In this document: one piece after another, positions 1 through 64,000 of the stretch
Position numbering within the stretch: the stretch's first letter is position 1
Layout: every line of letters starts with the position of its first letter
Assembly: GCF_004339465.1 (NCBI RefSeq)
Contig: NZ_SMFY01000001.1
Span: 1,116,001 to 1,180,000, forward strand
Source: Ancylobacter aquaticus
Lineage (GTDB): Bacteria; Pseudomonadota; Alphaproteobacteria; Rhizobiales; Xanthobacteraceae
Reading direction: 5' to 3'
DNA: 64,000 nt
Program-made: the position numbers and the translations under genes
Notes under the pieces: model-generated
Database searches by the model: none
What the model saw: only the letters and a program-made list of their open reading frames with translations
Told to the model about the DNA's origin: nothing

Positions 1-198
1 CGGCACGGTTTCCACCAGCCCCTCCGGCCGCGCCTCGGCCAGAAGGGCGGCGGTGCGGTGCACCAGCGCATTGATTGCGGGATCAATGCGGTCGCCGAAC
101 TCGACGGCGAAGGCGGTGTCGCCCACAGGCAGAAAGCGCGCGCGGGCGTCGATCCGCCTGGCCGTCATCGCCTGCCCGCCCGCCATACGTGCCCCCAT
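1..198 (-). CDS. pxpB: 5-oxoprolinase subunit B (PxpB/KipI-like), N-terminal part
   Basis: Runs off the left edge; 66 codons are visible. The reverse-strand product contains FLPVGDTAFAVEFGDRIDP and then AINALVHR, the hallmark start of the KipI/allophanate-hydrolase subunit 1 family. Three in-frame ATGs lie at 198, 186 and 168; the last gives MTARRIDARARFLPVGD, closest to the usual family start, so the true start may be 168. Known role: PxpB with PxpA and PxpC forms the ATP-dependent prokaryotic 5-oxoprolinase that opens 5-oxo-L-proline to glutamate. It is divergent from pxpA, so both share the 199-318 promoter region. PxpC would be expected further left, outside the window. Confidence 0.85.
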   Translation of the reverse strand, partial: MGARMAGGQAMTARRIDARARFLPVGDTAFAVEFGDRIDPAINALVHRTAALLAEARPEGLVETVP

Positions 199-230
199 TC
201 CGCGCCCGCGCGTTGCCGCTCTGCAGCAAT

Positions 231-248
231 CATACTAATGTTAGTATG
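231..248. promoter_or_regulatory. Perfect palindrome between pxpB and pxpA, candidate operator
   Basis: CATACTAA-TG-TTAGTATG is a perfect inverted repeat with 8-bp arms in the AT-rich divergent promoter. Its core ATACTAATGTTAG (232-244) recurs with one change at 7927-7939, in front of the PLP-enzyme/CoA-transferase operon. The size and symmetry suit a dimeric GntR-type regulator, but no regulator gene is in this part of the window, so its identity is inference. Confidence 0.6.
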
Positions 249-318
249 TTTCGACTTGAAATGCATGATTATATAATGTGTTAATGTCAACAGAACCTAG
301 GGTGTCGGGAGGCTTGCC

Positions 319-1095
319 GTGGCGAAGCGCATGAATATCAACGCCGATATGGGCGAAGGCTACGGCCATTACGACATCGGCAATGACGACGCGATCCTGC
401 AGATCGTCAAGAGCGTCAATGTCGCCTGCGGCCTGCATGCGGGCGATGCGACGGTGATGCGCGACGTGTGCCTCAAGGCAAAAGCCAATGGCGTTTCGAT
501 TGGCGCCCATCCCGGGTTCAACGACATCTGGGGTTTCGGCCGCCGGCAGATACGCATGAACGCCGACGATCTCGAATATCTCGTCGCCTATCAGCTCGGC
601 GCTCTCGCCGGCATGGCGGCCTATGCCGGCGCCACGGTAACGCATGTGAAGCCGCATGGCGCGCTGAACAATATGTGCGCCGTCGACAGGGATTACGCGC
701 GGGCCATCGCGCGCGCCATCAAGGCGGTGGATCCCTCGCTCTATTATCTCGCGCTCTCCGGCACCGAGATGGAGAAGGCGGCACTCGACATCGGCGTGCC
801 CCTGTCGCGGGAGGCCTTCATCGACCGGCTCTATGAGGACGACGGTAATCTCCGCTCGCGCACCAATGCCGACGCGATGATCCGCGACCCCAAGGTCGCC
901 TCCGAGCGGGTGGTTCGCATGGTGCTCGACGAGGAGATCATCTCGGTGAACGGCAAGAAGATGCCGACCAAATTCGATTCGCTCTGCGTGCATGGCGACG
1001 AGCCGACCGCCATCGCGGTGGCGTCCGCCTGCTGCGAGGCGCTGCAGGCGGCAGGCGTCGAGCTTGTCACCCTGCCCGAGATGATGGCGGTCTGA
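319..1095 (+). CDS. pxpA: 5-oxoprolinase subunit A (LamB/YcsF family)
   Basis: 258 residues, the normal family length. The N-terminus MNINADMGEGYG is the LamB/YcsF signature; further family blocks are VACGLHAGD, GAHPGFND and HVKPHGALNN. The GTG at 319 has GGGAGG at 307-312, six bases upstream, which favours it over the ATG at 331. Known role: the PxpA component of cytosolic 5-oxoprolinase, which acts with PxpB and PxpC. Its stop is 4 bp from the FO synthase start, so the two are probably co-transcribed. That pairing is unusual, and the protein could instead act on a related lactam. The shared upstream palindrome suggests repression when substrate is absent. Confidence 0.88.
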   Translation: MAKRMNINADMGEGYGHYDIGNDDAILQIVKSVNVACGLHAGDATVMRDVCLKAKANGVSIGAHPGFNDIWGFGRRQIRMNADDLEYLVAYQLGALAGMAAYAGATVTHVKPHGALNNMCAVDRDYARAIARAIKAVDPSLYYLALSGTEMEKAALDIGVPLSREAFIDRLYEDDGNLRSRTNADAMIRDPKVASERVVRMVLDEEIISVNGKKMPTKFDSLCVHGDEPTAIAVASACCEALQAAGVELVTLPEMMAV

Positions 1096-1099
1096 GCCG

Positions 1100-3541
1100 A
1101 TGGCTGGAGCGCGAGGCGGGGCGGTTGTTTCCCCGGGCGAGCGCCTCGACGACGAGGCGGCCCTCGCGCTCGCGGATGAGACCGACCTCCTCGCGCTGAT
1201 GGCGCGGGCGGCGCGGCTGCGCGATGCCGGCTTTGGCAGCACCGTCACCGTCTCGCGAAAAGTCTTTATCCCGCTCACCCAGCTGTGCCGGGATGTCTGC
1301 CACTACTGCACCTTCGCCCATCCGCCCCGCAAGGGACAGCGGGCCTTCCTGACCCCGGAGGAGGTGCTGGAGATCGCCCGCGCCGGCGCGCGCATGGGCT
1401 GCGACGAGGTGCTGTTCACGCTCGGCGACAAGCCGGAGCAGCGCTATGGCGTGGCGCGGGAGGAACTGGCGGCGCTCGGCCATGCCAGCACGCTCTCCTA
1501 TCTGCGCGCCATGGCGGCGCTGGTGCTGGAGGAGACCGGGCTGCTGCCGCACCTCAATGCGGGAGTGATGGACGAGGCGGAGCTCGCCAGCCTGCGCGAA
1601 GTGTCCGCCTCCCAGGGGCTGATGATCGAGACCACAGCCGAGCGGCTTTCCGCCCGCGGCGGGCCCCATTTCGGCTCACCGGACAAGCTGCCGGCGGCGC
1701 GCCTCGCCACGCTGGAGGCGGCGGGGCGGGCGCGGGTGCCGTTCACCACCGGCCTGCTGATCGGCATCGGCGAGACGCGCCGGGAACGCATCGAGGCGCT
1801 GCTCGCCATCCGCGCATCGCATGAGCGGCACGGCCATGTGCAGGAAGTCATCATCCAGAATTTCCGCGCCAAGCCCGGCACCCGCATGGCAAACGCGCCG
1901 GAGCCCTCGCTGGAGGACCATTTGTGGACGGTGGCGGTGGCGCGCGTCGTGCTCGGTGCCGGCGTCTCGCTACAGGCGCCGCCCAATCTCCAGCCGGAGG
2001 GGCTGAAGGCGCTCATCGAGGCCGGCATCAATGATTGGGGCGGGGTCTCGCCGGTGACGCCCGATCACGTTAACCCGGAGGCGCCCTGGCCGGCGCTGGC
2101 GGCGCTGGGGGCGGCAACGGCCCAGGCGGGCAAGGCGCTCGCCCCGCGCCTCGCCGCCTATCCCGCCACCATCGCCGCCCGGGCGACATGGCTCGACGCC
2201 CGCGTGGCTCCCCTCGTGCTGCGCCGTGCCGACGCGGCGGGGCTGGCGCAGGAGAGCGGCTGGCGGGTGGGGGCGGCGGAGGAGGTCGCGCTCGTGGTCG
2301 ACTGGCCGGCCGCGCCGGCGCTGGCCGGGCCGGACCGCGCGCTCGATGGCGTTCTCGACCGGGCGTTTGCGGGGCGCGAACTGGGCGAGGCCGACATCGC
2401 TAGCCTGTTCGACGCGCGCGGCGACCGGGTGCGCCACGTCTTCGAGGCCGCTGACGCGCTGCGCCGCGAGGCGGTGGGCGACACCGTCTCCTATGTCGTG
2501 ACGCGCAACATCAACTACACCAATGTTTGCGCTTACAAATGCGGCTTCTGTGCCTTCTCCAAGGGGCGGCAGAACCAGCATCTGCGCGGCAGGGCCTATG
2601 AGCTCGACCTCTCCGAAATCCAGCGCCGCACGCGGGAGGCGTGGGAGCGCGGCGCCACCGAAGTGTGCATGCAGGGCGGCATCCACCCGGATTTCTCCGG
2701 CGAGACCTACCTTTCCATTCTGCGCGCAGTGAAGCAGGCCGTGCCCGGCATGCATGTCCACGCGTTCTCCGCGCTGGAAGTGCGCCACGGCGCGAAGACG
2801 CTCGGCCTTCCGGTGCCGGAATTCCTCCTGCGCCTGAAGGAGGCCGGGCTCGGCTCGCTGCCCGGCACGGCGGCGGAAATTCTCGACGACGAGGTGCGCG
2901 CGCTCATCTGCCCGGACAAACTGAACACGGACGAATGGCTGGAGACCGTGGGCGATGCCCATCGCGTGGGGCTCAAGACCACCTCGACCATCATGTTCGG
3001 CCATGTCGACAGCTACGCCCACTGGGCGCGCCATATGCTGCGCCTGCGCCGCCTGCAGGGGGAAACCGGCGGCATCACCGAATTCGTGCCGCTGCCTTTC
3101 CTGCACATGGAGGCGCCGCTTTACCTCAAGGGCGGCACCCGGCAGGGGCCGAGCCGGCGCGAGGCCTTGCTGATGCACGCGGTGGGGCGGCTCGCTTTGC
3201 ACCCGCTCATTCCCAACGTGCAGGCCTCATGGGTAAAGCTGGGGGAGGGCGGCATCGTCGATGCGCTGAGGTCCGGCGCCAACGACATTGGCGGCACACT
3301 GATGGACGAATCCATCAGCCGGGCCGCCGGCGGCACGCATGGGCAGGAGTTCCCGCCGGACCGGATGGAAGCGGCGATCCGCGCCGCCGGGCGGCTCGCC
3401 CGCCAGCGCACAACGCTCTACGCGGACGCGCCCTCGCGCCAGAAGCAGCGCTCCTATGCCGCCGAGGCGCTCAGTCCGCGCGTCGAGCCAGCGGCGGGCA
3501 AGTGGGCGAAGCTGGGGAGCCTGACGGCGCTGCGGGGGTAG
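1100..3541 (+). CDS. fbiC: FO synthase, fused CofG-CofH (FbiC-type)
   Basis: 813 residues with two radical-SAM domains in one chain. The first cluster motif is CRDVCHYC (Cys63, 67, 70), in the CofG half; the second is CAYKCGFC (Cys477, 481, 484), in the CofH half. Family blocks LFTLGDKPEQRYG, NLQPEGLKALIEAGINDWGG and MQGGIHPDFSGETY are plain. Known role: CofH joins 5-amino-6-ribitylamino-uracil and tyrosine, and CofG closes the ring to give FO, the deazaflavin chromophore of coenzyme F420. The fused form is typical of actinobacteria and also occurs in some proteobacteria. No other F420 gene (cofC, cofD, cofE) is in the window. A luciferase-like oxidoreductase of the F420-dependent type is encoded just downstream on the other strand, so a local use of F420 is inferred. 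Confidence 0.93.
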   Translation: MAGARGGAVVSPGERLDDEAALALADETDLLALMARAARLRDAGFGSTVTVSRKVFIPLTQLCRDVCHYCTFAHPPRKGQRAFLTPEEVLEIARAGARMGCDEVLFTLGDKPEQRYGVAREELAALGHASTLSYLRAMAALVLEETGLLPHLNAGVMDEAELASLREVSASQGLMIETTAERLSARGGPHFGSPDKLPAARLATLEAAGRARVPFTTGLLIGIGETRRERIEALLAIRASHERHGHVQEVIIQNFRAKPGTRMANAPEPSLEDHLWTVAVARVVLGAGVSLQAPPNLQPEGLKALIEAGINDWGGVSPVTPDHVNPEAPWPALAALGAATAQAGKALAPRLAAYPATIAARATWLDARVAPLVLRRADAAGLAQESGWRVGAAEEVALVVDWPAAPALAGPDRALDGVLDRAFAGRELGEADIASLFDARGDRVRHVFEAADALRREAVGDTVSYVVTRNINYTNVCAYKCGFCAFSKGRQNQHLRGRAYELDLSEIQRRTREAWERGATEVCMQGGIHPDFSGETYLSILRAVKQAVPGMHVHAFSALEVRHGAKTLGLPVPEFLLRLKEAGLGSLPGTAAEILDDEVRALICPDKLNTDEWLETVGDAHRVGLKTTSTIMFGHVDSYAHWARHMLRLRRLQGETGGITEFVPLPFLHMEAPLYLKGGTRQGPSRREALLMHAVGRLALHPLIPNVQASWVKLGEGGIVDALRSGANDIGGTLMDESISRAAGGTHGQEFPPDRMEAAIRAAGRLARQRTTLYADAPSRQKQRSYAAEALSPRVEPAAGKWAKLGSLTALRG

Positions 3542-3544
3542 GGG

Positions 3545-3622
3545 CCTGGCCCCGTTCGGCCAGGGAGAGATGGGCGTTAATCCGCATTATACCGTCATTC
3601 CGGACTTGGCCCGGGTATGACG
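3545..3622. terminator. Convergent intergenic hairpins, terminator or REP-like
   Basis: Two hairpins lie between convergent genes. CCTGGCC (3545-3551) pairs with GGCCAGG (3558-3564) around a 6-base loop. CGTCAT (3593-3598) pairs with ATGACG (3617-3622). Neither has a U-tract. The second resembles the CGTCAT...ATGACG palindromic intergenic repeats common in Hyphomicrobiales. Bidirectional termination is plausible but not shown. Confidence 0.45.
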
Positions 3623-3648
3623 ATGCGTTGGCAGGCGCCGGCGTGCCC

Positions 3649-4593
3649 TTACTTCCGCAGCAGCGGCAGCACTTCATGGGCGAGCAGGTCCACCTGCTCC
3701 TTCTCATAGCGCCACGGCACGAAGACGATCTTCTTCACTCCTGTCGCGATATGGGCGGCGATTTGCTCGGCGCATTCGGTCGGGGTGCCGACGATGGCGC
3801 TGTCGAAACTGGAGAGCGAGCCCTTGGACAGGTCCCATTCGGCGTTCAGCCATTCCAGCATCTTCGGCATGCCGGTCTCTCGCGGGCCGACATAGATCGG
3901 AAGCTGGTTGAGGCTGTAGAGATCGGCAGGGTCGCGGCCGGCCTCCTGCGCATAGGCGGATATCTTGCCCCACGCCTCGGTGTAGGATTCGGGCGTGTAG
4001 AAATAGGTCAGCCAGCCATCGCCCTTTGTGGCGGCACGCTTGAGCACGACATCGACATAGCCGCCGATGAGGATGGGCGGGTGCGGCTTCTGCACGGGCT
4101 TGGGGAACATCACCGCTTTTCGCAGGTCCAGTTCGTCCCATTGGCCGCTGACGGAATCCTCGGTCCACAACCGTTTCAGGATGTCGAGGTTGCGGTCCAT
4201 GATCTTGCCGCGTCGCTCATAGGGGATGCCGACGGCGTCGAATTCCCGCTTGTACCAGCCCACCGCCGCGCCGAGCATCAGGCGCCCGTTCGAGATCAGG
4301 TCGATGGTGGAGAGCTGCTTGGCCAGAATGACCGGGTTGCGCAGCGGCAGCACCAGCACGCCGGTGCCGATCTTGATCGTCTTGGTGCGCGCGGCCACGG
4401 CGGTGAGCAGGGAGAGCGAATCGAGGATCGGGAAATGCGGGTCGGTGCCGAGCAGGATGTGGTCCCACACCCACAGCGACTCGAAGCCGAGTTCCTCCAT
4501 CCGCACGCCATAGTCGATCAGCGCGCCCGCATCCGGCAGCTCGGGGAAGCGGGTGAAGTTGCGCATCGCGACGCCGAAGGCCGGTACACTCAT
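3649..4593 (-). CDS. LLM-class F420/FMN-dependent oxidoreductase
   Basis: 314 residues from the ATG at 4593. The longer in-frame extension upstream is arginine/serine/proline-rich shadow sequence that overlaps the neighbouring gene. Luciferase-like TIM-barrel blocks are GFESLWVWDHI, KIGTGVLVLPLRNP, LAKQLSTIDLISNGR, GAAVGWYKREFDAVG and PILIGG. These match the bacterial-luciferase superfamily group usually annotated as F420-dependent oxidoreductases (TIGR03619-like). Known role of the family: hydride transfer or oxygenation using reduced F420 or FMN; the substrate cannot be predicted. It is the last gene of a minus-strand operon, 31 bp after the CoA-transferase B subunit. The FO synthase across the convergent gap favours F420 as cofactor, but FMN remains possible. 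Confidence 0.8.
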   Translation of the reverse strand: MSVPAFGVAMRNFTRFPELPDAGALIDYGVRMEELGFESLWVWDHILLGTDPHFPILDSLSLLTAVAARTKTIKIGTGVLVLPLRNPVILAKQLSTIDLISNGRLMLGAAVGWYKREFDAVGIPYERRGKIMDRNLDILKRLWTEDSVSGQWDELDLRKAVMFPKPVQKPHPPILIGGYVDVVLKRAATKGDGWLTYFYTPESYTEAWGKISAYAQEAGRDPADLYSLNQLPIYVGPRETGMPKMLEWLNAEWDLSKGSLSSFDSAIVGTPTECAEQIAAHIATGVKKIVFVPWRYEKEQVDLLAHEVLPLLRK

Positions 4594-4624
4594 GATCGTT
4601 TCCACGCTTGCCGATGACGGCCGA

Positions 4625-5422
4625 TCAGGCCGTGTAAAGCTGTTCGGGGTCGAGTTCGCGCAGGATGGCGAGCTCGGTCGGGGTCGGTGCGGGCGTAACC
4701 TCGACATCGTCGGGCACGGGCAGCTCGAAGCCGGTATTGGCCTTGATGTCGGCGGCTGACACGCCGGGGTGGAGAGCCACCACCGTCATGGCGCGGCTCT
4801 CTGCCTCGAAGCCGAGAATGCCGAGATCCGTCACCACCCGGAACATGCCACCGGCGGGCAGGCCCGCCTGCGCCCGCGTGTCGCCGCCATCGATGAAGCC
4901 GGGCGAGGTGATGAAGTCCACCTTCTCCACGAAACGGCGCTTCTCGTGCTTCATGGCAACGATCATGTCGGCTAGCGAGGCTATGTCATTTCCACCGCCG
5001 GTGCCGGGAAGACGGATCTTCGGGTTTTCCGCATCGCCGATGAAGGAGGAGTTCAGATTGCCGAAACGGTCGATCTGCGCCCCGCCCATGAAGCCGACAT
5101 CGACATAGCCGCGCTGCAGCAGCAGCAGCACCTCGGTAATCGACACCAGCATGTTGGCGCGGCGCGAGCAGCGCTGCTCATTGGTGGAGGGCGGCAGCTT
5201 GCCCGCTTCCACGAACGGGCCGATCACCCCGCCCTCGAACAGGATAGTGAGGCCCGGCGCATGGGTCTTCTGCGCGAGAATGGCGGCCAGCAGCGGAATG
5301 CCGACGCCGGCGAACACGGTCTGCCCTTCCTTGAGCAGGCGCGCGCTCATCACCGCGAGCAGTTCGGAGCCGGTATAGGCCGGGGCTACGGAAAGGCTGA
5401 TGCGCGCGCGTTCAGTCGTCAT
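4625..5422 (-). CDS. CoA-transferase subunit B (glutaconate/IpdB type)
   Basis: 265 residues, the usual size for the beta subunit of heterodimeric class I CoA-transferases. FAGVGIPLLAAILAQKTHAP is typical, and LFEGGVIGPFVEAGKLPPS carries the Glu expected to form the acyl-CoA thioester. GTGGGNDIASLAD and VTDLGILGFE are further family blocks. The start at 5422 overlaps the end of the A subunit by 11 bp, so the two are translationally coupled. Known role: moves CoA from a donor thioester to a free acid; homologues act on glutaconate, and the IpdAB relatives do related CoA-ester chemistry on steroid rings. Here it is inferred to activate or process a carboxylic acid intermediate made by the adjacent PLP enzyme. 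Confidence 0.82.
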   Translation of the reverse strand: MTTERARISLSVAPAYTGSELLAVMSARLLKEGQTVFAGVGIPLLAAILAQKTHAPGLTILFEGGVIGPFVEAGKLPPSTNEQRCSRRANMLVSITEVLLLLQRGYVDVGFMGGAQIDRFGNLNSSFIGDAENPKIRLPGTGGGNDIASLADMIVAMKHEKRRFVEKVDFITSPGFIDGGDTRAQAGLPAGGMFRVVTDLGILGFEAESRAMTVVALHPGVSAADIKANTGFELPVPDDVEVTPAPTPTELAILRELDPEQLYTA

Positions 5423-6368
5423 AAATGCCACTCCCTCGCCGCTGGGCGTCGAGCAGTTCCGCCATGCCGATGCGGCTGAGATAGTCGGCCCAGTTCTTCG
5501 GCTCGTGATAGAAGCGGTCGAGATAGGCCCGTGCCCCCGCATCCGGGTCCTTCGCGGTCATCTGCGCGTAAAGATCCATGTGGCTGTAGAACGGCTCGTA
5601 GAGGCCGTAGCACTCGTGCGGCGCGCTGCCGAAGGGCACCTCGACCACGGCGTCGACCGTGAAGAAGCCGATCTTGGTCTGGTCCGGATGCCGGCGGATC
5701 TGCTCGTTGGAAACGATCCGCTCGGTGGTGAGGATCACCTTGTTGGCGGCCATCGCCATGTCGATGTCCATGAAGGTCAGCCCGTCGATCTGGGCGTTGC
5801 CATAGGCGTCGCAGCGCTGGACATGAATGATCGCCACCTCGGGGTTCAGCGCCGGCACCAGCAGCAGCGTCTCGCCGGTGAAGGGGCACTCCATCGTCCG
5901 GGCGCCCTCCGCGCGGTCCAGCACGCCCGAGCCGAGCATGGAGCGCATCGGCATGAAGGGCACGCCCATGGCCCCGGCGCGGTAGCGCAGGCCCATCGCC
6001 ATGTGGCTCCATTCCTCGAAGCGCGCGCGCTTACTCTCGGTATAGGCGCGCATCACCTTGGAGACGCCCCACACGATGCCCTGGCTGAACCATGAGGTGA
6101 TGATGTGGCGCGAAACGCCCGAGGCGTAGAGCAGGTCGCCCTCGGTGGAGACGATGGAGCGGGAGACCTCAAGGTCGCGCTTGCCGGCGCGGATCAGCGC
6201 CCAGATCATCGCGAACGGCGTGCGCGAGGCGGTGCAGCCACCGATGGCGAGGCTGTCGCCGTCCGCCACCAGCGCCGCGGCGTCCTCCAGCGACATCACC
6301 TTGTCGCGCAGGCTGCGGTCGCGCGCGCGGGTCTTTTCGCGCAGGTCGAGATAGGAGGGGGGTGTCAC
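5412..6368 (-). CDS. CoA-transferase subunit A (glutaconate/IpdA type)
   Basis: 318 residues, matching glutaconate CoA-transferase alpha subunits. Blocks seen: VADGDSLAIGGCTASRTPFA, LMGSGVL-like MLGSGVL, NPEVAIIHVQRCDAYGNAQI and TTERIVSNEQIRRHPDQT. The start is GTG at 6368 with AGGAG six bases upstream; the ATG two bases earlier is out of frame and hits a stop at once. It lies 9 bp downstream of the PLP enzyme and overlaps subunit B by 11 bp, so the four genes PLP enzyme-A-B-LLM form one unit. Substrate unknown; the conserved family points to a short or dicarboxylic acyl-CoA. Confidence 0.83.
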   Translation of the reverse strand: MTPPSYLDLREKTRARDRSLRDKVMSLEDAAALVADGDSLAIGGCTASRTPFAMIWALIRAGKRDLEVSRSIVSTEGDLLYASGVSRHIITSWFSQGIVWGVSKVMRAYTESKRARFEEWSHMAMGLRYRAGAMGVPFMPMRSMLGSGVLDRAEGARTMECPFTGETLLLVPALNPEVAIIHVQRCDAYGNAQIDGLTFMDIDMAMAANKVILTTERIVSNEQIRRHPDQTKIGFFTVDAVVEVPFGSAPHECYGLYEPFYSHMDLYAQMTAKDPDAGARAYLDRFYHEPKNWADYLSRIGMAELLDAQRRGSGIYDD

Positions 6369-6377
6369 ATGACTCTC

Positions 6378-7874
<1,497 letters not shown>

Positions 7875-7925
7875 GCGTTTCCTGCGAGGCGGCGAGCGAT
7901 GGTCGGCAACGCGACGAAATCATAT

Positions 7926-7939
7926 GATACTAATGATAG
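7926..7939. promoter_or_regulatory. Second copy of the pxp operator core
   Basis: GATACTAATGATAG lies 52 bp upstream of the PLP-enzyme start, in the AT-rich 7875-7974 gap behind livF. Bases 7927-7939 match 232-244 at 12 of 13 positions. A weak ACCA-T-TGGT palindrome follows at 7941-7949. The position suits an internal promoter or operator controlling the PLP/CoA-transferase/LLM genes together with pxpAB. Confidence 0.5.
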
Positions 7940-7974
7940 AACCATTGGTCCAAATTATTCTTATATCGCTGTGA

Positions 7975-8691
7975 TTAAATCGACAGGTAAGCCTCACTGA
8001 CGGTGGGGTCGCGGGCCAGTTCCGCCGAGAGGCCGGAGCGGGCGACACGGCCGTTCTCGACGATGTAGGCGCGGTGCGAGAGCTCGAAGGCGGTCATCAC
8101 ATCCTGCTCGACCAGCAGGATGGTCTGGCCGGCCCTGTTCAATGCCAGCAGCGCCTCGCCCAGATGCTCCACCATGCGCGGCGACAGGCCGAGCGAGAGT
8201 TCGTCGATCATCAGAAGGCGCGGGCGCGACATGATTCCGCGCCCGACCGCGCACATCTGCTGCTCGCCCCCCGACAGTGTGGTGGCGTCCTGGCGCTGGC
8301 GGTCGCTCAGGATCGGAAACAGCTCGAACACCCAGTCGAGGTCCCGCGCGATCGCCGCCCGGTCGGTGCGCAGATAGGCGCCGAGCATCAGATTGTCGCG
8401 CACGGTGAGGCCTCGGAACAGGCGGCGGCCCTCCGGCACATGGGCGAGGCCGGCCTTGAGCACGATATCGGGCCGCGCGCCGCCGATGCTCTCGCCGTTG
8501 AAGCGGATCGTGCCCGCCTGCGGAGCGATCTGCCCGGAAATGGTGCGCAGCAGGGTGGTCTTGCCGGCGCCGTTGGAGCCGACCAGGGCAACGATCTCGC
8601 CGGGCTGGGCCGCGAGGTCCATGCCCCACAGCACTCGGATCTGGCCATAGCCGGAGGTTACGCCTTCGAGCGCCAGAAGCGGCTCAGCCAT
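7975..8691 (-). CDS. livF: Branched-chain-type ABC transporter ATPase (LivF)
   Basis: 238 residues. Walker A is GSNGAGKTT, the signature LSGGEQQM, and Walker B LLMIDE followed by LSLGLSP, the LivF form. HVPEGRRLF is the characteristic Q-loop-side block of LivF. It overlaps livG by 8 bp. It couples ATP hydrolysis to import through LivHM at the inner membrane. It is the last gene of the five-gene transporter, and its 3' end lies 100 bp from the PLP enzyme read in the same direction. Confidence 0.92.
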   Translation of the reverse strand: MAEPLLALEGVTSGYGQIRVLWGMDLAAQPGEIVALVGSNGAGKTTLLRTISGQIAPQAGTIRFNGESIGGARPDIVLKAGLAHVPEGRRLFRGLTVRDNLMLGAYLRTDRAAIARDLDWVFELFPILSDRQRQDATTLSGGEQQMCAVGRGIMSRPRLLMIDELSLGLSPRMVEHLGEALLALNRAGQTILLVEQDVMTAFELSHRAYIVENGRVARSGLSAELARDPTVSEAYLSI

Positions 8692-9454
8692 GGTTGAGCT
8701 CCTTGAGGCGCGCGGCGAATTTGGCGCCGAGATAGGCTTCGATCACCCGCTCGTCGGCGACGATTTCCGCGCTCGGCCCATCGGCGATGAGCTGGCCGTA
8801 ATGCAGCACCAGCAGGCGCTTCGAGAGCGAGAGGACGACCTTCATCAGGTGCTCGATGATGAGCACCGTGACGCCGCGCTCGGCGATCCTGCGGATGAGG
8901 GCGAGGGCGCCGTCGATCTCGGACGAGTTGAGGCCGGCATTGACCTCGTCGAGCATCAGCACTTTCGGATTCATGGCGAGGCTTTTGGCGAGTTCCAGCC
9001 GCTTGCGCGCCGCCAGCGCCAGGTTGGCGGCGGGCCGGTCCGCCAGCCCGTCGAGTCCGACGAATTCGAGGCTCTGCATGGCCATGTCGCGCGCATCGCC
9101 CAGCGAGCCAGCGCCCGCGCCGAACAGCGCGCCGGCGGTGACGTTCTCCAGCACGGTCATGGCAGGAAAGGGCTGGACGATCTGGAAGGTGCGGGCGAGG
9201 CCGCGCCGGGCGGCCTGATAGGGCTTCTGCAGCCCGACATCCTCGCTTTTGAACAGGATGCGGCCGGAAGACCGGCGAAGATTGCCGGTCACGACATTGA
9301 CCAGCGTGGTCTTGCCCGCCCCGTTCGGCCCGATGAGGCCGACGACTTCGCCCTCGTTCAGCGAGAACGAGACGTCGGTGAGTGCGTTGAGCCCGCCGAA
9401 CTGCTTGGACACGCCGTCGAGGCACAGGATGGGCTGGATTGTCGGCGTGATCAC
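8684..9454 (-). CDS. livG: Branched-chain-type ABC transporter ATPase (LivG)
   Basis: 256 residues from a GTG at 9454 whose GTGA overlaps the livM stop. Walker A is GPNGAGKTT and Walker B VLMLDEVNAGLN, the LivG version. The ABC signature is LALAARKRLELAKSLA, where the canonical LSxGQ is degenerate, as is common in LivG. IIEHLMKVV contains the switch histidine. It partners LivF in the NBD heterodimer. Confidence 0.9.
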   Translation of the reverse strand: MITPTIQPILCLDGVSKQFGGLNALTDVSFSLNEGEVVGLIGPNGAGKTTLVNVVTGNLRRSSGRILFKSEDVGLQKPYQAARRGLARTFQIVQPFPAMTVLENVTAGALFGAGAGSLGDARDMAMQSLEFVGLDGLADRPAANLALAARKRLELAKSLAMNPKVLMLDEVNAGLNSSEIDGALALIRRIAERGVTVLIIEHLMKVVLSLSKRLLVLHYGQLIADGPSAEIVADERVIEAYLGAKFAARLKELNHG

Positions 9455-10413
9455 TTGCCGCCCTCCGCCTTTGCCGAGCCGGTCGCTGCGCGCAGGCGGC
9501 GCAGCACGCCGAGGCTGAGAAGCCCGCCGGGCAGGAAGAAGATCAGCAGCACGATGACGACGCCGAGAATGGCGCGGTTCCAGTCGAGGAAGTTCGCCCA
9601 GAACAGTTCTTCCAGCAGCACGAACGCCGCCGCGCCAAGAGCGGGGCCGAGGATGGTGCCGGCGCCGCCGAGCAGCGCCATGACGACGACCTTCACCGTC
9701 ATCACGATCTGGAAGGAATCGGTGGGGTCGATATAGCCGGTCCACGAGGCATAGGCCGCGCCCGCGGTGGCGCAGAACATGGCGGAGAGCGTGTAGGCCG
9801 CGATTTTGTAGGCGGTGGTGTTGATGCCCACCATGGCGGCGGCATCCTCGTTCTGGTGGATGCAGCGCAGGCCGAAGCCGAGGCGCGAACGGTCCACGAG
9901 GATCGTGGCGATGAGGCTGGCGAGGAGGATGCCGAGCATCACGAACAGGAAGAAGCGCATCAACTGCTCGGGCGGCCAGGCCATCAGCGGCAGGTTCAAC
10001 CCGTCGCCGCCCCCGGTCAGGCTCGACCAGGAGGAGACCACCAGCCGGCACAATTCGACCACGGCGATGGAGCCGATGGCGAAGTAATGGCCGCGCAGCC
10101 GCAGGATGATGCCGCCCAGCAGCGCGGCGAAGCCGGCCACCGTCACCGTCGCGATGGCCCAGGCGAGGCCCATCGGAATGCCGTTGCGCTGGCAGATCGC
10201 CCCGACATAGGCGCCGAGGCCGAAAAAGGCGGCGGTGGAGAAGGAGGGATAGCCGGTGAAGCCGCCGATGAAGTTCCACGACGTGGCGAGCGCGCCATAC
10301 ATGGCGACGATGGCCGCCGTCCGCACCACGTAATTATCGGCATAGAGCGGCGTGGTAGCGAGTATCAGCAGGCCGGCAACCATCGCTGCGTAAAGGGGAA
10401 ATCCGCTTCTCAT
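9451..10413 (-). CDS. livM: Branched-chain-type ABC permease (LivM)
   Basis: 320 residues, strongly hydrophobic with about nine predicted membrane segments. GGFTGYPSFSTAAFFGLGAY and LRLRGHYFAIGSIAVVEL are the LivM hallmark blocks, and VVMALLGGAGTILGPALGA near the C-terminus is the EAA-like cytoplasmic loop region. It overlaps livG and livH by 4 bp at each end. It forms half of the membrane channel. Confidence 0.9.
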   Translation of the reverse strand: MRSGFPLYAAMVAGLLILATTPLYADNYVVRTAAIVAMYGALATSWNFIGGFTGYPSFSTAAFFGLGAYVGAICQRNGIPMGLAWAIATVTVAGFAALLGGIILRLRGHYFAIGSIAVVELCRLVVSSWSSLTGGGDGLNLPLMAWPPEQLMRFFLFVMLGILLASLIATILVDRSRLGFGLRCIHQNEDAAAMVGINTTAYKIAAYTLSAMFCATAGAAYASWTGYIDPTDSFQIVMTVKVVVMALLGGAGTILGPALGAAAFVLLEELFWANFLDWNRAILGVVIVLLIFFLPGGLLSLGVLRRLRAATGSAKAEGGK

Positions 10414-11273
10414 TCGTACCCCCTCACGCCGACGAGGCCGGTGGGCCGGGTAAGTAGCAGCACCAGCATCAGCACGAAGCCGGCGGTGATCGCCTGCTGC
10501 GGACCGAACCAGTGCCCGGCGAAGCTCTCCACCAGCCCCAGCACCAGCCCGCCAACCAGCGCGCCCGGCACCGAACCGAGCCCGCCCACCACGCAGACCA
10601 CGAACGCCTTGCCGAGCCAGATGCCGGTGACGTTGGTGGTGATCGGGAACACGGTGGCGAACACCACGCCCGCCACGCCCGCCATCAGCGCGCCGATGCC
10701 GAAGGTGATGGCGTAGATGCGGTCGGTGCGGATGCCCATCAGTTCGGCGGCGGAGCGGTCCATCCTCACGGCGACAATGGCCCGGCCGATGGTGGAGCCG
10801 CGCATCACCGCATAAAGCAGCAGCGTCATCGCCAGAGCGAGGCCGGTGCCGATGAGCCGGTCCACCGGCAGCACGACGGAGCCCAGATGCACCGCGCCGA
10901 GATCGAGCGTGATCCGGCGCGGCGTGGCGGTGAACCAGTAGGTCATCGCGTTGTAGAGGATCATGTCGAGGCCGAAGGTCAGCGTCAGCGTCGTCAGGAC
11001 AGGCGCGCTGACCACCCGGTTGATCACCAGCTTCTGCAGCGTAAAGCCGAGCGCGAACATGAGCGCCGCCACGATCGGCAGCATCACCACGGGATGGATG
11101 CCGTAGAGATGCCAGGCGAAGAAGGTGAGGTAGCCGCCGAGGATGATGAAGGAGCCGTGGAGCATGTTGATGACGTTCAACACGCCCCAGACCAGCGAGA
11201 AGCCGACCGCCAGGCAGGCATAGAGCGCACCGAGCATCAGTCCGTTCGAAAGGATCTGCAGGTAGATCGCCAT
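10410..11273 (-). CDS. livH: Branched-chain-type ABC permease (LivH)
   Basis: 287 residues from the ATG at 11273 (MAIYLQILSNGLMLG, the family start); the 10-residue polar in-frame extension upstream is unlikely. LSNGLMLGALYACLAVGFSL, VINMLHGSFIILGGY and FVVCVVGGLGSVPGALVGG are LivH blocks. It overlaps livM by 4 bp; 103 bp separate it from the binding-protein gene upstream. Confidence 0.9.
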   Translation of the reverse strand: MAIYLQILSNGLMLGALYACLAVGFSLVWGVLNVINMLHGSFIILGGYLTFFAWHLYGIHPVVMLPIVAALMFALGFTLQKLVINRVVSAPVLTTLTLTFGLDMILYNAMTYWFTATPRRITLDLGAVHLGSVVLPVDRLIGTGLALAMTLLLYAVMRGSTIGRAIVAVRMDRSAAELMGIRTDRIYAITFGIGALMAGVAGVVFATVFPITTNVTGIWLGKAFVVCVVGGLGSVPGALVGGLVLGLVESFAGHWFGPQQAITAGFVLMLVLLLTRPTGLVGVRGYE

Positions 11274-11376
11274 GTCGCCCCTGTCGCTGGCCCGCCGTCG
11301 CAACCAGTGGGACGGCCGCGAGACTGAAGAAGGGCGCGCGCCGGGCGGGCCGGCGCGCGTGGGGGATGCGTGCCCG

Positions 11377-12600
11377 TCAGGGCATGGCGATCATGTCGGC
11401 GTTCTTGATCGCGGCGGGGGCGAGCACCTTGATGGCCCCGTCCTGCACCTGGATGATCGGCAGTTCGCGGGAAAGGTTCATGCCGTTGGGGCCGAACTTG
11501 ATCGGGCCGTAGAAGGTCTGGATGTCGGTTGCCGCGATGGCGTCGCGCACCTTGGCTTTGTCGAGCGAGCCGGCGCGGGCGAGCGCATCGACGATCACTT
11601 CGCCGGCCGCGGCGCAGGACCCATGAACATAGTCCGGGTCGCCCTTGGTGCGGGCCTTGAAGTCCTCGTAGAAGGCGGCGGTGGTCGGCCACACGCCCTG
11701 GCCTTCATAGGTGGTGAGATGGTGCCACCAGCTCGACGAGGAAATGCCGTTGGCCAACGGGCCGAGGCCCTGGGTGAATTCCGTGTAGGACGGGCCCGTG
11801 ACCATGGTGACAATCGGCGCGGTGATGCCGAGGTCCTGCATCTGCTTGCGCGCGAGGATGAGGTCCTGCGTGTAGCCGGTGATGTAGATCCAGTCCGGCT
11901 TGGCGGCCTTGATGGAAGACAGCGCGGCAGCATGGTCCATGGTGCCGACCGGGTAGAGCTCCTTGTAGGCGACCGTCAGCCCGCCGGCCTCGGCCGCCTT
12001 GGCGATGCCTTCCGCCATGGATTTGGGGAACACGTCGTCACGGCCGAGCACGGCGATCGACTTCGTTTCGGGGAACTTCTCCTTGAAGAATTTCACCATC
12101 GCGGTGGTCATGCCGCCATTGGGCGAGAGGGTGCCGAACAGATATTTCAGCGTCTGGTCGTAGACGCTCTCGGAGGAAGCGACGCAGGCGATGGTCGGCA
12201 CCTGGTAGCGCTCGCCGACGCCGGCGACGATCTTGGTGTGGCCCGAGCCGAAGGGCGAGAACAGGAACTGCACCTTGTCGTCATTGATAAGCTTTTCGGC
12301 AAGCTGGGAGGCCCGCTGGCCCTCCGACTGGTAGTCATATTCGATCAGCTCGACCTTGAGCTTCTTATCGCCGACCTGGATGCCGCCGGCGGCGTTGATC
12401 TTCTCGACCCACATTTTCCAGACGACATCCTGCTTGTGGCCTTCGTCGGCGAGGCCGCCGGTGAGGGCGAGCGGAGCGCCGATCTTGATCGTCTCCTGCG
12501 CCATGGCGGGGGCCGCCAGCGCAGCGGCAAGCAGGCCGGTGGCGACGCCGCCTGCCAGAAGGCTGGCGCGTGCGGAACGAAGGATACCGTGTGCGAACAT
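11377..12600 (-). CDS. Periplasmic binding protein, type 1 amino-acid ABC family
   Basis: 407 residues with a clear Sec signal peptide ending ALAAPAMAQ before ETIKIGAPLALTGGLADEG. This is the LivK/Peripla_BP_6 fold; the block ALTGGLADEGHKQDVVWKM and the INAAGGIQVGDKKLK segment are typical. It is the first gene of the transporter operon and delivers ligand to LivHM. The family binds branched-chain amino acids, amides, urea or aromatic acids, so the ligand is open. The downstream enzymes suggest an amino-acid-like or lactam substrate. Promoter elements are expected in the 12.6-13.0 kb gap. Confidence 0.88.
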   Translation of the reverse strand: MFAHGILRSARASLLAGGVATGLLAAALAAPAMAQETIKIGAPLALTGGLADEGHKQDVVWKMWVEKINAAGGIQVGDKKLKVELIEYDYQSEGQRASQLAEKLINDDKVQFLFSPFGSGHTKIVAGVGERYQVPTIACVASSESVYDQTLKYLFGTLSPNGGMTTAMVKFFKEKFPETKSIAVLGRDDVFPKSMAEGIAKAAEAGGLTVAYKELYPVGTMDHAAALSSIKAAKPDWIYITGYTQDLILARKQMQDLGITAPIVTMVTGPSYTEFTQGLGPLANGISSSSWWHHLTTYEGQGVWPTTAAFYEDFKARTKGDPDYVHGSCAAAGEVIVDALARAGSLDKAKVRDAIAATDIQTFYGPIKFGPNGMNLSRELPIIQVQDGAIKVLAPAAIKNADMIAMP

Positions 12601-13032
12601 GCGATTCTTCCCTGTGCTGGAAACGCCAAACTGTCGCTGCGGCCCCTGCCCGGCGGGGCCTTCGTGTCGCGCGCCCCCGACGTCGGGCGGGTCAGCGCCG
12701 AGGCCGGATGGTATGGTGTGCTATGTAACAATACCATTCAAGGCGATTTGCTCAATATTTAATGATCTTGCCGGGTGAGTTAATTTTGAGCAATCGGGGA
12801 TGAACAAGGCGGCATTCGGCCCTCCGCCACCCGTTTTCCTCGCTGCGGGGCGCGCGCAGGCGCGTCGGGACCGGGCGGGGAAAGGCTTGGCACAGGCGTT
12901 GCTAGTTTGCAGCCGACGCCTGGTGCCCGGCGTCCCTATCGCCGCCCGCGGTCAGGCGGGGCGAGGCGGGAGCTTTGGTTCTTGCGCGCGGGCTCATGGA
13001 GCCTGGCGCAAGGCTGTTGATGTAGGTGGCAT
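12601..13032. promoter_or_regulatory. Divergent intergenic region with two inverted repeats
   Basis: No gene is visible in this 432-bp gap between the binding-protein gene (minus) and coxG (plus). It holds ATGGTAT (12708-12714) with ATACCAT (12731-12737), 7-bp arms and a 16-bp spacer. It also holds TTGCTCAA (12748-12755) with TTGAGCAA (12786-12793), whose arms extend imperfectly on both sides and which sits in unusually AT-rich sequence. Both are candidate operators or promoter-proximal hairpins for the transporter operon. Confidence 0.45.
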
Positions 13033-13518
13033 ATGGAACTGACCGGCGCGCAACGTATCGAGGCTCCCCGCGAGGCGGTGTGGCGGGCCCTCAACGACCC
13101 TGACATCCTGCGGCAATGCATTCCCGGCTGCCAGGAACTGGCACAAGATTCGGCAACCGCCTTCACCGCGCGGGTCGTTCTCAAGATCGGGCCGGTGAAG
13201 GCCAGCTTTTCCGGCGCGGTGACGCTGTCCGATCTCGATCCGCCCCGTCGCTACCGCATCACCGGCGAGGGGCAGGGCGGCGTCGCCGGCTTCGCCAAGG
13301 GCGGCGCCGATGTCTGGCTGGAGCCCGAGGCGGACGGCGCCACGCTCCTGACCTATGCCGCGCAGGCCATGGTCGGCGGCAAGATCGCCCAGCTGGGGGC
13401 GCGGCTGATCGACAGCACCTCCCGCAAGCTGGCGGGCGAGTTCTTCAGCGCCTTCGCGCAGATCGTCGCCCCGCAACCGATCCCCGCGCCGCCCCTGCCC
13501 AGCGAGGCGGCGCCGTGA
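13033..13518 (+). CDS. CoxG/SRPBCC-family carbon monoxide dehydrogenase accessory protein
   Basis: 161 residues. [33 protein letters not shown] is the classic CoxG start, and [18 protein letters not shown] and [17 protein letters not shown] complete the SRPBCC fold. Known role: CoxG recruits assembly factors to the membrane in CO dehydrogenase maturation; close relatives accompany many molybdenum hydroxylases of the xanthine dehydrogenase family. It is followed 44 bp later by the 2Fe-2S subunit. The C-terminal proline/alanine tail is short, without an obvious membrane anchor. Confidence 0.85.
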
Positions 13519-13562
13519 TCGCCCCCGAACCGCCAGCGCCGCCGCAACACGGGAGTAGCGCA

Positions 13563-14099
<537 letters not shown>

Positions 14100-14108
14100 G
14101 AGCGCGCC

Positions 14109-14933
14109 ATGTTCGCCTTCACCTATCACCGCCCGGACACGGTCACGGCGGCCGTCGATCTGCTCCGCGCCCATGAGGAGGCCAAGCCGCTCGCCGGCGG
14201 CCAGACGCTGATCGCCACGCTGAAGCAGCGGCTCGCCGCGCCGAGCGACCTTGTCGACCTATCCGGCCTGCCGGCGCTGCGCGCCATTACCCTCGCGGAC
14301 GGACGCCTGATCATCGGCGCCATAGCCCGCCATGCCGATGTCGAGGCCTCGCCGACGGTGCGCGAGAGCCTGCCCGCGCTGGCGGCGCTGGCCGGGCTGA
14401 TCGGCGATCCGGCGGTGCGCAATCGCGGCACGCTGGGCGGCTCGATCGCCAATAACGACCCTTCCGCCGATTATCCCGCCGCGTGCCTGGCGCTCGCCGC
14501 CACCATCGTCACGGACCGCCGAGAAATCGCAGCGGCCGATTTTTTCACCGGCCTGTTCGAAACTGCGCTGGAGCCGGACGAGATCGTGGTTCAGGTCTCG
14601 TTTCCGCTCGGCGGGGAGGGGGCCTATGAGAAGTTCCGCAACCCCGCCTCGCGCTACGCCATGGCGGGCGTGTTCGTCTGGCGCGGAGACGCTTCGTTGG
14701 GTGAAACCGGCGTGCGCGTCGCCGTGACCGGCGCCGGGCAGGGCGGCGTTTTCCGCTGGAGCGAGGCCGAGGCGGCGCTCGCCGGCGCCTTCAATCCTGC
14801 GGCGCTGGAGAGCCTTGGCCTGCCGGCGGACGAGATGATCGCGGATATCCATGGTGGCGGCGCCTATCGCGCCCATCTGGTCCGCGAAATGGCCCGTCGG
14901 GCGGTGGCGCGATTGATGGCGGCCGCCGCGTAA
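14109..14933 (+). CDS. FAD subunit of a molybdenum hydroxylase (CoxM/XdhB-like)
   Basis: 274 residues, full length for the family. The FAD motifs are AGGQTLIA (about 29-36) and the later GTLGGSIANNDPSADYPAA. Known role: passes electrons from the 2Fe-2S clusters to the final acceptor. The expected 750-800-residue molybdopterin large subunit does not follow; the operon stops at 14933 and an IS5 relic begins at about 15 kb. The enzyme is therefore incomplete here unless a large subunit is supplied from elsewhere. Confidence 0.9.
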   Translation: MFAFTYHRPDTVTAAVDLLRAHEEAKPLAGGQTLIATLKQRLAAPSDLVDLSGLPALRAITLADGRLIIGAIARHADVEASPTVRESLPALAALAGLIGDPAVRNRGTLGGSIANNDPSADYPAACLALAATIVTDRREIAAADFFTGLFETALEPDEIVVQVSFPLGGEGAYEKFRNPASRYAMAGVFVWRGDASLGETGVRVAVTGAGQGGVFRWSEAEAALAGAFNPAALESLGLPADEMIADIHGGGAYRAHLVREMARRAVARLMAAAA

Positions 14934-15009
14934 CCGGCGCCGCCTCGGCAAACGCCGTTGCCGGATGCGCGATCCGAATATCGGCCGGCCGTCTAGATCG
15001 AACCGACAT

Positions 15010-15335
15010 TCACCGCATCCAGATCATGGAAGCGGCGATGTGAACGAAGGCGAGATAGTGTTTGGCCAGCCTGTCGAACCGTGTGGCGACGCGGCGGAAG
15101 TGTTTGCGCTTGTTGAAGCAACGCTCGATGTGGTTGCGTAGTTTGTAGATGAGCGGGTTGTGCGGGATTGGAGTCTTGCGTGAGCGGGTCGAGGGGATGA
15201 CGGCCTCGAATCCGATGCTGGCCAGATGGGCACTGAGGCTGTTGGCGTCATAGGCTCGGTCAGCGAGGACCGCCTCGGGAACGCCCCACAGCCGGATCGA
15301 GCAGACCTCCGCCAAAGCGCAGACCTATGAATCAC
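15010..15335 (-). pseudogene. IS5-family transposase, C-terminal relic
   Basis: About 105 codons survive. The product has VLADRAYDANSLSAHLASIGF, then IPSTRSRKTPIPHNPLIYKL and RNHIERCFNKRKHFRR, the C-terminal DDE region of IS5/IS427-group transposases, including the ERxFxKxKHFRR block with the last catalytic Glu. The N-terminal two thirds are missing and the frame runs into unrelated sequence near 15,320. It sits where the molybdenum large-subunit gene would be expected. Confidence 0.85.
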
Positions 15336-15374
15336 GCATCAGGCGGCCCGTGAATCCCTGAATTTCGATTGGAC

Positions 15375-15652
15375 CTAGCCGCAGGTCCGCAGGGCGGCGT
15401 CGACATCGTGGCGCGCGGGCAAGGCGCCATAGGAGTCGACCGGGACGATCAGCGCCTTCGGCAAGGGCGCCTGCACCAGCGGCTGAAGCACCAGATCATG
15501 GAACACGGCGGGCGCAGACCGACGCGATAGGAGGTATTTTGATAGGGGCAAAAGGCCTTCAGGATAGTGCGCCCGTCGCCGATGCCGATACGGGTGCGCC
15601 CGCGCGCGGATGCCCGCAAGGTCGCGACGCTGGCTACCCCTGTCCCGTCCAC
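15375..15652 (-). pseudogene. Unrecognised frameshifted coding relic
   Basis: The minus strand reads like coding sequence only if a shift is allowed near 15,510. One frame gives RTRIGIGDGRTILKAFCPYQ and the adjacent frame ends HDLVLQPLVQAPLPKALIV...DAALRTCG before a TAG at 15375-15377. I do not recognise the family. The gap 15336-15744 holds nothing else except the TetR operator. Confidence 0.3.
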
Positions 15653-15705
15653 GCCGCCTTAGAACCGACCGCGGGGCAGAGCCCGGGTTGACGCCGGAGC
15701 CTTCA

Positions 15706-15733
15706 AATAATATCCATACGGTCGGTTATTATT
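15706..15733. promoter_or_regulatory. 28-bp palindromic operator before the TetR gene
   Basis: The outer arms AATAATA and TATTATT are perfect, with symmetric inner CC/GG pairs and a central CG, giving AATAATAnCCnnnCGnnnGGnTATTATT. It ends 11 bp before the TetR ATG and is strikingly AT-rich against its surroundings. This is the expected form of a TetR-dimer site, so autorepression of the TetR-adaptor-pump operon is likely. Confidence 0.65.
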
Positions 15734-15744
15734 CGCGAGGGGAT

Positions 15745-16347
15745 ATGGGTAGACGAAGGACCATCGATCGAGGCCATCTCCTGGATTGTGCCGAACAGGT
15801 CATCGTGCGGTGCGGGGCCGCTAATCTCACGCTTGAGGCCGTGGCCATCGAGGCCGGCATCAGCAAGGCCAGCGTGATCTATGACTACAAGACCAAGAAA
15901 GCGTTGATCCGCGCTCTCGTCGAGCGCCGCGTGGCCGCTGAAGAACACCACGTCCAGCAGGCCGTTGACAGTTTCGCCGGGGCGCCTAATGCCAAGATCC
16001 TCGGCTACGTCGCTGCTGCTACCCGAACCTTTTCGGACGAGGAGCGGGCCGTCGGTCTCAACCTCTGTGCGGCCCTCGCGCAGGATGATGCTATCCGGGA
16101 GCCGGTCAAGAAATCCATTCTCTCGACCCTCGAAGAGATCGAAAGCGGCTCTACCCACCCGGATGGAGCGCGGCTGGCCTTCCTTGCCCTGCAGGGGATC
16201 ATGCTGCTCGACTGGCTGAACCTGCACCAGTTCGAGCCCGGCGAGCGTGACAAGATCGTTCGCCAGATCGGTTGGCTGGCCGAGCGACCTCCCATCCCGC
16301 CGTCCATTTCCGATAGCGCCTCGTCAATTGACCTCAAGCCCGTTTGA
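15745..16347 (+). CDS. TetR-family repressor of the adjacent RND pump
   Basis: 200 residues from the ATG at 15745, preceded by GAGGGG. The N-terminal helix-turn-helix is LTLEAVAIEAGISKASVIYDYKTKKALIRALV, typical TetR with an unusual IYDY in place of the common LYHHF-type block. The C-terminal ligand domain is unlike families I recognise. It overlaps the frame of the adaptor gene and is the first gene of the operon rather than divergent. Known role of the family: ligand-released repression of efflux; the palindrome at 15706-15733 is the likely site. Confidence 0.85.
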   Translation: MGRRRTIDRGHLLDCAEQVIVRCGAANLTLEAVAIEAGISKASVIYDYKTKKALIRALVERRVAAEEHHVQQAVDSFAGAPNAKILGYVAAATRTFSDEERAVGLNLCAALAQDDAIREPVKKSILSTLEEIESGSTHPDGARLAFLALQGIMLLDWLNLHQFEPGERDKIVRQIGWLAERPPIPPSISDSASSIDLKPV

Positions 16348-16352
16348 TCGCC

Positions 16353-17531
16353 ATGATGTTCAAGACTTCCTCGTCCTCCCGCCTCCTGCTGATCGGCGCT
16401 CTAGCGAGCGCGGCACTCGGGATTTCCCAGCCAGCGCGTGCGCAGGGAGGCGAGCAGCCTCCGGTCGCACTCGGCGTGATCACCGCGCAGGCGGAGGACA
16501 TTCCCGTCGTAACTAACCTGCCCGGCCGCATCGCGCCGACCCGCATCGCCGAGGTGCGCCCGCGCGTGTCGGGCATCGTCGTCGAACGGGTTTTCGAGCA
16601 GGGAAGCTTGGTGAAGCAGGGCGACGTGCTTTACCGGATCGACCCGGCCCCTTTCCGCCTGCGCGTCCAGAGCGCTCAGGCGACGCTAAAGCGTGCTGAG
16701 GCCACCCGCCTTCAGGCAAGCCAGCAGGCCGATCGCGTTTCCGAGTTGCGCACCCGCAACGTCGCGAGCGCGCAGCAATCCGACAATGCGGTCGCAACCC
16801 TCGCGCAGGCCGATGCGGACGTCGCCATCGCTCAGGCTAGCCTCGCTACCGCAGAGCTCGATCTGCAATATTCTGAGGTGAAGGCCCCCATCAGCGGGCG
16901 TATTGGGCGCGCATTGATTACCGAAGGCGCGCTTGTCGGCACTGGTGCGGCCGATGTGCTGGCGACCATTCATCAACTTGATCCTGTCTACGCCGACTTC
17001 ACCCAGTCGGCAGGCGACCTCCTGGCTCTTCGCCGTGCGCTCAAGGTTGGCGCGCTCACCGGGCCCGATGCCGGTACGGCGACGGTACGCCTGTTGTTCG
17101 ACGATGGCAGCGCCTACCCCCATGCCGGGCAGTTGCTGTTCTCGGAAGCGACCGTCGACGCAACGACGGGTCAGGTTACGCTGCGCGGGCAGTTCCCTAA
17201 TGCGGAGGGTGATCTGCTGCCGGGCATGTATGTGCGCGTCGCGCTTGAACAGGGGGTGCAACAGGGCGCGATCGCCGTTCCCCAACAGTCGATCCAGCGC
17301 GACGGAAGCGGATTGCCGCAGGTCTATGTCCTGAAAGAGGATGGCACCGCCGAGCTACGCGTCGTTCGTGCTGGGCGCTCCTATGATAACCGGCAGGTGA
17401 TCGAGGAAGGCCTCAAGCCTGGCGAGCAGGTAGTGGTCGACGGCTTCCAGAAAATGCGCCCCGGCGCCAAATTCACTGGCGTGCCGTGGAAGCCTATTTC
17501 CGCGCCCCAGAATGCCGGCACGGAGGACTGA
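16353..17531 (+). CDS. RND efflux periplasmic adaptor (MexA/AcrA family)
   Basis: 392 residues from the ATG at 16353. A TTG at 16344 overlapping the TetR stop is possible. The Sec signal peptide ends near SQPARAQ, with no lipobox Cys. The two lipoyl half-motifs are RIAEVRPRVSGIVVERVFEQGSLVKQGDVLYRIDP and the later YSEVKAPISGRIG, flanking a coiled-coil hairpin (about 95-160). It bridges the inner-membrane RND protein to an outer-membrane channel. No channel gene follows in this operon. Confidence 0.92.
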   Translation: MMFKTSSSSRLLLIGALASAALGISQPARAQGGEQPPVALGVITAQAEDIPVVTNLPGRIAPTRIAEVRPRVSGIVVERVFEQGSLVKQGDVLYRIDPAPFRLRVQSAQATLKRAEATRLQASQQADRVSELRTRNVASAQQSDNAVATLAQADADVAIAQASLATAELDLQYSEVKAPISGRIGRALITEGALVGTGAADVLATIHQLDPVYADFTQSAGDLLALRRALKVGALTGPDAGTATVRLLFDDGSAYPHAGQLLFSEATVDATTGQVTLRGQFPNAEGDLLPGMYVRVALEQGVQQGAIAVPQQSIQRDGSGLPQVYVLKEDGTAELRVVRAGRSYDNRQVIEEGLKPGEQVVVDGFQKMRPGAKFTGVPWKPISAPQNAGTED

Positions 17532-17533
17532 TC

Positions 17534-20500
17534 GTGGTCGGGTTCTTTATCGGGCGGCCCATCTTCGCATGGGTCGTGGCCATCTTCATCATGCTCGGCG
17601 GGATTATCGCGATCCCCATGCTGCCCATCGCGCAGTATCCCAATGTTGCGCCGCCGCAGATCAGCATCAGTACGACTTATCCGGGCGCCTCGCCGGAGGC
17701 GATTTACCAGAGCGTCACACGCCCCATCGAGGAGGAGTTGAACGGCGTTCCCGGGTTGCTCTATTTCGAGTCCACCTCCGAGGCTAATGGCAACATCAGT
17801 GTAGATGTCACTTTCGCCCCGGGTAGCGATATTGGCGAGGCGCAGGTAGAGGTACAAAATCGCCTCAGCCGCGTCGAACCGCGTCTGCCGCGCGCGGTGA
17901 CCCAACAGGGCATCCGTGTCGAGCAGGCGAGCGCCGGCTTTCTTCAGCTGGTGACCCTGACCTCCGAGGACGGGGCAGTCGATGTTGTCGGACTTGGCGA
18001 TTATCTCAGCCGAAACGTGCTGGGCGAGATCCGGCGTGTGCCGGGTGTTGGCAGCGCACAGCTCTTCGCCACCCAGCGTTCCATGCGGATCTGGATGGAC
18101 GCCGACAAGATGCTCGGCCTCAGCCTCACCCCCGCCGACGTGATGGGCGCCGTAGAGGCGCAGAATGCGCAGGTCGCGGCCGGACGCATCGGGGCGCAGC
18201 CCAACCCGATCGACCAGCAGCTTTCCGCAACCGTTCTCGTGCGCGGCCAGCTCACCTCGCCGGAAGAATTCGGCGCGATCGTGCTGCGCGCCAATACGGA
18301 CGGCTCCTCCGTGCGTCTGCGCGACGTCGCACGGGTCGAGGTCGGCGGTGAATCGTACAACTTCTCCACCCGGCTCAACGGTCTGCCGAGCGCGGCGGTT
18401 GGCGTACAACTAACGCCTAGCGGCAATGCGCTGGCAACAGCAACGGCGGTGAAGGCGAAGATGGAGGAGCTTTCGCAGTTCTTCCCGCCAGGGCTCAAAT
18501 ACGAGATCCCCTATGACACCTCGCCCTTCGTGGCAGTTTCAATCGAGAAGGTGATCCATACGCTTCTTGAGGCGATGGCACTCGTATTCGCAGTGATGTT
18601 CCTATTCCTGCAGAATTTCCGCTACACCGTTATCCCGACGCTGGTGGTGCCGGTCGCGCTGCTTGGCACCTGCGCGGTTATGTTCATCTCCGGCTTCTCC
18701 ATCAATGTGCTGACCATGTTTGCCATGGTGCTGGCGATTGGCATTCTCGTCGACGACGCCATCGTCGTGGTGGAGAACGTCGAACGCATCATGACGGAGG
18801 AGGGGCTGCCGCCCCGCGAAGCCACGCGCAAGGCGATGGGGCAGATTACCGGCGCTATCGTCGGCATTACGCTTGTGCTGACCGCGGTGTTCGTGCCGAT
18901 GGCATTTTTCCCCGGCGCGGTCGGCATCATCTACCAGCAGTTCAGCCTGACCATGGTGGTCTCGATCCTGTTCTCGGGATTCCTCGCGCTTACGCTGACC
19001 CCGGCTCTGTGCGCGACCTTCCTGAAGCCGATCCCGAAAGGGCATCATCATCAGGAAAAGAAGGGTTTCTTCGGCTGGTTCAACCGGACCTTCGACAAGG
19101 TGACGGCGCGCTACACCGGCGCGGTATCGGTGATCACCAGCCGTCCCGGCCGCTATATGGCGATCTATCTCGTGCTGATCGCGGCCCTCGGTTGGGGCTT
19201 CATGCGGCTGCCTTCGGCATTCCTGCCGGGCGAAGATCAGGGCTATCTTCTGGTCGACGTTCAGGCCCCGGCCGAGGCAAGCGCCAACCGTACGCTCGAA
19301 ATCGTCAAGCAGATCGAGCAGTTCGCCATAGCCGAACCCGCCGTGGCACGTGTTGTCGGCATCTCGGGCTTCAGCTTCGCGGGAGGAGGCGATAACGCGG
19401 CGCTGATGTTCATCACGCTGAAGGACTGGAGCGAGCGCGGGCCCGAGGATTCGGCCGATGCGATCTCCGCACGCATCAACGGCAAGATGATGCAGCTGCG
19501 CGACGCGCAGACCTTTGCGCTGTCGCCGCCGCCCATCTCCGGGCTCGGCAACTCGTCCGGATTCACCTTCCGGCTGCAGGACCGCTCGGGTGCGGGCCAG
19601 CAGGCGCTCTCCGCCGCGCGCGACCAGTTGCTCACTGCCGCGACCCAGAGCCCGACGCTGGCGGGAGTGCGCGTCGAGGGACTGGCGGATTCCGCGCAGG
19701 TGAACCTCATCATCGACCGTGAGAAGGCTAACACGTTCGGCGTGACCTTCGCCGACATCAACTCGACCCTCTCGGCCAATCTCGGCTCGGCCTATGTCAA
19801 CGACTTCCCCAATGCGGGACGTATGCAGCGAGTGACGGTACAGGCGGAGGCGGGCCAGCGCATGCAGGCGGCGGACCTTCTCCGCCTCAACGCCCGCAAC
19901 GTGCATGGCGGCATGGTGCCATTCTCGGCCTTCGCCTCGCTCGAATGGAGCAAGGGTCCGGTCCAGGTAGTGGGCTATAATGGCTATCCCGCCATGCGCA
20001 TCTCCGGCCAAGCCGCGCCGGGCTTCTCCTCGGGGGATGCGATCACGGAGATGCAGCGCCTCGCGCAGGAGCTGCCGCAGGGCTTCGGCTATGAATGGAC
20101 CGGCCAGTCGCTCCAGGAGATCCAGTCCGGTTCGCAGGCGCCGTTCCTGATGGCGTTGAGTATCCTCCTGGTCTTCCTGCTGCTCGCCGCTCTCTACGAG
20201 AGCTGGGCGATCCCCCTCGCGGTGATGCTGGTGGTGCCGCTCGGCGTCATCGGCTCGGTCGCTGCGGTGACGCTGCGAGGCATGCCGAACGACGTGTACT
20301 TCATGGTCGGTCTGATCGCGATCATCGGCCTGTCGGCCAAGAACGCGATCCTGATCATTGAGTTCGCGAAGGACCTGCGGGCGCACGGCATGGGGCTGCG
20401 CGAGGCGACCATCGAGGCGGCGAAGCTGCGCTTCCGGCCGATCCTCATGACCTCGCTCGCCTTCACCCTCGGCGTGGTGCCGCTCGCGATCGCCAGCGGG

Positions 20501-20671
20501 GCAAGCGCGGCGAGCCAGAATGCCATCGGCACCGGCGTGCTGGGGGGCATGATCTCCGCGACGGTTCTGGCGATCTTCTTCGTACCGGCCTTCTTCGTGT
20601 TCGTGATGAGCCTGCTCGACAAGCGGAAGAAAACCGAACCGGGAGTTCGAGATGGAGCTCTCGAGAACTGA
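17534..20671 (+). CDS. RND multidrug efflux transporter (HAE-1 family, AcrB/MexB-like)
   Basis: 1,045 residues from the GTG at 17534, two bases after the adaptor stop. FFIGRPIFAWVVAIFIMLGG is the classic start. The proton-relay Asp pair is in [18 protein letters not shown] (TM4), and the TM10 Lys is in GLSAKNAILIIEF. Twelve membrane segments and two large periplasmic loops are clear. Known role: proton-driven export of amphiphilic compounds. It lacks a linked outer-membrane factor, so it may borrow the one encoded at 46.1 kb or a genomic TolC. The module is bracketed by IS relics at 15.0 and 20.7 kb, which suggests past transfer. Confidence 0.95.
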   Translation: MVGFFIGRPIFAWVVAIFIMLGGIIAIPMLPIAQYPNVAPPQISISTTYPGASPEAIYQSVTRPIEEELNGVPGLLYFESTSEANGNISVDVTFAPGSDIGEAQVEVQNRLSRVEPRLPRAVTQQGIRVEQASAGFLQLVTLTSEDGAVDVVGLGDYLSRNVLGEIRRVPGVGSAQLFATQRSMRIWMDADKMLGLSLTPADVMGAVEAQNAQVAAGRIGAQPNPIDQQLSATVLVRGQLTSPEEFGAIVLRANTDGSSVRLRDVARVEVGGESYNFSTRLNGLPSAAVGVQLTPSGNALATATAVKAKMEELSQFFPPGLKYEIPYDTSPFVAVSIEKVIHTLLEAMALVFAVMFLFLQNFRYTVIPTLVVPVALLGTCAVMFISGFSINVLTMFAMVLAIGILVDDAIVVVENVERIMTEEGLPPREATRKAMGQITGAIVGITLVLTAVFVPMAFFPGAVGIIYQQFSLTMVVSILFSGFLALTLTPALCATFLKPIPKGHHHQEKKGFFGWFNRTFDKVTARYTGAVSVITSRPGRYMAIYLVLIAALGWGFMRLPSAFLPGEDQGYLLVDVQAPAEASANRTLEIVKQIEQFAIAEPAVARVVGISGFSFAGGGDNAALMFITLKDWSERGPEDSADAISARINGKMMQLRDAQTFALSPPPISGLGNSSGFTFRLQDRSGAGQQALSAARDQLLTAATQSPTLAGVRVEGLADSAQVNLIIDREKANTFGVTFADINSTLSANLGSAYVNDFPNAGRMQRVTVQAEAGQRMQAADLLRLNARNVHGGMVPFSAFASLEWSKGPVQVVGYNGYPAMRISGQAAPGFSSGDAITEMQRLAQELPQGFGYEWTGQSLQEIQSGSQAPFLMALSILLVFLLLAALYESWAIPLAVMLVVPLGVIGSVAAVTLRGMPNDVYFMVGLIAIIGLSAKNAILIIEFAKDLRAHGMGLREATIEAAKLRFRPILMTSLAFTLGVVPLAIASGASAASQNAIGTGVLGGMISATVLAIFFVPAFFVFVMSLLDKRKKTEPGVRDGALEN

Positions 20672-21260
20672 CGTCGTGAAACGCTGCCAGGCGATGGCTC
20701 CTGAAGGCGTCCCGCAGCACTGACGTGACGCCCTTTTCTCCTCCGGCTTTGGCAAAGAGCCGGAGGATTGATTTGTGCCCTCGGGCGGTCACGGTTTCCA
20801 GTGCCACTACCGTGGCGAACTCGGCGGGTGATCGATGGCCGAGGGCGCAATGGGGTAGGCTCAGGTTGTCGTCCTCCTTCCATGAGCCGATGGCAGGCAC
20901 GCGCCTGACCCAGGCTTGAGCACAGGACCCGGATCCCGACCATTTCCGATCTCTCGATCACCAGTCCGGGTGGCGGGCCGGCATATGTCTGATTGCGATG
21001 ACGCCGCGCTCCGACGGCGCTCCGATCCCTGTGCGAATGGCAGCTATTCGTCGTCCGTGCGCATGAAATCCACGCGCCTCGTTCGGCGTCGAATTTCCCG
21101 AAGTCTCTGACGTGCCGGACTGGCGGGCGTTCGATCTGCCGGAAATCATCCGCAGCAAATAGGCGCCGCACGCCATCGGCGTTTCTGCGGCAGACTATCG
21201 CAGCAGGAAAAAATCTGCCGTTATACTGCGATAGCGGACTGGAACCGGGAGTAGCCTTCC
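20672..21260. other. 589-bp gap with IS debris and small inverted repeats
   Basis: Apart from the IS3 relic at 20700-20930, a hairpin CCTCCGGCT (20740-20748)/AGCCGGAGG (20758-20766) could be a weak terminator for the pump operon, though no U-tract follows. A short plus-strand frame ending VPDWRAFDLPEIIRSK before a TAG at about 21,160 looks like the tail of a lost gene. TATCGCAG (21196-21203) and CTGCGATA (21226-21233) form a perfect 8-bp inverted repeat just before the cysteine-rich gene. Confidence 0.4.
20700..20930 (-). pseudogene. IS3-family transposase (OrfB) C-terminal relic
   Basis: The minus strand encodes IGSWKEDDNLSLPHCALGHR followed by SPAEFA, the closing motif of IS3-family OrfB integrases (normally W..DYN..RPHSALG...PAEFA). 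Only about 70 codons remain and the DDE core is absent. Substitutions such as DDN for DYN and LPHC for RPHS show decay. It lies at the right edge of the RND module. Confidence 0.75.
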
Positions 21261-21836
21261 ATGCGAGCCGTGATGTTGCGTCTTTTGCCTGCCATTCTAG
21301 GTCTAGCCGCCATCCTCTGCCTGATGCAGCCGGCGGCCGCGAAGGACTATCTCTGCCATCAGCAATTCGCCCTGTGCACCTCGGCGCCCTGCATCCCGCA
21401 GCCGGGCAACCCCGACATCTCGATCTGCGTCTGCGATGTCCAGGAAGGTCCGAATCTCGCGACGGTCGCCTGCGACACGGTCAAGCCGAGCACGGACGCG
21501 GAGGGCATTCGCACCGTCTATTCGCAGTTCGCGCTGACCCAGTTCGAGCAGGGCAAGAAGGGGCTGAAATGCGAGAGCGGCACGCCCTGGTCGCAGTGCC
21601 TCAACAAGATTTGCACGGTCGATCCCGCCAACCCCGACAAGGCGATCTGCGCGTGCGACGTGGTCCGCACGGGCGACTGGCAGACCGCTGGCGGCGATTG
21701 CGACGCCGCCACCTGCAAGACGGCGTATTGGTCGGGCGCCCTCCTCGCCGATTCCAGGAGCAACGCCGATTTCATGATGGATCAGCTCAAGATCACCAAG
21801 TCGCCCGCCGAGGCCTGCCCGGTTCCCAAACAGTAA
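21261..21836 (+). CDS. Secreted cysteine-rich protein with duplicated six-Cys unit
   Basis: 191 residues, family not recognised. A Sec signal peptide ends at about 27 (MQPAAA-KDY). The mature part has 14 cysteines. Cys32, 39, 44, 56, 58, 71 and Cys104, 113, 118, 130, 132, 147 follow nearly the same spacing (7-5-12-2-13 and 9-5-12-2-15), with matching text PGNPDISICVCDV and PANPDKAICACDV. This shows an internal duplication. The cysteines presumably form disulfides in the periplasm or outside the cell. No RNA-binding or enzymatic motif is visible. It stands alone after IS debris and 46 bp before the amidohydrolase, on the same strand, so co-transcription is possible. Confidence 0.75.
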   Translation: MRAVMLRLLPAILGLAAILCLMQPAAAKDYLCHQQFALCTSAPCIPQPGNPDISICVCDVQEGPNLATVACDTVKPSTDAEGIRTVYSQFALTQFEQGKKGLKCESGTPWSQCLNKICTVDPANPDKAICACDVVRTGDWQTAGGDCDAATCKTAYWSGALLADSRSNADFMMDQLKITKSPAEACPVPKQ

Positions 21837-21882
21837 CCGGATCGCCGACGCCATTTGACGACGGCAATCAAAAGGAGCGGCC

Positions 21883-22836
21883 ATGCGCAAGATCGCGCTC
21901 GAAGAGCATTTCACCACGCCGGAGCTTGCCGGAAGCTACGTGGCAAGGCCGACGCAGAGCGACACGCTCTTTGCCGATGTGGAACGTCGTCTAGCCGACT
22001 TCGACGAGTTGCGGCTCGAAATGATGGACAAGGCCGGCATAGAACTGATGGTGCTTTCCGTCACTACGCCGGGGGTTCAGGGCGTCCGCGATACAAAGGA
22101 GGCCATCCGGCTTGCGCGCGGCGCCAATGATTTCCTCGCGCGAGAGGTGCAGAAGCGGCCGGATCGCTACGCCGGCTTCGCCCATCTCGCCCTGCACGAC
22201 GCCGAGGCCGCTGCGGCCGAGCTCGAACGGGCCGTCCGGGAACTCGGTTTTCGAGGAGCGCTCATCAACGGCCAGACCAAAGGGCATTATCTCGACGAGG
22301 ACCGCTATCTGCCTTTCTGGGAGCGTGTCGAGGAACTGAATGTCCCGGTCTATCTGCATCCCGGCGCCATGGCCGACCAGCCCGCGATGTTTGCCCATCG
22401 CCCCGAAATCGGTGGTCCCATCTGGGCCTGGACGGCGGAAACCGCGGCCCATGCGTTGCGGCTCGTCTTCGGGGGCACGCTCACCCGCTTTCCCGGGGTG
22501 AAGATCATTCTCGGCCATATGGGCGAGACGCTGCCGTTTTTGCTCTGGCGCCTCGACAGCCGGCGGGAGTTCGACCTCGGCGAGAAACTCGCGGCCGACG
22601 CCCTTCCTTCCGCGATCATCAAGCGGAACATCGCCGTCACCACCTCGGGGGTATGCGACCCGGGAGCGCTGATCGCGACGCTTCAGGCGTTAGGCGACGA
22701 CAATGTGATGTTCTCGGTCGACTACCCCTATGAGGATCCGCAGCTCGCCTGCGATTTCATCGAATCCGCGCCGATCGGTGCCGACGTCCGCGCCAAGGTT
22801 TGCCACGGCAATGCCGAACGGCTGCTGCGCCTCTAG
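21883..22836 (+). CDS. Amidohydrolase-family decarboxylase (gamma-resorcylate decarboxylase-like)
   Basis: 317 residues with an ATG preceded by AAAGGAG. KIALEEHFTTPE carries the Glu-x-His metal ligands, VYLHPGA the third ligand, HMGE an active-site His, and FSVDYPYED the metal-binding Asp. These match the 2,6-dihydroxybenzoate/2,3-dihydroxybenzoate decarboxylase branch of Amidohydrolase_2. Known role of the branch: reversible non-oxidative decarboxylation of hydroxybenzoates in the cytosol. Other substrates such as 5-carboxyvanillate or aminocarboxymuconate are possible. The AraC gene 387 bp downstream on the same strand may relate to it or to the autotransporter. Confidence 0.8.
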   Translation: MRKIALEEHFTTPELAGSYVARPTQSDTLFADVERRLADFDELRLEMMDKAGIELMVLSVTTPGVQGVRDTKEAIRLARGANDFLAREVQKRPDRYAGFAHLALHDAEAAAAELERAVRELGFRGALINGQTKGHYLDEDRYLPFWERVEELNVPVYLHPGAMADQPAMFAHRPEIGGPIWAWTAETAAHALRLVFGGTLTRFPGVKIILGHMGETLPFLLWRLDSRREFDLGEKLAADALPSAIIKRNIAVTTSGVCDPGALIATLQALGDDNVMFSVDYPYEDPQLACDFIESAPIGADVRAKVCHGNAERLLRL

Positions 22837-23223
22837 ATTGGCGCGGGCAAAACTCGATCGACATGAACCCGTTTCAGGGGCGCATGCCGCAATGGACGGA
22901 AGCTCTCGAACTCACGAGTGCGAACGTGGAGCAGATGTGGAAGCCGGGGCGGCGCCTACACCGGCAAGGCGGCAACGGAGTGGACGGGCCGCGCAACGGC
23001 AGCCCCTAGCCAGTGAGAGGTTGTTCGCGCACCGAACGCCATTGCCAAGGTCTCCAGAAGGTGGCTTGCCGAACGGGCTGCAGACGGATCGGTAAAGCTG
23101 TAGTCGCTCCCGGCGAATGGATATACCATTGGGAGACGAACATCCTGGCAAGAGGTTATCGCGCCACTCGCGACCATCGCAATCGCCTGCCCGTCTCCCC
23201 GATGGGCACAGAGTCCCGATACC
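22837..23223. other. 387-bp gap, no gene recognised
   Basis: Only short frames exist here. One ends IAKVSRRWLAERAADGSVKL before a TAG near 23,103 and could be the tail of a decayed gene, but I cannot name it. No inverted repeat stands out. Confidence 0.3.
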
Positions 23224-24228
23224 ATGAGCGATCGTGCTGTTCCGGAAGGCGAAGATGCGCCCGGCCTCACCATGAGCGCCGGGCTTTATCGGCTGCGGCG
23301 CGTGTCGACGACTGATTTCGATCCCGGTGACCGGTTCGATGCCTGGCGCGAAACTGCCTACAGCATCGCCGACCTTGAGGTGCCGGATGCTGGTGAGGCA
23401 GAACTATTCGGCACCAAATATGCCGTGCGCGGCACCATAGGGAATTTTGCCAGCCATGCGGGATCGGTGCACCGCACCATCATCACTCCGGCAGCGCGGC
23501 TCAGCGGCGCCCTCGATGCCATCATCATCTCGCTGATGGCGGAGGGCAGCGTCGGGCTGGAAAGTCCCGGCGGCGAGCAACCGATCACGCCAACCGGCCG
23601 CCTGGTCGCCTATGATGCCACGAAGGCGATGCGTTACCACTGGAGCGTCGGCAAGGAAATCTACGTCGTTCTTCCCCGGATCAAGGCGCTGGAAGCCTTC
23701 GGCGGCGAGTTGCCCGGCATCGTGCAGCCCCTCGACACCATCCCTCTCGGGGTGATGGTGCGGGACCATATGGCAGCGCTGGACCTGCACGCGGAGCATC
23801 TCGACGTCAAGGAAATGGCGGTTGCGCTCGACGCGCTGCACACATTGGCGCTGCTTCTGCTCCAGCGCATCGGACGCGGACTCGGCGACCGGGAAGAGCC
23901 GGATCCAAATGCGCTTTTCCTCGCCGCCAAGCGCTATATTCACGCGAATTACAATGTAGTCGACCTGTCGCCGGATGCGATCGCCCGTGCGGTCGGCTGC
24001 TCGCGAGCGACGCTCTACCGGGCCTTCACGCATAATGGCGCGACCATCATGGACACGGTCCGCGACATCCGGCTCTCCATGTCACGCAGGCTGATCGAGG
24101 CCGGCACGGGGCGCAGCATATCGGTCATCGCCTATGATTGCGGCTTCAAGGACGCCTCATCGTTCGGAAAGCAGTTTCGTAGCCGGTTTGGCGTCTCACC
24201 GAGGGCTTGGCGCCACCAGTTCGGCTGA
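23224..24228 (+). CDS. AraC-family transcriptional regulator
   Basis: 334 residues. The C-terminal AraC HTH pair is clear: LSPDAIARAVGCSRATLYRAF and RSISVIAYDCGFKDASSFGKQFRSRFGVSPRAWR. The N-terminal 200 residues resemble the AraC-binding-like domain (PF14525 type) of regulators that respond to aromatic or other small molecules; the first ten residues are weakly supported. An ATG at 23272 (MSAGLYRLRR) is an alternative start. It lies 266 bp upstream of the autotransporter in the same direction, and after the amidohydrolase, so it could control either. Confidence 0.85.
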   Translation: MSDRAVPEGEDAPGLTMSAGLYRLRRVSTTDFDPGDRFDAWRETAYSIADLEVPDAGEAELFGTKYAVRGTIGNFASHAGSVHRTIITPAARLSGALDAIIISLMAEGSVGLESPGGEQPITPTGRLVAYDATKAMRYHWSVGKEIYVVLPRIKALEAFGGELPGIVQPLDTIPLGVMVRDHMAALDLHAEHLDVKEMAVALDALHTLALLLLQRIGRGLGDREEPDPNALFLAAKRYIHANYNVVDLSPDAIARAVGCSRATLYRAFTHNGATIMDTVRDIRLSMSRRLIEAGTGRSISVIAYDCGFKDASSFGKQFRSRFGVSPRAWRHQFG

Positions 24229-24494
24229 GCACGGCCGGCGGCACTTAATCATTTGCAAATACGTGTCACGTCAAAGCACATCGACGGTACGAACCAGAGC
24301 TTCTTCCGGCTCGCAGGCTCAAGCAAAACCGTTCTGGCGTCTCAACATTGGTTGTTTCGTATCAGTGGGATTTACACCGTCAGAAAGCTGTTGCGCTGCC
24401 GACTGAGGGCATGCTTCTCCACTCGCAAGAGGTTATGGGATGGGGGTAAGCGTCAAAGGCTTGGCTCCGCCCAATGCGCTGGAGGATGCTGACT

Positions 24495-27400
24495 ATGGCG
24501 GCTGTTGCGACGTCCTCAATGACAAAACCGCGCTTGGGAACGCAACTGCTGGGAGCGACAGCGCTCGCGATGCTGTCCCCGCGTTACATGCCAGCTCTCT
24601 TTGTCGGGATGGGCGTCGCGTTGCTGACAAGCCCCGCTTATGCCGCCAACTTCAACGTCGCCAATGATTCCGACCTTCGGAGCGCGATCAGCAGCGCCGG
24701 CAACGGCGACACCATCACCTTTACCGGCAACATCACGCTTGGCAGCAACCTGCCGAACGTCACAACGAACGTCACCTTCATCGGCGGCAACCACACTCTC
24801 TCGGGCGATAACCAGTACCGTGGTCTGTTCGTGCAATCCGGGACAGTTGCGATCAGCAATCTCACCATCACGGGCGCGCTCGCCCAGGGCGGTAGCGGCG
24901 GTAGCGGCTATCTGGGCGGAGGCGGGGGCGGGGGCGCCGGACTTGGCGGCGCGCTGTTCGTCGCCAATGGCGCGCATGTGACAGTCGACAATGTCAGTCT
25001 GCAGAGTAGCGCAGCGCGCGGTGGTGCGGGTGGCGACGGCACCGGCAGCGGAGTTGTCGCCACCAGCGGGGGCGGCGGCGGTTATTGGCCGACCGGCGCC
25101 AATGGCGGCGACGCCGGTCCTTTCTCAAGTGGAGGCGGGGGAACAGGCGGGGGCGGCGACGGCTCCGACGGCGGCAATGGCGTCAATGGCGGGTTCGGCG
25201 GCGGTGGCGGCGGTTCAGGCTCGGCTTATGGCGGCAGTGGCGGTTTCGGTGGCGGTGGTGGCGGTGGTGACGGCAGCACCATGATCTCCGGCGGGTTCCT
25301 GGCAGGCAAGGGAGGCTCCGGCGGACCTACCGGCGGCGGCGGTGGCGGTGGCGGCGGTATGGGCGGCGCGATCTTTGTTCAGGACGGCGGTACCCTCGCC
25401 GTAAACGGCCCTCTCAACGTTTCCGGCAACGCCGTTTCCGGCGGTGCCGGGGGCAGCGGTCTCGGCCGGGGCGAGGCGGGTGGATCGAGCGGGACGGCGA
25501 TGTTCCTTGCGGGAAACGGTTCGCTCGTTATCACGCCCGGAGATGGCCAGACCGTCAACATATCCGACGCCATCGCCGATCAGACAGGTGTCGGTGGCAC
25601 AGGAGGCGATGCCGGCAGCTGGTCCCTCGTGAAGAACGGCGCCGGCACGCTGTCTCTGACCGGGGCGAACAACTATAGCGGCGGCACCACCGTCAACAGC
25701 GGCGTGCTGCACGGCAACAGCCTCGGAATCCAGGGTAGCATTCTGAACAACGCTCAGGTCATTTTCGATCAGAGCGCCAGCGGCATCTATGCCGGCAACA
25801 TGACGGGGACAGGTACCCTCATCAAGACCGGCACGGGCAACCTCACGCTCGAAGGAACCAACACGCAGACAGGCGGCACGCGGGTCGAGAACGGGGTGCT
25901 GTTCTTCCGCGACGATGCGAGCCTCGGCCCGACGGGAATGCCCATCGACCTCGCTGGCGGCGCGATCGGGATTGGCACGGCGAACGGGCAGGCGGTGGAT
26001 CGCGCCCTGACGCTGACCGGAACTGGCGGCATCTATGTCGGGGCGAACAGCAGCGCCCCGCAGGCCCAGGTAACTTGGAGCGGGGCGATCGGCGGCACGG
26101 GCGCCCTGATCGTCGCGGGCGGGGGCATTCTCGAACTGGCCGCGAACAACACCTACAGCGGCGGCACACGGATCGTGGACGGCGATGTAAGGTTTACGAC
26201 CGATGCCAATCTCGGCGCGGCCGGCGCGGGGGTCGCGTTAAGCAGCGCCAGCGTCGGAACGACCGCGAATGCGGTTGCCGGGCTGGCCATAGACCGAAAT
26301 CTCACGGTGACGGATTTCGGCGCCATCTACGTCCAGAACAATCCGCTGATCTGGAGCGGCGACATCAGCGGCAGCGGCCGGCTCGGCAAGAATGGTGGCG
26401 GCGTCCTGCAGCTCACGGGCACCAACACCTATACCGGCGGTACCATGATCGAAGAGGGTACGCTGCAGGTCGCGTCTGACGACAAGCTTGGCGCGGCCGG
26501 AACCGATATCCTTATGGTCAATAATGGCCACCTCTGGGCGAGTTCGAGCTTCACCACGGATCGTTCCATCACATTGATAGATGCTGGTGGCGGCTTCCAG
26601 CTCGATACCGGCACCACGCTGACATTGACCGGCACAATCGGGTCGGGCGGAACAGGAGCCCGCACTCTCAGCCTGGTCGGCACGGGCACGCTCATCCTCG
26701 CTGCCGCTGCGGACACCTATGGCGGGATCAACAATTATGGCGGCACCATCCAGGGCAACACCAGCAACCTGATCGGCAATCTTAGCTTCGACAACAATGC
26801 CGACAACACCAATGCGCGTTCGGTGGTGTTCGATCAGGCGACCGACGGCACCTTTGCCGGCGATATCACCGGCATGGGCAATACGCTCGGGCTCGGCACC
26901 ATCACCAAAACCGGCGTCGGAAAACTGACTCTCACAGGCACCAGCAAGTTCCAGTCGCAGCTCCCGGGCCTGGCCGAATTCACCGTCCAGCAGGGTATCC
27001 TGCAGGGGACGAGCGCGAACCTGCTGGGCGACATCGCCAACGATGCCGCGCTGATCTTCGACCAGACCTTCGACGGCACCTATGCCGGCAGCATGAGCGG
27101 CACCGGCACGCTGGCCAAGAACGGCAGCGGGAAGCTCACTCTCACGGGCGCCAGCACCGTGGGTGGCGGCACCGCGATCAATGCCGGCGGCTTGGCCGTG
27201 AACGGCCATCTGACGAGCAATGTCATCGTCAACCAGGGCAGCACGCTAAGCGGCAGCGGCAACGTCACCGGCGACATCACCAATAATGGCGGCACGATCA
27301 AGCCCGGCAATTCGATCGGGCATCTCACCGTGGACGGCAACTTCACGCTCAACAGCGGCACGCTGGAGATGGAGATCAATGCCGCCGGGGACAGCGACCG

Positions 27401-28772
27401 GATCAGCGTCGTCGGCGCCGACCACAGGGTGATGATCAATGCCGGAACGCTCGACATCTCCGCGGAACCGGGCACGTACACGCCAGGCACGACCTACACC
27501 ATCATCACCACCGAAGCCGGCGGCACGGTCACTTTCGGCGAGGTGACTGGTGGCACCGCCTTCCTCACGCCTGAGGTCTCGATTGATCCCGAGCACATCT
27601 ATGTCACGCTGGCGCTGCTGCCCAACGCCTTCCGCGCGGGCGGGCTGACCATCAACCAGCAGGCAGTGGGCGGCGCACTGGATGCCGTCGCCGCTGCCGG
27701 CGGTTCTGCCGGCCTCGTCAATACGGTGGCCAGCGTGCAAATCGGCCAAGGCGCCACCGCGCTGCAGACGCTGAGCGGACAACCCTACGCCGACTTCGCC
27801 ACGGTCAATCTGCGCGCCAGCCAGCTGTTCATGAACGCGGTGGGACGACAGATGTCGGTCGCTCGCACGGGCGGCGTGAGCGGCGATCGTGCTTCGCTCA
27901 CCGAGCCCGGCTCGGATACGCTGGAAGGCTTCTCGGTCTGGATGAGCGGCATCGGCAGCGCCGGCAGTGTGAGCGGCAACGCCAATGCGTCCGGCCTCGA
28001 CTATTCGCTGGGCGGCACTGCCTTCGGTATGGACTACCGCGTCAGTCCGGGCTTCCTCGTCGGCGTTGCCGGCGGCTATGTCGCCGGCTCGCAATCGGTC
28101 AGTGGTTTCGCAGGCGACACCGACGCCGACACGGTCAGCGCCGTCGCCTATGGTTCGTTCACGCAAGGCCCGCTCTATGTCGACGCGCTGGCGGGCTACG
28201 CCAATGCTAGCAACAGCCTGGATCGCACGATCTCAAGTCCGGGCCTGACGGCTGGGATCGCCAAGGGCGACACCGACGCAGGGCAGTTTCTCGGCCAGAT
28301 CGAGACCGGATACGCAGTCGACCTCGGCACGCCCTTCAAGAACGCGATCACGCCGTTCGCTCGGCTGCAGGTGATCTCGATCGACCAGGACGGCTTCACC
28401 GAGACCGGCTCCAGCCTCTACAATCTTACCGTCGCCGCCCAGTCGGCCAATTCGGTGCGCACGACGCTTGGCGCCGACTTCACCACCAGCTTCGACCTCG
28501 GCAATGGCCTGCCGCTCGACCTCGGGCTGCGGCTCGGCTGGGTGCACGAGTTCGCCGACACCACGCAGGCGATGACGGCGGCGTTTGCCTCCGCTCCCGG
28601 CGCCGACTTCACCGTATTCGGCGCCACGCTGCCACGCGACAGCGCGTTGATCGGCCTGTCCGCCGCCGTGAAGCTCAGTGACAGCAGCTCGCTCTTCGCC
28701 AGCTATGACGCCGAAATCGGCGGTGGCAACGACAACCACCAGCTCTGGGGTGGATTCAAGATCACGTGGTGA
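24495..28772 (+). CDS. Large autotransporter with Gly-rich stretch and PATR repeats
   Basis: 1,425 residues from the ATG at 24495, chosen for GGAGG at 24481-24485; upstream in-frame ATGs (24474, 24486) lack one. An extended signal peptide ends LLTSPAYA. The N-terminal passenger has beta-helix-like text (ITFTGNITLG, VTFIGGNHTLSG). Then comes a glycine-run region encoded at about 24,880-25,380. Seven to eight passenger-associated repeats follow, of the type KNGAGTLSLTGANNYSGGTT-VNSGVL. The last 270 residues are the outer-membrane barrel, ending WGGFKITW with a terminal aromatic. Known role: type Va self-secretion, usually in adhesion or biofilm; no protease or lipase triad is seen. The AraC gene upstream is the candidate regulator. 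Confidence 0.92.
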   Translation: MAAVATSSMTKPRLGTQLLGATALAMLSPRYMPALFVGMGVALLTSPAYAANFNVANDSDLRSAISSAGNGDTITFTGNITLGSNLPNVTTNVTFIGGNHTLSGDNQYRGLFVQSGTVAISNLTITGALAQGGSGGSGYLGGGGGGGAGLGGALFVANGAHVTVDNVSLQSSAARGGAGGDGTGSGVVATSGGGGGYWPTGANGGDAGPFSSGGGGTGGGGDGSDGGNGVNGGFGGGGGGSGSAYGGSGGFGGGGGGGDGSTMISGGFLAGKGGSGGPTGGGGGGGGGMGGAIFVQDGGTLAVNGPLNVSGNAVSGGAGGSGLGRGEAGGSSGTAMFLAGNGSLVITPGDGQTVNISDAIADQTGVGGTGGDAGSWSLVKNGAGTLSLTGANNYSGGTTVNSGVLHGNSLGIQGSILNNAQVIFDQSASGIYAGNMTGTGTLIKTGTGNLTLEGTNTQTGGTRVENGVLFFRDDASLGPTGMPIDLAGGAIGIGTANGQAVDRALTLTGTGGIYVGANSSAPQAQVTWSGAIGGTGALIVAGGGILELAANNTYSGGTRIVDGDVRFTTDANLGAAGAGVALSSASVGTTANAVAGLAIDRNLTVTDFGAIYVQNNPLIWSGDISGSGRLGKNGGGVLQLTGTNTYTGGTMIEEGTLQVASDDKLGAAGTDILMVNNGHLWASSSFTTDRSITLIDAGGGFQLDTGTTLTLTGTIGSGGTGARTLSLVGTGTLILAAAADTYGGINNYGGTIQGNTSNLIGNLSFDNNADNTNARSVVFDQATDGTFAGDITGMGNTLGLGTITKTGVGKLTLTGTSKFQSQLPGLAEFTVQQGILQGTSANLLGDIANDAALIFDQTFDGTYAGSMSGTGTLAKNGSGKLTLTGASTVGGGTAINAGGLAVNGHLTSNVIVNQGSTLSGSGNVTGDITNNGGTIKPGNSIGHLTVDGNFTLNSGTLEMEINAAGDSDRISVVGADHRVMINAGTLDISAEPGTYTPGTTYTIITTEAGGTVTFGEVTGGTAFLTPEVSIDPEHIYVTLALLPNAFRAGGLTINQQAVGGALDAVAAAGGSAGLVNTVASVQIGQGATALQTLSGQPYADFATVNLRASQLFMNAVGRQMSVARTGGVSGDRASLTEPGSDTLEGFSVWMSGIGSAGSVSGNANASGLDYSLGGTAFGMDYRVSPGFLVGVAGGYVAGSQSVSGFAGDTDADTVSAVAYGSFTQGPLYVDALAGYANASNSLDRTISSPGLTAGIAKGDTDAGQFLGQIETGYAVDLGTPFKNAITPFARLQVISIDQDGFTETGSSLYNLTVAAQSANSVRTTLGADFTTSFDLGNGLPLDLGLRLGWVHEFADTTQAMTAAFASAPGADFTVFGATLPRDSALIGLSAAVKLSDSSSLFASYDAEIGGGNDNHQLWGGFKITW

Positions 28773-29151
28773 GCCACGTTCCCTGAGCCGGCCGCATATC
28801 TTCGATTTGGGGGAAGTCGACACTGGTGGAAGCGCATCCTGTCGATGGCAGACGCTCCTCCGATGATCTTGCCCGAGGGCGCCGTGGCCTATGGCAAAGG
28901 CGACGCCTTTCAGCGGCGCGACTTCAACAGTTTCAGCGTAGCCGGCCAGATGGTCGCTGGCGAGGCGCTTTCCACCTTCTGCTTCATGTGGGCTCGGCGC
29001 GCCGGAACGGACGAACCGGCCGCGCCGACAGTCGGCCCCTGCCCCCCTCGACCGAGGTCCGTTGGGACCGAGATCCATGTTGCCCTGGCCGGCATGGTGT
29101 GCTGGTTGGACAGCGCCGCTTTGACCTGTCCCTGTTCGAAGAGTTGCACCA
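28773..29151. other. 379-bp gap, no gene recognised
   Basis: The stretch is open in several frames, including a plus-strand frame from 28845 and a long minus-strand one, but none matches a family I know and none has a good ribosome-binding site. It should contain the autotransporter terminator and the GH15 promoter; no strong hairpin with a U-tract is visible. Confidence 0.35.
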
Positions 29152-30975
29152 TTGGTCTCCCGCATTGAAGACTACGCCCTGATCGGCGATTGCCAGACTG
29201 CCGCCCTTGTCTCGCGTGACGGCTCCATCGACTGGCTCTGCTTTCCACGGTTCGATTCGCCCGCCTGCTTCGCCGCCCTGCTCGGCACGCCGGAAAATGG
29301 CCGCTGGTCCATCGCGCCGAAGAGCCCGGACGCGCGGGTCACACGGCGCTACCGGCCGGACACGCTGGTGCTTGAAACCACCTTCGAGACCGCCGAGGGC
29401 ACGGCGACGCTGATCGACTTCATGCCGCCACGCGATGGTGCCAGCGATCTGGTGCGGCTCGTCGTCGGCGAGCGCGGACGGGTGGAGTTCGACGTCGATT
29501 TCGTCGTGCGCTTCGATTATGGCCGCACCGTCCCCTGGGTGACTCACGAGCCGGACGGTTCGATCAGCGCGGTGGCGGGTCCCGACCGGCTGGTGCTGGT
29601 CACGCCCGTCGCGCTCGACGGCGAGGACCTGCACACCACCGGCTCGTTCAGCGTCTCGGCGGGCGAGTGCATTCCGTTCGTGCTCACCTACGGCCCCTCC
29701 AATGAACCTCGCCCGGCGCATCAGGATGTCGAGGCGGTGCTGGCGGATACCGAAGCCTTCTGGCGGGCGTTTGCCGGCCGCTGCCCGACGGTCGGGCCGT
29801 GGACGGATTTGGTGAGGCGCTCGCTCATCACGCTGAAGGCGCTCACCTACGAGCCGACCGGCGGCATCGTCGCGGCGGCCACCACCTCTCTGCCCGAGCA
29901 ACTCGGCGGAACGCGCAACTGGGACTATCGCTATTGCTGGCTGCGCGACGCCACCCTGACGCTGATGGCCTTCATGAAGCTCGGCTATTACGAGGAAGCC
30001 TCGGCCTGGCGCGAATGGCTGATGCGGGCCATCGCCGGCGCGCCTGATCAGATGCAGATCATGTACGGCGTCGCCGGCGAGCGGCAGTTGCTCGAATGGG
30101 AGGTGCCGTGGCTACCCGGCTATGGCGACAGCCGGCCGGTGCGCATCGGCAATGCAGCGGCCGGCCAGTTCCAGCTCGACATCTATGGCGAGGTCGCCGA
30201 TGCGATGGATCAGGCGCTCAAGGGCGGCCTGCCGCCGCACCCGCGCACGCCCGCCATCAGCGGCGTTATCATGCCCTTCCTGGAACAGGCGTGGCGCCAG
30301 CCGGACGAAGGAATTTGGGAAGTCCGTGGCGGGCGCCAGCACTTCACCCATTCCAAGGTGATGGCGTGGGTCGCCTTCGACCGCGCTGCCGACATGGCGG
30401 CCGACACGGGCAATGGCGAGATCGCCGCGCATTGGCGCGAGGTTGCCGACACCATCCATGCCGACGTCTGCGACAAGGCTTTTGACACGGAACTCAATAG
30501 TTTCGTGCAGGCCTACGGGTCCACGACCATCGACGCCGCGGTCCTGCAGATTCCGCTGGTTGGCTTCCTGCCGGCGGACGATCCGCGCGTGGTGGGCACG
30601 GTGGCCGCGGTGGAGAGTAATCTCGTCCGCGATGGCCTCGTGCTGCGCTATCACACGCAAAAGACCGACGATGGCCTGCCGCCGGGCGAAGGCGCCTTCC
30701 TCGCCTGCAGCTTCTGGCTCGCCGACGTGATGGTGCTGCAAGGCCGTTATGCCGATGCCCACCGGCTGTTCGAGCATTTGACCGACCTGTGCAACGATGT
30801 CGGTCTTCTCGCCGAGGAATACGATCCCATCGGCGGCCGGATGCTGGGCAATTTTCCGCAGGCGTTCAGCCATATTGGGCTCATCAACACGGCGTTGAAT
30901 CTCGCCCGCGCCAGCGGCCCCGCTGAAGAGCGGGCCCAAGGAGCGAAGGACCAGGCTGAAGCGGCGGCGTCATGA
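29152..30975 (+). CDS. Glycoside hydrolase family 15 protein (glucoamylase/trehalase-like)
   Basis: 607 residues, full length. The TTG at 29152 gives MVSRIEDYALIGDCQTAALV, the exact family start, and no better start exists. GGTRNWDYRYCWLRDATLTL is the hallmark block. The predicted general acid Glu lies in GIWEVRGG and the base Glu in LLAEEYDP. Known role: inverting hydrolysis of alpha-glucosidic bonds in cytosolic glucan or trehalose; bacterial members of this type include trehalases. There is no signal peptide. It is monocistronic, and a role in trehalose or maltodextrin turnover under stress is inferred. Confidence 0.92.
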   Translation: MVSRIEDYALIGDCQTAALVSRDGSIDWLCFPRFDSPACFAALLGTPENGRWSIAPKSPDARVTRRYRPDTLVLETTFETAEGTATLIDFMPPRDGASDLVRLVVGERGRVEFDVDFVVRFDYGRTVPWVTHEPDGSISAVAGPDRLVLVTPVALDGEDLHTTGSFSVSAGECIPFVLTYGPSNEPRPAHQDVEAVLADTEAFWRAFAGRCPTVGPWTDLVRRSLITLKALTYEPTGGIVAAATTSLPEQLGGTRNWDYRYCWLRDATLTLMAFMKLGYYEEASAWREWLMRAIAGAPDQMQIMYGVAGERQLLEWEVPWLPGYGDSRPVRIGNAAAGQFQLDIYGEVADAMDQALKGGLPPHPRTPAISGVIMPFLEQAWRQPDEGIWEVRGGRQHFTHSKVMAWVAFDRAADMAADTGNGEIAAHWREVADTIHADVCDKAFDTELNSFVQAYGSTTIDAAVLQIPLVGFLPADDPRVVGTVAAVESNLVRDGLVLRYHTQKTDDGLPPGEGAFLACSFWLADVMVLQGRYADAHRLFEHLTDLCNDVGLLAEEYDPIGGRMLGNFPQAFSHIGLINTALNLARASGPAEERAQGAKDQAEAAAS

Positions 30976-31120
30976 TCTCCGCCGTTGACCTTTCAGAGCC
31001 CACCCGGCTAGGGCGGCCAGCGGCACGATGGCTCCCGCGTCGCCTCCACCCTGTCGCCTGTCGCCTCCACCCATTTAGCGAGGCGGCAGGGCGGCGTGCC
31101 GCTCCCCGATAGGAAGGCGC

Positions 31121-31858
31121 ATGAAAGACAGTTTCCGGATGGCGGTCATCGGCACCGCCTGCGTGCTGCTCGGCATAGGCATTGGATTTGCTCTGGCCGC
31201 CACCTTTTGGCATCGGCTCGTGCTCGGCATCAACGACGCCAACCTCTCCAATTGGCTGGGCTTCACCGGGGCGATCCTCGGGGCGCTGGCCACCGTCACC
31301 GCCGGCGCGCTGGCCTATCTGGGGGTGCTCTACAGCCATGCCGCCAGCACGCGCGATGACGCCGTACACCGCATCACGGGTTATCTGGCAACCCTGCGGA
31401 ATCTCTATGCCAACTGGCTTGAGCTGAAAGACATGCCGGATGCCGATCCGAGCAGGCCACTCAAGATGCATACTCTGCAGAGCGAACTCGTCAGGCCGGA
31501 GATCACCGTCGCGCTGTACGATTCGATCCTGCAGGAGGACCAGGTGCCGGTCTTCGTGTTCTGCAACACGCTGCGCGTCGCGCTTACGGCCGGGCACCCG
31601 CATCAGCACAATGCCGCAGCGATTGCTCTTTACATCTTCGAGGATGTCACGCGGGCGCTGACCATACGGAAGCGGCTGCTGGAGGAGGGCAATTCGCTTC
31701 GGAAGGTGCAGGGAACGAAATTCCTGACGCCCGAGCCTTACATCAAGGCGCTCTCAGACGGTCAAACGGATGAACTGGCGGCGAAGAAGGCCTGGGTTTT
31801 TGTCGAACCCGGGCAATCGCCGTCCGCTCTGCCCGGGCAACTCGCAGCCGAGGCTTGA
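31121..31858 (+). CDS. Hypothetical protein with two N-terminal membrane segments
   Basis: 245 residues, not recognised. Membrane segments at about 7-29 and 46-70 form a hairpin, followed by a soluble domain of about 170 residues. This architecture resembles small DUF4760-like or phage-associated anchored proteins, but I see no catalytic motif. The start ATG is preceded by AGGAAGGCGC. It sits alone between the GH15 gene and the convergent monooxygenase. Confidence 0.6.
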   Translation: MKDSFRMAVIGTACVLLGIGIGFALAATFWHRLVLGINDANLSNWLGFTGAILGALATVTAGALAYLGVLYSHAASTRDDAVHRITGYLATLRNLYANWLELKDMPDADPSRPLKMHTLQSELVRPEITVALYDSILQEDQVPVFVFCNTLRVALTAGHPHQHNAAAIALYIFEDVTRALTIRKRLLEEGNSLRKVQGTKFLTPEPYIKALSDGQTDELAAKKAWVFVEPGQSPSALPGQLAAEA

Positions 31859-31904
31859 CCCCGCGCCGGCACATGACGAGCCGGCGACGGGCCGCACTGA
31901 TCGT

Positions 31905-33482
31905 TCAGGTCAATCCGACGACATCGCCCAGATAACTCAGAACTTCTGCCGAGACCGTGTCGGTGGGACCGCACCAGCCGAGATAATTGTCCGGCCGCAC
32001 CAGCCACGCCTGCGAGCTACCGAACGTCGCCGTGAAGGTGCCCGCCGCGTCGACCAGCACCTCAATGCCGGGGACCTCTTCTGGCGCGGAGCCGCCCGGT
32101 GCCACGACCACGACGCGCAGCACGCCCGGCCAGCGGCGATGAAGGTCGGCGGCCAAGGCCTCCACGGCCGCCGGCGTCTCGTCTACAGGCACCAGCAGCA
32201 CGAAGCGCGTTCCCCTCAGCACCTCGTACAGCCGCAGCGGGAAACCCAGCCCATGCCGGCGCAGGCCCTGCACATCCGGCATCCGATCGCCGGCTGAGAG
32301 CCCCTTTCCGGCAGTGGGCGCGAGCGGCCCGCCGCGATAGCTCACCAGCACCTGTGTATCGGCCAATCGGTCGCCGGTGCCGCGCTTGCCGAAATTCCGG
32401 CTCTCGTCTGTCGTGCGGGCGATGACCGCCTCCGCCACCGGACGCCGCTCGGCCTCGTAGCTGTCGAGCAGGTTTGCGGCCGCCTCGCCCTTCGCCACCA
32501 GCGCGAGCTTCCAGGCGAGGTTGTAGGCGTCCTGCATCCCGGTATTCATGCCCTGGCCGCCGGTTGGCGGGTGGATGTGGCAGGCATCGCCAGCGATGAA
32601 CACGCTCCTGTCGCGGTAATTCTGGGCCAGCCGCATCGAAATGCGGAAGATCGACGACCAGCGCATGTCGTGCAGCGTCGCCCGCTCCGGCAGCAGCCGG
32701 TCAGCCACCTCCTGCAGGTCGGCGAGGCTGGCACCGGGGCGGTCGGCCTGGATGCCGTGGTCGGTCCCGCCGCCGGCCGGTGCCGACAGGCGTGCTGGCG
32801 CCATGGCGGAGACGCGGTAGCGCCCACGGTCCGGAAGAGGCACCGCGACGAAGAGATCCGGCGGCGCCTCCTCGATCGGCTTCACCGCGAACAGGGCGAG
32901 GCCGCGCGGGACGTCCCAGTCGATGGCCACGTCGCCCAGCATGAACTCGAACGGCCAGCCTTCGCCCTCAAAGGCGATGCCCAGCGCCTTGCGAACCGCG
33001 CTGTGCGCCCCGTCGCAGCCCACAACAAAGCGGAACGACGCGGTTTCCCGGCCGTGCGGGCCGTCGAGTTCGACACGGACGGCCTCGCCGTCCTGCGCGA
33101 GGCTCGCCAGGGTGACACCACGTTCGGGCGCGATCCCGAACCGGGCGAGATGGGCGGCAAGAACGCGTTCGGTCTCGTATTGCGGCACTCCGAGTGCGGA
33201 ATAGGGCAGGTCGGAAAAGTCGTGCCTGATGTCCCGGGGCGGCTGTCCCGGCAGCAGCATCCGCACCCCATCGAGCCAGAGGCCGGCATCGATCATCTCT
33301 CCCGCCACCCCCATGTCCTCGAACATTTCGAGCGAGCGCGGAGTGACGCCGATGGCGCGGCAATAGGGCAAGGGTGCGGCGAGCGCGTCGACAATGCGCG
33401 CACGCACGCCATGGCGCGCCAGCTCGGCTGCCAGCGTCAGCCCGACGGGCCCGGCGCCAACAACGAGAACAGATGCATCCAT
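31905..33482 (-). CDS. FAD-dependent aromatic monooxygenase (PheA/TfdB family)
   Basis: 525 residues from the ATG at 33482, with GGGAGG seven bases upstream. GAGPVGLTLAAELARHG is the dinucleotide fold, VGCDGAHSAVRKALG the DG motif, and FIAGDACHIHPPTGGQGMNTGMQDAYNLAWKL the GD motif. The C-terminal 130 residues form the thioredoxin-like domain typical of phenol hydroxylase/TfdB and rifampicin-monooxygenase-like enzymes. Known role: NAD(P)H-dependent hydroxylation of a phenol-like or polyketide substrate. It is divergent from the desaturase; no ring-cleavage genes are near, so the pathway is unknown. Confidence 0.85.
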   Translation of the reverse strand: MDASVLVVGAGPVGLTLAAELARHGVRARIVDALAAPLPYCRAIGVTPRSLEMFEDMGVAGEMIDAGLWLDGVRMLLPGQPPRDIRHDFSDLPYSALGVPQYETERVLAAHLARFGIAPERGVTLASLAQDGEAVRVELDGPHGRETASFRFVVGCDGAHSAVRKALGIAFEGEGWPFEFMLGDVAIDWDVPRGLALFAVKPIEEAPPDLFVAVPLPDRGRYRVSAMAPARLSAPAGGGTDHGIQADRPGASLADLQEVADRLLPERATLHDMRWSSIFRISMRLAQNYRDRSVFIAGDACHIHPPTGGQGMNTGMQDAYNLAWKLALVAKGEAAANLLDSYEAERRPVAEAVIARTTDESRNFGKRGTGDRLADTQVLVSYRGGPLAPTAGKGLSAGDRMPDVQGLRRHGLGFPLRLYEVLRGTRFVLLVPVDETPAAVEALAADLHRRWPGVLRVVVVAPGGSAPEEVPGIEVLVDAAGTFTATFGSSQAWLVRPDNYLGWCGPTDTVSAEVLSYLGDVVGLT

Positions 33483-33931
33483 CAGCGATCCTCCCATAAA
33501 AGCCTTTCTACAGGCGACTGGCGTCTGCGGCGCGACAATCACGATGCGAGTTCGTATTGCCTCATCCGGCGATGTTCCCAAGTTGGTCAACGTTTGCCTT
33601 ACCATGATGATCCCGGGCGCGCATCGGTTCGACCCTGCCGCCGCTCGATGCCGAATACCCGCGTTGAGGCCATAGCGCTGCGCCAGCCGTTCAGCCGCCG
33701 CTGGATGGTCGCCCGGGCCGGGAGGGGCGATAGCCGCCCCGGCATGCGCAGGCGCGCTTCACTTTCGCTATCGGTCAGCAGCGAGCGACAAAGTGACGCC
33801 CGCCGCGCATTTTCAACACCGTTCCGTGCTTCAATAGGGTCCTCGCCGTGCCGACCGCGCGGCCTCAACCCACGACCATCGACGAGCCGCCCGGTTACGC
33901 GCGATCGAGGTGCGTAAAGACGGAGATCGAG
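33483..33931. other. 449-bp divergent gap with a transposase relic
   Basis: This gap should hold the promoters of the monooxygenase and the desaturase. The only recognisable content is a decayed transposase N-terminus at about 33,640-33,780. An in-frame GTG at 33848 could lengthen the desaturase by 28 residues. Confidence 0.4.
33640..33780 (-). pseudogene. Possible IS481-like transposase N-terminal relic
   Basis: On the minus strand one frame reads PARATIQ and, after a one-base shift, AAERLAQRYGLNAGIRHR. Together these resemble the N-terminal helix-turn-helix of IS481-type transposases (RAIQ...S...LAxRYGINPKTVAKWRKR). It is short and shifted, so certainly inactive. The assignment rests on one motif. 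Confidence 0.4.
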
Positions 33932-34963
33932 ATGTTGATGGCAGGTGAAAGCGCGCTCGCGAAGGCCGATGCGAGAAGCTGGGCGCGCCGGTTGAACGAC
34001 TACCGCCAGTCCGATCCGCGCCGCAGCGTCCGCGAACTCCTCATCACCGCCGTGCCCTTCGCCCTTGCCTGGGCCGCGATGCTTGCCGCGCTCAAGCTGG
34101 ACCAGGTCTGGCTCTACGCGCTCCTCATTCTCCCGGCGGCGGGGCTGCTGATGCGCCTTTTCATGATCCAGCATGATTGCGGTCACGGCTCTTTCTTTGG
34201 CAACCGGAGCGGCAATGACTGGACCGGCCGGGTGATCGGCGTGCTGACGATGACGCCCTATGATCACTGGCGGCGCAGCCACGCGATCCACCATGCCAGT
34301 GCCGGCAACCTCGACCGCCGCGGCATTGGCGACATCGACACGCTGACGGTGGACGAATATCTGGCGCGCTCCCGCTGGGGGCGGCTGCGCTATCGCCTGT
34401 ACCGCCACCCGCTGGTGATGTTCGGCATCGGCCCGATCTACGTCTTTCTGCTGGAGAGCCGCCTGCCCGTCGGCTTCACCCGCAAGGGCTGGACGCCGTG
34501 GGTGAGCACGATGACGACCAATCTGGGCATCGCCGTCACTGCGGGGCTGCTCATGTGGGCTTTCGGCATCGGCCCGTTCCTGCTGGTTCACCTGCCCATC
34601 GTCATCCTGGGCGCGGCTGCGGGCGTCTGGCTGTTCTATGTCCAGCACCAGTTCGAGGGAACGCACTGGGACGATAACGAGAGCTGGGAATTCCACGAGT
34701 CCGCCCTGCATGGCTCCTCGCATTACGACCTGCCGGCGATTTTGCGCTGGTTCAGCGCCAATATCGGCATGCACCATGTGCATCACCTCTGCAGCCGCAT
34801 CCCCTATTACCGCCTGCCCGAAGTTCTGCGCGACCATCCGGAACTGCGCGATGTCGGGCGCCTGACCCTTTGGGAGAGCTTCGGCTGTGTGCGGCTGACG
34901 CTGTGGGACAACCGACAGCGGCGGCTGATCTCCTTCCGGGAGATGCGCGCGCTCTATCAATAG
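33932..34963 (+). CDS. Membrane fatty acid desaturase (acyl-lipid type)
   Basis: 343 residues from the ATG at 33932, with GGAG at 33922-33925. The three histidine boxes are HDCGH, HAIHH and HVHH, with spacing normal for the type 1 desaturase family; about four to six membrane segments surround them. Known role: di-iron, O2-dependent insertion of a double bond into membrane acyl chains, as in cyanobacterial DesA-like delta-12 enzymes. Carotenoid or sphingolipid substrates cannot be excluded. No electron-donor gene is adjacent. Confidence 0.87.
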   Translation: MLMAGESALAKADARSWARRLNDYRQSDPRRSVRELLITAVPFALAWAAMLAALKLDQVWLYALLILPAAGLLMRLFMIQHDCGHGSFFGNRSGNDWTGRVIGVLTMTPYDHWRRSHAIHHASAGNLDRRGIGDIDTLTVDEYLARSRWGRLRYRLYRHPLVMFGIGPIYVFLLESRLPVGFTRKGWTPWVSTMTTNLGIAVTAGLLMWAFGIGPFLLVHLPIVILGAAAGVWLFYVQHQFEGTHWDDNESWEFHESALHGSSHYDLPAILRWFSANIGMHHVHHLCSRIPYYRLPEVLRDHPELRDVGRLTLWESFGCVRLTLWDNRQRRLISFREMRALYQ

Positions 34964-35053
34964 CCGCCATTTGCAGCGGATGGGCCGGTGGCATGATGCG
35001 GCTCGCCGGGCGCTGCGCTGCGCTATATTCTCCGCACCGACACCGGGGGATTC

Positions 35054-35965
35054 ATGGAGCGCGCGACGAGCAGCAGCGAAACGACGGCGCACGCGCCTGG
35101 CAACGAGCCGCCCGTGGACCCGCCGCACGGCGCGGGGCCGACGGTGGCTGCGCTGCTTGAATCGCGCCGGCAGCAGACACTTCATCCCGCAGAGACCCCG
35201 CGTTCCGGATGGCGCCGTGGCCTGCGCGAGCTCTATGCGGGGACGGACCGGCGGGCGACCCGCTTCCAATGGGCGGTTGCCAGCATCGACCTCGTCATCG
35301 TCGGCTTCTTCATTCTGGGCCCGGTGCTTGAGCAATGGTGGGGTTTTCTGTGGATCGACTATGCCGTCGCTTTGCTGCTTGCCGCGGATCTCTCTGCGCG
35401 AGCGATTTCGTCGGTCCATCTCGGGCACTGGCTTCGGCAGCCGGTGGTCTGGGTCGATCTGGTCGTCCTCGCCACGCTGCTCGCGCCGCTCTGGCTGGCT
35501 AATCTGGGCTTCCTGCGAATCTTGCGGCTCTGGTCGATGTCGCAGAAGGACATTTTCTGGCGCGCGCTTCGCCGGCGCGGCTATGGCGAATGGGAGGATG
35601 TCGGCCGCGCCGGGATCAACCTCGTCACCTGCCTTTTCGTCATTACCGGCTTCATCTACACGGTCTTCGCGAGCCCGGGCTCTGGCATGGAGGGGTGGAT
35701 CGACGCGCTCTACTTCACCGTCGCCACCATCACGACGACGGGTTTCGGCGACATCACGCTTCCTGGCGCGGCCGGCAAGCTGACCGCGATCGTCACGATG
35801 ATCGTTGGGATATCGCTTTTCGTGCGGCTCGCCCAAGCGCTGTTCCGCCCCTACAAGGTCTCGTTCCGTTGTCCGACCTGCGCGCTGATGCGCCATGAGC
35901 CCGATGCCGTGCATTGCAAGGCGTGCGGACAGTTGCTCACCATTCCCGACACGGGCGGAGAATGA
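35054..35965 (+). CDS. Potassium-channel-like protein with C-terminal zinc ribbon
   Basis: 303 residues. A disordered N-terminus (1-55) precedes membrane segments at about 75-95 and 97-120 and more around 130-160 and 190-210. The pore loop is LYFTVATITTTGFGDITLPG, whose TTTGFGD is a variant of the potassium filter TVGYGD. A last helix follows. The C-terminus has CPTCALMRHEPDAVHCKACG, a CxxC-x15-CxxC zinc ribbon. The six-segment plan resembles voltage-gated-like channels, but the fourth segment has only a few arginines. The ribbon may tie gating to zinc, redox state or assembly. It starts 90 bp after the desaturase and may be co-transcribed. Confidence 0.78.
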   Translation: MERATSSSETTAHAPGNEPPVDPPHGAGPTVAALLESRRQQTLHPAETPRSGWRRGLRELYAGTDRRATRFQWAVASIDLVIVGFFILGPVLEQWWGFLWIDYAVALLLAADLSARAISSVHLGHWLRQPVVWVDLVVLATLLAPLWLANLGFLRILRLWSMSQKDIFWRALRRRGYGEWEDVGRAGINLVTCLFVITGFIYTVFASPGSGMEGWIDALYFTVATITTTGFGDITLPGAAGKLTAIVTMIVGISLFVRLAQALFRPYKVSFRCPTCALMRHEPDAVHCKACGQLLTIPDTGGE

Positions 35966-36007
35966 GTGCGCGGGCGCCAGGACCGATGCTGCCGGGCGGC
36001 CGATGTT

Positions 36008-36691
36008 TCAGAACGGCAGCGGGTTGCCGTGCCGGTCGAAGAAGCCGCCGCTGTCGGCCGGGCCCAGTCGCGCCAGCCCGGCCAGAATATCGCGCGCCGC
36101 TTCGGCGGGGGAGAGCGTCTCCAGTCCCACTTTCGCGAAGGGCCGGGAGAGCGGTGTCGACACCGTGCCCGGGTGCAGGGCGATGCACACCGCCGCGCTA
36201 TGGGTGCGCTTCAGCTCGATGGCGGCGCAGCGCACGAGCTGGTTGAGCGCGGCCTTGGACGCACGGTAGCTGTACCAGCCGCCCAGCCGGTTATCCCCGA
36301 TGCTACCGACCTTGGCCGACAGGGTCGCGAAGATGGCGGGCGCGGCGCGTGGCAGCAGGGGCAGGAAATGCTTCATCAGCAGCGCCGGCCCGATGGCATT
36401 GATGGCGAAGGCGCGCGCCATGGCGGCGGGGTCTATGGCCCGCAGCGCCTTCTCCGGCTGCAGCGTGGCGTCGGACAACAGTCCGGTGGCGTCCAGCACC
36501 AGATGCGGCGTTCCCCGCTCCGCGACATGGCGGGCCGCCTGCGCCACCGTCGTCTCCTCTAGCAGGTCGAGTCGGGGGACGGACTGGCGGGACAGGCCGA
36601 TCACCTCGTCGAAGGCATCGCGCGCGGCCAGCGCCTCAAACAATGCGCCGCCTATGCCGCCACTCGACCCGATGACCACTGCGAGCCTCAC
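36008..36691 (-). CDS. SDR-family oxidoreductase (CsgA-like)
   Basis: 227 residues. VVIGSSGGIGGALFEAL is the nucleotide-binding Gly motif, and YSYRASKAAL contains the catalytic Tyr-x3-Lys, with Ser in TLSAKVGS. The substrate loop HPGTVSTPLSRPF is typical of the C-factor/CsgA subgroup. Its start overlaps the stop of the DCC gene by 4 bp, so it is the last gene of a three-gene coupled operon behind an ECF-type promoter. The substrate is unknown. Confidence 0.85.
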   Translation of the reverse strand: MRLAVVIGSSGGIGGALFEALAARDAFDEVIGLSRQSVPRLDLLEETTVAQAARHVAERGTPHLVLDATGLLSDATLQPEKALRAIDPAAMARAFAINAIGPALLMKHFLPLLPRAAPAIFATLSAKVGSIGDNRLGGWYSYRASKAALNQLVRCAAIELKRTHSAAVCIALHPGTVSTPLSRPFAKVGLETLSPAEAARDILAGLARLGPADSGGFFDRHGNPLPF

Positions 36692-37050
36692 CGGCGCGTC
36701 TCCTCAACGCGCCGCGCAAGGCTCTGCAGGCGCGGCCGCAGCCGCAGGAAGCCCACATAGATCCATTCCAGCAACGACAAAAAACGAGCGTTGCGCGCCG
36801 CGAGGCCGAGGGGCCTGAGCAGCGGAATCTGCCGCCACATGGCGGCGAAGGCCGCCGCCCCGGTCAGCAGCCGTCCCTCTTCGGTGGCGTGCAGGCGCGC
36901 CAGCATCGCGCCGCGATCGACCGGGCAAGAGGTCGTCGTCTCCAGATCGACAAAGGTGATCCGTCCGCGTGAGTCGAGGCGTTTTATCAAGGCGATTTCG
37001 CGCCGGCACAGCGGGCAGCGGGAATCATACCAGACCGTCACAGCGCTCAT
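36688..37050 (-). CDS. DCC-family thiol-disulfide oxidoreductase-like protein (DUF393)
   Basis: 120 residues from the ATG at 37050. VWYDSRCPLCRREIALIKRLD holds the family's CxxC, here CPLC. The TEEGRLLTGAAAFAAMWRQIP block and the C-terminal hydrophobic segment are typical of DUF393. Family members are thioredoxin-like and often lie near photolyases, lipid-modifying enzymes and FAD oxidoreductases; a defined reaction is not established. It overlaps both neighbours by 4 bp. Confidence 0.83.
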   Translation of the reverse strand: MSAVTVWYDSRCPLCRREIALIKRLDSRGRITFVDLETTTSCPVDRGAMLARLHATEEGRLLTGAAAFAAMWRQIPLLRPLGLAARNARFLSLLEWIYVGFLRLRPRLQSLARRVEETRR

Positions 37051-38027
37051 GGCAGGTCCCGCTTGAGCCGCTCGGCGAGGTCGAGCGCACCCATGCACAC
37101 CTCCTCGATCCGGCTTGTCGCGGCCCAGTCGCCGGTGGCAGCCAGCGCGCCCTCGGGCGCGATCCACGGACCGGGCCGCGTGCCCCGCACGACAACGGCG
37201 GAGCGCCAGCGGTGCGCCTTCACGAGGGTGGGCTCGGGCAGGTCGAAGGGCACGGCCGCCCGCAGCGCGTGCAGCAGGAGCGGTGCCAGAAGTTCCGCCG
37301 GGGTGTCGCAATGCAGCCGCGACCAGCGGCTGCGCGTCTGGACGACGAGCGTCGTTGCGTCTCCGGCGCGTCCGGGTTTCGTGCTGTCGACGGTGATCCG
37401 GCGCAGCGGCCCCTCCATCACCCGCGCCGCGATCCAGTCCTGCTGCCAGGGTTTGTCGAACGCGACCATCAGGACGTGGTGGGGTTTCATTGTGGCTTCA
37501 GGCAAGACCACCGTTTCCGCCGCAGCGCCGAGCAGCGCCCGGGTCTGGTGCGCCGGAGCGGTCGAAACGACGAGGTCGAACGTGCCCAGCGTCTCGCCGG
37601 AGACGCTGGCGATAGGGTAGGGCCTCCCCCCGGCCGCGAGCGGCGCCACATCGATCCCGACCCGCACATCGAGGTTCGCGGCGAGATAGCCAGCAAGGGC
37701 ATTCATGCCCGGTACGCCGACGAGAAGGCGCTCGGCGCGATGGCGGATGCCGGTGACGCGGCCAGCCTGGAGGTTGACGGTTTGCCCCCGCCATTCGGCC
37801 ACCACGCCCGCCGCCTGAAGGGGCGCCAGCCACGCCGCGAAGGCCGGCGTCCGCACCGTGAAGCAGGGTGCGCCATGGTCGAAGCGATAGGCGCACTCGC
37901 GGCGGGTCGCGGTGCGGCCGCCGGGGCCGCGCGCCTTCTCGAAAACGGTAATCTCCGCCCGCCCCTTCAGGGCGTGGGCGAGCGTTAGTCCGGAAAGGCC
38001 GGCACCTATGATGGCGATGCGTTTCAT
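37047..38027 (-). CDS. Renalase-like FAD/NAD(P)-dependent oxidoreductase
   Basis: 326 residues from the ATG at 38027. IAIIGAGLSGLTLAHALKG is the FAD-binding motif, and KARGPGGRTATRRECAYRFDHGAPCFTVR is the renalase/amine-oxidase-like block. GDWAATSRIEEVCMGALDLAE is the C-terminal FAD loop. Bacterial renalases oxidise misfolded dihydronicotinamide isomers back to NAD(P)+; many homologues are uncharacterised. It heads the operon FAD-DCC-SDR, 143 bp downstream of the ECF-type promoter. A photo-oxidative stress role is inferred. Confidence 0.82.
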   Translation of the reverse strand: MKRIAIIGAGLSGLTLAHALKGRAEITVFEKARGPGGRTATRRECAYRFDHGAPCFTVRTPAFAAWLAPLQAAGVVAEWRGQTVNLQAGRVTGIRHRAERLLVGVPGMNALAGYLAANLDVRVGIDVAPLAAGGRPYPIASVSGETLGTFDLVVSTAPAHQTRALLGAAAETVVLPEATMKPHHVLMVAFDKPWQQDWIAARVMEGPLRRITVDSTKPGRAGDATTLVVQTRSRWSRLHCDTPAELLAPLLLHALRAAVPFDLPEPTLVKAHRWRSAVVVRGTRPGPWIAPEGALAATGDWAATSRIEEVCMGALDLAERLKRDLP

Positions 38028-38169
38028 CCCGCGATCCCGACCCACACACAGGCGCCCGCCGCCATCGCGCCGGCGGCGACACGCAGCGTCCCGGCCGAGG
38101 TGACACGCGCGGCGGGGGCCCGGACATCGGGTGCTGGGGCGAAACAGACAGGAGCCGGGCTCATGCGGC

Positions 38170-38198
38170 TTTTACGGTGCGGCCCACAGCCCGGATCA
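38170..38198 (-). promoter_or_regulatory. ECF-type promoter, RpoE/ChrR singlet-oxygen consensus
   Basis: Read on the minus strand: TGATCC (38198-38193), exactly 18 bases, then TAAAA (38174-38170). The Rhodobacter RpoE consensus for singlet-oxygen genes is TGATCC-N18-TAAGA. Transcription would begin near 38,163 and run into the FAD-DCC-SDR operon with a leader of about 135 nt. No rpoE or chrR is in the window. Confidence 0.6.
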
Positions 38199-38280
38199 GG
38201 GTGGCAGGAACCGGGCCCCGGGCGGCCGGCCCGGCCCTTGAAAGCGCCGGCGGACCCGCGCCGTGGCGTGGGCCTTGGGC

Positions 38281-39267
38281 TCAGTGCGTGCCGAGCCCGG
38301 TGTGGCGGGTCTTCCACAGGGAGAAGACGACGCCACCGGCGATCATCGCCAGCGTGACCGACAGCGAGACCGCCGGGTCGAGCTTGCCGTAGAAGTAGTT
38401 CCAGAAGATCTTGCCGCCGATGAACACCAACACGAGCGCCAGCGCGTATTTCAGGTACTCGAAGCGGTGCACCATGGCGGCCAGCGCGAAGTAGAGCGCA
38501 CGCAGGCCAAGGATCGCCATGATGTTTGCCGTGAAGACGATGTAGGTGTCGGTTGTGATGGCGAAGATCGCTGGCACCGAGTCGACCGCGAAGACCAGGT
38601 CGGCAATGTTGATGACGACCAGCGCCATGAACAGCGGCGTCACCCAGAGCACCATCCTGCCCGTCACCGGGTGCGGCTGGCGCACGATGAAACGCTGGCC
38701 GTGCAAGTGCGGCGTCACCCGCAGCACCCGCGAGAGCAGGCGCACCAACGGGTTGCGGGAGATGTCCTGCTCGCCCTCCTTGACGACCAGCATCTTGACG
38801 CCGGTGCCGACGAGGAAGGCGCCGAAGAGCAGCAGCACCCAGTCATATTCCTGCACCAGCGCGGCGCCGACGCCGATCATGAGGCCGCGCAACACCAGCA
38901 CCGCGATGATGCCCCAGACGAGGGCGCGGTACTGGTAGATGCGGGGAATGGCGAAGTAGCTGAAGATCAGCGAGATGACGAAGACATTGTCGATCGAGAG
39001 CGCCTTCTCGATGGCGTAGCCGGTGAAGTACTGCATGCTGGCCTCGGCCCCGCGCGCGTACCAAACCCAGCCGCCGAACAGCACGGCGACGGCAATGTAG
39101 AACAGCGAGAGCCGTAGGCTTTCGCCGATGCCGAGTTCCTTGTCGCCCTTGTTCAGCACGCCGAGATCGAAGGCGAGCAGGATGAAGACGATGGCGAGAA
39201 AGCTCAGCCAGAGCCAGGCGGGCGTGCCGACGATGTCGGCCGTGATGAGCGCTATCAACGTGTCCAT
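38281..39267 (-). CDS. TerC-family integral membrane protein (Alx-like)
   Basis: 328 residues with about nine membrane segments. IVFILLAFDLGVLNK, FTGYAIEKALSIDNVFVISLI and VVINIADLVFAVDSVPAIFAI contain the conserved acidic residues of the TerC fold, whose Asp and Asn ligands sit in the membrane. Known role: Alx and other TerC proteins export manganese or support metallation of exported proteins. It is monocistronic. I looked for the yybP-ykoY manganese riboswitch that often precedes alx and did not find it in 39,268-39,450. Confidence 0.9.
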   Translation of the reverse strand: MDTLIALITADIVGTPAWLWLSFLAIVFILLAFDLGVLNKGDKELGIGESLRLSLFYIAVAVLFGGWVWYARGAEASMQYFTGYAIEKALSIDNVFVISLIFSYFAIPRIYQYRALVWGIIAVLVLRGLMIGVGAALVQEYDWVLLLFGAFLVGTGVKMLVVKEGEQDISRNPLVRLLSRVLRVTPHLHGQRFIVRQPHPVTGRMVLWVTPLFMALVVINIADLVFAVDSVPAIFAITTDTYIVFTANIMAILGLRALYFALAAMVHRFEYLKYALALVLVFIGGKIFWNYFYGKLDPAVSLSVTLAMIAGGVVFSLWKTRHTGLGTH

Positions 39268-39451
39268 GGGGTCCTCGGTTCAGCCTTCACGGCGCGCGCA
39301 CACGCCGGCCTACAGCGCCGGGCGGGCGCCACAGGCCTTCCGTGCGGACAGGCGCTGGAGATGGCAGGCAGGGAGGACCGACATGGCGGCGCAACGCCGT
39401 CAGAGGGACCCGGGCCTCGGCTGTAAGGGGTTCAGGCGCCGCGTGGCAGTC

Positions 39452-39688
39452 TCAGCGCAGGCGGGGGAGGCTCAAATCGGTGAAGCGCCCCGGTCGGCGC
39501 GATGTCCTCACCTCGGCCATGTCGCGGCCTTCGCGGCGGATGTAGTCGATCTGCGCCACCAATTGGCGCTTGATGCGCTTGAGCGCCATCAGGCGCTCGC
39601 CGTCCGGCTTGTCGCGCCGGCGCTCGGCCGCGAGTTCGACATCGAGCATCTGGCTGCGGGTCGTCAGCGATTTGAGAAACTGGTCCAC
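39452..39688 (-). CDS. Small YdcH/DUF465-like protein
   Basis: 78 residues from the GTG at 39688, chosen because AAGGAGGG lies just upstream at 39692-39699. An ATG two bases earlier is out of frame, and the longer frame to 39745 lacks a binding site. The product is one charged helical hairpin (VDQFLKSLTTRSQMLDVELA, then LKRIKRQLVAQIDYIRRE), as in DUF465. Function unknown. It is divergent from the LysR gene and shares the operator region. Confidence 0.6.
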   Translation of the reverse strand: MDQFLKSLTTRSQMLDVELAAERRRDKPDGERLMALKRIKRQLVAQIDYIRREGRDMAEVRTSRRPGRFTDLSLPRLR

Positions 39689-39730
39689 ATCGCCCTCCTT
39701 TCGTAAGGGAAGGATGACGTGGACGTAATC

Positions 39731-39776
39731 ATAGTTCCAATGCATAGTCTCAATATCTTCGATAGATTGGAACTAT
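39731..39776. promoter_or_regulatory. 11-bp perfect inverted repeat, LysR-type operator
   Basis: ATAGTTCCAAT (39731-39741) is mirrored exactly by ATTGGAACTAT (39766-39776) across 24 bp. The right part also reads ATAG-N7-CTAT (39762-39776), which is the T-N11-A core of LysR sites and the half-site pattern of rhizobial OxyR. It ends 5 bp before the ATG at 39782, so the regulator would sit on its own start region. Confidence 0.7.
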
Positions 39777-39781
39777 CGCCT

Positions 39782-40702
39782 ATGGTCTTCCGCCCGACCC
39801 ATCGCCAGCTGGAATATGCCGTCTCGCTGGCCGAGACCGGCCATTTCGGTGCCGCGGCACGACGTTGCCATGTCTCGCAGCCGACCCTTTCGGTGCAGAT
39901 CGCCCAGTTGGAGGCGCAACTCGGCGCCACGCTGTTCGACCGCACGCCCGGCCGCGCGCAGCCCACCGCTATCGGAGAGCGGGTGATCGAGGCGGCGCGC
40001 GCCGTGCTGCTGACACTGGACGACATCGTCGCGGTGGCGGCGAGCGGGGCGCGCAATCTCGGCGGGCTGATCCGGCTGGGCGTGGCGCCGACCTTCGGCC
40101 CCTATTTCCTGCCCCATCTGCTGCCGTCCCTGCACGCCCGTTATCCCGCGCTGCAGATCTACATCAAGGAGGAACGGCCGGCGGCGATCCTGCGCGAGGT
40201 GGTCTCCGGCGCGCTTGACTGCGGGCTGGGGCCGGCGCCGGATTCCGGCCATGCCGTCACGTTCCGGCGGCTGTGCCGCGAGACGATCTTTCTCGGAGTG
40301 CCGAAGGACCATCCGCTCGCCAGCATCGGCCATGTCGATCCGCAGGCGCTGCGTGGCGAGCGGCTGCTGACGCTCGGGCGCGGGCACCATCTGTTCGAGC
40401 GGACCCGCCATCTCGCCGCCGCCTGTGGTGCGGACATGCGCGAGGATTACGAGGGCACCAGTCTCGACGCGCTGCGCCAGATGGTGGTGATGGGCATGGG
40501 CATGTCGCTGTTTCCCGAGCTTTACGCGCGCTCGGAGTTTCGCATGGAGGACGACATCGCCCTGCTCACCCTCGATGGCTGGCCGGCCAGCCGCGACATG
40601 GGCTATTTCTGGCGCGCCGGCAACGGGCGGGCGGCCCAGTTCGAGGAGTTGGCCCGGGAGAGCGAGGCGACCTGCGCGACGCTGGGCCTCGCCTCGCGGT
40701 GA
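39782..40702 (+). CDS. LysR-family regulator, OxyR-like but without the peroxidatic Cys
   Basis: 306 residues from the ATG at 39782 (MVFRPTHRQLEYAVSL). An upstream start would put the inverted-repeat operator inside the gene. The HTH is GHFGAAARRCHVSQPTLSVQIAQLEAQLG. The effector domain aligns with OxyR around LLTLGRGHHLFERTRHLAAAC, where E. coli has GHC199...C208. Here the first position is His203 and the only nearby Cys is 215, so classic disulfide sensing is not expected. It is divergent from the DUF465-like gene; autoregulation through 39731-39776 is likely. Confidence 0.85.
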   Translation: MVFRPTHRQLEYAVSLAETGHFGAAARRCHVSQPTLSVQIAQLEAQLGATLFDRTPGRAQPTAIGERVIEAARAVLLTLDDIVAVAASGARNLGGLIRLGVAPTFGPYFLPHLLPSLHARYPALQIYIKEERPAAILREVVSGALDCGLGPAPDSGHAVTFRRLCRETIFLGVPKDHPLASIGHVDPQALRGERLLTLGRGHHLFERTRHLAAACGADMREDYEGTSLDALRQMVVMGMGMSLFPELYARSEFRMEDDIALLTLDGWPASRDMGYFWRAGNGRAAQFEELARESEATCATLGLASR

Positions 40703-40724
40703 GCGGGCGCGCGTCGCCGGCGGG

Positions 40725-41381
40725 TTATGGCCGGGGCGCCACCCCGCCCAGAAACACCCGGATGCACTCGCGCACATAGGCGCGGCGCCGCTCGCTGCCG
40801 GGCCATTCCATCCGTCCGTCGCGGGTAAGCGCGATAGAACCCCCCACCATGTCCATCAGTATGGAGGCGGCGTCGTGGACATCCGGCACGTCGATCCGCC
40901 CGAGCCCACGCTGGTGGTCGATCCAGTCGCTCAGAAGCCTGAGAACGGCATTGCGGCCGAATTTATCGGAGATCGCCCTGAGCTCAGGGTTCACCGCCGC
41001 CTCCAGGAAGAGAAAATGCAGGAAGGCGAAGCGCTCGCGGTCGGCCTCTTCGTCTATGTCGTTGAAGAAGATGAGGTCGAGGGCCTGCGCCAGCGGCAGA
41101 TGATCATAGTCGCGGGGCAGGTCGATCATGCTCTTGATATGGGTCTCGACGATTTCCCCCATGAGTTCGGTCTTGCTGGGAAACAGCCGGTACAGCGTCG
41201 TCTTGGAGATCTGGCAGCGGGCCGCCACGGCGTCGGTGGTCATCCTCGCATAGCCGAGTTCCCGGAAGATCTGCAGCGCCTGCGCCACGATCTGCCGGCG
41301 CCGGTCGGAATCCGGCGCCGTCTTCGGCCGCCCCCGCGTGCGGCGCGTGGACACCTGGGCCTCGACTGACACGTCTGACAC
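40725..41381 (-). CDS. TetR-family repressor divergent from the RND operon
   Basis: 218 residues from a GTG at 41381; an internal GTG at 41372 is possible. RRRQIVAQALQIFRELGYARMTTDAVAARCQISKTTLYRLFPSKTELM is the canonical HTH, followed by an AcrR/TetR_C-like ligand domain. It is transcribed away from the adaptor-RND-OMF operon with a 206-bp gap. The repeated AACGGTAC sites in that gap are the candidate operators. Known role of such pairs: drug-responsive repression of efflux. Confidence 0.87.
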   Translation of the reverse strand: MSDVSVEAQVSTRRTRGRPKTAPDSDRRRQIVAQALQIFRELGYARMTTDAVAARCQISKTTLYRLFPSKTELMGEIVETHIKSMIDLPRDYDHLPLAQALDLIFFNDIDEEADRERFAFLHFLFLEAAVNPELRAISDKFGRNAVLRLLSDWIDHQRGLGRIDVPDVHDAASILMDMVGGSIALTRDGRMEWPGSERRRAYVRECIRVFLGGVAPRP

Positions 41382-41384
41382 GGA

Positions 41385-41568
41385 AACGGTACCCCCCCGA
41401 CACTCTGACCAGACTGAAACAATCGGATCGGCAAATCGTCCTCTCGCTCGATCATAGAGCCCAATTTCTCGATCCGTGACTCCACCTGATCGGAAAGGTG
41501 TTCGGCCGCACCACGCGGTCGCCGATTGACAGAACCATACGCCGGAGAATATGGGTACGCAACGGTAC
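41385..41568. promoter_or_regulatory. Divergent promoter with repeated AACGGTAC sites
   Basis: AACGGTAC occurs at 41385-41392, next to the TetR start, and again at 41561-41568, next to the pump promoter. The plus-strand promoter TTGACA (41526-41531), 18 bp, TATGGG (41550-41555) fits sigma-70. The second AACGGTAC lies just downstream of its -10, a repressing position. A further GGTAC at 41554-41558 makes a local tandem. Confidence 0.5.
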
Positions 41569-41587
41569 TATATATGAGGAACTGACC

Positions 41588-42868
41588 TTGGCGTCATATC
41601 GCTCCGCGCGTTCGACCCTCCTTGTCCCCCTGTTCGGCCTCTTTCTGGCGCTCGCCGGCTGCGACGGCCAAGATGCTGCGCAGCCTCCAGGCCCCGGCGC
41701 GCAGGGGCGCCCGCAGGTCGGCGTGGTGACGGTGCGGCCACAATCGGTGGCGATCACCGCCGAGATGCCCGGCCGCACCACCGCCTCGCTCGTCGCCGAG
41801 GTGCGCCCGCAGGTCGGGGGCCTCGTCAAGTCCCGGTTGTTCGAGGAGGGTTCGGAGGTCAAGGCGGGCGACGCGCTCTACCAGATCGACCCGGCGAGCT
41901 ATCGGGCCGCCTATGACAGCGCGCTGGCGAGCCAGCAGAAGGCCGAAGCGGGGGTGCCGAGTGCCCAGTCCAAGGTCGAGCGCTATCAAGGGCTCATCAA
42001 GCAGAACGCGGTGAGCAAGCAGGATTACGACGACGCCGTCGCTTCGCTGGCGCAGGCGCAGGCCGATGTCGCCGCGGCTCAGGCCGATGTCGACACCGCC
42101 CGCATCAATCTCGACTACACCCGCATCACCGCCCCGATCGGCGGGCGGATCGACAAATCGACCCTGACCCCGGGCGCGCTGGTCACGGCGAGCCAGGACA
42201 CGGCGCTCACCACCATCCGCACGCTCGATCCGATCAATGTCGACGTCACCCAGTCGAGCACCAATCTTCTCGCCCTGCGGCAGGCGATCCGCGACGGGCG
42301 GATCAAGATTTCCGGCGCCACGGTGCAGGTCAAGCTGGAGCTCGACAATGGCGAGACCTATGGCCATTCCGGCACGCTGGAATTCACCTCGGCCTATGTC
42401 GACCAAGGCACCGGCACCTATGCCGTGAGGGCGCAGTTTCCCAATCCCGAGCGGCTGCTGCTGCCCGGCATGTATGTGCGGGCCGTGGTCGAGGAAGGCG
42501 TGGCGCCGAACAGTTTCCTCGTCCCCCAGCGGGGCGTGACGCGCAACACCAAGGGCGAGCCGGTGGCGCTCGTCGTCACGGTCGACAACAAGGTCGAGCA
42601 GCGTGTGCTCAGCGTGTCGCGCACCGTCGGCAATAACTGGCTGGTGGACACCGGCATCGGCAACGGCGACCGCGTTATCGTCGAGGGCAGCCAGTTCGCC
42701 CGCCCGGGCCAGGACGTCACCCCGGTCGACGTGGTGGTGGACGACACGACGGGCGAAGTGCGCGAGCGCGGCCGGCAGAGCGTCGCGCCCCCTGCCGGAG
42801 CGGGTGAGGCCAAGCGCCAGACCGCAGCGGGCGCCTCCGCCGGTGTCTCCACCAACCCGTCGAACTGA
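41588..42868 (+). CDS. RND efflux periplasmic adaptor lipoprotein (AcrA/MexA family)
   Basis: 426 residues from a TTG at 41588, with GAGGA at 41576-41580, seven bases upstream. The start places a lipoprotein signal ending LFLALAGC, so the mature N-terminal Cys is lipidated. Upstream ATG or GTG choices would lengthen the leader and bury it. Lipoyl halves are [35 protein letters not shown] and [12 protein letters not shown]; the coiled-coil hairpin lies between them. The C-terminal 40 residues are polar and low complexity. It is the first gene of a complete tripartite operon. Confidence 0.92.
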
Positions 42869-42878
42869 AGGCGCGCCC

Positions 42879-45800
42879 ATGTCCCGTTTCTTCATCGACC
42901 GCCCGGTCTTCGCCTGGGTGATCTCGCTGCTGATCATGCTCGGTGGCGTGCTGGCGCTGAACAGCCTTCCCATCGCCCAATACCCGCAGATCGCGCCGCC
43001 GACGGTCAGCGTCACCGCCTCCTATCCCGGCGCCGATGCCCAGACCGTGGAGAATTCGGTGACAAAGGTCATCGAGCAGGGCCTGACCGGCATCGACAAC
43101 CTCGACTACATGTCGGCCACCTCGACGTCGACCGGCCAGGCGACGATCACGCTTACCTTCACCAATGCGGCCGATCCCGACATCGCGCAGATGCAGGTGC
43201 AGAACAAGCTGCAACTCGTCACCCCGCAACTGCCCAGCGTGGTGCAGACCAACGGCATCTCCGTCGATAAAGCCTCCGCCGGCTTCCTGATGGTGATCGC
43301 CTTCGTGTCGACCGACGGGCGCATGTCCTCGACCGACGTGTCGGACTATATCGACTCCACGCTGAACGATTCTCTGCGCCGCATTGAGGGGGTCGGCTCG
43401 ACCAAGCTGTTCGGCTCCTCCTATGCCATGCGGATCTGGCTGGACCCCGAAAAGCTCTCGAAGTACCAGCTCAACCCGGACGACGTATCGGCCGCCATCC
43501 AGGCACAGAACACGCAGGTTTCCGCCGGCCAGCTTGGCGGCCTGCCGGTGCGGCCGGGCCAGCAGCTCAACGCCACCGTCACGGCGCGCTCGCGGCTGCA
43601 GACGCCCGAGCAGTTCCGCAACATCATCCTCAAGAGCACGACGGATGGCTCGCTGGTGCGCATCAACGATGTCGCCACCGTCGAGCTTGGCGCGGAGACC
43701 TACACCACCACGTCGCAATATGACGGCAAGCCGGCGGGTGGGCTCGCCATCAACCTGGCGACCGGCGCAAACGCGCTCGACACGGCGGAGAAGGTCAAGG
43801 CCGCCATCGAGCGGATGAAGCCGACCTTCCCGGAAGGCGTCGAGGTCGTCTATCCCTACGACACCACGCCCTTCGTGCGGCTCTCCATCGAGGAAGTGGT
43901 GCGCACGCTCATCGACGCCATCGTCCTCGTTTTCGTGGTCATGTTCATCTTCCTGCAGAACATCCGCGCGACGCTGATCCCCTCGCTCGCCGTGCCTGTG
44001 GTGCTGCTCGGCACGTTCGGCGTGCTGGCGCTGTTCGGCTATTCCATCAACACGCTGACCATGTTCGCCATGGTGCTGGCCATCGGCCTGCTGGTCGACG
44101 ACGCCATCGTCGTGGTCGAGAATGTCGAGCGGGTGATGGAGGAGGAGGGGCTGTCGCCGAAGGAGGCGACCCGCAAGTCGATGGGCGAGATCACCGGCGC
44201 GCTGATCGGCATCGCCACTGTGCTCTCGGCCGTGTTCGTTCCCATGGCGTTCTTCGGCGGCTCGGTCGGCGTGATCTATCGCCAGTTCGCCGTCACCATC
44301 GTCTCGGCCATGGTGCTCTCGGTGGCGGTGGCGCTTATCCTCACCCCCGCCCTGTGCGCGACCCTGCTCAAGCCGCCGAAGGAGCACGCCAAGAGCCGTG
44401 GCTTCTTCGGCTGGTTCAACCGCAATTTCGACCGTACCACCCATGCCTATCGCAGCGGAACCGCCGGCATATTGGCGCGCTCGGGGCGCTTCCTGCTGCT
44501 CTTCCTGGTGATCGGCATCGCCATGGGATGGATGTTCGTGCGCCTGCCGTCTTCGTTCCTGCCGGAGGAGGACCAGGGCTTCCTGATCACCATGGTGCAA
44601 CTCCCCGTCGGCGCCACCGCCGACCGCACCGAGAAGGTGCTGGACAAGGTGCGCAGCCATTTCCTCGAACAGGAGAAGGATGCGGTCGAAGGGGTGTTTT
44701 CCATCAACGGCTTCGGTTTCAGCGGGCAGGGCCAGAATCTTGGCATCGCCTTCGTGCGGCTGAAGGCCTTCGATGAACGCAAAACCCCCGCGGTTTCCGC
44801 AAGCGCGGTCGCCGGCCGGGCGATGGGCGCTCTGCAACTGCGTGACGCCATGGTGTTCACGCTCAGCCCGCCGGCGATCCAGGGCATGGGCAACACCGGC
44901 GGCTTCAGCTTCTATCTCCAGGACATGACCGGCGCCGGCCATGAGAAGCTGATGGCGACGCGCAACCAGTTGCTCGGGTTGGCGGCGCAGGACAAGCAAC
45001 TTGCCGCCACCCGCCCCAACGGGCTGGAGGACGAGCCGCAACTGGTCGTGGACATCGACCAGGAGAAGGCGAGCGCCCTTGGCCTGTCGCTGGCCGATAT
45101 CAACGACACGCTCTCGACCGCGTGGGGCAGCACCTATGTCAACGATTTCCTCGACCGCGGGCGGGTGAAGAAGGTCTATCTCCAGTCGGCGGCGGACTTC
45201 CGCATGCAGCCGGAAGACCTCGCCAAATGGGAGGTGCGCAATGCCAGCGGGACCATGGTTCCGTTCGCCTCCTTCGCCTCGACCCGCTGGACCTTCGGCT
45301 CGCCCCGGCTGGAGCGTTTCAACGGCGCCTCGGCGGTGGAAATCCAGGGACAGGCGGCACCGGGCGTGTCCTCCGGCGTGGCGATGGACGCGATCGACGG
45401 CCTCGTGGCGAAGCTGCCGGCCGGCTACGACCATGAATGGACCGGCCTGTCGCATCAGGAGCGGCTGTCCTCCAATCAGGCGACGGCGCTCTATGCCATC
45501 TCCGTGCTGGTGATCTTCCTCTGCCTCGCGGCGCTCTATGAGAGCTGGTCGATCCCGTTCGCGGTGCTGCTCTCGGTGCCGATCGGCATCTTCGGCGCGC
45601 TGCTGGCGGCAAGTTTGTTCGGGCAGAGCAACGACGTCTATTTCAAGGTCGGCCTGCTCACCACCATCGGCCTCGCGGCGAAGAACGCGATTCTCATCGT
45701 CGAATTCGCCATAGAGCGGCAGGCGCACGGGATGGGGCTGGTCGAGGCGACGCTCGACGCCGCGCGCCAGCGGTTGCGGCCGATCCTGATGACCTCCTTC

Positions 45801-46049
45801 GCCTTCATCCTCGGCGTGACACCGCTCGCCATCGCCAGCGGTGCCGGCTCGGGGGCGCAGAACGCTATCGGCATCGGCGTCATGGGCGGCATGATCGCCG
45901 CCACCGTGCTCGGCGTGTTCTTCGTGCCGCTGCTGTTCGTCGTCGTGCGCCGGATTTTTCCGGGCAGGCACCCGGTAGCGGGCGCGCCCGCGCCGGGTCC
46001 CGCGTCTGCCCCTCCGGTAGGGGAGGCGGGCGATGCGCGTTCCGTCTGA
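42879..46049 (+). CDS. RND multidrug efflux transporter (HAE-1, AcrB/MexB-like)
   Basis: 1,056 residues from the ATG at 42879, 10 bp after the adaptor. [23 protein letters not shown] is the family start. The TM4 pair is in [23 protein letters not shown] and the TM10 Lys in [13 protein letters not shown]. It has twelve membrane segments. It is a clear paralogue of the pump at 17.5 kb, with the same architecture and conserved blocks but many substitutions. Known role: proton-driven drug export. Confidence 0.95.
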
Positions 46050-46095
46050 TTTCCGCCGCCCCGCGGCGCCCCTTCTTCGCCCGTCAGGTGAACCG

Positions 46096-47688
46096 ATGTC
46101 CTTCCCGCCCGTGACGTGCCGCCCCCTCCGTGACGCGGCACCGCGTTTTGCCGGCACGCTCCTCGTTGCCGCCCTGCTCGGCGGCTGCGCGGTTGGACCC
46201 GACTATCGCGCCCCCGGCCTGCAGCTGCCGGCGACATGGGGAGCCGCCTCGCCATTCGTCACCGCCACGGGCGAGGAGGCAGAGAACCGCCCGCCGGAAC
46301 TCGCGGAGTGGTGGACGCGCCTCGGCGACCCGACGCTGAACCGTCTCGTCGACGAGGCGGTCGCCGGCAATCTCGATGTCGCCACCGCCAAGGCGCGGGT
46401 GCGGCAGGCCCGGGCCACCCGCCGGCAGGCGGTCGGCGCGCTGGCCCCCACACTTGACGGCTCGGGCAGCTACAGCCGCGCCGACAACGGCACCAACGTC
46501 TCCGATACCGGCGACGTGACGATTTCCGGCCCGTTCGATTCATTCGCCCTCGGTGCCAATGCCAGCTGGGAGCTCGACCTTTTCGGCGAGAACCGCCGCG
46601 CGGCCGAGGCAGCGACCTATGGGCTGGATGCCGCACAGGAGACGCTGCGCAACACGCTGCTCACCCTGATAGGCGACGTGGCGACCTATTATGTCGAGGC
46701 GCGGGGCTATCAGGCCCGGGCGGCGCTGGCCCGGCGCACCGCGCTCTCGCAGCGCGAGACCGCCGCCCTGACCCGGACCAAGCTGCAGGCCGGCTCGGCA
46801 TCGGCCGTCGATGTCGCCAATGCGGAAGGGCAGGCGGCAAGCACCGAGGCGAATATTCCCGAGCTCGAATCGAGCTACCAGCAGGCCGTCCACCAGCTGG
46901 CCATCCTGCTGGGCCAGCCGCCGAGCGCGCTCAACGCGACCATGAAGCGTCGCGCGCCGATTCCGACGCCGGTGAAGGCGATCCCGCGCGGCGTGCCGGC
47001 CAATGTGCTGCTCTCGCGCCCCGATGTGCGCCTCGCCGAGCGCCAATACGCCCAGTACACCGCCAAGATCGGCCAGGCCGAGGCGGCGCGCTATCCCGAT
47101 GTCAGCCTGGTCGGCGAGGTCACGACTTCGGCCGCAAAGGCCGGCGATCTCGCCAAGAGTTCCTCGGTCAGCTGGAGCTTCGGACCCAGCGTGAGCCTGC
47201 CGATCTTCAATGCCGGCCAGCTGAAGGCGGGGGTGGAGTTTGCCCAGGCCCAGCGCGACGAATACTTCCTCGCCTACCACGCCGCCGTGCTGGGGGCGTT
47301 GCAGGATGTGGAGAATGCCAGCGTCGCCCTGCAGCAGGAACGCCTCAAATATCGCAGCCTTACCGCCTCCGCCACGTCCTACCGGCAGGCGGTGGACCTC
47401 GCCCGCGTGCTCTACCAGAGCGGTGCGTCAAGCTTCCTCGACGTGCTGGTCGCCGAGCGCTCGGCCTATTCCGCCGACGATGCGCTGCTTAGCAGCAGGG
47501 TCTCCATCGCCACCGACTATGTCGCGCTCAACAAGGCGCTGGGCGGCGGCTGGACGGGCAGGGTGGACGACCGGACGCCGGCGGTGGTCGACACGCAGAT
47601 GGCCCCGCGCGTGGTTTCGCTCGACCGTGCCGGGCTCAAGCCGCGCAATCGGGAAGACCAGGGCATCGCCGAAGCCTTCGCGCGTTGA
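46096..47688 (+). CDS. Outer-membrane efflux channel (OprM/NodT family)
   Basis: 530 residues from the ATG at 46096, preceded by AGGTG. A start at 46033 overlapping the RND gene is possible but puts 21 polar residues before the signal. The lipobox is LLGGC, followed by AVGPDYRAP, the family hallmark. Two TolC-like repeats carry WWTRLGDPTLNRLVDEAV and LPIFNAGQLKAGVEFAQAQRDE. It forms the trimeric outer-membrane exit for this pump and could also serve the incomplete pump at 16-20 kb. Confidence 0.93.
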   Translation: MSFPPVTCRPLRDAAPRFAGTLLVAALLGGCAVGPDYRAPGLQLPATWGAASPFVTATGEEAENRPPELAEWWTRLGDPTLNRLVDEAVAGNLDVATAKARVRQARATRRQAVGALAPTLDGSGSYSRADNGTNVSDTGDVTISGPFDSFALGANASWELDLFGENRRAAEAATYGLDAAQETLRNTLLTLIGDVATYYVEARGYQARAALARRTALSQRETAALTRTKLQAGSASAVDVANAEGQAASTEANIPELESSYQQAVHQLAILLGQPPSALNATMKRRAPIPTPVKAIPRGVPANVLLSRPDVRLAERQYAQYTAKIGQAEAARYPDVSLVGEVTTSAAKAGDLAKSSSVSWSFGPSVSLPIFNAGQLKAGVEFAQAQRDEYFLAYHAAVLGALQDVENASVALQQERLKYRSLTASATSYRQAVDLARVLYQSGASSFLDVLVAERSAYSADDALLSSRVSIATDYVALNKALGGGWTGRVDDRTPAVVDTQMAPRVVSLDRAGLKPRNREDQGIAEAFAR

Positions 47689-47787
47689 CGGTGCGCGGAG
47701 CGGGGGCTGTGGCGCTCGGTCCCGGCCTCCGCTAAAGCCTCGTCGGGCGCAGGGGGTGACGCTGCGCCAATCGGCGTCGGAGCGAGG

Positions 47788-48090
47788 GTGGTCGCTGTGG
47801 AATTCGTGAGACGCCATATGCAGGGCTCGGTGCCTCTGGCGCGGGTCTTCTGGTGGGACATGCTGCTCGTCGGCACGCTGATCAATCTCGTCGCCGGCGG
47901 GGCGGCGCTGGCCGCCCATGTCGCCGGCGCCCCGTTCTGGCTCGCTGCGCTGATCTTCCTCCTGCCATTACCGCTGAACCTTCTGCTCATCCTCTCGGTC
48001 TGGCGATCGACGGGGAAGGAGGCTGGCGGATGGAGCGCTCTCGCCCGGGCGGCGTCGCTCGTCTGGCTGGCGCTGATGTTCGTGGTGTAA
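47788..48090 (+). CDS. Small membrane protein, unknown function
   Basis: 100 residues from GTG 47788 (a second GTG at 47797 is equally likely). Three hydrophobic segments cover about 24-45, 48-68 and 82-100, with a short polar loop WRSTGKEAGG. No family recognised. It starts 99 bp after the channel gene and is convergent with the metal transporter, so it may be the tail of the efflux operon. Confidence 0.5.
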   Translation: MVAVEFVRRHMQGSVPLARVFWWDMLLVGTLINLVAGGAALAAHVAGAPFWLAALIFLLPLPLNLLLILSVWRSTGKEAGGWSALARAASLVWLALMFVV

Positions 48091-48099
48091 CGCGCCCGC

Positions 48100-48939
48100 T
48101 TAGCCGGCATCCTCCGTCTCGATCCGGTGGGTTGTCAACGAGGAGCGCAGCAGGGCCGCGATGAAGCCCGCGCTCATCACCAGCACGATGGTCGGGGCCG
48201 GCGCGCTGTCGAGGAAGAAGGAGAGGTAGACGCCCAGCAGCGAGGCTCCCACCCCGATCGCCAGCGAGGCCGACAGCATGGCGCCGAAGGTGCGCGTCAG
48301 CAGGAAGGCGATAGCCCCCGGCGCGATCAGCATGGCGATGGCGAGGATGAGCCCGACCGCCTTCAGCGCCCCGACGATAGCCAGCGAGATCAGGCACAGC
48401 AGGCCGTAATGCAGCAGCCCGACCCGCAGCCCGACAACGCGAGCCTGCGCGGGGTCGAAGGCGTGGAGCAGGAAGTCCTTCCACTTCACCGCGATGACCC
48501 CGGCGACGAGGGCGGCGATGAGCGCGCTCTCGCCAATGTCGCGCCAGGTGACGCCGAGCATGTCGCCGAACAGGATATGGTCGAGATGCACCTCGGACTG
48601 GATCTTGACATAGAGCACCAGCCCGAAGCCGAACATGCCGGAGAACACGATGCCCATCACCGTGTCCTGTTTGATGCGGCTATTGTCCTTCAGGAACCCC
48701 GTCGCCACCGCGCAGAACATGCCGGCGGCGAAGGCGCCGACCGCCAGCGGCAGGCCGACGATATAGGCGATGACGACGCCGGGGAAAACGGCGTGCGAGA
48801 TGGCGTCTCCCATCAGCGACCAGCCCTTCAGCACCAGCAGGCAGGACAGCAGCGCCATCGGCACCGCCACTAGCGCGGATATGACGAGCGCGTTGACCAT
48901 GAAGGGGAACTGGAACGGCGCGAGCAGGGTGTCGACCAT
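48100..48939 (-). CDS. sitD: Metal ABC transporter permease (SitD/MntD-like)
   Basis: 279 residues from the ATG at 48939 with GAGG upstream; a GTG at 48945 overlapping the previous stop is the alternative. The ABC-3 family block LVLKGWSLMGDAISHAVFPGVV is clear, with about eight to nine membrane segments. It is the last gene of SBP-ATPase-permease-permease. Known role: one half of the inner-membrane channel for manganese, iron or zinc. Confidence 0.88.
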   Translation of the reverse strand: MVDTLLAPFQFPFMVNALVISALVAVPMALLSCLLVLKGWSLMGDAISHAVFPGVVIAYIVGLPLAVGAFAAGMFCAVATGFLKDNSRIKQDTVMGIVFSGMFGFGLVLYVKIQSEVHLDHILFGDMLGVTWRDIGESALIAALVAGVIAVKWKDFLLHAFDPAQARVVGLRVGLLHYGLLCLISLAIVGALKAVGLILAIAMLIAPGAIAFLLTRTFGAMLSASLAIGVGASLLGVYLSFFLDSAPAPTIVLVMSAGFIAALLRSSLTTHRIETEDAG

Positions 48940-48941
48940 GG

Positions 48942-49802
48942 TCACGCCTCGACCTTTAGGGCTTCGGCCGCCCGCCGCCGCGCCGCCAGCATGCCGTGCT
49001 TGGGCGCGAAGACGAAGGCGGTTAGGAAAATCAGCGTCTGCAGCACCACGATGATGCCGCCGGTGGCGCCGTCGAGGAAATAGCTGACATAGGCACCAAC
49101 AAAGCTGGTCGCGGCGCCGATGCTGACGGCGATGATCAGCAGGCGCGGGAAACGGTCGCTCAGCAGATAGGCGGTGGCGCCGGGCGTGACCACCAGGCAG
49201 ATGACGAGGAACGCCCCCACCGTCTGCAACGCGGCCACGGTCGAGGCCGAAAGCAGCGTGAAGAACATGATCTTCAGCGCGGTTGGCCGCAGCCCGATGG
49301 AGCGCGCATGCGCCTCGTCGAAGAACACCGCCAGCAGGTCCTTCCATTTGAGCAGCAGGATCGCCAGCGAGACGACGCCGATGATCACCAGCTGCAGCGT
49401 GTCCTCCGGCGTGATGGTGAGAATGTTGCCGAGCACGATGGTCTGGATGTTCACCGAGGTCGGCGATAGCGACACCATGAACAGCCCCAGCGCGAAGAAG
49501 GAGGAGAAGATCAGCCCGATGATGGCGTCTTCCCGCAGGCGGGTGCGCTGGTTGAGGAACAGCATGGCGGCAGCGGCCAGCCCGCCGGAAAAGAAGGCCC
49601 CGACCGCATAGGGCAGGCCGAGCATGTAGGCGCCGGCGACGCCGGGCACGACGGCATGGGACAGCGCGTCGCCGATCAGCGACCAGCCCTTGAGCATGAG
49701 GTAGCAGGACAGGAACGCGCAGACGGCGCCGACAAGGGCCGAAACCCACATGGCATTGCGCATGTATTCATAGCCGAAGGGCTCCGCCAGAAGGTCGATC
49801 AC
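48942..49802 (-). CDS. sitC: Metal ABC transporter permease (SitC/MntC-like)
   Basis: 286 residues from a GTG at 49802 ([18 protein letters not shown]) whose GTGA overlaps the ATPase stop. [25 protein letters not shown] matches the ABC-3 family and parallels the same block in the second permease. The product ends AAEALKVEA. The pair of distinct permeases is characteristic of SitABCD, as against ZnuABC with a single permease. Confidence 0.88.
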
Positions 49803-50716
49803 GGCGCCTTCTCCGTGGTGCGGGGCGGGCATTCGCCCTTCTCGCCATAGAACACCAGCGGGCGCTCGTCGTCGGTCAGCACGGAAATCTGGCGGCTGTC
49901 GTCATCGGCGTGCAGCCCGGCGCCGCCGAGCACGAAATGGCGCAGCACCCCGCCGAAGGTCTTTTCGAGATTGGCCTCGGTGAACGTTTCGGCGGTGGGG
50001 CCATAGGCGAGGACGGTGCCCTTCACCAGCACGGTGCGGTCGCAGAATTCCGGCACGCTGCCGAGATTATGGGTGGAGACCAGCATCACCCGGCCCTCCT
50101 CGCGCAGCGACCCCAGAAGGGCGACGATCGCCTGCTCGGTCTTCACGTCGACGCCGGTGAAGGGCTCGTCGAGCAGGATTACCCGCGCATCCTGCGCCAG
50201 CGCGCGGGCGAGGAAGACGCGCTTTTTCTGGCCGCCGGAGAGTTCGCCGATCTGCCGGGTGCGAAAGTCGTTCATCCCGACACGGCCCAGCGCCTGCGTC
50301 ACCGCCTGCCGGTCCGCCGCGCGGGGAATCCGCATCATGCCCATATGGCCGTAGCGGCCCATCATCACCACATCCTCGACCAGCACCGGGAAGTTCCAGT
50401 CGACCTCCTCGTTCTGCGGGACATAGGCGACGAGGTTTTGCCGCAGTGCCTCACGCACGCTGCCCCCGAGAATGCTGATCTCCCCCGCCGCCGGGCGCAC
50501 GAAGCCCATGATGGCCTTGAACAAAGTGGACTTGCCCGATCCATTGACCCCGACCAGCGCAGTGATGGTACCCAGCGGAATGGCGAAGCTGGCATCGCGC
50601 AGGGCGGTGTGGCCGTTGCGATAGGTGACGGTCAGACCGCGAACCGACAGGCCAGTGTCGGAAAGGCCAGTGTCGGACAGTGCCGCCGCTGACAGGGGAG
50701 GTGAGGGCGCGTTCAC
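49799..50716 (-). CDS. sitB: Metal ABC transporter ATPase (SitB/MntA-like)
   Basis: 305 residues. Walker A is [10 protein letters not shown], the signature [15 protein letters not shown], and Walker [42 protein letters not shown] is typical of manganese/iron-type ATPases. The first 20 residues contain a small tandem repeat (LSDTG twice). Its start overlaps the SBP stop by 4 bp. Confidence 0.9.
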
Positions 50717-51645
50717 TGCGACAGCCCCTGCGACAGACCCTTTTGCAGCGTGCTGGTGGTCACGCGCAGGAGGTCGATATAGGTCGGCACGGGTCCGTCG
50801 GTCTCGCTGAGCGAATCGACATAGAGCACGCCGCCATAGAGCGCCCCGGTTTCCCGGGCCACCTGCCGCGCCGGCTTGTCGGAAACCGTGCTTTCGCTGA
50901 ACACGGCGGGCACGCTGTTCTTGCGCACGGCGTCGATCACCTTGCGCACCTGCTGCGGCGTGCCCTGCTGGTCGGCATTGATCGGCCAGAGATAGAGTTC
51001 CTTCAGCCCATAGTCGCGGGCGAGATAGGAGAACGCGCCTTCACTCGTCACCAGCCAGCGCTTGTCGGCGGGGATGGCGTCCAGTTCGGCGCGGATCGGC
51101 GCCACCGCCGCCTCCAGCTTCGCCTTGTAGCCGCTGGCGTTGGCCTCATAGGTCGCGGCATTGGCGGGATCGTATTTCACGAAGGCGTCGCGGATGTTGT
51201 CGACATAGATCAGCGCATTGGCCGGCGACATCCACGCATGCGGGTTCGGCTTGCCGCTATAGGGGCCGTCGGCAATGCTCATCGGGGTGATGCCGTCGGT
51301 CACGACGACGCTGGGAACATCCTTGAGGTTCTGGAAGAACTTCTCGAACCAGAGTTCGAGATTCAGCCCGTTCCAGAGGATCAGCTGCGCCCCCTGGGCG
51401 CGCTGGATGTCGCCCGGCGTGGGCGCATAATTATGAATCTCCGCACCGGGCCTCGTGATCGATTCCACCACCGCCGCATCGCCCGCCACGTTGCGTGCCA
51501 TGTCGGCGATGACGGTGAACGTCGTCACCGCCTTGAACTTCGGCGGCGCGCTTTCCTGCGCCAGCGCACCGGGCGCCCCTGCGAGCCCGGCCAGGCCGGC
51601 AGCCAGAAGGGCGGTCAGGATCCCGCGCCTCGATTGTCTCCGCAT
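50713..51645 (-). CDS. sitA: Metal-binding periplasmic protein (SitA/cluster A-I)
   Basis: 310 residues with a signal peptide ending APGALAQ and an excellent AGGAGG binding site. The metal ligands of the family are seen in [10 protein letters not shown] (His), [10 protein letters not shown] (His), [10 protein letters not shown] (Glu) and SESTVSD (Asp). There is no His-rich loop of the ZnuA type, which favours manganese or ferrous iron over zinc. First gene of the operon, and two TGCnA-N5-TTGCA boxes lie directly upstream. Confidence 0.9.
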
Positions 51646-51658
51646 GCCGACCTCCTTT

Positions 51659-51673
51659 TGCGAATGAGTTGCA
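51659..51673. promoter_or_regulatory. Fur/Mur-family box 1 upstream of sitA
   Basis: TGCGA-ATGAG-TTGCA, directly upstream of the sitA ribosome-binding site. It resembles rhizobial manganese-responsive (Mur/Fur) boxes of the TGCAA...TTGCA type. Its position would block transcription or early elongation. Confidence 0.55.
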
Positions 51674-51700
51674 GGTGCATTCTACGCCAAGTCGACGCGC

Positions 51701-51723
51701 ATGCAACTGCAAACGAGTTGCAT
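51701..51723. promoter_or_regulatory. Fur/Mur-family box 2 upstream of sitA
   Basis: TGCAA-ACGAG-TTGCA at 51708-51722, within a perfect inverted repeat ATGCAACT (51701-51708)/AGTTGCAT (51716-51723). The spacer ACGAG closely matches ATGAG in box 1, 49 bp away. Two matching boxes strongly suggest metal-responsive repression of sitABCD. Confidence 0.65.
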
Positions 51724-51944
51724 TAAGAAAAGGCCATTCGGGGCGGCAGCGCCGGCTCGGCACCTGCGCAGCCAAGGCAATGGACGAAGAAACGATCGGC
51801 GGCTTTCACCAATCGGCGTTGCGCTCCGCCGCGCCTCTTGCCGAAACGGCGGCGCTGCGGCGATCATCTGCAAGCCACGCCCGCCGGCGACGATCAGCCT
51901 GCCCGGCCATTGAACGTCGTCGTACAGTTGGCGGGGAGGCGCGC

Positions 51945-52889
51945 GTGGGCGGAAGCCAGAAGGAAGACATCAAGATAAGGCTGGAACGAGAGGGCGTGCC
52001 GCAGCCCGTCATCGACTATGTCTCGAAGTACAGCCGTGTCGAATCGCTCGATGCGGCTGTTGGACTAATATCAATTTTATTTGCCGTTCTATTCTTTGCG
52101 GCGTTGATTGTAATCGGGAGACGTATTGAGAATAATACGCTTCCGGGCGTGCTTGAAATCGCCGTTCAAGTGAACGGACTACTATATGAATATGAATTTA
52201 TCTCCCCACTCATTCCCGGTCTGTTTGGTGCTCTCCTGATTTCGGTGGCGCTCGGGATGTTTGCGACCCTGTCACCCGCCTCATGGCAACCCACCGTTTT
52301 TATCTCAGGCATCACTAAGCTAAGGAAGAACCGGTTTTCGCGATGGCTGCTGCGTCGGATGATGGCGCGGCTCGCGGAAGAGACCGCCCCCCCGCGCTAT
52401 GTGCGCCGGTTCGTGTTCATGCCGGCCTGGTTTCTCGCGGGCGCCGGCGTTCTGTTCCTCGCGATCAGCGTCCCGGTGGCGATGTTGGAGGTGCGGGCCT
52501 TCGAAGTGTTCGCGCCGGAAGGCTATTACGTCTCGCCCCTGCTCCCTTGGGAGGCGCCGCGCCTGCACTCTTGGGCGTCGGCGGCTTACGTCGAAACGGG
52601 CTGCGCCGTTTCGTCGGGCAAGGCCGGGGCGGGCAAGCACATGATTTACGACGTCACCTTCGACGATGGGACGGTGGTGCGGCTCCCGGCCGCCACCCCA
52701 ATCGAGGGCTCCTGGCTGGACAACATGGAGGTCATCCGCTGGAAACTGCGCATCGCCGGCGTGCGGTTTGTCCCGTGGACTTGGCTGTGGAACGATCCGT
52801 ATCATCCACGCTGCCTTCGGGCGCTCTGGGACAGCCTTTCCCCCGACGATTTTGTGCGGATGTGGTGGCTGCTTCGCGTGCCTGACTGA
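51945..52889 (+). CDS. Hypothetical three-segment membrane protein
   Basis: 314 residues from the GTG at 51945, chosen for GGGGAGG at 51932-51938; the in-frame sequence upstream to 51780 is Arg/Ser-rich and unlikely to be coding. Membrane segments lie at about 37-57, 87-108 and 155-181, and a soluble domain of about 130 residues follows with WKLRIAGVRFVPWTWLWNDP near the end. I do not recognise the family. Bases 52,060-52,210 are markedly AT-rich with rare codons such as ATA and TTA, unlike everything around, which suggests recent acquisition. Confidence 0.6.
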   Translation: MGGSQKEDIKIRLEREGVPQPVIDYVSKYSRVESLDAAVGLISILFAVLFFAALIVIGRRIENNTLPGVLEIAVQVNGLLYEYEFISPLIPGLFGALLISVALGMFATLSPASWQPTVFISGITKLRKNRFSRWLLRRMMARLAEETAPPRYVRRFVFMPAWFLAGAGVLFLAISVPVAMLEVRAFEVFAPEGYYVSPLLPWEAPRLHSWASAAYVETGCAVSSGKAGAGKHMIYDVTFDDGTVVRLPAATPIEGSWLDNMEVIRWKLRIAGVRFVPWTWLWNDPYHPRCLRALWDSLSPDDFVRMWWLLRVPD

Positions 52890-53013
52890 GGTTGTCGAAA
52901 GAGCCCGCCGGCGTGGGGATCGACAATTCTTTCGCCGGGACAATCGTTAGCCTGTCGGGGCGGGCGCAGGAACCGCGCGGCGGGTGCCGGGGTTAGGCTG
53001 CGGGAGGATCACC

Positions 53014-53268
53014 ATGAGCCATATTCGCTACGAGATCGTCGAGCATGATGGGGGCTGGGCCTACAAGCTTGGCGACGTGTTCTCGGAAACCCATCCCAGC
53101 CATGACTCGGCACTTGCCGCCGCGCGCGATGCCGCGGCGCGGCAGTCAATTTCCGGCGAGACCCGGCCCATCGCCTATCAGGACAAGAGCGGCCGGTGGC
53201 ACGAGGAGGTGGCGCAGGGCGTCGACCGCCCGGAGGTTGAGATCGAGGACCCCGCTAAGGGCAACTGA
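53014..53268 (+). CDS. DUF2188-like small protein
   Basis: 84 residues, with GGGAGG upstream of the ATG at 53014. YEIVEHDGGWAYKLGDVFSETHPSHDSALAAARDAAARQ is the DUF2188 pattern (a beta hairpin and one helix). The C-terminus PEVEIEDPA is acidic. Members are common in rhizobia and often stress-induced, but the function is unknown. Monocistronic. Confidence 0.75.
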   Translation: MSHIRYEIVEHDGGWAYKLGDVFSETHPSHDSALAAARDAAARQSISGETRPIAYQDKSGRWHEEVAQGVDRPEVEIEDPAKGN

Positions 53269-53453
53269 CGCGGGCACGGCCGGCGCCGGGCGTCGGCCGA
53301 AGCCGGCAAAAGCGGCGTGCCGTCTCCGGTGCCGCCTCTGCGCGCAGTGCGCGTGATCCGCAGCTTCGGCAGGCGCGGGCGACGAAGCCGCAGGCAGCGT
53401 CCGGCCGGGTCGCGAGGCGGTGCCGATGAACGTATAAAGACGGCTTCCCCGTT

Positions 53454-54350
53454 CTAAGTCGGCTGACCGTCCGTCACGACGGGGGCGCCGAATACCGTGC
53501 GCGCCGCAGTGGCGAAGGCGGCGACGGCGCCGAGCGGGCGGGTCTCGCGACGGGTGACGAGATATTCGTCGGCGCGCGCCGGCGCATCCGCGATCGCCAC
53601 CGCATGCAGGCGCGGATCGCAGCCGAGCTCGCGGTTCAGCACGATGCCAAGGCCGATCTTCGCCGCCACCGCCTCTTTCACAGCCTCGCGGCTCCCGAGC
53701 ACCAGATGGGGCGAGATCGGCACGCCGCGCGCGGCCAGCGCCCCCTCGAACAAATGCCGCGTCATCGAGCCGGCCTCGCGCAGCACGAGGCGCTGGCCCC
53801 TCAGTTCCGCGACCTCGATCTTGTCGCGTCCCCACCACGGGTGCCCCTCGTGTACCAGCACCAGCACCTCTTGCGAGAGCAGGCGGTCGCAGGCGAAATC
53901 CGGGTGCGGGGCTTGCAGCGTGGCGATGGCGACATCCACCCGGTGCTGGGCCACGAGATCGAGCAGCACGCTGGAATTCTCCAGCCGCACATCGAGCCTT
54001 ATGCCGGGATGCAGCGTTGTGAAGCGCTGCAGGATCGGCATCGCCACATAGGGCGCGCACAGGCCAAGCGCGAGATAGCCGGTGCTGAGCGCGCGGCCTT
54101 CGTCCATGCGGGCGCCGATGTCGTCGAGCATCAGCATCACCTGCCGCACCCGGGGCAGCAGGTCGCGCCCGTCCGGGGTCAGCTCGATGCCCGCCCCGGT
54201 GCGCAGGAACAGCCGCGCGCCAACCGCTTCCTCCAGCGCCTTCACATGCTGGGTGATGGCCGGCTGGCTCACCCCCAGCGCCTGCGCCGCCTCCGAAAAG
54301 GTGCGGTGGGTGGCGATGGCCTGGAAGGCGCGGAGCTGGGCGAAGTTCAT
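53454..54350 (-). CDS. LysR-family regulator of the phosphonate-type ABC operon
   Basis: 298 residues from the ATG at 54350 (MNFAQLRAFQAIATHRTFSEAAQALGVSQPAITQHVKALEE). The winged HTH is textbook; the effector domain starts about residue 90. It is divergent from the ABC operon with a 113-bp gap containing a 7-bp inverted repeat. Similar LysR genes flank 2-aminoethylphosphonate transport loci. The ligand is inferred to be the imported compound or its product. Confidence 0.88.
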   Translation of the reverse strand: MNFAQLRAFQAIATHRTFSEAAQALGVSQPAITQHVKALEEAVGARLFLRTGAGIELTPDGRDLLPRVRQVMLMLDDIGARMDEGRALSTGYLALGLCAPYVAMPILQRFTTLHPGIRLDVRLENSSVLLDLVAQHRVDVAIATLQAPHPDFACDRLLSQEVLVLVHEGHPWWGRDKIEVAELRGQRLVLREAGSMTRHLFEGALAARGVPISPHLVLGSREAVKEAVAAKIGLGIVLNRELGCDPRLHAVAIADAPARADEYLVTRRETRPLGAVAAFATAARTVFGAPVVTDGQPT

Positions 54351-54380
54351 GGGGAGGGGTCTCGGCAAAGGTCTCGGGTC

Positions 54381-54426
54381 ATAAGTGCAGCTTCATTCAG
54401 ACGTCACACACTTTAACGACACTTAT
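54381..54426. promoter_or_regulatory. Inverted repeat in the LysR/ABC divergent promoter
   Basis: ATAAGTG (54381-54387) and CACTTAT (54420-54426) are perfect 7-bp arms around a 32-bp spacer. This lies 31-57 bp from the two starts and is a plausible LysR recognition and activation site pair. Confidence 0.5.
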
Positions 54427-54463
54427 ATCACGACCTCGCGCCCTCTCGCTTGCGGAGACCCTG

Positions 54464-55423
54464 ATGTTCTTCGATACGCTGAAAGCCCTCGGCCTTGCCG
54501 CTGCTCTCGCCACGCTCGGTGCGGCACCCTCTCTTGCCCGGGAAGTCGTGCTCTACAACGCTTCCGACAGCGTCAACACCGCGCTGGTCGCCGCCTTCAA
54601 GAAGGCGCATCCGGAAATCGAGGTGAAATTCGTCTCTGGCTCCACCGGACCCATCACCGAGCGGGCGATCGCCGAGAAGGGCAAGCCGCAGGCGGATGTG
54701 GTCTACCTCGTCAACAATGTCGCGCTGGAACAGCTGAAGCAGGCCGGTGTGTTTGAGCCCTACGCGCCCAATGGCAGCAAGATCGCCCCGGCCTTCCGCG
54801 ACCCGGACGATTTCTACAACAAGTACTTCGCCACCACGATGTGCATGGTGGTGAACAAGGACCGGCTGGCGCAGAAGAACCTGCCGATGCCCACCACCTG
54901 GGAAGACCTGATCAAGCCGGTCTATGCCAAGGAAATCGCGCTGCCTTCGCCTTTGAAGTCCGGCACGGGAGGGGCGATCCTAACCACCTTCATCGACGCC
55001 TTCGGCTGGCCGTTCGTCGAGAATTTGAACGAGAACGTCTACCAGTATTCCGACGGCGGCTCGGGCGGTGCGGCACTGGCGGGCGCGGGCGAGGTCGCCA
55101 TCGGCCTCACCTTCGACACCACCTGCTTCGAGACCAAATCCTCCGGCAAGCCGGTGGAAATCGTCTATGGCCGCATCACCCCGAATGTCTCGGAAGGCGG
55201 CGGGCTGGTCGCCGGCGGGCCGAACCCGGCGGAAGCCAAAATCTTCCTCGACTTCATGGCCAGCGAAGAGGCGGCGCAGGTGCTGGGCAAGGTGGTCGGC
55301 GCCACCGCTGTTCCCGGCCATGGGCTGGTCGATCTCACCCAGATCACGCTTTGGCAGATGCGTCGCCCGGTCGACATCGCGGCCTTCCGCCGCGACTTCG
55401 CCAGCCGCATCCTGAAGCAGTGA
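54464..55423 (+). CDS. phnS: ABC periplasmic binding protein, 2-aminoethylphosphonate type
   Basis: 319 residues with a signal peptide ending TLGAAPSLA. EVVLYNASDSVNTALVAAFKKAHPEIEVKFVSGSTGPI is the family-1/FbpA-like fold. AEKGKPQADVVYLVNN and SPLKSGTGGAI match the phosphonate (PhnS2) group rather than iron binders; the paired tyrosines of FbpA are not evident. GGAG precedes the ATG. The next gene overlaps by 4 bp. The ligand assignment rests on family and context. Confidence 0.72.
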   Translation: MFFDTLKALGLAAALATLGAAPSLAREVVLYNASDSVNTALVAAFKKAHPEIEVKFVSGSTGPITERAIAEKGKPQADVVYLVNNVALEQLKQAGVFEPYAPNGSKIAPAFRDPDDFYNKYFATTMCMVVNKDRLAQKNLPMPTTWEDLIKPVYAKEIALPSPLKSGTGGAILTTFIDAFGWPFVENLNENVYQYSDGGSGGAALAGAGEVAIGLTFDTTCFETKSSGKPVEIVYGRITPNVSEGGGLVAGGPNPAEAKIFLDFMASEEAAQVLGKVVGATAVPGHGLVDLTQITLWQMRRPVDIAAFRRDFASRILKQ

Positions 55424-56517
55424 ACGACGCCTCCTTCACGCGCGCCCCGGCGCGGCCGGCTCCGCAGGTGAGCCGGCCGCATCTGGCCGTGCGCGCGGTG
55501 AGTAAGGTCTACAAGGGCCATCGCGCGGTGGACGCGGTGTCCTTCGATCTCGCCAAGGGCGAGTTCGTCACTCTGCTGGGCGATTCCGGCTGCGGCAAGA
55601 CCACGCTGCTGCGCATCATCGCCGGCTTCGCTCGCCCCGATGCCGGGCAGGTGCTGCGCGAGGGCGAGGATGTGACCGGCATGGCCCCGGCCCGGCGCCG
55701 CATGGGCTTCGTGTTCCAATCCTACGCGCTTTTCCCCACCAAGACGGTGGCGCAGAATATCGGCTTCGCGCTCGCCGGCCCGCGTGCCGCCCGCGCGCGC
55801 CGTATTGAAGAACTGGCGCAGCTTGTCGAGATCGACGCTCTGCTGGGACGTTACCCGCACGAGCTTTCCGGCGGCCAGCAGCAGCGCGTGGCGCTGGCGC
55901 GGGCGCTGGCGTCCGATCCCGAAGTGCTGCTGCTTGACGAGCCGATGTCGGCGCTGGATGCGCGCATAAGGGTGAAGCTGCGCGGGGAACTGCGCTCGCT
56001 GGTCGACCGGCTCGGCATCACCACGCTTTATGTCACCCACGACCAGGAAGAGGCGCTGGCGCTCTCCGACCGGGTGGCGGTGATGCGGCACGGGCGCATC
56101 GAGCAGATCGGCAGCCCGGCCGATGTCTACCATCGCCCGGCCACGCGCTTCGTCGCCGCGTTCATCGGCATCTCGAACCTGATCGAGGGCCGCGCGGTGG
56201 CGGGCGGCATCGAGGCCGAGGGCGTGGTCTGGCCGCTCGCGCTGCCCGCCGGCGTGGCGCCGGGCGCCCGGCTGACCGGGCTTTTCCGGCCCGAGCATGT
56301 CGGGATCGCCCCCGAGGGCACCGGAATCGCCGGAATTATCGAGAGCGCCACTTTCCTCGGGGCGAATGTGCGGCTCGGCGTCCGGCTCGCCTGCGGCCGC
56401 CTTGTCCTCGCCGACCGCCCGTCCTTCGAGGCGGGTGGGTTGTGGCCGCGTGGCCGTGCGGTTGTGCTGCGCCCTGACTCCACGCGCGCCGTCGTCGTTG
56501 CGGACGGACCGCAATGA
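55420..56517 (+). CDS. phnT: ABC transporter ATPase (PotA/PhnT type)
   Basis: 365 residues from a GTG at 55420 in a GTGA overlap with the binding-protein stop. Walker A is GDSGCGKTTL, the signature LSGGQQQRVALARAL, and Walker B VLLLDEPMSALD. A C-terminal TOBE-like domain follows from about residue 250. This is the spermidine/iron/phosphonate (MOI) subfamily. It powers the fused permease. Confidence 0.85.
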   Translation: MNDASFTRAPARPAPQVSRPHLAVRAVSKVYKGHRAVDAVSFDLAKGEFVTLLGDSGCGKTTLLRIIAGFARPDAGQVLREGEDVTGMAPARRRMGFVFQSYALFPTKTVAQNIGFALAGPRAARARRIEELAQLVEIDALLGRYPHELSGGQQQRVALARALASDPEVLLLDEPMSALDARIRVKLRGELRSLVDRLGITTLYVTHDQEEALALSDRVAVMRHGRIEQIGSPADVYHRPATRFVAAFIGISNLIEGRAVAGGIEAEGVVWPLALPAGVAPGARLTGLFRPEHVGIAPEGTGIAGIIESATFLGANVRLGVRLACGRLVLADRPSFEAGGLWPRGRAVVLRPDSTRAVVVADGPQ

Positions 56518-58637
56518 GGACGGCGCTTTTGCAACTGCCGGCTCGACTGCCAGCGCTGCTGCTTAGCGCTGCAGTGGCGCTGGTTCTGGCGCTGTTCATC
56601 GCCTACCCGATCGGCGCCGTGCTGGTGGAGAGCTTCGTCATTTCCGGCCCGATGCCGCCGGCCAAGCTGAAGGCGGTGACGCGCGCCGCGCTCAATGCCG
56701 TGCCGTCCGGCGAGCGGGAGGCGTTGGTGCAGCGCTGGATGTCCAGCGCCACCGAAGCCGAGACGGTGGAGGCCACCGCCACCGCCTTCACGCTGGCCGG
56801 CGTGCCGGTCGCCTGGGACCGCAAGGCCGCCTATTCCGACCAGAGCGTGGCCATGGCGGCGGAGCTCAAGGCGCTGCCCGAGGCCGCCCGGAGCACGGTG
56901 GCGGACGAATTCGTCCTCGCCCACATCATGCTGCACAAGCGCACCGCGCTCGCCTTCAAGGTGAAGGACGCGCTCGGGCCGCAGGGCTTCGACGCGCTGC
57001 GCAATGGCACCGACGATCGCTGGGGCCTCGACCATTATCTCAAGCTGTTCGAGGAGCCCTATCTGCGCACGGCGGCGCTCAACAGCCTCTCTCTCGCGGC
57101 GCTTTCGGTGGTGTTCACCGTGACGCTGGCTTTCGCGCTCGCCTATGGCATCAATGCCGGCGCCATCCCATGGCCCTCGCTCACCCGCGTGGTGCTACTG
57201 ATGCCTCTGGTGGCGCCGCCGGTGCTGATCGCCACCGCCACCATCATGCTGTTTGGCCGGCGCGGGCTGGTGACGCACACGCTGCTCGACGACTGGCTCG
57301 GCCTGATCGACGCCGACCGGACCAATCTCTATGGCCTGTTCGGCGTGGTGCTGGCGCAGACGCTTTCTTTCGTGCCGGCCGCGCTGATCGTGTTCGACAA
57401 CAGCCTGCGCCGGCAGGATGGCCGCATCGACGAAGCCGCCGCCGGACTCGGCGCCGGGCCGCTGCGCAGCTTCGTGCAGGTGACGCTGCCCATGGCATGG
57501 CCGGGCATCAAGCGGGCGGTGGTGCTGGTGTTCATCCTGAGCCTCACCGATTTCGGCAACCCGATGGTGCTCGGCCGCGATACGCCGGTGCTGGCGGGCG
57601 TGGTCTATGACGAGATAACGGCCTACCGCAACACCCCGCTGGCGGCGGCGCTTTGCATGTGGCTGCTCATCCCTTCGCTGCTGCTCTACCTCGCGCTGGA
57701 AGCGTTCGGCCGGCGCAAATCCTATGCCGGCACCGCCGGCGCGCGCACCGAGCTGCCGGTGCCGGCGATGGTGCGCGCCGGATTGACCCTGACGGCGGGC
57801 GCGGTCGCGGGGCTGATCCTCGCGGTCTATGGCACCATGGCGCTGGGCGCGGTGACGCGCGTGTGGGGCACCGACTGGAGCCTGACGCTGGGCTATTTCA
57901 CTAGCGTCGGGGTCGATGTCGGGCTCGCTGGTTCCGGCTATGGCTCCTCCGAGCGCGGGCTGGGGCTGGTGTGGGAAAGCGTGCGCCTCGCCGGCATTGC
58001 CGGGCCGATCGGCGGCCTCTTCGCGGTCATCATCGCCTATGTGGTGGAGCGCCTGCGCCCACCCGGCGCCCATCTCATCATGTTCCTGGCGCTGGTGCCG
58101 GCGATCCTGCCCGGCATCGTCTTCGGCATCGGCTATGTCGTCGCCTTCAACGTGCCGTTCGGCATCCCCGCACTGTCGCTGACGGGAACCTCGGCGATAC
58201 TGGTCATCAATATCCTGTTCTCCAACCTGTTCGTCGGCGTGCTCGCCGCCCGCGCGGCGCTGCAGCGGCTCGACCGTTCGGTTGACGAGGCGGCGGAAAG
58301 TCTGGGCGCCGGGCTGATCGCCCGGTTCTTCCGGGTAACGCTGCCCATGCTGCGGCCGGCGCTGCTGCTGGGCATGCTCTATGTGTTCATCGACGGGCTG
58401 ACCACGCTGTCCTCGGTGATCTTCCTCGTTTCCGGCAATCACAAGCTGGCCTCGGTGGCGATCTTCAACCACGCCACCTCGGGCGATTATGGCTACGCGG
58501 CCGCCAAGAGCCTCGCTCTGCTCGCCGTCGCGCTTGCGGCCATGGGGCTGGTCTGGCTGATCGAGAACCGCAAGCTCGACTTCCGCCGCGCGAGGCTGCG
58601 CGCATCCGCGACCGATCTTTCCAGGGTGACGCCGTGA
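56514..58637 (+). CDS. phnU: Fused ABC permease (PhnU-PhnV type) with a large periplasmic insert
   Basis: 707 residues: two permease halves in one chain. EAA loops are DEAAAGLGAGPLRSFVQVTLPM and DEAAESLGAGLIARFFRVTLPM. Single-chain permeases of this type are usually about 550 residues; the excess is a hydrophilic stretch of about 130 residues between the first membrane segment (19-40) and the second (about 180). It contains ESFVISGPMPPAKLKAVTRA and AELKALPEAARSTVADEFVL, mostly helical. It overlaps both neighbours by 4 bp. Confidence 0.85.
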   Translation: MRTALLQLPARLPALLLSAAVALVLALFIAYPIGAVLVESFVISGPMPPAKLKAVTRAALNAVPSGEREALVQRWMSSATEAETVEATATAFTLAGVPVAWDRKAAYSDQSVAMAAELKALPEAARSTVADEFVLAHIMLHKRTALAFKVKDALGPQGFDALRNGTDDRWGLDHYLKLFEEPYLRTAALNSLSLAALSVVFTVTLAFALAYGINAGAIPWPSLTRVVLLMPLVAPPVLIATATIMLFGRRGLVTHTLLDDWLGLIDADRTNLYGLFGVVLAQTLSFVPAALIVFDNSLRRQDGRIDEAAAGLGAGPLRSFVQVTLPMAWPGIKRAVVLVFILSLTDFGNPMVLGRDTPVLAGVVYDEITAYRNTPLAAALCMWLLIPSLLLYLALEAFGRRKSYAGTAGARTELPVPAMVRAGLTLTAGAVAGLILAVYGTMALGAVTRVWGTDWSLTLGYFTSVGVDVGLAGSGYGSSERGLGLVWESVRLAGIAGPIGGLFAVIIAYVVERLRPPGAHLIMFLALVPAILPGIVFGIGYVVAFNVPFGIPALSLTGTSAILVINILFSNLFVGVLAARAALQRLDRSVDEAAESLGAGLIARFFRVTLPMLRPALLLGMLYVFIDGLTTLSSVIFLVSGNHKLASVAIFNHATSGDYGYAAAKSLALLAVALAAMGLVWLIENRKLDFRRARLRASATDLSRVTP

Positions 58638-59872
58638 CCGACACCGACGAGCTTGTCGCCCGCGACGCGGCGGCCTTCTTCCACCAGCAGGGCTCCAGCC
58701 CTTGCGTCAGTGCCTTGCAGGCGGCGCAGGGGATATGGCTGGAGGACGCGAGCGGCCGCCGCTTCATCGACCTCCACGGCAACACCGTGCATCATCTCGG
58801 CCATGGTCATCGCGAGATCGTGGCGGCGCTGAAGCGGCAGCTCGACGACCTCGCCTTCACGCCGCGCCGCTTCACCAATGAGCCGGCCGTGGCGCTGGCG
58901 GAGGCACTGCGGGCCCGCTGGCCCGGCGCGCCGGCGCGGGTGCTGTTCGCCACCGGCGGCTCCGACGCCATCGAGATCGCGCTCAAGCTGGCTCGCGTCG
59001 CCACCGGTCGGCATGAGACGATTTCGCTGGAAGGCTCCTATCACGGCCACGGCTTCGGCGCCTTCGGCCTGTCCTCGGCGATGCCGGACCCGCGCCTTGG
59101 CGCCTTCCTGCCGGGACGCCACCACGTCACCCCTTATTGGGCGGGCGAGGAGGGGCCGGCGCGGATGCTGGAGGAGGTGGGCGAGCTGCTTGCCACCGGG
59201 CGCATCGCGGCGCTCATTGCCGAGCCGATGCGCTCGAACTGCCATGTGCCCCCGGCCGATCTGTGGCCGCGCATCCGTGCCTTGTGCGACGCCGCCGGCG
59301 CCAGGCTGATCTTCGACGAAATACCCTCGGGTCTCGGCAAGACCGGGCGGTTCTTCGCCTTCGAGCATTTCGGCGCGACGCCGGACATGGTGGTGCTCGG
59401 CAAGGCGCTGGGCGGCGGCATGGTGCCGATTGCGGCGGTGATCGCCGATGCCCGGCTCAACATCGCGCCGGAGCTGGAGCTTGGCCACTACACCCATGAG
59501 AAGAACCCGCTGACCACGCGCGCGGCGCTGACCCTGCTGGAGATCATCGCCCGCGATGATCTGGTCGCCCGCGCCGGGGCGGCGGGACGGCAGCTCAAGG
59601 ACGGCGTTGCCGCCATCGCAGCCCGCGTGCCGGCCGTGAGCGGTGCGCGCGGGCTCGGGCTGCTGCTGGCGGTCGCGTTCGATGCCCAGCGCTGTGGGCA
59701 GCCGCCCGGCCCGGGCTTCGCCGCGCATCTGGTGGCCAGCGCCTTCGCGCACGGGCTCTCCACCACGGCCAAGGGGGACGGCGCCATCGGCCTGTCGCTG
59801 CCGCTCACCGTCACCGATGCGGAGATCGACGAGGTGCTTGCGCGGGTCGAGGCGATGGGGCGGGCACTTTAG
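58634..59872 (+). CDS. Class III PLP enzyme, probable hydroxy-aminoethylphosphonate ammonia-lyase (PbfA-like)
   Basis: 412 residues. The PLP lysine is in VLGKALGGGMVPIAAVI, the phosphate block is FATGGSDAIEIALKLAR, and the Asp is in LIFDEIPSGLGKTG. GHYTHEKNPLTTRAALTLLEII fits the subgroup next to phosphonate transporters, now known to include PbfA, the (R)-1-hydroxy-2-aminoethylphosphonate ammonia-lyase. A 2-aminoethylphosphonate or beta-alanine transaminase is the main alternative. It overlaps the permease by 4 bp, so it acts on the imported compound. No phnW, phnX or phnA is near. Confidence 0.7.
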   Translation: MTDTDELVARDAAAFFHQQGSSPCVSALQAAQGIWLEDASGRRFIDLHGNTVHHLGHGHREIVAALKRQLDDLAFTPRRFTNEPAVALAEALRARWPGAPARVLFATGGSDAIEIALKLARVATGRHETISLEGSYHGHGFGAFGLSSAMPDPRLGAFLPGRHHVTPYWAGEEGPARMLEEVGELLATGRIAALIAEPMRSNCHVPPADLWPRIRALCDAAGARLIFDEIPSGLGKTGRFFAFEHFGATPDMVVLGKALGGGMVPIAAVIADARLNIAPELELGHYTHEKNPLTTRAALTLLEIIARDDLVARAGAAGRQLKDGVAAIAARVPAVSGARGLGLLLAVAFDAQRCGQPPGPGFAAHLVASAFAHGLSTTAKGDGAIGLSLPLTVTDAEIDEVLARVEAMGRAL

Positions 59873-59899
59873 CGCTCGACCCGTCCGCCCCTCGGCCCG

Positions 59900-61381
59900 T
59901 CAGTGCAGGCTGGCGACGCCTGGTTCATCCTTGTGGTGGGTGCCGAAACGGTCAACCATGGTCGCGCTGGCCTCGTTGAGCCCGAGCACCTCGACCGATG
60001 CCCCGGCCTTGCGGAACTTCAGCACCGCCTTGTCGAGCGCACCGATGGAAGTGATGTCCCAGAAATGCGCGTGGGTGAGGTCGATGACGACCTCGCGCGC
60101 CGGCTGGTCGAAATCGAAGCCGGCGAGGAACACCTCGGAGGACGCGAAGAAGATCTGGCCGTTGACGACATAGGTCACGCGCCCGTTCGCCTCGTCGACA
60201 TGCTCGCCCACCGCCACCAGCTGCGACACCTTGCCGGCGAAGAACACGCCCGAGAGCAGCACGCCCACCAGCACGCCGATGGCAAGATCGTGCGTCGTCA
60301 CGACGGTGATCACCGTCGCCAGCATCACCAGCGAGGATGAGCGTGGGTTGCTGCGCAGGTCGAGGATCGAGCGCCAGGAGAAGGTGCCGATCGAGACCAT
60401 GATCATGACAGCCACCAGCGCCGCCATCGGGATGATGCGGACAATGTCGTCGAGCACCAGGATCAGGAACAGCAGGAAAGCGCCGGCGACAAAGGTGGAA
60501 AGCCGCCCCCGCCCGCCCGAGGTGACGTTGATCACCGACTGGCCGATCATGGCGCAGCCGCCCATGCCGCCGATCAGCGCCGAGGCGATGTTGCTGGTGC
60601 CCTGGCCGATGCATTCCTGGCTCTTGTTGCTCAGCGTGTCGGTCATGTCGTCGACGATCTGGGCGGTGAGCAGCGATTCCAGCAGCCCCACGGCGGCCAG
60701 CGTGAGCGAATAGGGCAGGATGATCTGCAGCGTCTCCAGCGTGAGCGGCACGTTGGGCAGCGTCAGCATCGGCAGGCCGGAGGGCAGTTCGCCGAGATCG
60801 CCGACCGTGCGCAAATCAATCCCGCTCCACCACGCGAACAGGGTAAGCACGGCGATGGCGACCAGCGGCGAGGGCACCGCCCGGGTCAGGCGCGGGAACA
60901 GGTAGATGATGGCGAGGCCCACCGCGATCATCGGGTAGGTCTCGATCGGCACGCCGATCAGTTCGGGGAGCTGCGCCATGAAGATGAGGATGGCGAGAGC
61001 GTTTACGAAGCCGGTGATGACCGAGCGCGAGACGAAGCGCATCACCCGCCCGATCTTCAGGAAACCGGCGAGCAACTGGATCACGCCCATCAGGATGGTC
61101 GCGGCGAACAGATATTCCAGCCCGTGGTCGCGCACGAGCGAGACCATCACCACGGCGGTGGCGGCGGTGGCGGCCGAAATCATGCCTGGGCGCCCGCCGA
61201 CGAGGGCGGAGACGCAGGCGATGGCGAAGGAGGCGAAAAGGCCCACCTTCGGATCGACCCCGGCAATGATCGAGAAGCCGATGGCTTCGGGGATGAGGGC
61301 GAGGGCGACGACGATTCCGGCAAGGACGTCGCCGCGAATATTGGAGGTCCAGTCGCGGACATAGCGGGTGGTCAATGTCAT
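59900..61381 (-). CDS. SulP-family anion transporter with STAS domain
   Basis: 493 residues from the ATG at 61381 ([44 protein letters not shown]). About 10-12 membrane segments. [26 protein letters not shown] is the SulP signature. The C-terminal STAS domain (about 390-493) holds [23 protein letters not shown]. Known substrates in the family are sulfate, bicarbonate and dicarboxylates; the sequence does not decide. It is convergent with the PLP enzyme, 27 bp apart. Confidence 0.9.
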
Positions 61382-61668
61382 GAGGAGCAATCTTCGCAAA
61401 GAGCGGGCGTCCGTCGGGAAGACGGAAAGGCAGCGCTGACTGTGCGTGGTCCGGCGGATCGGCGGCCGGAAGAGCCACCCGGGCTTTCACCGGGTCCAGA
61501 CGAGTAAAGGCTGCTTAGAACAGATCGTGCGGCGGTACAACGCCGGCCGGACGCGCCGACGGGGCATGCGCGTAATTATGCCGCACCGCACAATTCTCGG
61601 AACTCACGGCGTTCTCGGCACTTGTCCGGGGGTTAGGGCGTGCCGCCCTGAAACGCGCGAGGTCAGGC

Positions 61669-63198
61669 ATGCATCGACGTCACCTGTTGCTGGGTTTGGG
61701 TCTCCTGGCGATGGCGCCGGTGCCATTATCGCGCCTTGGTATCAGCGAGGCGTGGTCGGAAGAGGAAGATCAGGTCGCTCCGTTCGACGCGCAGACCGTG
61801 CGTCAGCTGGCGCGCGAGTTGGCCTCCAAGCCCTATAAGGGCCCGGCCAGCGATCTGCCGGGCGCCTTCGACAAGCTCAGCTATGACGACTACCGCAACA
61901 TCCGCTTCAACACCGATCGGGCACTCTGGCGCGAGGCCAATACGGGCTTCCAGGCGCAGATGCTGCATCGCGGCTTCCTGTTCCGGGATCGCGTGGACAT
62001 CTACCAGGTTACGAACGGCCAAGCCCGCAAGCTCGCTTATGACCCGGGGATGTTCCGCTTCGAGCACGGCGTTGCCCAGCCGCCGGCGAAGACCGATATC
62101 GGCTTTTCCGGCTTTCGCCTGCACGGGCCGATCAACCGCCCGGACTATTTCGATGAGATCGCCGTGTTCCAGGGCGCCAGCTATTTCCGCGGCGTCGGCA
62201 AGGGCCAGGTCTATGGCTCCTCCGCCCGCGGGCTGGCGGTAAAGACCGGCGATGCCGGTGGCGAGGAATTCCCCGCCTTCCGCGCCTTCTGGCTGGAACA
62301 GCCACGCCCGGGCGTGGATTCGGTGGTCATTCACGCGCTGCTCGACAGCCCGAGCGCGACGGCTGCGCACCGCTTCACCATCCGCCCCGGCAGTGAGACT
62401 CTCATGTCCGTCGAGATGACGGTCTATCCGAGGGTCGACATGGACCAGGTCGGTATCGGCGCGCTGACAAGCATGTTCATGTTCGGCCCCAATGATCGCG
62501 ACGGCATCGACGATTTCCGTCCCATGGTGTGCGACGCCAATGGCCTCGCCATCGTCACCGGAACCGGCGAGCGGCTGTGGCGCCCGCTTGCCAATCCGCA
62601 GCGGTTGCAGATTTCCTCCTTCGCCGTCTCCGATCTGCGGGGCTTCGGCCTGATGCAGCGCCAGCGCTCCTTCTTCGACTATCAGGACCTTGAGGCGCGC
62701 TATGAGCGCCGGCCCAGCGTCTGGGTCGAGCCGATCGGCGACTGGGGCGAGGGTTCGGTGGTGCTGGTCGAAATCCCGACGCCGGAGGAGATTCACGACA
62801 ACATCGTCGCCTTCTGGCGCCCGCGCGAGTCCCTGCGCAAGGGCCGCGAATACAGCAACACCTACCGCCTGCACTGGGGCTGGACCGGGCCGGATTCCAC
62901 GGATCTCGGGCGTTTTACGGCGACCCGCGTCGGCGGCAATGCCGAACGCCGGCTGTTCGTGCTCGATATTGTCGGCGACAAGGTGAAGGACCTGCCTCCG
63001 GAAAGCCTCGCGGCGCGGGTGACGGCCAATTTCGGCGACATCCGGGACATCGTCCTGCAGCCGAACCCCGAGATCGGCGGCTGGCGCGTGTCGTTTGCGC
63101 TGGAGCCGCGCGGGGCCGGCATTGTCGAGCTGCGGGCCGACCTGCTGCGCGGTGACGAGCGCATGGCCGAAACCTGGGTCTATCGGTGGACGCCGTGA
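61669..63198 (+). CDS. opgG: Periplasmic glucan biosynthesis protein (OpgG/OpgD)
   Basis: 509 residues. The N-terminus MHRRHLLLGLGLLAM has a twin-arginine look (RRHLLL), as in OpgD rather than the Sec-dependent OpgG. The MdoG domain follows, with LSYDDYRNIRFNTDRALW, FRLHGPINRPDYFDEIAVFQGASYFR and GWTGP. Known role: shapes osmoregulated periplasmic glucans; recent work shows OpgG/OpgD-type proteins are beta-1,2-glucanases, whose acidic catalytic residues I could not place here. It overlaps opgH by 4 bp. Confidence 0.92.
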   Translation: MHRRHLLLGLGLLAMAPVPLSRLGISEAWSEEEDQVAPFDAQTVRQLARELASKPYKGPASDLPGAFDKLSYDDYRNIRFNTDRALWREANTGFQAQMLHRGFLFRDRVDIYQVTNGQARKLAYDPGMFRFEHGVAQPPAKTDIGFSGFRLHGPINRPDYFDEIAVFQGASYFRGVGKGQVYGSSARGLAVKTGDAGGEEFPAFRAFWLEQPRPGVDSVVIHALLDSPSATAAHRFTIRPGSETLMSVEMTVYPRVDMDQVGIGALTSMFMFGPNDRDGIDDFRPMVCDANGLAIVTGTGERLWRPLANPQRLQISSFAVSDLRGFGLMQRQRSFFDYQDLEARYERRPSVWVEPIGDWGEGSVVLVEIPTPEEIHDNIVAFWRPRESLRKGREYSNTYRLHWGWTGPDSTDLGRFTATRVGGNAERRLFVLDIVGDKVKDLPPESLAARVTANFGDIRDIVLQPNPEIGGWRVSFALEPRGAGIVELRADLLRGDERMAETWVYRWTP

Positions 63199-64000
63199 GG
63201 CGTTCCGGCGAGAGGGCCCCCGCGCCCGCGTCACTCGCCGGGGAGGGCCCCGCGCCCGCTCTGCCGGCCGAGGCGCCGCTGGCGATGCCGGTCCAGTCGC
63301 TCGGCAAGGTTCCGGCGGCGCCGCCGCCGGGCCCGCGACCATGGAGCCTCGCCGTTCGGCGCGCCTTCGTTCTCTGCGGCGCGGGCGCGCTTACCGTGCT
63401 GGCTGCGCGTGAAATGCACCTCGTCCTCGATGTCGGCGGCGTGACGTTGCTGGAATATCTGGTGCTGTGCCTGTTCGTCGTCCTCTTCGCCTGGATCGGC
63501 TTTGCCTTCACCAATGCGCTGGTCGGTCTGCCGGGCCTGTTGCGCCGGCCGAACGGGCATCTGGGCATCGCGCCGGACGGGCCGCTGCCCACGCTGACGG
63601 CGCGCACCGCCATCTTGCTGCCGATCTACAACGAGGAACCGGCGCGCACGCTGGCCGGGCTGGAGGCGACCTGCGAATCGCTCGACGCGACCGGCGCTGC
63701 GGCGCATTTCGATGTCTTCATCCTCAGTGACACCACCGACCCCGATGTCTGGATCGCCGAGGAGGCGGGGTATCTCGATCTGGTGGCCCGGCGCGGCGAC
63801 GAGGGTCGGCTGTTCTACCGGCGCCGCCCGCGCAACACCGGCCGCAAGGCGGGCAACATCGCAGAATGGGTGACGCGCTTCGGCGGGGCCTATGAGAGCT
63901 TCCTCATCCTCGACGCCGACAGCGTGATGACGGGCGACTGCGTCGTGCGCCTCGCCGCCGCCATGGAGGCCAATCCGAGCGCCGGGCTGATCCAGACCCT
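63195..64000 (+). CDS. opgH: Glucans biosynthesis glucosyltransferase H, N-terminal part
   Basis: 268 codons before the window ends. The start is taken as GTG 63195 in a GTGA overlap with opgG; GTG 63186 is also in frame. A Pro/Ala-rich cytoplasmic N-terminus leads to two membrane segments (about 52-72 and 80-100). The GT2 domain then begins with AILLPIYNEEPARTLAGLEA, LSDTTDPDVW and the DxD motif in LILDADS. Known role: inner-membrane polymerisation of UDP-glucose into the glucan backbone. The rest lies beyond 64,000. Confidence 0.92.
   Translation, partial: MRRSGERAPAPASLAGEGPAPALPAEAPLAMPVQSLGKVPAAPPPGPRPWSLAVRRAFVLCGAGALTVLAAREMHLVLDVGGVTLLEYLVLCLFVVLFAWIGFAFTNALVGLPGLLRRPNGHLGIAPDGPLPTLTARTAILLPIYNEEPARTLAGLEATCESLDATGAAAHFDVFILSDTTDPDVWIAEEAGYLDLVARRGDEGRLFYRRRPRNTGRKAGNIAEWVTRFGGAYESFLILDADSVMTGDCVVRLAAAMEANPSAGLIQT

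What the first reader, a model, noticed from the sequence alone, without database searches (positions are those of the whole stretch)
319..12600. Candidate F420-linked catabolic island of unknown substrate
FO synthase, a luciferase-like F420/FMN oxidoreductase, a glutaconate-type CoA-transferase, a fold-type II PLP enzyme, a Liv-type importer and pxpAB are adjacent in an alphaproteobacterium. The combination reads as a whole pathway (import, PLP chemistry, CoA activation, oxidation) and matches no pathway I know. This is the best candidate in the window for an undescribed system.
Basis: partly seen in the sequence, partly recalled or inferred. Interest (0 to 1): 0.7.

Follow-up and report, generated by a model that had tools for sequence, protein, structure and literature searches.

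The report
F420-powered catabolic gene island, substrate unknown
A block of genes that seems to travel between bacteria carries both an apparently undescribed nutrient-breakdown pathway and the machinery to make the rare redox cofactor F420 that the pathway appears to need, which offers a testable reason why some soil and plant-associated bacteria make F420.

Summary
Window 319-12600 holds PxpA, FO synthase (FbiC), an LLM oxidoreductase above an F420 family cut-off, a glutaconate-type CoA transferase (CtA/CtB), a CysK-like PLP enzyme and a Liv importer. The 21 kb upstream adds Fgd-CofE-CofD-CofC, a Mo-hydroxylase nearest quinoline 2-oxidoreductase, a GntR regulator and PxpB/PxpC. Of 80 LLM loci, 44 have F420 genes in the stretch seen; CofD is in 76 of 79 of their genomes, against 62 of 385 across the class. 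In 30 genomes of the window's genus CtA and CofD occur in the same 22. A Sinorhizobium version coincides with a published 26-kb region tied to nodule competitiveness. F420-reducing partners (Fgd, Fno) suggest that the LLM consumes F420H2, so it probably reduces. Best reading: a mobile pathway in which an N-heterocyclic acid is hydroxylated, reduced with F420H2 and opened as a lactam or ureide, with PLP and CoA-transfer steps. Coupling to F420 is well supported; direction and chemistry are inferred; the substrate is unknown. Only 5 of 62 CofD-positive alphaproteobacteria sampled have CtA.

The parts
1..159 (-). end of a pxpB-like gene (carboxyltransferase subdomain C/D); the rest, and pxpC, lie upstream of the window
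   Evidence: PF02682 211 bits on the part outside the window; tblastn match L004:431-1159
319..1095 (+). PxpA-like subunit of an ATP-dependent lactamase
   Evidence: PF03746 304 bits; NCBIfam subfamily NF003814 328.1 vs cut-off 226, but the three PxpA equivalog models listed with it are not reached
1100..3541 (+). FbiC (CofG-CofH fusion), FO synthase of F420 biosynthesis
   Evidence: NF006687 1134.6 bits vs cut-off 1018
3649..4593 (-). LLM-class oxidoreductase, proposed F420H2-dependent reductase (ORF open to 4707; start at codon 39 inferred from relatives)
   Evidence: TIGR03619 202.2 vs cut-off 166.9; model pLDDT 91.9; CofD in 76 of 79 genomes with a relative
4625..5422 (-). CoA transferase subunit B (GctB-like; ORF open to 5542)
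   Evidence: PDB 1poi_B 173 bits; the Glu aligned with 1poi_B's Glu is E in 70 of 71 cluster members, 1 gap
5412..6368 (-). CoA transferase subunit A (GctA-like)
   Evidence: PDB 1poi_A 147 bits; PF01144
6378..7874 (-). CysK-like fold-type II PLP enzyme, 498 aa, with its own conserved C-terminal part
   Evidence: PF00291 40.6 vs 35; alignment; fold nearest cysteine synthase, with beta-cyanoalanine synthase among the best
7975..8691 (-). LivF-type ABC ATPase
   Evidence: PF00005
8684..9454 (-). LivG-type ABC ATPase (internal part of ORF 8684-10279; start approximate)
   Evidence: translation; LivF-related tblastn match, 29%, at this place
9451..10413 (-). LivM-type permease
   Evidence: PF02653 131 bits
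10410..11303 (-). LivH-type permease
   Evidence: PF02653 106 bits
11377..12600 (-). Liv-type periplasmic binding protein
   Evidence: PF13458 204 bits

Best explanation
A horizontally mobile F420-dependent catabolic island. Proposed order: a Liv-type (or other) importer brings in an N-heterocyclic acid; the CoA transferase makes a CoA thioester, either of the heterocycle or of a later dicarboxylate; the Mo-hydroxylase (L003:13061-17516, upstream of the window) puts an oxygen on the carbon next to a ring nitrogen, giving a lactam or cyclic ureide; the LLM protein reduces the ring with F420H2; PxpABC (replaced elsewhere by an OPLAH-type enzyme or an M20 hydrolase, with a PyrC-type gene besides in Sinorhizobium) opens the amide; the PLP enzyme (replaced elsewhere by diaminopropionate ammonia-lyase or another CysK-like enzyme) eliminates nitrogen or another beta-group to give pyruvate-type products. 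FbiC, CofC, CofD and CofE make F420, and Fgd (Fno elsewhere) reduces it. Shown: families, co-occurrence, replacements. Inferred: direction of the LLM reaction, order of steps, kind of substrate.
For: Recurrent orders: PxpA-Fno-CofE-CofD-CofC-FbiC-PALP-CtA-CtB-LLM-(SDH)-Liv, or PALP-CtA-CtB-LLM next to a divergent FbiC-CofD-CofE-Fno with M20, GntR and Mo-hydroxylase. CofD in 76 of 79 LLM-locus genomes, 75 over cut-off, vs 62 of 385 in the class. In drawn samples CtA was found only in CofD-positive genomes: 5 of 5, 4 of 4, and 22 of 22 with 8 joint absences in the genus, also where the two lie far apart or on different contigs. Two of the 30 genus members carry a divergent CtA (66-67%) in a differently built, Fno-type island. 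F420-reducing partners: Fgd 491.8 vs 420 in the own genome and beside cofEDC in 8 of 8 relatives fetched that have the usual island; Fno in 29 of 65 non-Ancylobacter-type loci; pntAB in 4 betaproteobacterial loci and in Sinorhizobium. Mo-hydroxylase nearest quinoline 2-oxidoreductase, 512 bits. PxpA, M20 and OPLAH-type alternate: 42 of 65 non-Ancylobacter-type loci have exactly one, 2 have two, 21 none. DAP ammonia-lyase without PALP in L063, L067 and the Sinorhizobium plasmids.
Against: Only 5 of 62 CofD-positive alphaproteobacterial genomes have CtA, so F420 has other uses. Three of 79 genomes with the LLM, all metagenome bins and all with CtA too, show no CofD. PALP occurs without CofD in 5 of its 12 class genomes, with no CtA or LLM in the stretches fetched, and 8 of 80 loci show none of the three PLP enzymes; 5 of these are cut by contig ends, L017, L043 and L074 are not. 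The fold search does not separate F420 from FMN binding. No data fix the substrate; the CoA transferase has no unambiguous place in the scheme; 21 of 65 loci showed no amide hydrolase in the stretch seen. Fno and pntAB could also run in the oxidative direction.
Confidence: 0.55

Rival explanations
1. Same island, but the LLM protein runs oxidatively, as an F420-dependent alcohol dehydrogenase; Fno then makes NADPH from F420H2.
For: LLM relatives include F420-dependent alcohol and sugar dehydrogenases, several of them among the fold matches. Fno and pntAB are reversible (recalled).
Against: In the window's own genome the partner is Fgd, above the equivalog cut-off, and no Fno over cut-off is found; Fgd couples glucose-6-phosphate oxidation to F420 reduction (review PMC8498797, passages). 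A second F420-reducing enzyme would be hard to explain if the LLM also produced F420H2.
Confidence: 0.15
2. An aerobic F420 version of reductive purine or uric-acid breakdown (Mo enzyme, reductive dearomatisation, ureide hydrolases, M20, diaminopropionate ammonia-lyase).
For: The enzyme logic matches the reductive uric acid pathway, where an F420/LLM variant is predicted in Chloroflexota (PMC12507026, abstract and passages). DAP ammonia-lyase, M20 and PyrC-type genes occur in some islands.
Against: No recurrent SsnA- or HyuA-like gene was seen among annotated clusters (an Amidohydro_1 cluster in 2 of 80 loci; no dedicated search was made); M20 scores far below the YgeY cut-offs; a purine pathway has no obvious use for a glutaconate-type CoA transferase.
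Confidence: 0.1
3. The LLM protein is FMN-dependent and F420 serves another enzyme; catabolic and cofactor genes are only inherited together.
For: FMN monooxygenases rank as high as F420 enzymes in the fold search.
Against: CtA and CofD are present or absent together in 30 of 30 genus members, also where far apart; LLM passes the F420 family cut-off; Fgd or Fno is part of many islands.
Confidence: 0.07
4. A sulfur or glutathione-conjugate pathway: 5-oxoprolinase handles 5-oxoproline and the PLP enzyme is a cysteine-S-conjugate lyase.
For: PALP is CysK-like; isolated PALP genes on two plasmids lie near TauE and M20, and in one case GGT and RidA.
Against: GGT and TauE were not among the recurrent genes that I annotated in the F420 islands (not searched for as such); the Mo-hydroxylase and F420 have no place in it; PxpA and PxpC miss their 5-oxoprolinase equivalog cut-offs.
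Confidence: 0.06
5. A chance neighbourhood of separate operons in one genus.
For: Parts are exchangeable and the Liv importer differs between groups.
Against: The core recurs in Alpha- and Betaproteobacteria, Nitrospinota and a Tectomicrobia contig, and with F420 genes on Sinorhizobium plasmids.
Confidence: 0.02

Closest known systems
26-kb pSymA region tied to nodule competitiveness in Sinorhizobium meliloti GR4, KH35c, KH46 (PMC8407117; section 7 part 1 of 2 and passages seen)
   Same: The paper's gene lists (FbiA, FbiC, FbiB, FbiD, LivF, GctA/B, LLM, Mo-binding dehydrogenase, PntAB, DAP ammonia-lyase, PyrC, M20, GntR) match the set found here on GR4 pRmeGR4c; KH46 and KH35c pSymA carry the CtA gene
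   Different: The paper reports a region present only in those three strains of its panel, lists functions one by one and says the role of F420 needs further attention; in what I saw it is not described as one pathway, nor linked to other taxa
Reductive uric acid pathway (E. coli XdhD-YgfK-SsnA-HyuA-YgeW-YgeY-YgeX; F420/LLM variant predicted in Chloroflexota; PMC12507026, abstract and passages)
   Same: Mo-enzyme, reductive dearomatisation, ring-amide hydrolysis, M20, fold-type II PLP lyase
   Different: No SsnA/HyuA/YgeW-type gene was seen to recur; a CoA transferase and full F420 synthesis are added; Mo-enzyme nearest quinoline 2-oxidoreductase
Anaerobic indoleacetate degradation (recalled, from no call)
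   Same: Mo-hydroxylase makes a lactam, an ATP-dependent 5-oxoprolinase-like enzyme opens it, CoA activation follows
   Different: No F420, LLM or PLP lyase that I recall in that pathway
F420 use in Actinobacteria (review PMC8498797, passages)
   Same: F420H2-dependent reductions, Fgd or Fno as supplier
   Different: There F420 is a widely used cofactor; here its synthesis sits inside or travels with one catabolic island

Membership tests
TIGR03619 F420-dependent LLM oxidoreductase | score above curated cut-off | tested here: met
   202.2 vs 166.9; Sinorhizobium member 190.4
TIGR03619 F420-dependent LLM oxidoreductase | host makes F420 | tested here: met
   own genome complete; CofD in 76 of 79 genomes with a relative, 3 misses, 1 locus not held
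TIGR03619 F420-dependent LLM oxidoreductase | structure nearer F420 enzymes than FMN enzymes | tested here: inconclusive
   both kinds mixed among the top matches
TIGR03619 F420-dependent LLM oxidoreductase | binds and turns over F420 | not testable with these tools
   needs protein
Complete F420 biosynthesis | FbiC, CofC, CofD, CofE | tested here: met
   1134.6/1018, 139.8/105, 296.9/257.45 bits; CofE Pfam 149.8 vs 25 on a part of the gene
F420-dependent G6P dehydrogenase (Fgd) | TIGR03554 equivalog cut-off | tested here: met
   491.8 vs 420, directly before cofE
NADPH:F420 oxidoreductase (Fno) in own genome | TIGR01915 cut-off | tested here: not met
   best 20.6 vs 149.8
Glutaconate-type class I CoA transferase | both subunits, Glu of subunit B kept | tested here: met
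   1poi best for both; Glu column; that this Glu is catalytic is recalled
Glutaconate-type class I CoA transferase | CoA transfer activity | not testable with these tools
   needs protein
5-oxoprolinase PxpABC | PxpA and PxpC equivalog cut-offs | tested here: not met
   PxpA subfamily model met, but equivalogs 268.3/392, 241.1/337, 201.5/378 not; PxpC 224.9 vs 500: may work like a lactamase, substrate may differ
Reductive uric acid pathway | YgeY-type M20 | tested here: not met
   M20 126.1 vs 321 and 89.9 vs 321.5 for the YgeY models
Reductive uric acid pathway | SsnA marker | not tested
   no dedicated search; Amidohydro_1 cluster in 2 of 80 loci only
Quinoline-type Mo-hydroxylase | hydroxylates carbon next to ring N | tested here: inconclusive
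   nearest solved structure 1t3q 512.6 bits, CoxL 453.8 bits; activity not testable

The most novel reading that the evidence does not exclude
An aerobic, F420H2-driven reductive dearomatisation pathway for a widespread diaza- or aza-heterocyclic carboxylate (for example imidazole-4-carboxylate via a cyclic ureide to a ureido- or diaminopropionate, or pyrrole-2-carboxylate via 5-oxoproline), carried as a 'cofactor plus pathway' cassette that is the main reason several proteobacterial lineages keep F420 and that helps rhizobia win nodules.
Probability: 0.25. Interest if true: 0.85.

Novelty: new variant of a known kind. Interest (0 to 1): 0.7.

Why it matters
The 2021 F420 review names as open why newly found producers such as Proteobacteria make this cofactor (PMC8498797, outlook passage). 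Here one genus has or lacks F420 synthesis together with one catabolic module (22 and 8 of 30), so the question becomes a growth experiment. The same island matches the region earlier tied to nodule competitiveness in Sinorhizobium meliloti, which would turn a statistical association into a specific hypothesis: use of a plant- or soil-derived N-heterocyclic acid.

Tried and rejected
Independent blocks: rejected for CtA-CtB-LLM with F420 genes; partly true for PALP (without CofD in 5 of 12 class genomes) and for the importer (two different Liv sets; TRAP- or TctC-type genes in some loci). CoA transferase as an IpdAB-type ring hydrolase: IpdAB-type structures match less well than glutaconate CoA transferase (77 vs 147 bits, 71 vs 173 bits) and the Glu of subunit B is kept. 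Deciding F420 vs FMN from the fold: inconclusive. Substrate from the PLP enzyme: solo contexts (arginase family, ectoine-type genes, TauE/GGT/RidA) hint at beta-substituted or diamino acids but not at one compound. Literature: nine searches showed no paper that describes the island as a pathway; only papers under open licences are held, and most hits were seen as listings only. PMC5315465 is not held. Promoter and terminator scan: 2 and 4 sites against 1.3 and 5.6 expected.

Rows left out or limits: one search found 163 relatives and kept the best 80; L031's genome was not held; class searches asked for 400 genomes and got 385, order searches 180 and got 179; the two structure alignments used 48 and 39 chosen sequences, the window's own included; among the PALP contexts L089, L092, L093 and L096 are cut by contig ends and PALP is in two pieces in L091.

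Full report
What is there. The window lies at C1:1116001-1180000 of a 4.83-Mb genome. The families of the finding are confirmed. Two divergent units: pxpA-fbiC on the plus strand, and SBP-livH-livM-livG-livF-PALP-ctA-ctB-llm on the minus strand. The upstream DNA shows Fgd (L002:16685-17689), cofE, cofD, cofC, a sugar-type ABC set, a GMC oxidoreductase, a phosphoribosyltransferase, an orphan Mo-enzyme large subunit, a three-subunit Mo-hydroxylase (L003:13061-17516), a HutC-like GntR regulator, pxpC and pxpB.

Neighbourhoods. A search with the LLM protein alone found 163 relatives and kept the best 80 loci, from Alpha- and Betaproteobacteria, Nitrospinota and others. ORFs of these loci were clustered and representatives annotated. 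By tblastn CtA is in 76 of 80, CtB in 77, PALP in 60, another CysK-like PLP enzyme in 10 (six of them records named Nitrospinota or Nitrospinae), none of the three PLP enzymes in 8, FbiC in 43, at least one F420 gene in 44, the Mo-hydroxylase large subunit in 41. Counts include 20 extra flanking stretches fetched for 14 of the loci, and are lower limits because contigs end. Fifteen of the 80 are Ancylobacter or close to it (13 named so); without them FbiC is in 29 of 65.

Co-occurrence. With the F420-type CofD model (TIGR01819) 76 of 79 genomes of these loci match, 75 over cut-off; the three misses (L023, L062, L065) are metagenome bins, and each carries CtA. In 385 genomes of the class 62 match CofD (58 over cut-off) and 5 match CtA, all five CofD-positive. 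In 179 genomes of the order 18 match CofD and 4 CtA, all four positive. In the 30 genomes of the genus CtA and CofD occur in the same 22 and are missing from the same 8; the chance of such agreement is 1.7e-7 if species were independent, which they are not. CtA and CofD are over a megabase apart in G650, 39-50 kb apart in G657 and G659, and on different contigs in G640, G645, G648, G653, G658 and G661, so close linkage alone does not explain it. In G647 and G660 CtA is only 66-67% identical to the window's and the island is of another make (Fno instead of Fgd, M20, DAP ammonia-lyase, SBP2-type importer): most likely a separate acquisition.

Direction of the LLM step. Islands carry an enzyme that reduces F420: Fgd in the window's genome (491.8 bits vs 420) and next to cofEDC in the 8 relatives with the usual island that I fetched; Fno in 29 of the 65 non-Ancylobacter-type loci (one representative scored, over cut-off). 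pntAB lies downstream of LLM in four betaproteobacterial loci, there after acyl-CoA carboxylase-like genes, and in the Sinorhizobium plasmids. This fits a consumer of F420H2, that is, a reductase. It is an inference; Fno and pntAB can run backwards.

Chemistry. The conserved Mo-hydroxylase is nearest quinoline 2-oxidoreductase among solved structures, an enzyme that hydroxylates the carbon next to ring nitrogen (recalled). The amide-hydrolase place is taken by PxpA(BC), an OPLAH/caprolactamase-like enzyme or an M20 deacylase, rarely two at once, with a dihydroorotase gene besides in Sinorhizobium. PxpA and PxpC here miss the curated 5-oxoprolinase equivalog cut-offs, so the lactam need not be 5-oxoproline. 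The PLP place is taken by the 498-aa CysK-like enzyme, by another CysK-like enzyme (10 loci), or by diaminopropionate ammonia-lyase (L063, L067, Sinorhizobium); three Afipia-type genomes have both PALP and DAP ammonia-lyase within the stretches seen, and serine dehydratase occurs in 7 loci. This suggests a beta-substituted alanine or diamino acid near the end of the pathway. That 2-imidazolidone-4-carboxylate is a 5-oxoprolinase ligand is recalled, not looked up; that YgeY and YgeX turn albizziin into pyruvate is in PMC12507026 (passages). Imidazole-4-carboxylate is therefore one coherent candidate, no more.

Link to symbiosis. The 26-kb pSymA region that Sinorhizobium meliloti GR4, KH35c and KH46 share, and that carries k-mers associated with nodule occupancy (PMC8407117), corresponds to this island: GR4 pRmeGR4c has the set from PyrC to GntR (L121), as do the two other S. 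meliloti plasmids and the one S. fredii plasmid examined (L118-L120), and KH46 and KH35c pSymA carry CtA. Twelve Sinorhizobium plasmids match CtA at 64-65%. The association is theirs and rests on 13 strains; it does not prove that the island causes the trait.

Limits. The island is not the only use of F420 in the class (5 of 62). The substrate, the CoA-transfer step and the cofactor of the LLM protein are untested.

Noticed in passing
window 13033-14933 and L003:10638-12989: A second Mo-hydroxylase seems split: CoxG-like (by eye), small and medium subunit genes at 13.0-14.9 kb have no large subunit beside them, while an orphan large subunit lies about 20 kb upstream on the other side of the island; the island may have been built into that operon.
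   Followed up: partly
window 28878-28970: ARAGORN calls a selenocysteine tRNA between an autotransporter gene and a GH15 glycosidase gene; no selenocysteine machinery was seen in the few neighbours scanned.
   Followed up: partly
window 61445-61500 (-) and 39369-39421 (-): Rfam matches sul1 RNA (76.3 bits) and terC RNA (42.7 bits).
   Followed up: no
L085, L086, L087, L088, L090: The 500-aa CysK-like enzyme also occurs alone, next to arginase-family, ectoine-type, or M20/TauE genes (GGT and RidA in one), including conjugative plasmids of Rhizobium and Bosea.
   Followed up: partly
L048, L053, L054, L055, L061, L079: In these loci, most from Nitrospinota, the module is accompanied by UbiD-type decarboxylase genes and a second LLM gene, and in some by a TAXI-type TRAP transporter gene.
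   Followed up: no
G647 and G660 (L132, L133): Two members of the window's genus carry a differently built island instead of the usual one, which looks like replacement by horizontal transfer.
   Followed up: partly
NZ_CP100757.1 1578075-1578983 (hit H15): A haloarchaeal plasmid (Natrinema) encodes a CtA relative at 40% identity; archaea of this group make F420 (recalled), so the module may reach further.
   Followed up: no
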